Shown piece by piece: positions 1 to 33,655 of a stretch of 33,655 nucleotides of DNA; positions within the stretch are counted from its first letter, which is position 1; each line of letters starts with the position of its first letter. The notes beneath the pieces are model-generated. The model searched no databases. It saw only the letters and a list, made by a program, of their open reading frames with translations, and had not been told where the DNA came from. Source of the DNA: a virus; the IMG/VR virus record IMGVR_UViG_3300034418_007197, positions 1-33,655 of that record; one strand, given 5' to 3'. Both the position numbers and the translations under genes were made by a program.

Positions 1-396
1 TGAGAAAGCCCTTAAAAAAGGATTATCTCAAGCGCGTAAAACACTAAGAAACCAGATCAAGCGCGACCTTGACGCGGGTATACCTGCGGATAACTGGTTA
101 TTAATGAGCCGTGACGAGCTTATTAATTATATTTTAAATGGTGGTATGGGTGAAGTCGTTGACGGCTTTCTTGATACTACGAATACGGTTTATGATCTCA
201 CTCTAAAGCAATTATCTTTAGAGGGATTAGACCTTGACCCGGCGACATTAGCGCTCGATCGCGAGCGTTTAAACGCTCAACTTGTCGGCGCTGTCTTTGA
301 TGATGTTATACTGCCCGATCTTTCGCAACGTATACGCTCAACATTGACGGCGATTGATGCGGATGTCTCTATCAGTCAAACCGCTGATTTATTATT
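1..396 (+). repeat. Terminal redundancy, left copy
   Basis: These bases recur at 33260-33655 with 15 substitutions by my alignment (about 96% identity, no gaps). Fourteen are silent in the minor head protein frame; one codon changes (ACT to GCC, Thr to Ala). The neighbouring gene order is consistent with joining the ends into a circle of about 33,259 bp. Confidence 0.9.
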
Positions 397-754
397 TCAA
401 AGATTCCAAGCGGCAGAGGGCCGAGCACTGACAGAAGCGCGAACCGCTGTTTCACAGTGGGGTAGATCATTGACAGCGCAAGCCGCCGATGAAGCCGGGC
501 TTGATCACTTCTTGTATATTGGTCCTCGCGATGGAATAACGCGCGGCTTCTGTGAGGAGTTGGTTGATTTAGTCGTAACATCAAAGCAGATGAGAAAACT
601 AAACAACGGCCAAGGCTTAAGCGTGAAGACGAGCGGCGGCGGTTATAACTGCCGGCATTCATGGGCGCCGGTCAGTGAGTCATTCATTGAAATTGCAGAC
701 TTAGAACTTGCGAAAGATTCAGATATTAACGCGGCAAATAAGGCGGCCAAATGA
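2..754 (+). CDS. Minor head protein, Mu gpF / SPP1 gp7-like (5' end outside window)
   Basis: The reading frame is open from base 2. The homologous copy at the other end of the window shows the true start about 160 bases upstream (ATG at 33099), so the ATG at 104 is internal. The full protein would be about 304 residues. The C-terminal part holds the pattern of the gpF/gp7 minor head family: a 'GPRDGITRGFCEEL' segment, then 'GGGYNCRHSWAPVS', with conserved Cys, Asn, Cys, Arg and His. Known members associate with the portal and the inside of the head during assembly. It follows the capsid gene in the circular order and overlaps the connector gene by ATGA. Family assignment is fairly sure; the exact role is inferred. 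Confidence 0.82.
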   Translation, partial: EKALKKGLSQARKTLRNQIKRDLDAGIPADNWLLMSRDELINYILNGGMGEVVDGFLDTTNTVYDLTLKQLSLEGLDLDPATLALDRERLNAQLVGAVFDDVILPDLSQRIRSTLTAIDADVSISQTADLLFQRFQAAEGRALTEARTAVSQWGRSLTAQAADEAGLDHFLYIGPRDGITRGFCEELVDLVVTSKQMRKLNNGQGLSVKTSGGGYNCRHSWAPVSESFIEIADLELAKDSDINAANKAAK

Positions 755-1689
755 GAAAAGCAATCACAAACCTTGATTATCTTTTTCAGTGGTACGCGCC
801 CGCGCCTATCTCTGGAACACCAACGATACTGATTAACGGCGTTACAAGTTCACTCAGTCAGAATAGAGCGGCGGTGAGCGTAACAGCAATCGCGGCTGAT
901 CGACGGACATTGACGTTATCAACGAGCGCCGCAAGTCTTGAGCAAGATCAAGAGCGCGCTTTTTTAAAGACCGATGGCGACGGAATTATAAGCGTTCTAG
1001 TTTCTCGGATAGTGGGAACAACTGCAATACTTGCGGAACCATTACCTAGAGAGATTGACCTTTCAACGGCGTCAAGTCTTGAGTTTGCTTTATGGTCGAT
1101 TACACTCACTAGCTCAGTTACTGGTACAAGCAAAAGCTACCCCTATATTGTGAACTATACCGCTGACCTTGGCGCGGAAACGATTCTTAGAAGTGAAAAG
1201 GGATTACTTAAAGTTACCCCTCGAATCTTCACAACTGGACTTGATCACGATCAATTGACCGCGACCTTTCCACAATTGGCCGACATGATCCCAAGGCGAC
1301 AGAGTGACCTTGACCCACAGATCAAAGCCGCGCTCGACGAAGTCGTTTTAATCGTGCGTGATCATGTGATCCCTTCAAATTGCACAGAGGATGAGGTGTG
1401 GAATCCTGAGCAGTTCTTACAAGCTCATTCTTACTATGCGGCGGCGCGTGTCTATGAACTTAATAATCAGTTCGATCAAGCCAGTGATTTAAGAACACGC
1501 GGTGAAGATCTTTTATTGTTGGGCCTTCGTAGCGTTGCTTTAGACTTGGACGGCGACGGCGTACTTGATGAGGGTGAGGAGAACCTGAGAGAAGCCGGCG
1601 GGCGTTCAACTGATGTCAGGGGGTCGAACCCAATCACTAAAAGCGCTTACGATTTAACCTTCGTTCCTAGCCGCGCGATGAGGCATTAA
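751..1689 (+). CDS. Head-tail connector-like protein with an EF-hand-type loop
   Basis: 312 residues; start ATG overlaps the upstream stop (ATGA). The N-terminal half looks beta-rich. Residues about 165-260 look like the helical bundle of head-completion/adaptor proteins, with alternating acidic and hydrophobic helices including 'QFLQAHSYYAAARVYEL'. Residues 265-276 read DLDGDGVLDEGE, a complete EF-hand calcium loop (D at positions 1, 3, 5 and 9, E at 12). A shorter DGDG lies near residue 75. Its position between the minor head and neck genes supports a connector at the portal vertex. The function is inferred from context and helix pattern; I recognise no exact family. Confidence 0.6.
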   Translation: MRKAITNLDYLFQWYAPAPISGTPTILINGVTSSLSQNRAAVSVTAIAADRRTLTLSTSAASLEQDQERAFLKTDGDGIISVLVSRIVGTTAILAEPLPREIDLSTASSLEFALWSITLTSSVTGTSKSYPYIVNYTADLGAETILRSEKGLLKVTPRIFTTGLDHDQLTATFPQLADMIPRRQSDLDPQIKAALDEVVLIVRDHVIPSNCTEDEVWNPEQFLQAHSYYAAARVYELNNQFDQASDLRTRGEDLLLLGLRSVALDLDGDGVLDEGEENLREAGGRSTDVRGSNPITKSAYDLTFVPSRAMRH

Positions 1690-1691
1690 AG

Positions 1692-2222
1692 ATGCCTAAT
1701 CGAGTTAAGTTCAATCTACCCTCAAACCTTTGGACCGAGCGCGACACAAAGCGGCTCGCCCTTAATACTTTGGCGAGTATCAAACGGCGCACGATGCAGG
1801 GGAAAGACGCAGACGGTAAGCCTTTTACAGAGTATTCAACAAAGCCGCTTTATGTTTCGTTTAAAGGCGCAAGATTGAAGCCTAAAGGCTATACTCGCAA
1901 AAGTCGCACTGGTAAAAGCGCATATTATGAGGGCGGCTACAAGCAATATAAAGACAAGTCAAGAAAGCGATCAAAGCGACCGGCTGAAGAGATGACAAGC
2001 GACGTTGATTTAGTTTTAAGCGGCGCGCTTATGGCTAACTTCATACCGTTAAAAGTAACGAAGACCTCTTTCATTCTTGGCCTTGGCTCGCCTGTTCAAA
2101 GTTACGGCTATCATGTAAACGCAAAGCGTCGATTCATCGGTTTAAGTCAACCCGAGGTCGAGCAAATGACTGAAGTCATTTCAAAAGAGATCGCGCAAAA
2201 ACTAAAAAAGGGTAAGCGATGA
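1692..2222 (+). CDS. Neck / virion morphogenesis protein (P2 gpS, Mu gpG-like)
   Basis: 176 residues, strongly basic. The start is two bases after the previous stop. The N-terminal segment has the 'IKRRT..GKDADGKPFTEYS' pattern common in phage virion-morphogenesis proteins. The C-terminal half has 'DLVLSGALMANF' and 'FIGLSQPEVEQM', again typical of that family (substrate-like linker followed by 'GLS..E'). Known members complete the tail or join it to the head. A Lys/Arg-rich insertion of about 50 residues sits in the middle. It overlaps the next gene by ATGA. Confidence 0.65.
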   Translation: MPNRVKFNLPSNLWTERDTKRLALNTLASIKRRTMQGKDADGKPFTEYSTKPLYVSFKGARLKPKGYTRKSRTGKSAYYEGGYKQYKDKSRKRSKRPAEEMTSDVDLVLSGALMANFIPLKVTKTSFILGLGSPVQSYGYHVNAKRRFIGLSQPEVEQMTEVISKEIAQKLKKGKR

Positions 2223-2686
2223 GCCAAGGTATATTTGCATCGCTTGAACAGCTTACAAGCATGATTCAAAGCTTGACGCCAAAGACAGATACGCATCATG
2301 GATTTGTAAACCATGATCCGGCTTCGGGCTTGGTTCCTCCTTTGGAGATGCGCCCGCACTCAACACGCTATTTTGACTATGAACTTGAGACGCTCGCAGA
2401 GGATGACGGACAAGCGGGGCTGAGTGGTCGTAAACGGTGCAGTGTGAATCTTCGTGTGCGTTACGACATACCGCAAGAGCGCGGATTCTTACAAAGACTC
2501 ATCAATGAAGACGCGGCCTTGCTCATAGATAAATTAAAAGGGCCGTATTATAACCTTGTTACTAGTGGTATTGTTTCATTAATACCCGGACAACCTAGAA
2601 TTGAAGGCATACCAGACGAAGCCGGCGCGGTTGTCGCGCTGTTCTTAATACTGCCTTTTGACTTGCTTTACTTGGAGGTGGCTTGA
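2219..2686 (+). CDS. Tail terminator-like protein
   Basis: 155 residues; start overlaps the previous stop (ATGA). It has a mixed alpha/beta pattern with an N-terminal helix and a C-terminal hydrophobic strand pair ('VVALFLILPFDLLYLE'). It sits exactly where lambda-type phages encode the tail terminator (gpU position), between the neck protein and the tail tube. Terminators cap the tail tube at the head-proximal end and set its final length. No diagnostic motif is visible, so the assignment rests on size and synteny. Confidence 0.5.
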   Translation: MSQGIFASLEQLTSMIQSLTPKTDTHHGFVNHDPASGLVPPLEMRPHSTRYFDYELETLAEDDGQAGLSGRKRCSVNLRVRYDIPQERGFLQRLINEDAALLIDKLKGPYYNLVTSGIVSLIPGQPRIEGIPDEAGAVVALFLILPFDLLYLEVA

Positions 2687-3975
2687 TGGCTGTTACTCAT
2701 AGATCAATCGGTGTTGTTGTCGAGTCGTCCTTTGGATCACTTGACTCTACCACTGGATTACCCGACCAAACTTTAAGCTATACATCGATGCCGGTTGAGC
2801 GTGACCCGGTCGTAATTTATGGCGATGTAATCGCGAGCGAGCGAAGCGACACCAGAGACGGCCCCTACGGCATGCCGCCGGAACCTGACACAGTATGGTC
2901 GAGCGGTTCAAGAGTTCAGCGCCGCACCGGTTCAGTCGAATTAAGACTTGACCTTACAACCGTTGGCGCGGGCGTAAATGATTATGATTCAAACTATCTA
3001 GGCCAACTTCTCGGCGGTGGTTTCTTAACTGCAAAGCATAGCGTAACGACTGACACAGCGAGCGCGGCAAGTGATGCGAATACATTCACACCAACAACTA
3101 CAAGTACTAATTACGCGATTGGTAACTTAGTAGGCGTTGACTACCAAGGGCGCGCAGAATATAGCGCGGTGACAGATAACGACGTTACAGGTGATATTAC
3201 TATTTCGCCCGCTGTAAGTGCTACCGCCGCACTAAGTAGCGCGACTGTAAGAATGCTTCAGACTTGGTACCCTTCAAGAACAGGAACAACGACACATTCA
3301 TTAAGTTTTAGGGTTGACGGCGTCAATTTTAGAACCTTTGTCTTTGGTGCTGTCCTCGAATCAATCTCCATCAGCTTAGATAATGGGCGGCTTATGGCTG
3401 ATCTAGTTTATCAAGCGGCTTGTATTCAAGATGATCACTCAAGTTTTTCAGGCCCAATTGAGCCACTATATAACAGCGGGGCGCCGGCATTCTTCCGGGG
3501 CGCTTATGTTGTCGTCTCTTCAACCGCGCCAACAAGTACGACTGACGCGAGCACAGGTGACACACTAGCGCGAACCGCTTTAGATTGTGAATCATTCACG
3601 TTTACCGTTACGAACACCTTGACACCAAAGGGTAGAAGCAACTCAATTCTTGCTATGTCTGGAATGGATGTTTCTGACGTAGCTGTAGAATGTAGTTTAA
3701 CTCTCTCAACTGTTACAACTGCGCTCGATAGCGACTATTTCAACCGACAGTTAAGACAAGTATTGATCGGGACTGGCCCAGTGGGTAACGGTCTAGGTTG
3801 CGCTTTGATGATCCCTGCCGGCTACCTCACAACTGACCCGAGTAAATATGATGTATCTGGTAATGACATAGTCAGACAGACTTTAAATTACGCACAAAGC
3901 CGCTTTGGTGGCGATGTTGTCAGCACCGGCGCGGGTAACTCACCGGTAAGAATTGGTCTTACAGTAGGTTCTTAA
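2686..3975 (+). CDS. Major tail tube protein (probable)
   Basis: 429 residues from ATG 2686, preceded by GGAGGT at 2674-2679; the previous stop overlaps as TGATG. The sequence is rich in Ser, Thr and Gly with many predicted beta strands, and has 'SLSFRVDGVNFRTFVFGAVLES' in the middle. This fits tube proteins that stack as hexamer rings. It is large for a tube protein (often 150-250 residues), so it probably carries an extra surface domain, for example the Thr/Ser-rich part near residues 120-190. It lies directly before the chaperone and tape-measure genes, which supports the call. Confidence 0.65.
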   Translation: MAVTHRSIGVVVESSFGSLDSTTGLPDQTLSYTSMPVERDPVVIYGDVIASERSDTRDGPYGMPPEPDTVWSSGSRVQRRTGSVELRLDLTTVGAGVNDYDSNYLGQLLGGGFLTAKHSVTTDTASAASDANTFTPTTTSTNYAIGNLVGVDYQGRAEYSAVTDNDVTGDITISPAVSATAALSSATVRMLQTWYPSRTGTTTHSLSFRVDGVNFRTFVFGAVLESISISLDNGRLMADLVYQAACIQDDHSSFSGPIEPLYNSGAPAFFRGAYVVVSSTAPTSTTDASTGDTLARTALDCESFTFTVTNTLTPKGRSNSILAMSGMDVSDVAVECSLTLSTVTTALDSDYFNRQLRQVLIGTGPVGNGLGCALMIPAGYLTTDPSKYDVSGNDIVRQTLNYAQSRFGGDVVSTGAGNSPVRIGLTVGS

Positions 3976-3976
3976 T

Positions 3977-4486
3977 ATGGCTCTTCACTTCTTCACAAGT
4001 TCAGAATCAACGCTTGATGTCGTTGTCACATGTGACCCCGCGATTAATGCGAGCGATGAAGCGAAAAACGAATATCTTAAAACCGGAGATAGAGCGCTTT
4101 TGGGAGATCATGCAGGCGCGACGATATTCACGATTAAAGCGCTTGGACCTTCTGAGCGTGAAGAGGCGGAAGTTAAAGCGGGCGCTTACACTCGGTCAGA
4201 GCTTGGCCGCCTTCTATGGTCACAACAGCCAAGTGAGACAGAAGAGCGGGCGCGGTGGCATCATGCACTTGAAGAAGACGAGCGCGCCGCCTTGGCTCAT
4301 TATCGGAATTATTTGGATAATGTATATTTGGAGATGGTCAATGCGTCTCTTCAGACAATTGACGGTCAACCCGCTTCAATCGATCAAGTCCAAATGATTC
4401 AACCCGATGACGCGCGGATTGTTACTATCTCAGAATTAGTACTACACATAAGACGAATCTCCCTTCTGGGTGACTCGGGAAAATAG
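3977..4486 (+). CDS. Tail assembly chaperone, short form (gpG-like)
   Basis: 169 residues ending 'LLGDSGK' at TAG 4484-4486. It is acidic and mostly helical, with little motif content, as is usual for tail chaperones. It lies between the tail tube and tape-measure genes. The last two codons are GGA AAA within the heptamer GGGAAAA, and a -1 slip there continues into the next open frame. Lambda gpG and gpGT are made the same way. These chaperones coat the tape measure and recruit tube subunits; they are normally absent from the finished tail. Confidence 0.75.
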   Translation: MALHFFTSSESTLDVVVTCDPAINASDEAKNEYLKTGDRALLGDHAGATIFTIKALGPSEREEAEVKAGAYTRSELGRLLWSQQPSETEERARWHHALEEDERAALAHYRNYLDNVYLEMVNASLQTIDGQPASIDQVQMIQPDDARIVTISELVLHIRRISLLGDSGK

Positions 4487-4528
4487 CGCTCGCGGGGTCA
4501 ATCTGGCTCGCCTCTTCAGGATCCCGCG
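4477..4528 (+). promoter_or_regulatory. Programmed -1 ribosomal frameshift signal
   Basis: The slippery heptamer GGGAAAA occupies 4477-4483 in the frame G GGA AAA, immediately before the TAG stop at 4484. Seven bases downstream, 4491-4498 (CGCGGGGT) can pair with 4521-4528 (ATCCCGCG), an 8-bp stem with one G-U pair and a 22-base loop. A competing stem pairs GCTCGC 4488-4493 with GCGAGC 4538-4543. Heptamer, spacer and stem match the requirements of -1 frameshifting, and the resulting frame is open to 4896. Confidence 0.85.
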
Positions 4529-4896
4529 CTTGGAATTGCGAGCAGTGTATGAGAAAGCCACAATTAAGAAGATTACGCGGAAATTGTGGCGGCTCATTCC
4601 GTGCGGGTTTAGCTCAATCACAGGTTGATGAGGTTGGGCGATATGTACCCGGTTATCGAGTCGCGCCCGATTGTGGAGAGGCTTTTAGTGAAGCTAAAAT
4701 AAGATCTTGCCCAGTCGCTGACGCAAACCGTGCCGCGTCAATAATCAACGCTTATTCACGACATAGAAACGGACTCGCAACGATTCGCGACACTTTCCCC
4801 GCGCCGTCTTGCGCTGTAATAGAAGCCGTTGACGTGTTACACAATACTACTGAAGAAATGCTTTTAAGAGTAAGAGAGAGTGCGCAAAATGGCTGA
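4483..4896 (+). CDS. Tail assembly chaperone, -1 frameshift extension (GT-like)
   Basis: This frame is open from 4474 and becomes joined to the upstream gene by a -1 slip at 4477-4483. The fusion would be 306 residues: 169 from the short form plus 137 from here. The ATG at 4549 lies inside the frame with no good ribosome binding site, so independent translation is unlikely. The segment carries several cysteines ('WNCEQC', 'NCGGS', 'DCGEAF', 'RSCPV'), a possible metal-binding set. It overlaps the tape-measure start. In lambda the T part binds tail tube protein. Confidence 0.75.
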   Translation: MALAGSIWLASSGSRAWNCEQCMRKPQLRRLRGNCGGSFRAGLAQSQVDEVGRYVPGYRVAPDCGEAFSEAKIRSCPVADANRAASIINAYSRHRNGLATIRDTFPAPSCAVIEAVDVLHNTTEEMLLRVRESAQNG

Positions 4897-6889
4897 GAAT
4901 CAAATAGAGATTGAGGTTGTACTTGAAGGTACTCAGAAAGTCACCAAGGAATTAAAAGGAGTTGGTAACGCCGGAAAGTCAGTAGCTGAGGCGATGCGAA
5001 CAACTAACGAGCATCTAGGCGAATCGTTTACAAGCTTGACTGATGGTGTGGACACTGTAGTTGAATCAATCGGCGGCTTGCGGTCTGGCTTTGCCGCTGT
5101 CAGCACTAGCGGGGTAGCGGGCATTACTTCTTTGTTGGGGCCTGTGGCGCTGTTAACAACTGGTATAGTCGCACTCTATCAAGCTTTCCAACAGTTCAGC
5201 GGAGCACAGGAAGACGCGGAACGAAGAACGCAAGCGATGGCGGCGGCGGCTTCTGATTTAGAAAGCAAACTTGAAGCATTAGCGGAGAAAGGCGTTGCTC
5301 CGAGCACTGAACAATTAAGAGAGTTCACGAAAGCGAATCTTAATGCACAGATACAAAAAGAACTTTTACAGGTACAACTAGAGAAATCTTCTAAAATATT
5401 TGAAGACTTCACAGAGACAACCGAGAGAGCAGAGAGAGCACAAAAGGCATATGATGAAGCTCTTAAGAGAGGGAATTTAAGCAATCAAGAGCTTTTAGAT
5501 TTAGGCGGTGAACTTGGAAACGCTCGCAGAGCAGAAGCCCAAGCAAATGCAGAACTTGAGAAACTTTTAAACAAGACGACAACGGCGCAATTAAAAGTAA
5601 ATGAAGCGCTTAAAAAGACTGAAGAGAGTTATAAGGAACTCGAAGAGACATCAGTTGAATCTCTTCAAACCAAAGCAAAAGAAGAGATCGCACGTCTAAA
5701 AAATATTCAACTTCTCACTTTAGAGACCAAGGGAAATAATAAATATATTGAATCTCTAAAGAATGAGATTGAAGAGAAAACCAAGCTTTTAGAGTTACGC
5801 GCAAAGAGCGAAGACAAGAGCAAACTTGAAGCACTAAACAAAGAAATTAAAAATAATATCGATCTGTCCATAGAGCAAGCGGGCGCAGTAGATGAGGCGG
5901 CCCTTGTTCAGATAGCAGCGCTTGAACAGCGAATCAGATTAGAAAAAGAAGCGGATAGCAAAGAGCGCGAGCAAGCAAAGAAAAGAAGCGAACAACGAAG
6001 ACAAGCCGCCGATCGACGCCGCCAAATGGAAGAACAGCAAGCCCGGCAAGCGATCACAGAACAAGCGAGAATACAAGCGCTCGAAATACAACTAGCGAGT
6101 GATGGTTACACCGAGCGGGTACAGCTTGCAACGCTCGCTTATGAGACAGAGTTAAAACTTGCTCAAGATAACGCTCAAAAGAAAGAAGAGGCCGAATTAC
6201 GCTATCAATTAAAGGTTCAAGAGATTGGGCGCTCAAGAATAGAGCAAGACGCAAAAGACGCGGCACAAGTTGAGAAGAATCGTTTAGCGATTGAAGCGCA
6301 AGCGGCAAAAGAGAGAGACGCAAGACTCAAGAGAGAAGAAGCCGAGCGACAAAAGGCGATTGATCAAGCAAAGAAAGATTATGAAGATCTTTTAAGTTCA
6401 GTAGAGCACTATTCAAGCGGCCTCGCAAATGCGGCGGCGGGTGCTATACTTTTCGGTGATTCAGTCAGTGAAGGTGTAGCGCAAGCCCTCAACGCTTTAG
6501 CAAGTGAGGCGGCGGTAAGCGCATTAATTGAGACGGCTAAAGGAATCGCGAGCACGTTCACCAATCCCGCAGAAGCGGGTACGCACTTTGCGGCGGCGGG
6601 TCAATTCGCCTTGGCGGCGGGCGCGGCTCGAGGTGCATCTGCTCTACTCGGCGGCGGTGGTGGTGGAGGTGTGACAACCGGCGCGGCATCTTCTCCAAGT
6701 GGAGCGCCACAGACAGCAACGGCCCCGGCGCGAGCTGAGGCGATGGAGTCACAAGTTGTTTATAATATTAACTTTGGGGGCGCTGTAATATATGATTCTA
6801 AAAGAGCAGCGGAGCAAGCTTTAGCTGATCGTATAACGACAATTCAAAACCAAAGACGCCGAGGGGCGCCAATTCCGAGGAGGGCTTAA
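4889..6889 (+). CDS. Tail tape measure protein
   Basis: 666 residues from ATG 4889; a GTG three codons upstream is less likely. There is a hydrophobic stretch near residues 65-90 ('GITSLLGPVALLTTGIVALY'). Long charged coiled coil runs from about residue 100 to 500. An Ala/Gly-rich hydrophobic zone follows, ending in a run of seven glycines near residue 590. This is the typical architecture of a tape measure, which sets tail length and exits with the DNA. At about 0.15 nm per residue it implies a tail near 100 nm. It follows the frameshifted chaperone, as expected. Confidence 0.9.
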   Translation: MAENQIEIEVVLEGTQKVTKELKGVGNAGKSVAEAMRTTNEHLGESFTSLTDGVDTVVESIGGLRSGFAAVSTSGVAGITSLLGPVALLTTGIVALYQAFQQFSGAQEDAERRTQAMAAAASDLESKLEALAEKGVAPSTEQLREFTKANLNAQIQKELLQVQLEKSSKIFEDFTETTERAERAQKAYDEALKRGNLSNQELLDLGGELGNARRAEAQANAELEKLLNKTTTAQLKVNEALKKTEESYKELEETSVESLQTKAKEEIARLKNIQLLTLETKGNNKYIESLKNEIEEKTKLLELRAKSEDKSKLEALNKEIKNNIDLSIEQAGAVDEAALVQIAALEQRIRLEKEADSKEREQAKKRSEQRRQAADRRRQMEEQQARQAITEQARIQALEIQLASDGYTERVQLATLAYETELKLAQDNAQKKEEAELRYQLKVQEIGRSRIEQDAKDAAQVEKNRLAIEAQAAKERDARLKREEAERQKAIDQAKKDYEDLLSSVEHYSSGLANAAAGAILFGDSVSEGVAQALNALASEAAVSALIETAKGIASTFTNPAEAGTHFAAAGQFALAAGAARGASALLGGGGGGGVTTGAASSPSGAPQTATAPARAEAMESQVVYNINFGGAVIYDSKRAAEQALADRITTIQNQRRRGAPIPRRA

Positions 6890-6890
6890 C

Positions 6891-8099
6891 ATGCCGTTCA
6901 ATAATCCGGCTCCTGACTTCGCTTTACTTTCCTCAGTTGATGCTACTGAGTGGAGCGGTGTAGAATTGTTCGATAGATCGGGCGGCTCGCCTGTATCGTT
7001 TCCGACTTTTGCGAGCGATGCGGGCATATATGAAGACGCGATAACTCTTTTAAATGGAAGAGGTAACGCAGAGCTAAACACGCTCGAAGGCCTCTTAAAT
7101 AACGTCGCAACCTTTGGCACTTGGACAGCTACACTCGACAGCGCAAGCGATAAGATCGTCATAGGTTCAGATGTTGCTTTTACTCTTACTGTAAACGCTA
7201 CAGGGTACAATCAACTAGGCTTTGTTAATGATGCTACTACGAGCCTAACAAAGACAGCTCCCAATGATTGGGCGCGTGGTGTTCATCCTGCGTCTACTGC
7301 TTATCAGTATTCAATCAATATGACGTTTACCGATGGCGGCGCGCAGACTTTCACACTTCAAGAGAATATAGCTTTTCAAGATGTGCCTACATTGTTGAGA
7401 TTTAGAAACAACATTGGAGACGCTGACGACACCAACCCAACAGACAACATCGAAGCGCTTGACCAAGCGGCGCAAGGGTCGAACGGTTTACGGTGGTATT
7501 TAAACGATGATGGTTTTGTCGCTTGTGAGTATCTTTCTTCCTTGGGTGATATATCATGGTCATCAACTTCTTTTCGTGATCGGCTAGGGTTCAACGGAAC
7601 TGAAACACCTGTTGTTGACGGCTCATTTAGTATCATCACTGCAAAATACAGAATGCCGGGTACTTTGTTTCCTTCTCGACCTGTCCAAAGATCACACCTC
7701 AAAGTCGATCAAGTATCGCAAGCGCGGCGCCTTATTGGCGGCGGTTATGTTTCAAACTTTGTAGGCTCTTATATTACGTCAGTTGTAAACTTTGACCTTG
7801 ACGCGCGGCTTGATCAGATCGACTTGTACAGACATTTTACTAATAAGTTCATGCAGTACATATCCAGCGGTGAAAGGATCAATTATTATCAAGGTTGGGG
7901 GGATTCACGGCGAGCGTTGATTCATGCTGATGTAACAACGGCTAACACTGATCAATATACTATTCTTTACACGTCGGAGGATAACGGCGATCAAGGAAGA
8001 ATCAGAGGAAGTGTAACGCCATTAAGCACCGTTGACCTAGTCTACCCCGGCGATCTACGGCGTAAGGTTCCGGTAACGTTGGAGATCGAGCACCTATGA
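6891..8099 (+). CDS. Distal tail protein, duplicated domain
   Basis: 402 residues; GGAGG lies just before the ATG. The protein is beta-rich and appears to hold two related modules. Each has a helical 'LLN' or 'LLRFRNN' segment, a strand with Trp, and an ending in 'LGF' ('YNQLGFVND' and 'FRDRLGFNG'). That F/L-LGF ending recurs in tail-tip proteins of many phages. A conserved-looking C-terminal region follows. Its position just after the tape measure suggests a distal tail or hub-adaptor role. I recognise no named family. Confidence 0.55.
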   Translation: MPFNNPAPDFALLSSVDATEWSGVELFDRSGGSPVSFPTFASDAGIYEDAITLLNGRGNAELNTLEGLLNNVATFGTWTATLDSASDKIVIGSDVAFTLTVNATGYNQLGFVNDATTSLTKTAPNDWARGVHPASTAYQYSINMTFTDGGAQTFTLQENIAFQDVPTLLRFRNNIGDADDTNPTDNIEALDQAAQGSNGLRWYLNDDGFVACEYLSSLGDISWSSTSFRDRLGFNGTETPVVDGSFSIITAKYRMPGTLFPSRPVQRSHLKVDQVSQARRLIGGGYVSNFVGSYITSVVNFDLDARLDQIDLYRHFTNKFMQYISSGERINYYQGWGDSRRALIHADVTTANTDQYTILYTSEDNGDQGRIRGSVTPLSTVDLVYPGDLRRKVPVTLEIEHL

Positions 8100-9190
8100 G
8101 TAATACGTTTTCAATACCGCCGGATGTACCCAATATAAACACGCTCGTTGCAGGTCAAGAGATCGCTTCAATTACACTTCAGCGAGTGGGTAAATTATCG
8201 AATTATTCTCATGCTTACGGTGGAACCGGGAATTGTGTTTCACAATATTTCGATGATAACACATTGGCGAGCACGTCAACTACCTCAACGGTTGCTTGTC
8301 GTTGGGTTGTTCCGACTTTAAGCAGTAAACACAAAACTATGGATTTCGCCATTGATGCTTATGTAAGCGGTGGAAGTGGAACAATAACATTAGAGATCGA
8401 TGACGGTTCTACGACATCGAGCGTAAATATTACGGTTACTTCAACGAGTAGCAACTATTCAAGCGCAAGCTTGACGCATACCGGGACAACTGCAAACCCA
8501 ACTATAGAGCTTACTTTAAAAGTAACGGCGCCCGCTTCAAATGAGATAAGAATACAATCTTTTACTGCTTACTGGTTGCCGTTGGGCGCGCCATTGGCGG
8601 CGGGTATATCGACAACGGCGAGCGCTTCAAACGTCATCACTCCAATGGGAGTTAATCGGCTAGGCGCTAACAATGCTTTAAGCTCAAGAGCGGGCTTGAA
8701 TCTCAGAGAGAATATTACAACTCTAAGAAGAAGACCGCGCCCTATTTGGACTTGGTCCGGTATCTATAACGCTAGCTCATTAAGCGCAAACGCGGCACAA
8801 GGCCCGAAGGCTTTAGGCGTTGGAGATATTGCGACTTTTCACGTTGCGCCTTTGTATGTTGGAGCCGAGCGCGACAGCGTTACAAAAGAGATCAACATCG
8901 CGGCTTATGTTCAAGGTTTAACCGGGTCAGATACAATTGACGTTCAGTTTATGGGGCAAGTGATCTCGTTTAATTCAAACGGTTGGGAGTTTACAACGAT
9001 CACCGCAAACACTGACGCAATACGCGACTTAAGCGATACGGCACTACCTTATTATCGAATTGGGTTTGATGCCTCACCCACTAATCAAAGCGCGACGAAT
9101 TACGGCTTTATAAAAGCGTCCGTCGTTGCCGCAAGTGGAAGTACTCCCACGGTTCCCTATATCGCATCTTTCTCTGCGTGGTTATATTAA
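8096..9190 (+). CDS. Tail-associated protein, two beta-sandwich repeats
   Basis: 364 residues; ATGA overlap with the previous gene. Two Ser/Thr-rich beta modules of about 150 residues can be seen. They end with related strands ('FTAYWLPLG' near residue 160 and 'FSAWLY' at the C-terminus) and are joined by a basic linker ('TTLRRRPRPIW'). No catalytic motif is visible. The arrangement fits a structural or carbohydrate-binding tail-tip protein. Function unknown. Confidence 0.5.
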   Translation: MSNTFSIPPDVPNINTLVAGQEIASITLQRVGKLSNYSHAYGGTGNCVSQYFDDNTLASTSTTSTVACRWVVPTLSSKHKTMDFAIDAYVSGGSGTITLEIDDGSTTSSVNITVTSTSSNYSSASLTHTGTTANPTIELTLKVTAPASNEIRIQSFTAYWLPLGAPLAAGISTTASASNVITPMGVNRLGANNALSSRAGLNLRENITTLRRRPRPIWTWSGIYNASSLSANAAQGPKALGVGDIATFHVAPLYVGAERDSVTKEINIAAYVQGLTGSDTIDVQFMGQVISFNSNGWEFTTITANTDAIRDLSDTALPYYRIGFDASPTNQSATNYGFIKASVVAASGSTPTVPYIASFSAWLY

Positions 9191-9825
9191 TGTTAGTTCA
9201 GACAAGCTTCAACCCATTACCACAGCCGCAAACTTGCCACACTGGCGTAATTGTAGCGGGTTCAACTGTTAGTGATTACGCGGCGGCTTTGATGCAATTA
9301 AGCCATGTAAAGTTTTTGGGTCACGCTCATTTCAGAATCGCTCGAAACACTTACGACACAAGGCGCAGCCATCCATCATGGGCCGATCATTTAGACATGG
9401 CGCCCGCCGAGGTAGGAAAGTCTATTCCTCAAAAGCGCTTTTACTATCGAACAACACCATTAACAACTCATATAGCGATGCTTGCGAGGGTTGCAACATA
9501 TGGCCGATTAAACGCGGCGGCAAGTGGAGCCAATCCACAACTTCAAGTCTTCTTAAATACAACCGCGGGCGCTTCACTCGATACCGGGGTCTTATATGGT
9601 GAGGGCGTGGTTTATATCGACGGAGCAAACGACAACCCAAACGGCTTTAGAGGTTCGATCTATTCAACAGCTAACCTTGACAGTAATAGCGCAGATTTTG
9701 GGCGGCCTTTGATTGTTCCGAGTGCTAACCGTGGTGACACTTTAGCAGTAGTTGTAGCGGCTCAAGATTGTAAATTAATATCTTTAGACTTGTTCGATAT
9801 ACATCAAACCGAGGTGACGCCATGA
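9190..9825 (+). CDS. Tail-associated beta protein, unknown function
   Basis: 211 residues from ATG 9190, which overlaps the upstream stop as TAATG; a GTG at 9178 is in frame but has no better site. It has Ala/Gly/Asn-rich beta-strand segments such as 'ATYGRLNAAASG' and 'LQVFLNTTAG'. These resemble the second module of the preceding gene, so it may be a single-domain relative. It lies between two tail genes and overlaps the hub gene by ATGA. No recognised family. Confidence 0.5.
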   Translation: MLVQTSFNPLPQPQTCHTGVIVAGSTVSDYAAALMQLSHVKFLGHAHFRIARNTYDTRRSHPSWADHLDMAPAEVGKSIPQKRFYYRTTPLTTHIAMLARVATYGRLNAAASGANPQLQVFLNTTAGASLDTGVLYGEGVVYIDGANDNPNGFRGSIYSTANLDSNSADFGRPLIVPSANRGDTLAVVVAAQDCKLISLDLFDIHQTEVTP

Positions 9826-12800
9826 ACTTAAATAATGATCACGGGCGGCGCGTCTTCGTGTTAGAGATTGCGGGCTTGTCTACTCGGTATTACAGCGGGC
9901 CAAATCCCGCCGGTAGTAACTTGCCCTCAACGATAGCAACCGGGATCAATTACACCAACGTTGAATCATTGGTAAGTGTTGGCGCATATACAGCAAGCCT
10001 CGATCCTTCCGGCGGTGTTGCGACTTATGGCGCGATCAATGTTGAATTAACGATTGATCAGAGTAAAGGAAGCAATGACGCCGGCTTAATATTTGGGCGA
10101 TGCGGTGTGAGGTCAAGCGATGTCACCCGAGCGCAGGTTTCAACCTTAATGCCACATGAACAGGCATCGATTACGATTGATGTTGATCGAGACTTATCTA
10201 GTCTTTCTTATCCTCGCCTTTTCCATATTGGAGCCGAGACAGTACGCGCAACAAGCGCGACATCTTCAACGGTGACAATCGCAGAGCGCGGGGCCGGTGG
10301 TACACCTGTTCAAATCCACTCTACTACTAACAACGGGACCAATGTTCCAGAGTTGACAACTGACATAATCACATTCAGAGGTCGCCGCGCTTCAATCTGG
10401 ATCGCACAGCAAAGCGTTGACGGTACGTTAAGCGATTACACCGAGATTGTGAACGGCTTCATTGAATCAACGCCAACGATCGAAGACTCAACAATCATCA
10501 ATCTTTCAATCGTTCCCCTTACAGCTTTGTTTGACAATGCTTTAAGTCAGGTAAGCGTTGAGACTGAATTACTCCATAATTATCATTATTTTGAAAGTGA
10601 TCGCGGTAACATTTTCGAGTTCGGATTGTGGCAAGATCCAAGCCGCAACGATAATACTATTTATGTAAACGGTTCTTTCTTATCGGGTATCGGTACAGCC
10701 TCAGCGAGCTATGATGTAAGTGGTTCAAGTGATCGTTTATTGCTTGCTCTTAAAGTTGGTCAAGGAACCGATGCGACTTTAAACGATGGAACGGAAAACG
10801 GACAACAGCACCCGCGCTATCCTGCATTAACGCTTCTGGATAGCACAAAGATAATCCGCCCAAAGAATACAACGAGTGATTCACGCGGGCGCTTTTTATC
10901 GTTCGACTTTGACGATACAAACGATAATATTTTCGCAAGCCTCACGGATAGCACAATAGTTTACAGGCCTTTTTCATTGATCGAGTTGAAGCGGTACACG
11001 CTCGGCAGTGATGAAGTGAAGAGATGGCCTGAGATAATAAACGATCAAGTAAATGATGCCACTAATGGAATCACAGATTACACCGGGATCAATGGCGGCG
11101 TTGCTTCATTCATAATTGAAAATGATCGAATCAAGATGATCAACCGAGGGCGTGACCCTCATCTTTTCTTCTTTTCCTCTCGTGAATCATCCATAACAAC
11201 CGGCCAAACCTGGGCAAGTGTTCCGATACATTACGCGAGCGCGAATGATTACTATGGACCAATTGACAATTTAAGCCGCGCTTACTTTGGGATTGACTTC
11301 CTACAACTTGATGATGATGAATATCCAGCTGATCCGGTTATAAATCCCGACAACGGAGAACTTAGACAACCGCAAGTGACACGAGCCTTTTATGGTGGTG
11401 AAGCAATCGGCAGCGTTACCTTTCACGATCTCCGAGGAGTCGCGGCGGGGTACTATCAATTACTTGAATCAAAGATGCTCGTGAAAGATTCTTTGAATCT
11501 TCCAAGTTCAGCCGGTTCTGATGTCTTCGACGTTCAAGTAAAATATTATGATCGTGAGTTAGGGGAGGAATCAATCCAATGGTTCAAGGCTTCACATCAA
11601 ACCGTCGCGACTTTTGGCGGTTCTGATGTCGGCTATTTAATACACTTGGTTGATGATCCCGCAGACTTACGAAGATATAATAAATCATTCGGTGACTTCC
11701 CCGGTAATGATCGCGCAAGAATCACAATTGGCGCCCGTTTATCCCAACAAAGACCGGGGCAATTATTATTGAAGCTTTTAGAGTCGGGCGGCGGTGGTTC
11801 GGTTAATGGCTCTTATGATGTTCTTGGGTTTGGTTTAAATATAAATAACTCAGATATTAATGAAGCGTCTTTCTTGATGTATGACGCCCTTTCTAATCTA
11901 TCTCTTGACCTTTTCATAAGCTCGGCAGATGTCCAAATTAGAGAAGTAGTTGACCCACTCTTAAAGATGATGAGCGCGGCGCTTGTTATGACTCGTTCCT
12001 CAAGTGGTAAGTCAAGAATAAGCCTTCAACCTTTAGGGGATGAGCGAGCGGCGGCAAGTAAAGCAACGATTAGCGCGGGTGAATGGATCGCGGACCCTTC
12101 GCCGGTTTGGGATATTTACGAGGACATCGTAACTCAAGTTAACTTTAAATATGATTATGATAGTAACAATCAGAAGTTCTTGACCGTCAACACTGTTAAT
12201 AATCAAGAGGCGATGAATCGCTATGGAGAAGAGCGGGCCGCTATTGATCTTGACTTGTACGGTTATTCATCTGCTCAAATTGGATTTGGTTCTGGCGATT
12301 ACTACACGGCCTTTTTACCTGTCTTTTCTCGGATCTTCAGAATATTAAGCGACCCTTTAAGAGTGTGGCGGGGATCAATCGGCACAGGTAAAAGCATATT
12401 CCTTGACGTTGGTTCATACTTGACCGTCTCAAGTCCACATTTAAAAGGCTACGGCGCAACTTATGGCGTGACTAATGGCGTGGGTCAATTGCGCTCGATT
12501 CGTCAAGAGTTGATGGGAGAGGGTGCAGAAGTTGAGCTGATTCACAGCGGGTTAAAATCAACCGGTTGGAATGCCGCCGCCGATGTGACATCAACGCTAA
12601 CAAGTACAAGTGTTTTGATAAGTACGAACAACTACACAAGCACTGATATATTCGGCGAGACAGTAAGAGACGGTCAGTTTTTTCAAGCGGGCGATGTCGT
12701 CGATTATCTACCGCGCGGCGATGAAGACAACGCGATCACTGGCCTTGTAATATTGAGCGTGACAGGAACCTTTTTTAATACTGTGACATTTACAACGGCC

Positions 12801-12908
12801 CACGGCATAACGGCCACAGGCGGAACGATTGAGCCAACGGCCTACGGTTCCGCATCGACAAATCATAAGCAATATGCGTATATTGATCAGAACGAGGAGT
12901 ACAGCTGA
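9822..12908 (+). CDS. Large tail hub / baseplate protein
   Basis: 1028 residues, the largest gene in the window; GAGGTG precedes its ATG. The N-terminal 260 residues show the tail-hub pattern 'SYPRLFHIGAETVRATS...RGAGGTP..IHS' (a Gly-x-Glu strand followed by an RG..GTP..H turn), seen in hub proteins of many siphoviruses. The middle is beta-rich with aromatic strands. The last 130 residues include 'GYGATYGVTNGVGQ' and a Thr/Ser-rich end. It probably forms the central tail tip that carries the fibres and opens on adsorption. No peptidase motif is visible; that activity is in the next gene. Confidence 0.65.
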   Translation: MNLNNDHGRRVFVLEIAGLSTRYYSGPNPAGSNLPSTIATGINYTNVESLVSVGAYTASLDPSGGVATYGAINVELTIDQSKGSNDAGLIFGRCGVRSSDVTRAQVSTLMPHEQASITIDVDRDLSSLSYPRLFHIGAETVRATSATSSTVTIAERGAGGTPVQIHSTTNNGTNVPELTTDIITFRGRRASIWIAQQSVDGTLSDYTEIVNGFIESTPTIEDSTIINLSIVPLTALFDNALSQVSVETELLHNYHYFESDRGNIFEFGLWQDPSRNDNTIYVNGSFLSGIGTASASYDVSGSSDRLLLALKVGQGTDATLNDGTENGQQHPRYPALTLLDSTKIIRPKNTTSDSRGRFLSFDFDDTNDNIFASLTDSTIVYRPFSLIELKRYTLGSDEVKRWPEIINDQVNDATNGITDYTGINGGVASFIIENDRIKMINRGRDPHLFFFSSRESSITTGQTWASVPIHYASANDYYGPIDNLSRAYFGIDFLQLDDDEYPADPVINPDNGELRQPQVTRAFYGGEAIGSVTFHDLRGVAAGYYQLLESKMLVKDSLNLPSSAGSDVFDVQVKYYDRELGEESIQWFKASHQTVATFGGSDVGYLIHLVDDPADLRRYNKSFGDFPGNDRARITIGARLSQQRPGQLLLKLLESGGGGSVNGSYDVLGFGLNINNSDINEASFLMYDALSNLSLDLFISSADVQIREVVDPLLKMMSAALVMTRSSSGKSRISLQPLGDERAAASKATISAGEWIADPSPVWDIYEDIVTQVNFKYDYDSNNQKFLTVNTVNNQEAMNRYGEERAAIDLDLYGYSSAQIGFGSGDYYTAFLPVFSRIFRILSDPLRVWRGSIGTGKSIFLDVGSYLTVSSPHLKGYGATYGVTNGVGQLRSIRQELMGEGAEVELIHSGLKSTGWNAAADVTSTLTSTSVLISTNNYTSTDIFGETVRDGQFFQAGDVVDYLPRGDEDNAITGLVILSVTGTFFNTVTFTTAHGITATGGTIEPTAYGSASTNHKQYAYIDQNEEYS

Positions 12909-12910
12909 TT

Positions 12911-13582
12911 ATGCCAACTAAACAACAACTTGAGAGCGTTATTCTTGACCTTAAAGAGGACTTGAGGCGAATCAATCGCGAGCTTAATCAATTGTCGATT
13001 GATCTACCTGACGACTTGAGAAAGCCGCGCGGGGAGAAGGTTGTACCTAATGAGCGGGTCGAGACTGTACTCGAGCGATCAGAGAATGAGTTCAATCGTT
13101 TTGTAACCGAGCCAGAGTATGACGGCGATTACCAAAGGATAAACGCATACATTCAAGGTGAAGACGGTCTTGGGTGGAGTTGGGAAAGTGACTACACGCG
13201 CAACGGTCAGTTTGCATGGTGTGGAGCTTTTGCGGCTTTCTGTTATGCGGCGATAAACGCAACGATTAGAAAGCAGGTTTTCGCGAGCTGTTATCGACTT
13301 AGTGCGAATTGGTCAGGAACAAAGCGACACCGTGAAACATCCGACATCTTGCCCGGTGATATTGTCGTTGTGTTCACATCAGATAAGCAGTCGCCTAGTT
13401 ATGGGAATCACATCACAATAGCTTTAGAGTCACCCGATACGAACGGCGACTTTAAAACCGTGGAAGGCAACGCTCACGGCGAATCATGCAAAGAGACGCA
13501 AGTTGAGGGCGTAATTCATCGCTCGCGCAATACTCAAAACGTCGCGGCGGTTTATCGTCCACTTGATGAGGATTATAGTTGA
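12911..13582 (+). CDS. CHAP-type cell-wall hydrolase (endolysin or tail lysin)
   Basis: 223 residues. An N-terminal charged coiled coil (about 5-35) is followed by a Cys-His peptidase domain. Catalytic Cys104 lies in 'FAWCGAFAAFC', then 'PGDIVVVF' at 148-155, His167 in 'YGNHITIALE', and Glu185/Asn187 in 'TVEGNA'. This order is that of CHAP/NlpC-P60-like amidases and endopeptidases that cut peptidoglycan. It has no signal peptide, so export would need the holin-like protein of the next gene, which overlaps its stop (TGATG). Its position after the hub means a virion-associated lysin is possible; the holin neighbour favours endolysin. Confidence 0.8.
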   Translation: MPTKQQLESVILDLKEDLRRINRELNQLSIDLPDDLRKPRGEKVVPNERVETVLERSENEFNRFVTEPEYDGDYQRINAYIQGEDGLGWSWESDYTRNGQFAWCGAFAAFCYAAINATIRKQVFASCYRLSANWSGTKRHRETSDILPGDIVVVFTSDKQSPSYGNHITIALESPDTNGDFKTVEGNAHGESCKETQVEGVIHRSRNTQNVAAVYRPLDEDYS

Positions 13583-13782
13583 TGTTGTTGAAGTTTGTTG
13601 GAGGGCGTAAAGCCCTTGCTTTTTATGCTGCGCTTATCGTGATCTTCGCTCTTGCGTGGACAGGTAAAGCAACCTCTGAAGTTCTCGGAGCTTTGGATAC
13701 ACTAAGTTTAATATATATAGGTGGTAACGTAATGAAAGCGAAAGTCACCGCCAAAAATGGAGGATTAAAAAATGATGCTTAA
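13582..13782 (+). CDS. Holin-like membrane protein
   Basis: 66 residues from ATG 13582; the preceding TTG is less likely because of the TGATG overlap. A first transmembrane helix spans about residues 11-29 ('ALAFYAALIVIFALAWTG'). A second hydrophobic stretch, about 34-52, ends in 'YIGGNV', and a basic tail follows. The 'GGRKALAF...IGGNV' pattern is common in small membrane proteins next to phage endolysins. It probably permeabilises the inner membrane to release the lysin. The assignment is by size, topology and position. Confidence 0.65.
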   Translation: MLLKFVGGRKALAFYAALIVIFALAWTGKATSEVLGALDTLSLIYIGGNVMKAKVTAKNGGLKNDA

Positions 13783-14158
13783 CGCTGAATATCTAACAAA
13801 AAGCGGCGGCTATCGCGCGGTTTATCGTGGCTCTGCGATCTCTTCGACAGATTGGACAGATCTTTCAAGTGATGACTTTTACGATGTTTACACCGGCTCA
13901 GCCCTTGCCGCGTCTTTGACATTTCGATCTATCCAGATTGTAAACCGTGGCTCGTCTTCAATGTTTTTGAAGTACCGCGCGCGTGTTGGCGCGGGTGACT
14001 CGACAGCATACACAGAGGGCGTAATTCAGATCGAAGGTGGCGCGGAATGGTCAGACGACATCATTTTAAACGCGGGGCCAATTCAAACGATCGCATTTAA
14101 AAAAGGTGCGACCGGTGATGAGGTCTTGATGTTCGTCGGCTTCGACAAGGGGAATTAA
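13772..14158 (+). CDS. Small beta-rich virion-type protein, unknown
   Basis: 128 residues; GGAGG at 13759-13763 favours the first of two ATG codons. The sequence is strand-rich and Gly/Ser-rich, with 'FRSIQIVNRGSSSMFLKYRARVG' in the middle. This pattern fits a small beta sandwich used as an accessory virion or fibre-attachment protein. It lies between the lysis pair and the tail fibre. Function not recognised. Confidence 0.5.
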   Translation: MMLNAEYLTKSGGYRAVYRGSAISSTDWTDLSSDDFYDVYTGSALAASLTFRSIQIVNRGSSSMFLKYRARVGAGDSTAYTEGVIQIEGGAEWSDDIILNAGPIQTIAFKKGATGDEVLMFVGFDKGN

Positions 14159-14159
14159 T

Positions 14160-16208
14160 ATGAGCTTTAATTATACTCCACCAAGCGCGACAGGAACCGG
14201 CGGCCTTGAATACAAAGGAACCTTTGACGCTTCAACAGGTCTGCCGGATCTTTCAAACGCTGAGCAGGGCGATTTATATGTGATCAGCGTTGCCGGCACA
14301 ATCTACGGTCAAACTTGGGCCGTTGGTGATCACCTTCTAATAAATGAAGACATGGGCGGCACGATCACCAATTCTAAAATAGATAAGGTTGATAATACTG
14401 ACGCGGTGACATCTGTAAATGGTTTAGTCGGTGCAGTCGTTCTCTCTGGTGATGACATCGCCGCAGATCATACCGCGGTAAACTATACAGCAACAAACGC
14501 GAACATTGATGGACATCTAGCAGGGATAGATTCACAACTTGGAGCCGCCGCGCCTGTCGATAGTGTCAACGGTCAAACCGGCGTAGTAAATATTTACGCT
14601 GATGATTCAACGCTAAACATCGCCGGGTCAGGTCTTACTATCTCAGGCACCGGCGCAAGTTCAACACTTAACGCAGACGTGACAAGCGTTAACGGCGCAA
14701 CCGGGGCGGTAAGCCTTGGCCTTGATGACTTAAATGATGTTACTTTAGGAACTACAACAAACGGCGACGTATTAACATATAATTCTGGTGTGTGGGAATC
14801 GAGCGCGGCGCCCGGTGGATTCTTAACCGCTGTTGTAGACGATACCACGCCACAGCTTGGCGGCCCATTGGACACAAACGGGCAATCAATCACAAGCGCG
14901 AGTAATGCTAACGTAACGATTGATCCGGACGGAACCGGCGACATTTCAACCGGCGCGGATATTATCCCAGACGCTGATTTTTCTTATACGATAGGTGATG
15001 AGGATTTTCGCTTCCATTCATTCGGTACACTCAACGGCGCGGTAAGATTCAAAGCCAAGAATGACAGCGGCGGCACGATGACACGCGGCCAAGTCGTTTA
15101 TATCAAGGGCATCTCGGGAACCGTCCCGACTGTAGACCTTGCGCGAGCAAACGCGGCGGCCACAATGCCGGCCTTCGGTCTGGTTTGGTCAGCGACTGCA
15201 AACGATCAAGCCGAGGTACAGATAGTAACTTTTGGACAACTTGAAGACGCAAACACGAGCACGTTAACGCCGGTCAATTCTACTCTATATGTAAGCGCGG
15301 CAACTGCGGGCGCGTTGACTGTGACCGCTCCAACTGGTGAAACTAACTTTATTCAAAATATAGGGCGCGTTCTTCGAGTAGATGGAAGCGCGGGTGTAAT
15401 TCGTGTAGGTGGCGCGGGTCGCTCGAACGCTACGCCGAACCTTGACACAGACAATATATTCATTGGTAACGCATCAAACCAAGCTGTAACAAAAGCGATT
15501 AGCACGATTGAGCTTGATGAGTTCAGCAACACAACGAGCGGCTTTATAAAGAACGTTGTAGAAGATACAACGCCACAGCTCGGCGGCAATATTGACACGA
15601 ACAGTAAAGAGATCGTAAGCGTAAGTAATGCTGATATTGTCATAGCTCCGAACGGCACCGGCTCGCTTGTCGTAAAAGATGAGAAGAGTCTCAAGTTTAA
15701 TGAGTCATCAAACACTTACAGCGTAGCCGTAAAAGCGCCGAATACTTTGACGGCATCTTACTCTCTCACATTGCCGGTTGATGATGGAACAACAAGCCAA
15801 TTATTAAGCACCGATGGAAACGGCGTTTTAAGTTGGGCCGATGCTTTGCTTGTTGCTCAGAATCTCGCAGACTTGAACAACGTCGCAACCGCTCGCGATA
15901 ATCTCGGAGTAGATGCGCGCCCAACTTATCAGAGTGTGAGTTCATCACCTGTTACAGGTGCGATTAATTATCACTATTCAGTAGATACGAGCGGCGGTGC
16001 GATTACCATCAACTTGCCCGCGATAAGTGGACTAAGCACAGGTCAGCGAATTTATATAAAACTGAAGACCGCTGGGAATGACTTGACCTTGACGCCAGAC
16101 TCTACGGCTCCGGATTTTATAGACGGTCAAAGCTCTTACGTTTTAGACGTTCAACATTCAGCTTTGACTTTAGTCGTGGGAGCGGGTTCGAACTGGGAGA
16201 TTATTTAA
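14160..16208 (+). CDS. Tail fibre protein
   Basis: 682 residues. It contains fibre repeats known from many environmental phages: 'SVNGLVGAV', 'SVNGQTGVV' and 'SVNGATGAV' in the first third, and two copies of 'DTTPQLGG..DTN' with trailing 'SNA..TI.P.GTG' (about residues 225-265 and 460-500). A 'SYSLTLPVDDGTTSQLLSTD' segment follows. The C-terminal 100 residues form a recognisable trimeric tip domain ('INYHYSVDTSGG', 'INLPA', 'FIDGQSS', ending 'SNWEII'). Such proteins bind the host surface. It heads a group of receptor-binding-like genes. Confidence 0.85.
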   Translation: MSFNYTPPSATGTGGLEYKGTFDASTGLPDLSNAEQGDLYVISVAGTIYGQTWAVGDHLLINEDMGGTITNSKIDKVDNTDAVTSVNGLVGAVVLSGDDIAADHTAVNYTATNANIDGHLAGIDSQLGAAAPVDSVNGQTGVVNIYADDSTLNIAGSGLTISGTGASSTLNADVTSVNGATGAVSLGLDDLNDVTLGTTTNGDVLTYNSGVWESSAAPGGFLTAVVDDTTPQLGGPLDTNGQSITSASNANVTIDPDGTGDISTGADIIPDADFSYTIGDEDFRFHSFGTLNGAVRFKAKNDSGGTMTRGQVVYIKGISGTVPTVDLARANAAATMPAFGLVWSATANDQAEVQIVTFGQLEDANTSTLTPVNSTLYVSAATAGALTVTAPTGETNFIQNIGRVLRVDGSAGVIRVGGAGRSNATPNLDTDNIFIGNASNQAVTKAISTIELDEFSNTTSGFIKNVVEDTTPQLGGNIDTNSKEIVSVSNADIVIAPNGTGSLVVKDEKSLKFNESSNTYSVAVKAPNTLTASYSLTLPVDDGTTSQLLSTDGNGVLSWADALLVAQNLADLNNVATARDNLGVDARPTYQSVSSSPVTGAINYHYSVDTSGGAITINLPAISGLSTGQRIYIKLKTAGNDLTLTPDSTAPDFIDGQSSYVLDVQHSALTLVVGAGSNWEII

Positions 16209-16209
16209 A

Positions 16210-16746
16210 ATGTCCCACAATTTATACACGATCAACAACGAGGGCGGCGATGTAGTCAGTTATCACGGCGCGAGCTTAGGTATTCTGTATTTGGGCCGTG
16301 GATCTACTCAAAATTACCCGGCCACTTTAACAACCGGTGATCTTTTCGAGTGGTATGATTCAAACCCGATTAATACGCTCGGCGCAACTTTAAGAACTGG
16401 CAGTGCTACAGATTGGTATGATCAGATCACATTACCCGCCGGCACATATAGATTCATGAATTATGTCAGCGCTCCAGTGCTTGATCCCACGGGAATTTAT
16501 CGTTTACGCCTCGCTGAAAATGGAACAGTTAATAATTACGGTGTGATTAAATTAACAGGTGCGAATACATCGAATGAGGATCCGTATAATTTCCCGTATG
16601 ATTTAGATTTTACAAATACATATACTAGTTCTGTGAATATCACTTTTGTTTGTGATCCCACAGGGACCGCATCAATAGCGACAGGAGCAACTACACGTCA
16701 GAGGATAAGTGAATCACAGTTTTTATACATTCGGAGGCTTGCGTAA
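16210..16746 (+). CDS. Receptor-binding-like protein 1 of 3 ('MSHN' paralogue)
   Basis: 178 residues, starting 'MSHNLYTIN' and ending 'FLYIRRLA'. The protein is beta-rich with alternating aromatic and Thr/Asn strands, like small jelly-roll head domains. Start and end motifs are shared with the next two genes, which have diverged strongly in between. It follows the tail fibre directly and has no visible enzyme motif. An adsorption role is inferred from position and divergence pattern. Confidence 0.6.
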   Translation: MSHNLYTINNEGGDVVSYHGASLGILYLGRGSTQNYPATLTTGDLFEWYDSNPINTLGATLRTGSATDWYDQITLPAGTYRFMNYVSAPVLDPTGIYRLRLAENGTVNNYGVIKLTGANTSNEDPYNFPYDLDFTNTYTSSVNITFVCDPTGTASIATGATTRQRISESQFLYIRRLA

Positions 16747-17303
16747 TGTCTCACAATATATTGAAGTACAATGCTAATTCATTTGATGTAAACAGCAATA
16801 GAACAGAGACAGCGACAAACCTGACTTATGGATTTATACAGGATGAAGACGCACCAACGCCCACGGTTTCTTATCCTCGAAATTTTGTAACCGGTCAGAG
16901 TGTTTTAATTTACAAATCAAGAGTAGATAATAACTTTTCGACTACTGATGTAGAGTTTAATGATTGGCCAACAAACACCAATTTTATCAACTCAGTGACA
17001 CTAAAAACAAACGGTGTTTATGCTGTCCATGGTTTCGCAAGATTTCGCTACAATTTAGCTGATTCTCTGGTCGGCTATCAGGGCTTCGGTCTACATGACG
17101 GGACTAATTATGTATCGAATCAGTTCTATCATCAATATAATGAACAAGATTATATAAGTGACCCTAACCTATACACTATTGTTCAAGTAACTGGGGGTGT
17201 CGCTGTAACTATGTATATAAGAATTATTACTATTGATGATTCATATATAAATAAAACCGCGCCTCGTCGGTGGAATTATTTACATGTAGAGAAATTACAA
17301 TGA
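16746..17303 (+). CDS. Receptor-binding-like protein 2 of 3 ('MSHN' paralogue)
   Basis: 185 residues, starting 'MSHNILKYN', with GGAGG at 16733-16737 and a TAATG overlap with gene 1. It shares 'NFVTGQSV' with the 'NYSTGQTR' of gene 3 and ends in a related strand ('YLHVEKLQ'). It is beta-rich with many Tyr and Asn. The DNA here looks more AT-rich than the neighbouring structural genes, which fits recent exchange. Role inferred as host-range determinant. Confidence 0.55.
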   Translation: MSHNILKYNANSFDVNSNRTETATNLTYGFIQDEDAPTPTVSYPRNFVTGQSVLIYKSRVDNNFSTTDVEFNDWPTNTNFINSVTLKTNGVYAVHGFARFRYNLADSLVGYQGFGLHDGTNYVSNQFYHQYNEQDYISDPNLYTIVQVTGGVAVTMYIRIITIDDSYINKTAPRRWNYLHVEKLQ

Positions 17304-17842
17304 GTCATAATATAGAATCAATCCAAGGTGAAACGCCTAATGTTTCATCAGAAGTTACCGGCACATTAAGCAATAGTCAGACACTGGGTTACATGCTGAA
17401 CTACAGCACTGGTCAGACGAGAAGCACTAGCGGAAATTACGGAGCAAATGATTACTACGACTTCTGGACAGGTGCTGACAATTACAGCGGATTGGGTACG
17501 CTCGGCGGTAATTATGTAACGCTCCCAAGAGGTCATTTTTTTGTTTTGTGCGCGCCTACGTTCGGCGATAAAACATCCAGCTCGGGCAATAACGAAGCGC
17601 GTATGCAATGGGTAAAGCATGATGGGACACCGGCGAATGATGAGGCGATCGGCAATTTATCGAGCGTAAATCTTGATTATGTTGAACCGACTTATCCAAG
17701 CACTGGAAAATGCGCAGCATATGTAGAGGGGCCTTGCGAGATAAGATTAAAGTTTATATCTATTCCCGCGGGAACATTTCCAAAAGCGGGGACTGAGACG
17801 AACAAATCACCGTTTTTCTTATATATTCAAAGGATAGCGTAA
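17300..17842 (+). CDS. Receptor-binding-like protein 3 of 3 ('MSHN' paralogue)
   Basis: 180 residues from ATG 17300, which overlaps the previous stop (ATGA) and restores the shared 'MSHNIESIQ' start; an upstream in-frame ATG at 17270 would break this pattern. It ends 'FLYIQRIA', close to gene 1's ending. The region 'YDFWTGADNYSGLG...VTLPRGHFFV' corresponds to 'LFEWYDSNP...ITLPAGTYRF' of gene 1. Beta-rich, no enzyme motif. Confidence 0.6.
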   Translation: MSHNIESIQGETPNVSSEVTGTLSNSQTLGYMLNYSTGQTRSTSGNYGANDYYDFWTGADNYSGLGTLGGNYVTLPRGHFFVLCAPTFGDKTSSSGNNEARMQWVKHDGTPANDEAIGNLSSVNLDYVEPTYPSTGKCAAYVEGPCEIRLKFISIPAGTFPKAGTETNKSPFFLYIQRIA

Positions 17843-18192
17843 TGTTATTAACACAGGTTAAAATGGATCAATCTTTAGTTGTTGGCGAGTTTGTTCAATG
17901 GGACACACAACAGCTGATGTTTGTTCGCTGTACTGATCACGTCAACATGATTGGTGTAGTTGATCAACCGCCGGAACTAGTCAACGGCTCATATATTGGC
18001 GTGATTCGACAAGCCGGGGTTGCGTCAGCGATTGCGGGCGAGGATATACCCGAGGAGGGCGGGCCGCTTGGAGTTGATGCGAGCGGGCGCGCTATTATAT
18101 CAGCTGATCATTCTTGCGGCTTGATTCAAGCGCAACCCTACGGACAGCCGCCAAGGCTTGCCGGTGATCGTGTCGTTGTTTGGTTACGATGA
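17842..18192 (+). CDS. Small beta protein resembling capsid cement (DUF2190-like)
   Basis: 116 residues; TAATG overlap upstream. The pattern 'GEFVQWD....FVRCTDHVNMIGVV......IGVIRQAGVASAIAG' parallels the cement-like protein at 31676 ('FALVKLATDGDVEVAGASDGANIIGVA......VVVHGLTRAVI'). DUF2190-type proteins decorate capsids; this copy, far from the head genes and after the fibres, might be a knob on a tail or fibre instead. The similarity is by eye only. Confidence 0.45.
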   Translation: MLLTQVKMDQSLVVGEFVQWDTQQLMFVRCTDHVNMIGVVDQPPELVNGSYIGVIRQAGVASAIAGEDIPEEGGPLGVDASGRAIISADHSCGLIQAQPYGQPPRLAGDRVVVWLR

Positions 18193-18278
18193 GCCGCCAA
18201 GACTTCGAAGCTTATCTTATATTCTTTTTCGTCTTTTTCTTTACCTGCTGTGTGTTTCTTTGGGCGCATCTAATATGA
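18189..18278 (+). CDS. 29-residue membrane peptide
   Basis: This very short reading frame begins at an ATG overlapping the upstream stop (ATGA, 18189-18192). It ends at a TGA overlapping the next start (ATGA, 18275-18278). The product 'MSRQDFEAYL' is followed by an extremely hydrophobic Phe-rich segment with two Cys, then 'WAHLI'. Coupling on both sides suggests it is real. It may be a small lysis accessory or simply keep translation coupled. Confidence 0.45.
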   Translation: MSRQDFEAYLIFFFVFFFTCCVFLWAHLI

Positions 18279-18640
18279 ATCTTGACCCCTTTAAAAAATT
18301 AGTTGATGACCTTGGCCGCGTGGTTGCGGGTGTCTGTGTACTCGTCGGTTTTATGATGTTCTTTTCATGGTGTACAAGTTGTACAAAGAAGGACGAGACT
18401 CGACTAGAGACTTGCACAGCAGAGAAAAGCGCGCTCGCAACTTGCCAAGGTGACCTGGTAACAGAGCGAAAGAAAAGAACCGAGGCGATAAACGAAGCGG
18501 TGAAGAAAGCGCGAGCTGAAGAACAGGGGCTTTGTCAACAACGCATCAATGATCTAACAAGCGGAGCCGAGCAACTACAATGCGAGCTATGCTGCACGTT
18601 CTCTCTCTTGCCCGCCAATGGAGGTAAAAGTTGTGAGTAG
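18275..18640 (+). CDS. Membrane-anchored coiled-coil protein, inner-spanin-like
   Basis: 121 residues from ATG 18275. A longer frame from TTG 18158 would overlap two genes and is less likely. One transmembrane helix near residues 13-32 ends in 'SWCTSC'. A charged helical region with regularly spaced Cys follows ('ETCTAEKSALATCQ', 'GLCQQR', 'CELCC'). An N-terminal anchor with a periplasmic coiled coil is the plan of Rz-type inner-membrane spanins. The many cysteines could form disulphides in the periplasm. The next gene overlaps its end. Lysis role inferred. Confidence 0.5.
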   Translation: MNLDPFKKLVDDLGRVVAGVCVLVGFMMFFSWCTSCTKKDETRLETCTAEKSALATCQGDLVTERKKRTEAINEAVKKARAEEQGLCQQRINDLTSGAEQLQCELCCTFSLLPANGGKSCE

Positions 18641-19088
18641 TTTTATATTATATTTAGTTTATCCAGTGTTTGCAGTTGGTCTTAATATTCAGCCCTTCAC
18701 GATCATTGATTCATTGACGATTGACGTTGCATACCTTCCCAAAGGTCACCGGGCGCCGTTCGCCCTGGTCGCTGTCGATCACCAACAATTAAACAAAACA
18801 CGCGACTATATCGCCGCGCTTAAGGCTTCACATCAGTTGACAATTGAGAGCATCGATAAGCGCTATCAAACTGATATAATCGATCTGCAATTGAAGACAT
18901 CCAAGCAACTTCAAGCGCTCGAGGTTGATCTTAGTCACAAGGCGCAGCAGATCAAAGAGTTGACGCTTGAAAAAGAGGAGATCGACAAAGAGCATAAGCT
19001 TGAGTTAAAATCTTATTATTGGCATAACCTAGGCCTGAGCGCCGCTCTTGGCGCGTCGATAATCTGGGCAATCTCTGCGAGTATTTAA
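18633..19088 (+). CDS. Coiled-coil protein with N-terminal signal-like and C-terminal membrane segments
   Basis: 151 residues from GTG 18633, chosen because GGAGG at 18620-18624 sits eight bases upstream; an ATG at 18618 overlaps that site. The N-terminus ('SSFILYLVYPVFAVGL') looks like a signal peptide or membrane segment. The middle (about 55-125) is a charged coiled coil. The C-terminus has a membrane helix ('LGLSAALGASIIWAI'). The topology resembles a one-gene spanin, but I see no lipobox Cys. It overlaps the preceding spanin-like gene, as Rz1 does with Rz. Function is a hypothesis. Confidence 0.45.
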   Translation: MSSFILYLVYPVFAVGLNIQPFTIIDSLTIDVAYLPKGHRAPFALVAVDHQQLNKTRDYIAALKASHQLTIESIDKRYQTDIIDLQLKTSKQLQALEVDLSHKAQQIKELTLEKEEIDKEHKLELKSYYWHNLGLSAALGASIIWAISASI

Positions 19089-19089
19089 A

Positions 19090-19383
19090 ATGGATGTAGT
19101 CTCTATCTCTTCAGTTGCTTCTATTGTTGGTGTAATCGGCGTTGGCTTCTCTGTACTTAAAGAGAAAATCAAACACGCTGAAGAAATGGGGCAGATTAAA
19201 CAGCAGATCAGAAGTCTCGAAGCGCGAATGACTGAGCAAGCGGGCCATGTCATGGGGATACGCGGCGTTCTTGAAACATCGAATACAGACATAAGAAACG
19301 ACATAAGCCAAATACAACAGAGCATTGTAAGGCTTGAGGCGTCAATCACTCAGATCATTAATTCAGTCACTGAGCGCCGCTGA
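19090..19383 (+). CDS. Small membrane / coiled-coil protein, unknown
   Basis: 97 residues. A hydrophobic N-terminus (residues 4-22, 'VSISSVASIVGVIGVGFSV') precedes a long amphipathic helix ending 'INSVTERR'. This layout fits a membrane-anchored coiled coil such as a haemolysin-XhlA-like or spanin-like lysis accessory. It is the last gene of the rightward structural/lysis unit; its stop abuts the stop of the opposing gene with no gap. Confidence 0.45.
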   Translation: MDVVSISSVASIVGVIGVGFSVLKEKIKHAEEMGQIKQQIRSLEARMTEQAGHVMGIRGVLETSNTDIRNDISQIQQSIVRLEASITQIINSVTERR

Positions 19384-19602
19384 TTATCGTTTGAAGGTGT
19401 CGCGGTATTTCTTATAGAGTTCTTCAACTTCTTGACCATACCCGGCGGCCCTTAGTTTCTCAGACAAACTATTAATGACGGCTTGGTCTCGTTGGCCTTG
19501 GTTGTAAGTGTAGGTCTGAGGATCGAGCGTGTACCAATCCCAACGATGGAGCATCATCGTGCGGGATAAAATCAACAAGTCAGTTTTAAAAGGGGATGTC
19601 AT
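19384..19602 (-). CDS. Hypothetical 72-residue protein
   Basis: Last gene of the leftward operon. Its start overlaps the end of the RecT-like gene in another frame. The N-terminal 'LLILSRTMMLHRWDWYTLD' segment is followed by a charged helix ending 'LYKKYRDTFKR'. No known motif. Coupling to the annealing gene suggests a related role in recombination or its control, which is speculative. Confidence 0.5.
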   Translation of the reverse strand: MTSPFKTDLLILSRTMMLHRWDWYTLDPQTYTYNQGQRDQAVINSLSEKLRAAGYGQEVEELYKKYRDTFKR

Positions 19603-20815
19603 TATATTCCTCGTCGTTGTTCATCGCGTCATTAATCGCGCTCGTGATCATGCTCCATAAGCCCCAATCGGTGAACGCTGACTCATTATGATAAGCGTCT
19701 ATGATAGTCTCTCTTACATCATCGCTGACAATCCCTAGACCTTGATTCATGGCAAGGTTGCACTCTGCAAATATTGGGTTACTCCATCGCTCAAGTAGTC
19801 GGCTCGCCCTCGTCGCTTCATCTCGAATCTCATTCAAGTAATCGTTTGAAGCAAGATCAAGCCGCTTGAGTAGGTCAGTGAATACGAGCGTATCTTTTTC
19901 TTTTAACTCTCGTAACGCTTTTAATGATGTATCTATCTTTACGTTATACTCTGCGCTAACCGCTCCAAGTGGTGAACAGAAGAGCTTATAAAAAGCGTTA
20001 AGTTTAAAGTCGCTCGTGATGAACTCAGCGCGAGGAACATATAAGCGCCAAACCTTCATAGCTTGTCTTTCATTAATTACGCCGCGGTTTGCTAGTTCGT
20101 TGTCCAGGTCTTCAAAGTCAATCGTGACCGGCGCATCATCTGGAACACTTGGAACTTGAACCGGGCGCGGCGCGGCCTTGGGAATCGGCTGTGCTTTTGG
20201 CTTTGGTGGTTGTGTTGGCTCTGGCGGCGGTACTGGTTGCGGCGCTCGGCTTGGTCGTTTCACTTTAACTTCCTCTCCTAAACTCTCCGCTTGAATCTCT
20301 GCGCGTTCATCTTCGCTCAAGTCTGTACTGTCAGCGATCTCATCAGCCGAGTATATGCCGCTGACAACATCGGGAAAGACAGCACGAAGAGCCATGGTCA
20401 TGGCGCGAGCGCGTAACATTTGCATGGGCATTGATTCCCACATTCTGCCGCGGGCGATGCCTTGACGTGTGGCCATTTCCATGTTGAAGGTGAACTCATG
20501 TATTAAAGTCTTAGGCTCATCATTACGAGCGCAAGAGATAGTACAGTGATCATTATCCCATGATTCAATTTTGATGAAACGACAGCGGCCAGAGTTGCGA
20601 ACGATTCCCGCCATAGCGTCAGCACCTAGCGCGGGTGTGTCTCTTATCACATAACCTTGTTGTGCAGTGATCGCCATATTCGAGCCGAAATGATGGCCAA
20701 AGGTTGCGTGTAATCTCAATAGATCAAGCGGTTGTTTGTTCTTAGTCGCGAATATCTGGGCAAGCTCTTTAGCTTCGTCAAGCGTCGATGGTGTGTAAAT
20801 ATTTGTGTATTGCAT
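19586..20815 (-). CDS. RecT-like single-strand annealing protein with SSB-like C-terminal tip
   Basis: 409 residues; AAGGAG before the start. The N-terminal domain (about 1-165) follows a phage RecT-like family: 'GYVIRDTPALGADAMAGIVRNSG', then 'FTFNMEMATRQGI', then 'MWESMPMQMLRARAMTMALR' and 'FPDVVSGIYSADEIAD'. Such proteins anneal complementary strands in phage recombination. A Pro-rich linker (about 190-225) leads to a helical C-terminal domain of unknown kind (about 230-395). The last residues, 'DEEYNDIPF', copy the acidic tip of bacterial SSB. No partner exonuclease is visible nearby. Confidence 0.75.
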   Translation of the reverse strand: MQYTNIYTPSTLDEAKELAQIFATKNKQPLDLLRLHATFGHHFGSNMAITAQQGYVIRDTPALGADAMAGIVRNSGRCRFIKIESWDNDHCTISCARNDEPKTLIHEFTFNMEMATRQGIARGRMWESMPMQMLRARAMTMALRAVFPDVVSGIYSADEIADSTDLSEDERAEIQAESLGEEVKVKRPSRAPQPVPPPEPTQPPKPKAQPIPKAAPRPVQVPSVPDDAPVTIDFEDLDNELANRGVINERQAMKVWRLYVPRAEFITSDFKLNAFYKLFCSPLGAVSAEYNVKIDTSLKALRELKEKDTLVFTDLLKRLDLASNDYLNEIRDEATRASRLLERWSNPIFAECNLAMNQGLGIVSDDVRETIIDAYHNESAFTDWGLWSMITSAINDAMNNDEEYNDIPF

Positions 20816-20843
20816 AGCGTCTCCTTTTTGCTGTGCTGTTTAA

Positions 20844-20984
20844 TTAATGGTGCGCTTTGTACATCATGTAAAAGTAAGTGATTGCGGCGATTGCGCCAGT
20901 AATAAAAATGATGTGTTCAAACCAGTGAGATTTGATCTCATCGACGAGCGCGTTTAATTCTTCTTGGGTGTCGGGGCCTATCAT
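20844..20984 (-). CDS. 46-residue single-pass membrane peptide
   Basis: A short leftward frame whose ATG overlaps the HTH gene's stop (ATGA). It starts 'MIGPDTQEELNALVDEIK', then has one membrane helix ('HIIFITGAIAAITYFYMMY') and ends 'KAHH'. The amphipathic-then-hydrophobic layout and the coupling support a real gene. It might act in exclusion or membrane tethering, but nothing in the sequence decides this. Confidence 0.6.
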   Translation of the reverse strand: MIGPDTQEELNALVDEIKSHWFEHIIFITGAIAAITYFYMMYKAHH

Positions 20985-21196
20985 TTGTTTTCCTCGGGTC
21001 GAAAGTCTGAAGGGTTGAAGTATGGTTCTTCAAGTAGTGAATTGACTTCATGAGCCAATAGACGAGCAAGAGCTTTACTCGGTCTTGAATAGTTACAGAT
21101 TATACGGCTGATGTAATTCTCATTATGTCCAACTCGCATGGCAAGTTTTCGCACACTTATAATGCTTTTTAATGCTTCACGTTTTTGATCATTCAT
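20981..21196 (-). CDS. Small HTH regulator 1 (XRE/Cro-like)
   Basis: 71 residues; GGAGG six bases before ATG. An XRE-type helix-turn-helix spans about residues 14-45 ('ISVRKLAMRVGHNENYISRII'). The C-terminus is 'YFNPSDFRPEENK'. It is the first gene of the leftward early operon and is transcribed from the operator region it probably binds. A second, related regulator lies at 23680 with the same 'F.PSDFR.EE' ending. It lacks the large dimerisation/cleavage domain of lambda CI, so it is more Cro-like. Confidence 0.75.
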   Translation of the reverse strand: MNDQKREALKSIISVRKLAMRVGHNENYISRIICNYSRPSKALARLLAHEVNSLLEEPYFNPSDFRPEENK

Positions 21197-21219
21197 ATGA
21201 TCCTCCTTTCCTGACCATA

Positions 21220-21245
21220 ATTATATACATCTTATCTTTAGTCAA
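21220..21245 (-). promoter_or_regulatory. Leftward early promoter
   Basis: Read on the - strand: TTGACT (complement of 21240-21245) followed by a TATAAT (complement of 21220-21225) 14 bases downstream, or AATTAT at 17 bases. It precedes the HTH regulator by about 20 bases. A TCTTATCTT operator half-site lies inside the spacer, so a bound regulator would block RNA polymerase. Confidence 0.6.
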
Positions 21246-21296
21246 GAATAATTTTACTTGCCAGTAAGACTTTTCTTACCTATAGTGAAGATAAGA
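21230..21296. promoter_or_regulatory. Operator cluster between divergent early promoters
   Basis: Related half-sites occur at 21230-21238 (TCTTATCTT), 21264-21269 (GTAAGA), 21274-21279 (TCTTAC) and 21288-21296 (AAGATAAGA). The first and last are perfect reverse complements, and the middle two form a perfect palindrome with a 4-base gap. They fall in the leftward spacer, the rightward spacer and the rightward start point. This is what one expects of a Cro/CI-type genetic switch. The likely ligand is HTH regulator 1, with HTH regulator 2 possible. Confidence 0.65.
21258..21286 (+). promoter_or_regulatory. Rightward early promoter
   Basis: TTGCCA (21258-21263), an exact 17-base spacer, then TATAGT (21281-21286). 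Transcription would start near 21293, leaving a leader of about 16 bases with GGAGG before the TTG start of the initiator gene. The spacer is almost filled by the palindrome GTAAGA-CTTT-TCTTAC, a clear operator position. Confidence 0.7.
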
Positions 21297-21308
21297 AAGG
21301 AGGATGAG

Positions 21309-22004
21309 TTGAAGATTCATCATTTACAAAGAGCGATAAGACGCTCGAAATTATCAATCACAGAGCGTGTTTTGCTTAGCGCCCTTGTTGATCTGGTCGA
21401 TTGGCAATCATGGCAAGGTGAAACGAAGATTAAGACGATCATGTATGAAACCGGATTAAACAAAGCGACTATTTCCAGAAAGCTCAATACCCTTGAAGAT
21501 CGAGGGTTTATAAAGCGAGTCAATCAAACCGACCACCGAGGATATAAGGAGAGCTTATACATTATAAATATAAAAGAGGTAGAAACTCAATTATCTAGCT
21601 TTTTCCCGCAGTCGCAGAATGCGACCCCCTATATGCAGAAAGAGACCCCCTCGTCGCAGGGTGCAACCGATCAGTCGCAGAGTGCGACCCCCTATATGCA
21701 GAGTGAGACCGAGCGGTTGCAGAGAGAGACCAAGCGGTCGCAGAGTGCGGATACTAATATTCTATCTTCTTCTAATTCTTCTCTACCTAATAAAAATTCT
21801 ATTTCTTTCAATAACTCAAAAGACGCGCAAGGCGCGAGCAAGGAAGTGCGGAGATACCCGAAGGGTCATTTTTGCGAGGGAGCAGTAATTGTCGATGGTG
21901 ATGATTGGGTTCCTGAGAAAAAGACAAACAATAGACAAGCATGGATTGAAGGAGGTTGGACACCTCCAACACATGAAGAGATTTTAAAGGATTATAACAA
22001 ATGA
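21309..22004 (+). CDS. Replication initiator (lambda O-like), winged helix, carries the origin
   Basis: 231 residues from TTG 21309, five bases after GGAGG 21299-21303; an ATG at 21304 is out of frame and stops at once. Residues about 1-90 form a helix-turn-helix/winged-helix domain ('ITERVLLSALVDLVDW', 'GLNKATISRKLNTLEDRGFIKR', then a 'YIINI' strand). Residues about 102-150 are seven-residue repeats alternating 'SQ.AT' and 'MQ.ET', encoded by seven DNA iterons. A Ser/Asn-rich linker and a C-terminal domain ('GGWTPPTHEEIL') follow. It overlaps a DnaC-like loader gene, so it likely binds the origin and recruits the loader. Confidence 0.75.
   Translation: MKIHHLQRAIRRSKLSITERVLLSALVDLVDWQSWQGETKIKTIMYETGLNKATISRKLNTLEDRGFIKRVNQTDHRGYKESLYIINIKEVETQLSSFFPQSQNATPYMQKETPSSQGATDQSQSATPYMQSETERLQRETKRSQSADTNILSSSNSSLPNKNSISFNNSKDAQGASKEVRRYPKGHFCEGAVIVDGDDWVPEKKTNNRQAWIEGGWTPPTHEEILKDYNK
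21612..21752 (+). repeat. Seven 21-bp iterons (putative replication origin)
   Basis: 15-bp units start at exactly 21-bp steps: 21612, 21633, 21654, 21675, 21696, 21717 and 21738. The best copies are palindromic: GTCGCAGAATGCGAC (21612) and GTCGCAGAGTGCGAC (21675), with arms GTCGCA and TGCGAC. Copies at 21633 and 21696 are degenerate and start TATGCAGA. The spacing is two helical turns, which puts all sites on one face of the DNA. They lie inside the initiator gene, as in lambda O. Confidence 0.85.
21751..21820 (+). other. AT-rich putative unwinding element beside the iterons
   Basis: By direct count 16 of these 70 bases are G or C (23%), far below the surroundings. The stretch follows the seventh iteron immediately and encodes a Ser/Asn-rich linker. 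In lambda and many plasmids an AT-rich stretch beside the iterons is where strands first open and helicase is loaded. Confidence 0.7.
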
Positions 22005-22849
22005 ACAAACTCGACTTATCCGAATTACTCGACTACTTCAGAAACTGTGAACCATCACCCGCCCCTGAGCCGTTGCCGAGCTTGGAAGGAATGACAGTTG
22101 ACGATCTCTATTCAAAGAACTTGACCGCTCATCGATGGGATGAAGAGGAATCAAGGAATGTGATCACAGTACCCAAATTTAAAAACTGTAATCGTTGCAT
22201 GGAGGGCTATGTGAATCACCCAACTCAAAACGCAATGATGACCTGCCCTCATTGCCTCGGACCTTGGCGCAAGTCAAAGCGGGTTGAACGTGCACGGCTT
22301 CCAGTTGATGCGAAGGGGAAAACCTTTTCTAATTATCAAATGGTCGGGCATTTTGGACGCATCGCGAACGCGATTAATAAATGGAGCGAGCACAGAGAGA
22401 AACAGATGGGGCCGCTTATCTATGGCCCTCCCGGCACTGGAAAAAGTCATTTTGCTTATGCTGTCGCTCATCAGCTTTTATGGAAAGATTTTAAGGTACG
22501 TTATGCGACTCATAACAGTCTACTCGATCTTGAGCGCGCTACCTGGAACGACAAGACCCGCAAGTCACCCCTTCGAACGCTTTTAAAAGATGTCGACGTC
22601 TTGATCTTGGATGAGGTAGGCGGTGTTGGTGGTGGTTATGGTCGTGTCACAGATTGGGAGAAGAAGACAACGAGCGAGATGTTAGACAACATCTACCGCA
22701 AATGGTCAGCGGGTGAGCTTTACGTTCTCTTCATCAGCAATGTTCCACTTGAGACTTTTATGAGGACATATAACCAAGCCCTTCAAAGCCGCTTACAAGA
22801 GATGATCAAGCCGGTGTTTATCAACATGACAGATAAAAGGATTAACTAA
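22001..22849 (+). CDS. DnaC/IstB-like AAA+ helicase loader
   Basis: 282 residues; ATGA overlap with the initiator. An N-terminal zinc-finger-like set (C63, C66, C82, C85) precedes the AAA+ core: Walker A 'GPPGTGKS' at 142-149, Walker B 'LILDE' at 201-205, sensor 1 'ISN' near 245-247 and an arginine in 'QSRLQE' near 264. Loaders of this type deliver the replicative helicase to single strands opened at an origin. No phage helicase is seen, so it presumably loads host DnaB. The pairing with the upstream gene mirrors lambda O and P. Confidence 0.88.
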   Translation: MNKLDLSELLDYFRNCEPSPAPEPLPSLEGMTVDDLYSKNLTAHRWDEEESRNVITVPKFKNCNRCMEGYVNHPTQNAMMTCPHCLGPWRKSKRVERARLPVDAKGKTFSNYQMVGHFGRIANAINKWSEHREKQMGPLIYGPPGTGKSHFAYAVAHQLLWKDFKVRYATHNSLLDLERATWNDKTRKSPLRTLLKDVDVLILDEVGGVGGGYGRVTDWEKKTTSEMLDNIYRKWSAGELYVLFISNVPLETFMRTYNQALQSRLQEMIKPVFINMTDKRIN

Positions 22850-23289
22850 TGAACGACCAGATCGACAATCTTAAAGTTACAAAGCCAGAGAAGAACGATC
22901 AAAAGCTTGTTATCGGCGAGCGGATGACGATTAAAGGGATTCATCTTTCGAGCGAGTATGAAGACAACGAATATCGAGCGCGGGTTCAATACAACGGATT
23001 CCCGGTTTTCGTGAGGTATAAAGGCGATCGACACACCGCAGCACATCTTGGCGCTTATACAAAAGTTGCGGATAGAATGACGGTTACCGGGGTAATCGGT
23101 GAAGAGTTGATTGATGTTAAGCCGCGTAAACAACCGTGGAGACAGATGACGATCACGATTGAAGGGACTGATGACGTGCGCGTTTTTGGTCGCCATGACT
23201 TCAGCCACATCAAGCCTTACGCCTCAGAAGTTTATAAGCGACAGAAGAAAGAAGAGGAGAGGAAAAAAGAGAAAGAAAATAATTTTTAA
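22849..23289 (+). CDS. Hypothetical, possible OB-fold protein
   Basis: 146 residues; TAATG overlap with the loader. The central part (about 20-110) alternates strands like an OB fold ('ERMTIKGIHLSSEYEDNEYRA', 'FPVFVRYKG', 'DRMTVTGVIGEELIDV'). A Lys/Glu-rich tail ends the protein. Position in the replication operon fits a nucleic-acid-binding role. No family recognised. Confidence 0.55.
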   Translation: MNDQIDNLKVTKPEKNDQKLVIGERMTIKGIHLSSEYEDNEYRARVQYNGFPVFVRYKGDRHTAAHLGAYTKVADRMTVTGVIGEELIDVKPRKQPWRQMTITIEGTDDVRVFGRHDFSHIKPYASEVYKRQKKEEERKKEKENNF

Positions 23290-23307
23290 CTTTTTTTAAA
23301 ATTATAT

Positions 23308-23336
23308 TTGACGTTAATAAAAGTTAATGTTAGATA
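23308..23336 (+). promoter_or_regulatory. Internal early promoter
   Basis: TTGACG (23308-23313), a 17-base spacer, then TAGATA (23331-23336), in an AT-rich gap. The spacer holds a direct repeat, GTTAAT-AAAA-GTTAAT. A related 'TTAACGTTAG' lies before HTH regulator 2 (near 23657), so both may be operator sequences. Confidence 0.5.
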
Positions 23337-23388
23337 TAGATCATCAACAACGAACAGCGGCAACGCAAAAAGCAAAAAGGAAAAAAAC

Positions 23389-23637
23389 ATGAAATACAGA
23401 TTAGCCGAAAGCACACTCAGAAAGTACGACGCTCAACAACTTGCAAACCACTTCGAAAGGATTCAATTCAAGTTCGATCTTCAGGTCTACAGAATTGATC
23501 GAGCGTATAACAGCCTTTATGAATTGGGTGATGATGGATACCGGTACATTGGGACTCTGAGCAAGCATAACTTGGAAGAGGAGTTGTATTCTCTCTACTT
23601 TGCAGTTGAAGAAAGTATTTCAAAGGCTTGCAATTAA
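23389..23637 (+). CDS. Hypothetical 82-residue protein
   Basis: Start ATG 23389 follows AAAAGGA by seven bases; the longer frame from 23308 begins inside the promoter. The product is charged and helical at the start ('KYRLAESTLRKYDAQQLANHF'), with a Tyr-rich middle ('YNSLYELGDDGYRYIGTL'). No recognised motif. It is first in the sub-operon that includes HTH regulator 2 and SSB. Confidence 0.55.
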   Translation: MKYRLAESTLRKYDAQQLANHFERIQFKFDLQVYRIDRAYNSLYELGDDGYRYIGTLSKHNLEEELYSLYFAVEESISKACN

Positions 23638-23679
23638 TTATAAATTAAATTAACGTTAGCTCGAACAAAGGGCGAAACG

Positions 23680-23895
23680 ATGACAGAAGAGAAAAAAGCA
23701 AAGCTCAAGGCTCTTACTAAGATTAAACTGCTCGCAGATAAAGCGGGCATTCATCACGTTTATCTTTCAAGAATCTTGAAGGGTAAAGAGCAAGCGAGCG
23801 CAGAACGCGCGGAGCTACTCGCAAACCTCGCGAATCAATTAACATTACAAGAGGGTTATTTCGTACCCTCAGATTTTAGAGAAGAAGAAGGATAA
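23680..23895 (+). CDS. Small HTH regulator 2 (XRE-like), paralogue of regulator 1
   Basis: 71 residues, the same length as the leftward regulator at 20981. XRE-type helix-turn-helix at about 13-35 ('KIKLLADKAGIHHVYLSRILKG'), then 'ERAELLANLANQL' and the ending 'YFVPSDFREEEG'. The shared ending 'F.PSDFR.EE' and equal size indicate duplication. It may compete for, or divide, the operators between the early promoters, as Cro and CI do. Confidence 0.7.
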   Translation: MTEEKKAKLKALTKIKLLADKAGIHHVYLSRILKGKEQASAERAELLANLANQLTLQEGYFVPSDFREEEG

Positions 23896-23900
23896 ACAGA

Positions 23901-24104
23901 ATGAGTCAATCAGATAATACAAGCGGAGAAACAATCCGTAAAAAATTTCTTAAGAAGTATGTCAACGCTTTGAAAATATTAAGATCAATTGAGGAAAAGT
24001 TAATTGAAGAAGGTCATTTTGATGACTTGCAAGATAACGCAAGCAAAAGACAACTTGAAGAATTTAAGAGATTTCAAAGAGTGAGAAAGACAAGGATTAA
24101 CTAA
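23901..24104 (+). CDS. Hypothetical 67-residue helical protein
   Basis: Charged, helical, no recognised motif ('KFLKKYVNALKILRSIEEKL', 'RQLEEFKRFQRVRKTRIN'). Starts five bases after HTH regulator 2 and ends two bases before SSB, so it is part of the same operon. Possibly a small regulator or replication accessory. Confidence 0.5.
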   Translation: MSQSDNTSGETIRKKFLKKYVNALKILRSIEEKLIEEGHFDDLQDNASKRQLEEFKRFQRVRKTRIN

Positions 24105-24106
24105 AT

Positions 24107-24553
24107 ATGAAAACACTTGGCCACTTGAGGGTTGTTGGCTACGTCACCGGTGACCCAAAGCTAGAGACGAGCAAAACAGGAACATCATATTTGAAGTTCT
24201 CAATTCGTTGGTATGAAAACCGCAAAGATTCAGACAAGACTATGTTTATGGATTGTGTCGCTTTTGGACTGACTGCGGAGTATATGGCCCAAAGACTTGA
24301 GAAAGGCGCGCCCGCTTATGTCGAGGGCGAGCTTATCAATGATCGGTGGGAGGATGACCAGGGGCGCAAGCGCGATTCATGGTGTATTAAAGTCCGTGAG
24401 TATGTAGCGCTTTCAACAGTACAGCGCGAGCAGGGGCAACAAGCGCAGCCTTTCAAGCGTGAAGAGAAGCCGGTTCAAGCTTTGTGGGGTCAATCTTCAC
24501 CTTCAAATGATAGTTGGAGCAAGGCCAATGACCGACGAAATGATCCATTCTAG
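24107..24553 (+). CDS. ssb: Single-stranded DNA-binding protein
   Basis: 148 residues. The OB fold of bacterial SSB is clear: 'GHLRVVGYVTGDPKLETSKTG', 'YLKFSIRWYENRKD', 'DCVAFGLTAEYMAQRLEKGAPAYVEGEL', 'REYVAL'. A Gln/Ser-rich linker leads to the tip 'DRRNDPF', a slightly degenerate form of the partner-binding SSB end. It protects single strands in replication and recombination. The next gene starts inside its 3' end. Confidence 0.92.
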   Translation: MKTLGHLRVVGYVTGDPKLETSKTGTSYLKFSIRWYENRKDSDKTMFMDCVAFGLTAEYMAQRLEKGAPAYVEGELINDRWEDDQGRKRDSWCIKVREYVALSTVQREQGQQAQPFKREEKPVQALWGQSSPSNDSWSKANDRRNDPF

Positions 24554-24761
24554 CTCATTGTTGATCGACGTAGCGCGCGAGCTTTTACGAGATCAGCCTA
24601 AAATGTTCGCTCGTATTGAGTACGCTTTGACGCTGTCGATTGTTGAAGAGTTGTTTAAATATCGCGGTCAATCTGCGGAGAAGATCGCCGAGCGCTTGAA
24701 CTGGGAAGAGTCAAGGGTTGAGGCTTTTATTAATGATAATTGGAGCCGTTTAAAATTATGA
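24528..24761 (+). CDS. Hypothetical 77-residue HTH-like protein
   Basis: Start ATG 24528 lies within the SSB gene in another frame, with GGAG upstream. The C-terminal half has a possible helix-turn-helix ('QSAEKIAERLNWEESRVEAFI'). It overlaps the terminase small subunit by ATGA. Could be a DNA-binding accessory; not recognised. Confidence 0.5.
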   Translation: MTDEMIHSSSLLIDVARELLRDQPKMFARIEYALTLSIVEELFKYRGQSAEKIAERLNWEESRVEAFINDNWSRLKL

Positions 24762-25234
24762 AAAGTGATCTTGAAGGACTAGCAGAGAGAGAATCAATTC
24801 GGAACAATAACGCGCCTGCACAGACGCGCGCGCCCGCGCCCGTAGAAGCTAAATTAAAAGATCCAAGATTCATTGATTGTCTTGAGCGAATTAAAATGGG
24901 TCAGTCTATTCGTGGAGCTTGCGGGTTATCCAAGTTATCAACCTCTACACTTTATGAATGGATTGAAGCCCACCCAGAAATAAAAAAGATAGTTCAAGAC
25001 GCAAAAGATGAAGGTCTAGGAAATATTGAAACGCGGTTTATGATGGGCAGTGATAGCGACAACCCGACCGATTGGCGCGCGATGTCTTGGATGTTGGCGC
25101 GTAGATTCCCCGATGCGTACGGAGAGAAGAAAGAGTTGACGGTAAGCACTAATGAAGGCGCTCAAAAACAATTAGAGATGGTAAGCGCGATGATTGAGCA
25201 GACTAGTGAGCTGATGAATGAAGGTGACGAGTAA
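24758..25234 (+). CDS. Terminase small subunit (probable)
   Basis: 158 residues from ATG 24758 (ATGA overlap; TGGAG upstream); a TTG at 24740 is in frame but unlikely. After a Pro/Ala-rich N-terminus comes a helix-turn-helix of terminase type ('IKMGQSIRGACGLSKLSTSTLYEWI'). 'DWRAMSWMLARRFPDAYG' follows, a pattern frequent in phage small terminases. It would recognise the packaging site and direct the large subunit, encoded three to four genes downstream. Confidence 0.7.
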   Translation: MKSDLEGLAERESIRNNNAPAQTRAPAPVEAKLKDPRFIDCLERIKMGQSIRGACGLSKLSTSTLYEWIEAHPEIKKIVQDAKDEGLGNIETRFMMGSDSDNPTDWRAMSWMLARRFPDAYGEKKELTVSTNEGAQKQLEMVSAMIEQTSELMNEGDE

Positions 25235-25868
25235 ATATAAGCCGGGTTATCAATATCTAACTGAAGAATATTACCAAGTAATACTCAAGAGGCGGCGGTT
25301 GAAGCGGGCGAATGAATCACCCAGAGAGAAAGCTTTAAGGCGTAAACAGTTTAGAGAGTATCAAAAGGAAAGGCGGCGGTTGATCAATGAACGAAGCAAA
25401 GCGGCAATACTTGAAGATGTCAGAGGCGCAATATCAGAAGAAGTTAAGACAGCGCAGATTGAAGCGAGCCAACGAGACGCCAGAGGAGAAAGAAGCACGG
25501 CGCAAGAAGTTCAGAGAGTATCAAAGGGAATATCGAAAAAGGCAGAAGACATGAGCAGATACAACGAGGTGCGAAGAATCGCCAAGGCGACGAGCTACGA
25601 AGAAGATTTAGAAAAAGAAGAGGCTCGCCGCGCTCAACGGCTTAAACGTTATCGTGAAGACGGCGGCAGAGAGCGAAGGGCGCAAGCGTACCGAAACCGC
25701 AAGCGCTCGAAGCCTTCTTTAATAGATGAGCCGAAGCCATCAAAACCGGTGATTGATCGTTCAAATGATGTTTATCGAAAGGTCGCGACAAGGGCCGCGA
25801 TTGCTTATATGGAGTTAACGCCAGAACAGAGACTTGAGCGGATCCGGCGAGCATACGAGGGCAGATGA
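25218..25868 (+). CDS. Basic coiled-coil ORF, first copy of a tandem duplicate (reads through the second copy)
   Basis: The open frame gives 216 residues, very rich in Arg, Lys and Glu. Residues about 10-55 ('YQYLTEEYYQVILKRRRLK', then 'RANESPREK' and 'FREYQKERRR') match the product of a second frame at 25387-25554. Past residue 56 this frame crosses that second copy out of phase, so about residues 57-111 look overprinted. From 25551 it continues as what may be a separate gene. The functional first gene may be only about 55-60 residues. No known function; basic helices suggest nucleic-acid binding. It overlaps the terminase small subunit. Confidence 0.5.
   Translation: MKVTSKYKPGYQYLTEEYYQVILKRRRLKRANESPREKALRRKQFREYQKERRRLINERSKAAILEDVRGAISEEVKTAQIEASQRDARGERSTAQEVQRVSKGISKKAEDMSRYNEVRRIAKATSYEEDLEKEEARRAQRLKRYREDGGRERRAQAYRNRKRSKPSLIDEPKPSKPVIDRSNDVYRKVATRAAIAYMELTPEQRLERIRRAYEGR
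25387..25554 (+). CDS. Small basic protein, second tandem copy (different frame)
   Basis: 55 residues in the frame +1 to the surrounding ORF. It reads 'MNEAKRQYLKMSEAQYQ', then 'RLKRANETPEEKEARRK' and 'FREYQREYRKRQKT', paralogous to the first copy. Within the matching block most base differences are silent third-position changes in this frame (AAT/AAC, GAA/GAG, CGT/CGC, TTT/TTC), showing this frame is the coding one. Its TGA overlaps the ATG at 25551 (ATGA). Confidence 0.65.
   Translation: MNEAKRQYLKMSEAQYQKKLRQRRLKRANETPEEKEARRKKFREYQREYRKRQKT
25551..25868 (+). CDS. Small basic helical protein, possible third member
   Basis: 105 residues if begun at the ATG that overlaps the stop of the 25387 gene; same frame as the 216-residue ORF. 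It has 'EEARRAQRLKRYREDGGRERR', loosely like the two tandem copies, a Lys/Pro-rich middle and an amphipathic C-terminal helix ('MELTPEQRLERIRRAYEGR'). Its stop overlaps the methylase start. Unknown function. Confidence 0.5.
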   Translation: MSRYNEVRRIAKATSYEEDLEKEEARRAQRLKRYREDGGRERRAQAYRNRKRSKPSLIDEPKPSKPVIDRSNDVYRKVATRAAIAYMELTPEQRLERIRRAYEGR

Positions 25869-26644
25869 ATAGAAGAGCATTGATTAAACCGGCGGGGCTT
25901 GCATTCGCTTATTTTGGACATAAGATGAAGTATATTAATCGTTATCCAGTGCCAAAATATGACCATATTATTGAACCATTCGCGGGCGGCGCGGGTTATG
26001 CTCTGAGATATTGCGACCTTAAAGTGACGCTTTACGAACTAGATGAAAAGGTTTGTATACTATGGGATTATTTAATCAATGCTTCTGAGGCTGACATTTT
26101 AGCGCTTCCGCTTTTAAAGGTTGATCAACATCTTGAAGAATTGAATTTAACTGGTGGCGCTTTGGAGCTTGTCGGTCGTTGGATTAATCCGCAAAGCGCT
26201 ACAATTCAAAACAGATTTTCACCAGTACATAAGAAGTCAATTTTAGAGAATGAGAACGATTCAAGATATTGGGGAAGATCAAGAAGATATAAAATAAGTC
26301 AAATAGTAAAAAGGCTTAAGCACTGGAGGATTATAAATAAAAGTTACATTGAAGCCGTAAATACTAAAGCGTCATGGTTTATCGATCCGCCGTACGCTTC
26401 AAAAGTAAGTAAAAAATATAATCATCATACAATTGATTATGATCAACTCGCTTCTTTTTGCAGATCTCGAAAGGGTCAAGCGGTCGTTTGTGAGAATACT
26501 GATTCACCTCAATGGTTACCGTTTCGTGAATTGTTGACGCTGTCAGGAGGAAAGCAAGACCAAGGTAAAAAGAGAAAATCAACAGAGGTTTTATGGTGTA
26601 GCAATGATCAAGATTATCCCATGCAACAACAATCTCTCTTATGA
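25865..26644 (+). CDS. DNA adenine methyltransferase, D12/Dam class
   Basis: 259 residues; ATGA overlap on both sides. N-terminal 'KPAGLAFAYFGHKMKYI' resembles the motif X region of D12 enzymes. SAM-binding motif I is 'EPFAGGAG' at 37-44. The catalytic motif IV is 'DPPY' at 174-177. No restriction endonuclease is adjacent, so it is probably a solitary methylase that alters phage DNA against host restriction or times packaging. Target not shown by sequence; GATC would fit the Dam-like class and the frequency of GATC here. Confidence 0.85.
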   Translation: MNRRALIKPAGLAFAYFGHKMKYINRYPVPKYDHIIEPFAGGAGYALRYCDLKVTLYELDEKVCILWDYLINASEADILALPLLKVDQHLEELNLTGGALELVGRWINPQSATIQNRFSPVHKKSILENENDSRYWGRSRRYKISQIVKRLKHWRIINKSYIEAVNTKASWFIDPPYASKVSKKYNHHTIDYDQLASFCRSRKGQAVVCENTDSPQWLPFRELLTLSGGKQDQGKKRKSTEVLWCSNDQDYPMQQQSLL

Positions 26645-28014
26645 AACTTGAATACACCGCGCTACAAAAAGAATTAATAGCGGCGATCACTCAGAAGAAT
26701 GCTTTTGTAGCTGTTCGCGCGGGTTGGGGAGCGAGTAAAACAAGCGCGCTCGTGTTCGGTCTTCTTTATGTAGCAACGTGGCGACCGGGTACAAGTTCAC
26801 TATTGGTCACAGACACCGCGCCGCGTTATCGTTCTGTTTTAGGTCCGGAACTTGAAAAGTGGTTAAGTCCTCTTGGTTGGACATACAATCAACTAAAAGG
26901 GGAGTGGAAAGATCCAAATACAGGGAGTTCCATTTGGTGCCGTTCATACTTTCGACCGGGTACGAAGGAGAGCACTAGCAACCCGCTCGAAGGGTTGAAC
27001 ATCACTTCCGGCTTTGCCTTTATTGATGAATGTCAGGTCTTTCCATCGGCTGAGGTTGCATACAAAGCTTTAGGCCGTTTAAGATCTGGCCCTAGTCCTT
27101 GCCTTGTGATGGTCGGCTTACCTGTGAGCGATGCTTGGTGGGTCAAGCTTGCCGAACAAAGCGGCGGGCGCTGCTTGTTCTATTCTTCGCACGTCAACAA
27201 AGCTAACTTAAGTGATGAATGGTTTGAAGCTGTCAAGCATTTACCCGAGGCTGAACGGCTCGCGATGATCGAGAATAAACCGCAACCGCCGAGCGGTCTT
27301 GTGTTGTCGGAATGGACAGAAGGACACGTTATAGACAACTGGAAATATCGCGAACATCTTCAAGGGCGAATAGCAATAGACTGGGGATTCAGAAAGCCTA
27401 GCGTGTTGATCATTGTTCACGATCCAGACTTAAACGCAGACATAATCTGCGGAGAGTTGAACCCGCGCGAAGTGAGTCTTGATGACTTAGCGCAATTGAT
27501 CATGGCCATAGCTTGGCCGCGAAAGATCAAACAATATGCACCGTCGCCGCGCATCTGGCTTGATGATGGAGTGGCAGACAAAGCCGGGGCCGCTCGATCA
27601 GATCACTCTGGTATATCTGCCTTTCGACATCTTGGAAGCGATCCACCGAGAGGAATAGGGCTTCCTTTGAAGTGGACGACTGACCCAATCAGAACCAACA
27701 TTTTAAACGGAATACAAAAACTGAAACGCGCGCTCGCAAGAAAAGAATACTTAATTACTCGTGAGGTTTGGGAAGCGGGCGATCGAGCGCAGGGTAACAG
27801 CTTGCGTAAATCAATCATGTCTTATTCATGGGCCAACACTAAAGACGAGCCAGTAAAGGACGGTCGAGAAGATCCCATTGACGCGCTACGATATGATTGT
27901 ATTTTCTGGCGGTGGAATGATGACATTGAAAGAGCCATGTCAAGAGTGAAGGCGAGAGGGGCGAGCAGATCACGGCGGGTTAAAGTTGGCGGTCGAAAGT
28001 TTATTGACTTCTGA
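26641..28014 (+). CDS. Terminase large subunit
   Basis: 457 residues. ATPase: deviant Walker A 'RAGWGASKT' at 26-34 and Walker B 'FIDE' at 127-130. Nuclease: acidic residues in 'AIDWGF' (D247), 'WLDDG' (D308, D309) and a C-terminal 'DPIDALRYD'. These are the hallmarks of the packaging motor that cuts concatemers and pumps DNA into the head. It overlaps the methylase by ATGA and is the last gene before the terminators, so it is transcribed with the early/middle genes rather than with the head genes. Confidence 0.92.
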   Translation: MKLEYTALQKELIAAITQKNAFVAVRAGWGASKTSALVFGLLYVATWRPGTSSLLVTDTAPRYRSVLGPELEKWLSPLGWTYNQLKGEWKDPNTGSSIWCRSYFRPGTKESTSNPLEGLNITSGFAFIDECQVFPSAEVAYKALGRLRSGPSPCLVMVGLPVSDAWWVKLAEQSGGRCLFYSSHVNKANLSDEWFEAVKHLPEAERLAMIENKPQPPSGLVLSEWTEGHVIDNWKYREHLQGRIAIDWGFRKPSVLIIVHDPDLNADIICGELNPREVSLDDLAQLIMAIAWPRKIKQYAPSPRIWLDDGVADKAGAARSDHSGISAFRHLGSDPPRGIGLPLKWTTDPIRTNILNGIQKLKRALARKEYLITREVWEAGDRAQGNSLRKSIMSYSWANTKDEPVKDGREDPIDALRYDCIFWRWNDDIERAMSRVKARGASRSRRVKVGGRKFIDF

Positions 28015-28069
28015 TTGATCATTGTTTATCTTTCTTTTAGAGTTCTAGGTCGGTAACCAAAGCTCTTGA

Positions 28070-28100
28070 AAAGCACTTATTGGCGTAGGTGCTTTTTTTT
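28070..28100 (+). terminator. Intrinsic terminator after terminase large subunit
   Basis: AAAGCACTTA (28070-28079) pairs with TAGGTGCTTT (28086-28095) through ten base pairs with one G-U, loop TTGGCG, followed by an unbroken T run to 28100. Ends the rightward early transcript. Confidence 0.85.
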
Positions 28101-28204
28101 ATTGACTTATGATTGATCGTCGTTCACCTTGCTTATCCCGACTGTTTACCAAAGAAGTTAAACCGACCTGAGGCCGCAGTCGGGTAGAAAAAAAGTCCAC
28201 TTTG

Positions 28205-28237
28205 AAGAGCGACTCTTGCGGGTCGCTTTTCTTTTTT
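28205..28237 (+). terminator. Second intrinsic terminator
   Basis: AAGAGCGAC (28205-28213) pairs with GTCGCTTTT (28222-28230) with one G-U, loop of eight bases, then CTTTTTT. A second stop about 130 bases after the first would insulate the head operon from early transcription. Confidence 0.8.
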
Positions 28238-28308
28238 GTATATATTGAGCAACTCCTTTTTGCTTCGCTCGCGGCTTCCTTCCTCGCGGGCGTTGCTGTT
28301 TAAGGTGC

Positions 28309-28337
28309 TTGACATTTAAAGCGATTATATTCACTTA
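28309..28337 (+). promoter_or_regulatory. Possible late promoter before the portal gene
   Basis: A perfect TTGACA lies at 28309-28314, but the bases 17 downstream (28332-28337) are a poor -10 (CACTTA). TATATT at 28326 is too close. The structural operon needs a start point here because two terminators precede it, so a promoter using a phage activator is plausible. Confidence 0.4.
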
Positions 28338-28356
28338 ATTAAAAAGAGGTGAACAT

Positions 28357-29760
28357 ATGATCAACACTGAGCGCGATCCGGAGCATATGCCCGCTTATAC
28401 TCCACGGTTTACGATTAAGGGTATAACAGGGACCAATTTAGCTAGTGGCTCAATCGTTGGTAAAGAACAGAATCCAAAGTTAACCGGGAAGAATTGGGTA
28501 CTCGAAGCTGAATCAATGCTATCAAGTGATCCAATCGTTCGCCGCTCTTGGACCATGCTTAGGCAGACTTTGTTAAGTGCATCATGGCGCTTTGAGTCAG
28601 CTAATCAAGGTGATCCTGTCTGTGATGAGTTGGCGCGATATGCTAATGAGGCTTTCGGCCTTGATGGGTACAGCGGCCAGATGTCTTCAAGTTGGGAAGA
28701 ACAGTTAAGCTATCTATGGGAGTTCGTGCCGCTAGGCTATCGATACGCTGAAGAGATCTACAAAGTCGGACCGGATGAAAACGGACGCGTTAAAGTCTGG
28801 CTCGATCGATACGCAGACCGGGAGCCAAGCGCCCATCAAAAATGGTTGAGCCGAGACGGCCAACAGTTGGACGGCGTTTACCAAGACATGGTCGGTCATA
28901 TCGTACCGGAGCCGATACCATCGAATAAAATGATACTGCTCACCTTGAATAAAACAGGTAGCAACTTTGAAGGCGTTGGTATGCTGCGCTCGTGTTGGTG
29001 GTGGTGGCGAACTAAACAACGTGTATCTAATATGATGCTGGTCGGTTTGGATCGTTGGGCGGTTCCTACTCCCAAGGTATCAGTCGACCGCTCAGTTGCT
29101 GAACAACAGGGCTACACTCAATCAGACATCGAAGCGATGATTGATGAAGCTGAGGCGCAAGCGCAAAACTTTTTAAGCGCTGAACAAAGTTATTTAGTCG
29201 AGTCAGCCGCGGTCAAGTTTGATAATTATTCAGTTATGCCGAACTTATACAGTCAAGGCCCGATTGATATAATTACAAAATGTGATTCACAAATAGCCGC
29301 TTCATTCCTCGCCCAATTCGCAGACCTCGGCAACACCGAAACCGGCTCAAGGTCAGTTGGTGAGATTCACTTAAGCGTATTTAGAAGAGCGGCAATTAAT
29401 CTTTGTGATCTAGTCGCGGCGGTGGTAAGTGGACCAGACAGAAGAGCGGCGGGAACAATTGGCCGGTTGATTCAATGGAATTACGGACCAATGGACCCCT
29501 CCAAACTTCCAAGGCTTACACATCTAGGTCTTGATACAGATGACCTTGCCGAATCAATGGGCATGTTGCCCGGACTCGTTCAGTCTGGTCTATTAACTCC
29601 AGATGATGAACTAGAGCGAGCATTACGCCAAAGACTAGGCGCGGGCGATCTTCCAGAAGACGCAGTAAGAACACCAAGGGAAAGAGCGGCGAGCGCTCGA
29701 AGTGGTAACGCAAGCGCGGCAACTTTAGCTGAAGAGATCATAAGGCGGCGCAATGTCTAA
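28357..29760 (+). CDS. Portal protein (Mu gp29 / DUF935-like)
   Basis: 467 residues; GAGGTG five bases before ATG. Family features are an N-terminal 'LSSDPIVRRSWTMLRQTLLSASWRF', then 'EEQLSYLWEFVPLGYRYAEEIY', and the portal-type stretch 'GSNFEGVGMLRSCWWWWRTKQR...LDRWAVPTPKV'. The C-terminus is helical and Ala/Arg-rich. Portals form the dodecameric gate through which DNA enters and leaves the capsid. It is the first gene of the head operon, in the Mu-like order portal, protease/scaffold, cement, capsid. Confidence 0.85.
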   Translation: MINTERDPEHMPAYTPRFTIKGITGTNLASGSIVGKEQNPKLTGKNWVLEAESMLSSDPIVRRSWTMLRQTLLSASWRFESANQGDPVCDELARYANEAFGLDGYSGQMSSSWEEQLSYLWEFVPLGYRYAEEIYKVGPDENGRVKVWLDRYADREPSAHQKWLSRDGQQLDGVYQDMVGHIVPEPIPSNKMILLTLNKTGSNFEGVGMLRSCWWWWRTKQRVSNMMLVGLDRWAVPTPKVSVDRSVAEQQGYTQSDIEAMIDEAEAQAQNFLSAEQSYLVESAAVKFDNYSVMPNLYSQGPIDIITKCDSQIAASFLAQFADLGNTETGSRSVGEIHLSVFRRAAINLCDLVAAVVSGPDRRAAGTIGRLIQWNYGPMDPSKLPRLTHLGLDTDDLAESMGMLPGLVQSGLLTPDDELERALRQRLGAGDLPEDAVRTPRERAASARSGNASAATLAEEIIRRRNV

Positions 29761-31672
29761 AAGAACCATCGCGCAAACACCGGCGCCCAAAAAAGACAGG
29801 ATCAAAGGATCGCGCAAGAATCCAAAAGGGAGCGCAAGCGGTAAGCGTGGAAGTATTGAGATCGGAGCCGATACGGAAAAGGCTTTAGTCAATGCTCGCG
29901 ATAAGCACAACAAACGGTATAGAGGCGCGGGAAAGACTGTCGATCTTGGGACACTTAAAGCGGTATTTAGGAGAGGTGCGGGCGCGTTCTCAACTTCTCA
30001 CCGTCCCGGGATGAATCGCAATCAATGGGGCCTTGCTCGTGTCAAAGCTTTCTTAAAGTTGGTAGGTACTGGCGAGCGTAAAGAAGCTTATAATACTGAC
30101 CTTGACTTGCTACCTAAAGCTCACCCGCAATATAGAGCAGATAAAGAGACTCTTTTAGCGGTTCCCAAGAAGTATGATCATATTGACTTTGTACCGCCCA
30201 AAGGCGCGCAAGATGCGGCCGAGAGAGCATTAAGAATCAGAGCATCAAAGCCGATGAGTCAAAGAGGGATGACCGCTATCGGTATCGCTCGCGCTCGCGA
30301 TCTTAAAGCCGGTAAAGCTTTATCACCCGAGACCGTGCGGCGCATGCTCGCATACTTCACCCGGCATGAAGTCGACAAAGAAGGCGCAACCTGGAAGGAC
30401 TACGGCAAGGGCCGTCAAGCTTGGCTTGGATGGGGCGGTGATGCCGGCTATCGATGGGCGCAGAAAGTGGTCAATCAAATGAATGATGCAGATAAAAAAC
30501 AACAAGCTTTAAGAGCATATGGTGAAGCGGTTTTACTTGGTGAAGTTGGAGAATATAAAGTACCCGACGGTTTAACAGTTGGTAAGCCTTTCAAGACTTT
30601 AGGACTTGGCCAAGTATCAAGCCGCATGAATGGTGAGAAGATCGGGAACGCGATCACATCAGATCTACTCGAAGAGATGCGGCGCGTATATTATGCCCGG
30701 CGAGAAGCTGACCCGGTTATAATTGATTGGCAGCATGCTACTAGTCCTTTCAACGGTGGACCGCCGGCACCGCCTGAGAGCGGGAACGCCTTAGGCTTAA
30801 TAGTCGATCTTGAATTAAGAGAAGATGGACTCTACGCAATCCCCGCATACAACGAGCGCGGGCTTTCAATTGTTAGAGACGCGGGCGGAGTTCTATGGTC
30901 CTCGCCTGAGTATCTCGACGGTGAAGTCTACGCAAGAGAAGGCGGAGAAAAAATCGGTGACGCTCAATTACTAGCGATCACCCTTACCCCCAGACCTGCT
31001 CAAGCATCAACACAGCTTGAGCCTGTAACATTAGGAGAAAAGTTTATGGAAGACATAAACGAAATGTCAATTGACGAACTCCGAGATATGCTACGAGCCA
31101 AGCACGACATGGTTCTTGAGCTTGAAAAGCGTGTAGCGGAGATGACCAAAAAAGCAGAGGCGGCTGTTGAAGCCCAACTCGACACTGAAAAGGAAGAGAT
31201 GGGCGAATACAAAATAGAAGTTGAAGAGATGGAAGAGAAGAAGGAAGACGAGCCAAAGAAGATGGCTGAGTCGGTCGCACACTCTGAGAATCTCCAACTC
31301 TTAAATGAGGTCAAAGCATTACGCGAGCAACTTTTAAAAGTTGAGGCTGAGAAGTACGAGACAGCAAAGAGCGCGGCAATCAATACCCTTTTAAGTGAAG
31401 GCAAGATTGCACCGAGTGCAGAAAGCGCCGCTCGTGACGCTTACGACCTACGCGACACCAAGCCCGCACTATGGGCGCATTTCTCAGAGGCCGCGCCGGT
31501 TGTACCAATGAAAGAGATTGGACACGGCGCAAGCGCTGAAGAGATCACAAGAGAGAACCTAGCGGCTAGATTAGCCGAAGAAGCGAAGACAAAGAATATT
31601 TCTTTCTCTGAAGCTTTGCATCAATTCCGATCAACTAACCCTGATCAATACGCTCGCATTTACGGAGGTTAA
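29753..31672 (+). CDS. Capsid maturation protease and scaffold (Mu gpI-like) with extra N-terminal domains
   Basis: 639 residues, overlapping the portal gene by eight bases. Residues about 60-125 carry 'GAGAFSTSHRPGMNRNQWGLARV', and about 165-240 carry 'RGMTAIGIARARDL' and 'AWLGWGGDAGYRWAQ', two modules known from other phage proteins. Residues about 265-425 form the gpI-type serine protease, with His328 in 'IIDWQHA', Ser383/384 in 'LWSSPEY' and 'LLAITLTPRPA'. Residues 432-580 are a coiled-coil scaffold. The protease would cut scaffold and itself during maturation. The N-terminal 260 residues exceed the usual length. Confidence 0.8.
   Translation: MSKRTIAQTPAPKKDRIKGSRKNPKGSASGKRGSIEIGADTEKALVNARDKHNKRYRGAGKTVDLGTLKAVFRRGAGAFSTSHRPGMNRNQWGLARVKAFLKLVGTGERKEAYNTDLDLLPKAHPQYRADKETLLAVPKKYDHIDFVPPKGAQDAAERALRIRASKPMSQRGMTAIGIARARDLKAGKALSPETVRRMLAYFTRHEVDKEGATWKDYGKGRQAWLGWGGDAGYRWAQKVVNQMNDADKKQQALRAYGEAVLLGEVGEYKVPDGLTVGKPFKTLGLGQVSSRMNGEKIGNAITSDLLEEMRRVYYARREADPVIIDWQHATSPFNGGPPAPPESGNALGLIVDLELREDGLYAIPAYNERGLSIVRDAGGVLWSSPEYLDGEVYAREGGEKIGDAQLLAITLTPRPAQASTQLEPVTLGEKFMEDINEMSIDELRDMLRAKHDMVLELEKRVAEMTKKAEAAVEAQLDTEKEEMGEYKIEVEEMEEKKEDEPKKMAESVAHSENLQLLNEVKALREQLLKVEAEKYETAKSAAINTLLSEGKIAPSAESAARDAYDLRDTKPALWAHFSEAAPVVPMKEIGHGASAEEITRENLAARLAEEAKTKNISFSEALHQFRSTNPDQYARIYGG
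31046..31672 (+). CDS. Internal in-frame scaffold protein
   Basis: ATG 31046 (Met432 of the protease gene) is preceded by AGGAG at 31033-31037, eight bases away, exactly at the join between protease and coiled coil. The product would be 208 residues starting 'MEDINEMSIDELRDML'. Mu (I/Z) and lambda (C/Nu3) make their scaffolds from such internal starts. Low-complexity Lys/Glu segments fit a scaffold. Confidence 0.65.
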   Translation: MEDINEMSIDELRDMLRAKHDMVLELEKRVAEMTKKAEAAVEAQLDTEKEEMGEYKIEVEEMEEKKEDEPKKMAESVAHSENLQLLNEVKALREQLLKVEAEKYETAKSAAINTLLSEGKIAPSAESAARDAYDLRDTKPALWAHFSEAAPVVPMKEIGHGASAEEITRENLAARLAEEAKTKNISFSEALHQFRSTNPDQYARIYGG

Positions 31673-31675
31673 CCC

Positions 31676-32065
31676 ATGGCTGAGCAAAACATCGTAAAAT
31701 CATATATTGCGGGCGGTACTATAACTGAGTTCGCCCTTGTTAAACTTGCTACTGATGGAGATGTCGAAGTAGCGGGCGCTTCTGATGGTGCAAACATCAT
31801 TGGAGTCGCTCAACGTGCAGCATCGGCCGGAGACATTGTCGACGTAGTTGTTCACGGTCTTACACGCGCAGTGATCGACACAGCGATTGACTTAACAAGC
31901 GCGGTGGCTCTACCTGTTCAATGTGGGCTTAATGGTCACCTTGATGCTAACGCTTCTGGCGGTTATGGCATTGGGTACCTCATCCCTGCTAAAGCAAATC
32001 TCGCGCTCGCTAGTGGTGAGCAAGTCGAGATCATTTTCAACGGTCCTAAGACCCCACTACCATAA
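31676..32065 (+). CDS. Capsid cement / decoration protein (DUF2190-like)
   Basis: 129 residues of small beta strands: 'EFALVKLATDGDVEVAG', 'GANIIGVAQRAASAGD', 'VDVVVHGLTRAV', ending 'LALASGEQVEIIFNG'. This matches the DUF2190 cement pattern. It lies between the scaffold and the major capsid gene, the usual place. Cement proteins stabilise expanded capsids. A similar pattern occurs at 17842-18192. Confidence 0.75.
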   Translation: MAEQNIVKSYIAGGTITEFALVKLATDGDVEVAGASDGANIIGVAQRAASAGDIVDVVVHGLTRAVIDTAIDLTSAVALPVQCGLNGHLDANASGGYGIGYLIPAKANLALASGEQVEIIFNGPKTPLP

Positions 32066-32083
32066 GAGAGAAGGTGATCTAAA

Positions 32084-33088
32084 ATGGCTAGTTCATATAG
32101 TAATATACATCCAGTAGACGAGATTCTATCAAACCTTGCAATCGAAGCGGTTCAAGGTGATGATTCATTCATTGCAGATAAAGTCTTTGAGACTGTAGCA
32201 ATCCCTGAGCGAAGCGGTACTCTTCTTATCGAGAATAACCGCAACTTCACCGGAGCCGGTGCAGGTCTCGACAATCAAAGAGCGCCCGGCGCTGATCGTC
32301 AGTTATTAAGTGGATTCGATCGAAGTAACACCACTTACAAAGCTAACATCTTTTCATGGCGTGATGGCATCGCGATGGAAGATATTTTTGATTCGCAATA
32401 CCCCGGATCAGAGGAGCAACGTATGGTTCGCAAAGTTGCGCGAGCTATGCAGGTTTCACGTGAAAAGCGTTGCGCTGATCTCCTGTTCAACTCTACAGAG
32501 TTTCAGACAGCGGCTTGTACAGCTCTCCAGACTGGGACCAAGTGGGACGCAACCGGCGCGAATCCGTTGACCGATCTACACGCCCTTAAAGACACTGTCT
32601 TTGATAACTCAGGCGGAATGAGCGCGGATTCTCTTATTTTGGGTCGTGGCGTATTCCGTACTTTAGCGCGTAACCCTGAGATTCGCGGATACGTTGGAGC
32701 AACTGGAAGCGGGCTTGCTAGTGGTCAATTGATCCTTAGCAATGAGGCAGTTCTTGAGGTACTTCGATCAGTGCTCGGAATCCCGAACGTTTACGTTGCA
32801 AACGCGATCAACGACACAGCACCCGCGGGCGCGGCTTCTTCTGAGTCTCAGATCTGGAACACCGAGCAGGTGTTTATGGGTATCTTGCGCGGTGGTGATG
32901 CACTCGTAAACCGAAACGGCGTTAAGATGGGGCCGATGGCCGCTATTAACTTCCGCTATGGAGCGATGCAAGCGGGCGCTTATGACAACGAGCAAAAGAC
33001 CCGCCGCTACGTTTGGAGCGAAGAGATCGAGACTTTCAAGAAGATTGATAGTAACTTCGGTTTCGTTGTTACAGACTGCTTGACTTAA
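32084..33088 (+). CDS. Major capsid protein
   Basis: 334 residues. The N-terminal part has the capsid pattern 'ADKVFETVAIPERSGTLLI', 'NQRAPGADRQLLSGFDRSNTTYKA' and the helix 'VRKVARAMQVSREKRCADLLFN'. A long A-domain-like region with 'ADSLILGRGVFRTLARNPEIRGYVG' follows. The C-terminus is strand-rich. An HK97 fold is expected. Position after cement and before the minor head gene supports the call, as does the strongly regular codon use. Confidence 0.88.
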   Translation: MASSYSNIHPVDEILSNLAIEAVQGDDSFIADKVFETVAIPERSGTLLIENNRNFTGAGAGLDNQRAPGADRQLLSGFDRSNTTYKANIFSWRDGIAMEDIFDSQYPGSEEQRMVRKVARAMQVSREKRCADLLFNSTEFQTAACTALQTGTKWDATGANPLTDLHALKDTVFDNSGGMSADSLILGRGVFRTLARNPEIRGYVGATGSGLASGQLILSNEAVLEVLRSVLGIPNVYVANAINDTAPAGAASSESQIWNTEQVFMGILRGGDALVNRNGVKMGPMAAINFRYGAMQAGAYDNEQKTRRYVWSEEIETFKKIDSNFGFVVTDCLT

Positions 33089-33098
33089 GGGTCTCTTG

Positions 33099-33655
33099 AT
33101 GCTGTGCCGTAGTTGTGGACTCGTTAACCTACTCGCAGAAAAGCGAGATGCTGACGTACAAGCCATTGAAGAGCTAAGACGTCAAGCGGAGAATGAGCCG
33201 CCACTACTCGCACAGATTACACTTGCACAAGTGGAACAACTTGAAGCACAGGTAGCGGTTGAGAAAGCCCTTAAAAAAGGATTATCTCAAGCGCGTAAAA
33301 CACTAAGAAACCAGATCAAGCGCGACCTTGACGCGGGTATACCTGCGGACAACTGGTTATTAATGAGCCGCGACGAGCTTATTAATTATATTTTAAATGG
33401 TGGTATGGGAGAAGTCGTTGACGGCTTTCTTGATGCCACAAACACGGTTTACGATCTCACTCTAAAACAATTATCTTTAGAGGGATTAGATCTTGACCCG
33501 GCAACATTGGCGCTCGATCGCGAGCGTTTAAACGCTCAACTTGTCGGCGCTGTCTTTGATGATGTTATATTGCCCGATCTTTCGCAACGTATACGCTCAA
33601 CATTGACGGCGATTGATGCTGATGTATCTATCAGTCAAACCGCTGATTTATTATT
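33099..33655 (+). CDS. Minor head protein, N-terminal part (3' end outside window)
   Basis: Starts at ATG 33099, eleven bases after the capsid stop, and is still open at the window edge. The N-terminus is 'MLCRSCGLVNLLAEKR', where CRSC could bind a metal, followed by an acidic helix and then the sequence found at base 2 onwards. It supplies the missing start of the gene at 2-754. The overlap with that copy is 96% identical. Confidence 0.85.
   Translation, partial: MLCRSCGLVNLLAEKRDADVQAIEELRRQAENEPPLLAQITLAQVEQLEAQVAVEKALKKGLSQARKTLRNQIKRDLDAGIPADNWLLMSRDELINYILNGGMGEVVDGFLDATNTVYDLTLKQLSLEGLDLDPATLALDRERLNAQLVGAVFDDVILPDLSQRIRSTLTAIDADVSISQTADLL
33260..33655 (+). repeat. Terminal redundancy, right copy
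   Basis: Ungapped match to 1-396 with 15 substitutions; the first 90 bases are identical. Positions on the left copy that differ: 91, 112, 151, 176, 178, 181, 184, 193, 208, 232, 244, 250, 311, 361 and 367. Confidence 0.9.

Follow-up and report, generated by a model that had tools for sequence, protein, structure and literature searches.

Does the array of palindromic repeats lying inside a predicted initiator gene of an uncultivated phage act as its replication origin, and what governs the sequence of the repeats? The locus belongs to a viral record of 33,655 nucleotides (IMGVR_UViG_3300034418_007197), the whole of which was analysed and is called the window here. An earlier note on this DNA had read the locus as a lambda-like origin lying within the initiator gene. 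Iteron origins located within initiator genes are textbook knowledge, and, to our knowledge, few of them have been mapped outside the lambdoid phages.

The initiator gene and its genomic context

The gene harbouring the array is preceded by a Shine-Dalgarno sequence (AAGGAGG, 21297-21303, before the TTG at 21309). Its product matched a replication initiation protein family in PHROG (E=1e-12; best O-like family, E=6e-8), as well as several helix-turn-helix families in Pfam, the latter weakly and near the cut-off. The fold matches of the N-terminal winged helix (MarR-like regulators, TFE-alpha and the DnaD N-domain) were weak and generic. Beyond this domain, AlphaFold2 predicted the linker to be disordered except for one low-confidence helix, and the short C-terminal helix (residues 222-229) is a candidate contact to the loader or the helicase.

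The start of the downstream loader gene overlaps the initiator stop by 4 nt. The pairing of a winged-helix gene with a DnaC-like loader, as read in the earlier note, is borne out by the AlphaFold2 fold and by the PHROG and Pfam matches. In addition, RecT-like and SSB genes were identified nearby (Pfam, PHROG). Together with the loader and the divergent HTH_3-like gene, these genes indicate that the locus is part of a replication and recombination module. The two ends of the window (1-396 and 33260-33655) overlap directly over 396 nt with 96% identity, and open frames join across the ends with the duplicated stretch; the genome is therefore probably complete (about 33.3 kb) and circular or circularly permuted. 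The 15 differences between the ends point to a mixture of strains or to a real near-copy.

Table 1. Coordinates of the features at the initiator locus
Feature	Position	Strand	Sequence	Basis or remark
Divergent small HTH_3 repressor-like gene, 71 aa	20981..21196	-		Pfam HTH_3 E=0.0017, below curated cut-off
Promoter-like hexamers, 5' of initiator	21258..21286	+	TTGCCA-17-TATAGT	Consensus match 10/12 only
Replication initiator gene, 231 aa, TTG start	21309..22004	+		ORF, PHROG, winged-helix fold
N-terminal winged-helix DNA-binding domain, residues 1-100	21309..21608	+		AlphaFold2 pLDDT about 82-96
Recognition-helix motif NKATISR, residues 51-57	21459..21479	+		Alignment, motif vs iteron class
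Putative origin-encoded linker, about residues 101-210	21609..21938	+		pLDDT about 41-65
Putative iteron 1	21611..21625	.	GTCGCAGAATGCGAC	Perfect palindrome
Putative iteron 2	21632..21646	.	TATGCAGAAAGAGAC	Weak, 7/12 consensus positions
Putative iteron 3	21653..21667	.	GTCGCAGGGTGCAAC	11/12 consensus positions
Putative iteron 4	21674..21688	.	GTCGCAGAGTGCGAC	Perfect palindrome
Putative iteron 5	21695..21709	.	TATGCAGAGTGAGAC	Weak, 8/12 consensus positions
Putative iteron 6	21716..21730	.	GTTGCAGAGAGAGAC	Weak, 9/12 consensus positions
Putative iteron 7	21737..21751	.	GTCGCAGAGTGCGGA	10/12 consensus positions
AT-rich element, candidate DNA unwinding element	21750..21819	.		16 G/C of 70 (22.9%)
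C-terminal helix, residues 222-229	21972..21995	+		Block pLDDT 81
DnaC-like AAA+ helicase loader	22001..22849	+		PHROG E=3e-33; Pfam IstB/AAA/Bac_DnaA

Seven palindromic units and an adjoining AT-rich element

Analysis of the array (21611-21751) revealed seven units of 15 nt with the consensus GTCGCA-N3-TGCGAC, starting at 21611, 21632, 21653, 21674, 21695, 21716 and 21737. The step between them is exactly 21 nt, that is, seven codons, and all of them are read in a single frame. The number, length and spacing of the units agree with the earlier description, and so does the location of the array, except that its first base is 21611 rather than 21612 and its last base 21751. Two units are perfect palindromes and two are close to it, as had been proposed for the whole set; the remaining three (units 2, 5 and 6) are degenerate, with pairing at 1-3 of the 6 arm positions and most of the symmetry gone. 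The alternation of strong (S) and weak (W) copies suggested previously was not observed. Instead, they are ordered S W S S W W S, a pattern that results from the duplication of a three-unit block of 63 nt: the best description of the array by Tandem Repeats Finder is a 63-nt unit (score 172), and two successive 63-mers are identical at 48 of 63 positions.

The array is far beyond chance, since four sites within 2 mismatches were present in the initiator gene as compared with 0-1 in 2000 shuffles, and no other part of the window reaches its internal self-similarity (0.74 at lag 63). The search for the 15-mer elsewhere in the genome, recommended in the earlier note, yielded zero copies within 1 mismatch in the rest of the 33,655-base record and a single copy at 2 mismatches (position 9014), which corresponds to the chance expectation. 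The visible duplication of the 63-nt block raises the idea that the array is a recent tandem duplication devoid of function. This explanation is hardly credible, because the 15-mer is conserved across 13 lineages in which flanks, spacings and frames are unrelated (see below).

An AT-rich element directly follows the array, and the low G/C content ascribed to these 70 bases was confirmed. The 70-mer starting at 21751, with 15 G/C, is the second most AT-rich non-overlapping 70-mer in the record, and the minimum downstream of the array ranks among the most AT-rich of the record. On the other hand, the GC skew is positive almost throughout the record, without a switch at the array, and carries no origin information.

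Comparison with known origins located within initiator genes

In phage lambda, four inverted-repeat iterons for O dimers are located inside gene O and are adjoined by an A+T-rich tract (PMC5043065, PMC4488673, PMC7466680). The locus studied here resembles ori-lambda in its in-gene position, in its tandem inverted-repeat sites of a size suitable for an initiator, in the AT-rich tract that adjoins them, and in the helicase-loader gene directly downstream (PMC7466680, PMC5043065, PMC4488673). The two arrays differ in that the record carries seven 15-bp sites at 21 nt, as opposed to four iterons of about 19 bp in lambda; among lambdoid phages, the Stx phages have six. The Pfam Phage_rep_O family gave no match to the record's initiator at E<=0.1, and only the broader O-like families of PHROG were matched. 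The iteron sequence is unrelated to that of lambda, and the neighbouring DnaC-like AAA+ loader is unlike lambda P. Because of this loader and the lack of a Phage_rep_O match, the lambda plan claimed for the locus holds in the sense that it may work like the lambda origin, but not in the sense of a lambda O/P module.

A similar arrangement is known from the RepA_N plasmids, since in pSK41 the origin is central in the rep gene (PMC5703833). The likeness comprises an N-terminal DNA-binding domain, a central in-gene origin and an origin-encoded linker (PMC5703833), whereas pSK41 is a plasmid with a primase-recruiting initiator, and no RepA_N domain was matched by Pfam in the initiator of the record. 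With in-gene iteron origins known from lambda O and pSK41, the plan of the putative origin appears ordinary; it is the iteron that seems unusually widespread.

On the basis of this architecture (array, AT-rich tract, loader and lambda-like plan), the array is very probably the replication origin of the phage, with its units acting as iterons bound by the protein encoded in the same gene. We propose that the N-terminal winged helix would bind the GTCGCA-N3-TGCGAC palindromes as a dimer, occupying the strong copies before the weak ones. The stacked and bent complex would place strain on the neighbouring stretch of 23% GC and so melt it, whereupon the DnaC-like loader from the next gene would bring the replicative helicase onto the exposed strands. 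Each of these steps (binding, melting and helicase loading), like origin activity itself, is deduced. An origin could be accommodated at this place in the gene because the DNA of the array encodes only a flexible linker that joins the DNA-binding domain to the C-terminal tail, and initiator and origin would travel as one unit.

The palindrome identifies distant replication initiators

A direct search with the initiator as query found zero homologues in named phages or viral contigs. The search with the loader gave a single match, a 9.1-kb contig (L005) with identity over residues 103-282 (tblastn); this contig begins within the loader gene and does not cover the array. Viral contigs were also scanned for two perfect 15-mers located 6-36 nt apart, with protein information left unused. 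A total of 17 loci were retrieved, as compared with 0 loci when the palindrome was rearranged with its composition unchanged. In 15 of the 17, the sites lie within winged-helix initiator genes, after the domain (L008 and L018 could not be assigned to such a gene). Merging of near-duplicates reduced these 15 loci to 11 lineages, on contigs with 36-70% GC, and a twelfth lineage with seven sites was found in an Acidobacteriales MAG (L118), among the matches listed from the scan of bacterial genomes.

In an alignment of 12 sequences, identity to the winged helix of the record's initiator was 18-33%, with R57 and G66 as the only residues invariant in all 12. A PHROG replication-initiation family was matched by 13 of 14 aligned members. 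A DnaC-like or DnaB-like gene is located directly downstream in the record, L118 and L021, and nearby in L012. The AT-rich tract 3' of the array is clear in the record, L015, L020 and L021, moderate in L007, L012 and L013, absent in L006, and absent or weak in the remaining relatives. The sites recur in unrelated phage initiators at the same place after the winged helix, and this recurrence, along with the AT-rich flank and the loader, supports the earlier reading of the locus as a lambda-like origin in the initiator gene. Spacings in the relatives were 17, 19, 21-24, 34-36, 42-45 and 70; the helical phasing pointed out earlier thus stands for the exact 21-nt steps of the record, and strict phasing is not a rule of the class.

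The 42 sites found within 1 mismatch in the 12 other lineages are distributed over frames 0, 2 and 1 as 18, 18 and 6, respectively, so that the palindrome is translated as VAKCD, SQNAT or RKMR types, and all three frames are used inside one protein in both L020 and L118. Since the palindrome has been kept at 18-33% identity and is read in three frames, selection acts on the DNA and not on the peptide. In the record itself, where all seven copies share one frame and a step of exactly seven codons, a heptapeptide linker (QSQNATP-like) might instead be kept for the protein, by spacing domains or contacting a partner, with the DNA pattern as a by-product. Such an explanation is very improbable, as relatives read the palindrome as VAKCD, SQNAT or RKMR, often within one protein, and the region encoded by the array is predicted to be disordered. 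Moreover, the protein sequence derived from the in-gene origin of pSK41 was reported to be dispensable (PMC5703833). Peptide-level selection was consequently rejected on account of the three-frame usage in the relatives.

Binding of the initiator to the array might also serve to regulate its own gene, as an internal operator or copy-number brake, instead of marking the start of replication. Initiators often autoregulate, an internal roadblock is conceivable, and the comparative data argue for binding alone. Nevertheless, relatives carry up to eight sites, the adjoining AT-rich tract and loader are origin-like, and the promoter region lacks any site, which makes a purely regulatory role unlikely and leaves the origin as the preferred reading.

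When the scan was relaxed to the 13-mer TCGCA-N3-TGCGA, 59 loci were obtained, as compared with 4 for a second control palindrome at the same looseness. The loci added in this way were mostly TTCGCA-N3-TGCGAA pairs in promoter-like places outside winged-helix genes, which indicates that the outer G and C of the iteron matter.

A recognition-helix motif accompanies the iteron

We compared the recognition helices of the GTCGCA initiators with the differing helices of comparator initiators, taken from named phages and genomes. No perfect GTCGCA array was found in the comparator initiators, and in 24 of 30 the linker contains repeats of other sequence that exceed shuffles at p<0.05. The heptad [NHD][KR][ASV][TSN]xxR was present in 12 of 13 GTCGCA initiators and in 0 of 30 distinct comparator heptads (Fisher p about 8e-10, for a rule formed after seeing the data and sequences that are non-independent). 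L118 is the only member following the rule that came from a separate scan. The initiator of the record has at least two palindromes in its linker, and its NKATISR motif conforms to the heptad, with the rule having been derived after the fact.

Initiators with near-miss heptads, namely HRATVIE (L240), HQSTLRR (L267) and DKKTIMR (L237), carry other repeats, which fits the idea that heptad and iteron go together. In Labrenzia phage V1 (SRATLNR) the sites are degenerate, and one half-site is kept in GTAGCTGTATGCGAC, the repeat of Pseudomonas phage U7 (SRDTVIR). When two bacterial classes were searched with the winged-helix profile, the matches were MarR and IclR regulators together with initiators belonging to other classes, and no new GTCGCA initiator was among them. 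Six chromosomal MarR/IclR-like regulators fit the heptad by chance and lack the sites, and the rule is therefore limited to initiators.

The same winged helix, with a repeat-bearing linker behind it, was observed in Pam5, VSN-002, RcHotPocket, L203, L210, L218 and L238, which differ from the record in their recognition-helix residues and in their repeats. Clear in-linker repeats of their own accompany the other recognition helices of L238, L210, L203, L218 and L240, and at least two frames are apparently used by the repeats of L238.

Occurrence of the palindrome outside initiators

The palindrome is not exclusive to initiators, because most of the chromosomal pairs are carried by ORF6N genes: among the matches listed for bacterial chromosomes (L023-L141), 79 of 119 palindrome-pair loci were in genes with an ORF6N domain. 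A second, unrelated DNA-binding family may thus use the same site. We find it reasonably probable that a whole specificity class of phage initiators (on contigs of 36-70% GC, with identities down to 18%) has GTCGCA-N3-TGCGAC as its common in-gene iteron, that the class is set by the recognition-helix motif, that the iteron is frame-free, and that unrelated ORF6N genes adopted it independently.

The presence of the same pair in chromosomal ORF6N genes and in 51-nt-spaced arrays of Cohnella could also be explained if the palindrome belonged to a third party, either as a widespread palindromic element, free of stop codons, that inserts into genes, or as the site of a host protein, with initiators as mere hosts; the palindrome has indeed no fixed stop codon in any frame. 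The ORF6N occurrence slightly raises the probability of this explanation, which we still consider quite improbable, given that strict pairs in viral contigs are almost confined to initiator genes, where they follow the winged helix, and that the presence of the palindrome tracks the recognition-helix motif, as would be unexpected for a third-party element.

A search of the literature for the palindrome site found nothing relevant, and a single palindrome that distant initiators have in common, and that is linked to a recognition-helix motif, looks undescribed. If the proposed class is real, recognition helix and iteron would form a readable code with which phage origins could be located from sequence, so that the origin of an uncultivated phage becomes nameable from its sequence; the recurrence of the site, together with a few recognition-helix residues, would turn this into a testable initiator-origin code. 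One DNA site read in three frames would also provide a clean natural case of DNA-level selection within coding sequence.

Regarding the arrangement of these other occurrences, GTCGCANNNTGCGAC pairs are located directly after the domain in ORF6N genes (e.g. L031, L037, L039, L047 and L101), where they are read as RSQIAT in frame 2; at about a dozen ORF6N loci, GTCGCANNNTGCGAC is also present upstream or near the N-terminus, read as VANCD in frame 0. In Cohnella genomes (L024, L043, L056, L078, L090 and L095), palindrome arrays at 51-nt steps occur in several places per genome, apparently outside initiator and ORF6N genes. Finally, about 30 viral contigs (within L142-L184; e.g. L148, L152, L169 and L172) carry TTCGCANNNTGCGAA pairs flanking TTGACC- or TTGACG-like boxes. 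These pairs lie in promoter-like places and are probably repressor operators; it is the outer base pair that distinguishes them from the iteron.

Follow-up and report, generated by a model that had tools for sequence, protein, structure and literature searches.

Loss of a stop codon followed by 3' elongation of the upstream gene is the commoner route to overlaps between genes on the same strand (Fonseca et al., PMC3887535), and such stop-loss overlaps are already well known. Overprinted pairs such as htgA/yaaW also use one stretch of DNA in two frames, the older of which accumulates silent changes; in that pair the genes overlap in antisense, and the claim is of a new gene (PMC2268670). STPR domains, described in silkworm FMBP-1, a eukaryotic transcription factor with four repeats, bind DNA (PMC4821344), and our literature search found no paper on a phage STPR protein. 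In the viral locus analyzed here, as in stop-loss overlaps (PMC3887535), an upstream gene without a stop appears to extend into a same-strand neighbor in another frame, but this neighbor is its own paralog and is crossed completely, and the extension fuses in phase to a third gene. As in htgA/yaaW (PMC2268670), one stretch carries two frames and the changes are silent in the older one, whereas the new reading is an unconserved linker.

The window, that is, the whole stretch of DNA analyzed, covers the 33,655 bases of one IMG/VR virus record, and all features discussed lie on its plus strand. The small genes sit after the gene for the terminase small subunit (24758..25234; PF20901, E 1.2e-6; phrog_4102, E 3e-12), which overlaps the start of the first of them, and before a DNA adenine methylase-like gene (25865..26644; phrog_56, E 2.4e-17), followed by the gene for the terminase large subunit, TerL (26641..28014; phrog_2, E 8.3e-13). 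A long ORF of 216 residues (25218..25868) comprises copy 1 of a small basic STPR-like coding region (25218..25386, starting at ATG 25218 or GTG 25224), a linker (25387..25550), and gene 3, which encodes a 105-aa basic protein (25551..25868) and whose stop overlaps the methylase start at 25865. In the +1 frame, the DNA of the linker encodes copy 2, a 55-aa STPR-like basic protein (25387..25554). Both ORFs are as the original prediction described them, and so is the junction with a third gene at 25551: an ATG lies there in the long-ORF frame and overlaps the stop of copy 2 as ATGA (25551–25554). No PHROGs family was found for the copies or gene 3, and an AlphaFold model of the long ORF is uninformative on function, being all helix (pTM 0.37) and matching nothing in the PDB below E 1. 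TerL has 59 relatives in IMG/VR, whereas none was found among deposited phages: neither the region as a DNA query nor tblastn searches with TerL (at 1e-5), an STPR gene, and the fused gene of a relative described below (L013) matched any of 50,697 deposited phage records, and a TerL search across bacterial genomes gave no match. Thus, the TerL relatives in IMG/VR represent an uncultured phage group.

A direct repeat (25292–25370 and 25452–25530, 71% identical over 79 nt) places the two tandem copies 160 nt apart, as had been claimed. In register, 56 of 81 nucleotides are identical, a level equaled by 0 of 20,000 codon shuffles, and BLASTP aligns the two proteins with 24/38 identities (63% of amino acids; E 1e-14 for this single comparison). 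On this similarity, copy 1 and copy 2 are paralogs. The further claim that they differ by mostly silent changes is generous and only partly borne out: within the 27-codon core, silent differences affect 11 codons and replacements 7, and divergence is larger outside it, since a gapless alignment of 48 codons at the 160-nt offset retains 26 identical amino acids.

Both copies resemble STPR-like (PF21107) basic repeat proteins, which are often encoded in tandem beside terminase genes. Like STPR repeat proteins such as FMBP-1 (PMC4821344), they show the basic ETPEE/Q...R repeat of about 23 residues; unlike these proteins, they carry one partial repeat each and fall under the 27-bit Pfam cut-off, copy 2 reaching 16.5 bits (E 0.012; residues 18–50 aligned to profile positions 8–40) and copy 1 giving no score, and tandem 23-residue repeats are found in neither. 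Several relatives do exceed the cut-off, including gene 1 of L005 (39.4 bits), and multi-unit STPR repeats are present in L056 and L080. L056, an uncultured phage, has four STPR-repeat genes in tandem (L056:911-2395), one of them at 109 bits, whereas L077 and L080 have two each; small overlaps join these genes. Since the STPR domains of FMBP-1 bind DNA and terminase genes adjoin the cassette, a DNA-binding accessory role near packaging is suggested for its proteins, by analogy only.

Relatives found in IMG/VR (L001–L005) show which frames are constrained. Across 25387–25550, the window and L002 differ at nine positions, all nine silent in the frame of copy 2 and all nine replacing in the long frame; the window and L003 differ at 23, of which 22 leave the copy 2 protein unchanged and 21 alter a residue of the long-frame product. 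Nei-Gojobori estimates for the window and L003 give dN 0.032 and dS 1.2 for copy 2, but dN 0.185 and dS 0.07 when the same DNA is read in the long frame. The silent and replacement pattern therefore marks copy 2 as a constrained protein. Conservation of the long-frame protein over this interval, on whose absence the original prediction had been staked, was not found: 40 of 55 residues are identical, against 54 of 55 in the copy 2 frame, and with dN above dS the linker does not behave as a conserved protein in a new frame. The same estimates are dN 0.047 and dS 0.54 for gene 3, and dN 0.016 and dS 0.243 for copy 1 (dN/dS about 0.07, from nine substitutions). Judged by the relatives, the three genes are all genuine, and each of copy 1, copy 2, and gene 3 is under purifying selection in its own frame. 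In addition, all relatives retain the ATG of gene 3, which in L005 is the sole start. Because of this start and the constraint on copy 2, separate products of both genes persist, as far as comparison of the relatives can tell.

The failure of copy 1 to terminate can be traced to its tail (25371..25390), which runs to the ATGA of copy 2 and is conserved in L001–L004. The distance from the last codon that both copies share (GAA) to the following ATGA is 16 nt in copy 1 versus 20 nt in copy 2; because of this 4-nt deficit in its tail, presumably due to a deletion, copy 1 is not stopped by the ATGA at 25387. The in-phase stop of ancestral type is still visible in copy 2 and in gene 1 of L005, both of which end in ATGA, whereas the ATGA of copy 1 is out of phase. 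The TGA at 25381 is in the +1 frame, as claimed, and is not a stop for copy 1; neither is a second TGA at 25388, within the ATGA, which lies in the third frame, and the frame of copy 1 meets no stop before 25866. An AGGCGG in this tail may be a ribosome-binding site for copy 2. Since copy 1 is constrained and lacks a stop of its own, its translation should by default run through into gene 3 unless a ribosomal frameshift intervenes. The tail also contains the second of two exact 13-nt repeats in copy 1 (AGGCGGCGGTTGA; 25290–25302 and 25371–25383, 81 nt apart), and this second occurrence forms its altered part.

Other relatives carry the cassette in different arrangements. L005 is about 90% identical to the window over copy 2 and gene 3, and in it a different, multi-repeat STPR-like gene precedes copy 2 and ends in an ATGA with the start of copy 2; its copy 2 contains a stop in the long frame, and gene 3 stands alone. 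In L013 (TerL 92%), an STPR-like copy and the gene-3 domain are joined in one frame as a single 149-aa ORF. As read from these records, the cassette is found in three states, namely three separate genes (L005), a one-frame fusion (L013), and an out-of-phase fusion (the window), any of which may have come first. Additional scans of IMG/VR, with gene 3, copy 2, or an alignment as the query, added no members to L001–L006 and L013.

We consider it probable that the stopless copy 1 runs out of phase through copy 2 and fuses in phase to gene 3. The starting point would be a tandem cassette of small STPR-like genes between the terminase genes, each start overlapping the preceding stop as ATGA; in the lineage of the window, the shortened tail would have deprived copy 1 of the termination offered by the ATGA at 25387. 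Ribosomes on copy 1 would then traverse copy 2 out of phase before entering gene 3 in phase, yielding a 216-residue fusion of the STPR-like copy 1, a charged linker, and the gene-3 domain, while copy 2 and gene 3 would also be made separately from their own ATGs. The linker sequence would be set by the codons of copy 2, and the one property of the linker that seems to be maintained is the lack of stops. In the overlap itself, the older frame has 22 silent changes and one replacement, and the only pointer to a reading in the long frame is the constrained, stopless copy 1. The original prediction had offered two explanations, either stop loss in the first copy with overprinting of its neighbor, or a long product that is an artefact of annotation; the relatives best support the former, and the latter is right only in that the linker is no conserved protein. 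We infer that the fusion protein accumulates and does something. More tentatively, the duplicated gene might have two uses, one as a protein in its own right and the other, when read out of phase, as a helical spacer free of stops between its twin and the third domain; selection would then act to keep stops out and not on the spacer sequence.

Two features set this case apart: the overprinting gene and the gene it overprints are paralogs, and the run-through leads to a type of fusion that L013 carries independently. The cassette thereby offers a testable case of a fusion protein arising through a neighbor without deletion of that neighbor. Copy 2 and gene 3 would be missed by gene callers that retain just the longest ORF.

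The long frame is open in five separate records (the window and L001–L004, about 90% to 100% identical in this region), which represent three distinct haplotypes. Random recoding of copy 2 with genome or nearby codon usage left it open in 0.005–0.016 of trials, a P value biased by the fact that openness itself drew notice to the frame, and 3.4 to 4.3 stops are expected with the nearby codon-usage sets. A neutral walk of 22 silent steps, free of this bias, stays open with P about 0.1–0.13, and recoding with the codon usage of copy 2 itself gives an open frame with P 0.27. At stop-sensitive sites, where a codon ending in T before AA, AG, or GA creates a stop in the long frame, T occupies none of 15 third positions in the window and none of 16 in L003, compared with 38% in 14 window genes; at the other third positions of copy 2 its use is normal (3/14 in the window, 4/13 in L003), so the avoidance is confined to stop-sensitive sites. 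In L005, T is present at 1 of 14 such sites, few although no openness is needed there, unless this phage recently left the fused state. Because the bias-free walk and the own-usage recoding leave the frame open so often, selection for openness of the long frame is suggested rather than demonstrated. Coordinated codon changes between the window and L003 were also considered as support and rejected, since mixing and matching of codons left 57% of mixtures open.

These figures bear on a passive run-through, according to which copy 1 is useful, its tail past 25386 is tolerated junk, the frame is open by chance, and the gene-3 part is idle. Such a situation would account for a linker that is unconserved as a protein and for the weak result of the unbiased test (P about 0.1), yet the complete avoidance of T at stop-sensitive sites beside normal usage elsewhere, together with the independent occurrence of an STPR–gene 3 fusion in L013, makes it unlikely in our judgment. 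It is quite improbable that copy 1 is a decaying remnant, with no expression of either copy 1 or the long ORF: the in-phase stop of copy 1 has been lost and the start ATG used in the window is absent from L003, but an ATG is present in L003 at the site corresponding to the start of copy 2, and from 25227 on the nine substitutions between the window and L003 comprise seven silent and two replacement changes, in line with the low dN/dS given above. Copy 1 could end normally if ribosomes shifted frame near its end and stopped at the TGA at 25381 (+1) or 25388 (-1), two stops that directly follow the homologous stretch and are shared by L001–L004; inspection by eye of 25350–25380 found no conserved slippery heptamer, however, and the A-rich run is altered in L003, which leaves a frameshift very improbable. 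A sequencing or assembly indel at 25360–25390, where a one-base change would bring copy 1 in phase with a stop, is hardly credible and is refuted by the relatives, as the length is the same in five separate records, some only about 90% identical, and the long frame is open in three haplotypes.

The surroundings of the cassette vary as well. In the window and L003, the methylase-like gene separates gene 3 from TerL; it is missing from this place in L005 and L013, whose gene 3 directly overlaps TerL; this difference is a mobile insertion or a loss. In other TerL relatives (L021:1014-1664, L035:368-877, and L036:3393-3950), basic proteins with repeated 'GxINPxTxxPY'-like motifs are encoded upstream of TerL, and those of L021 and L035 have STPR-like tails.
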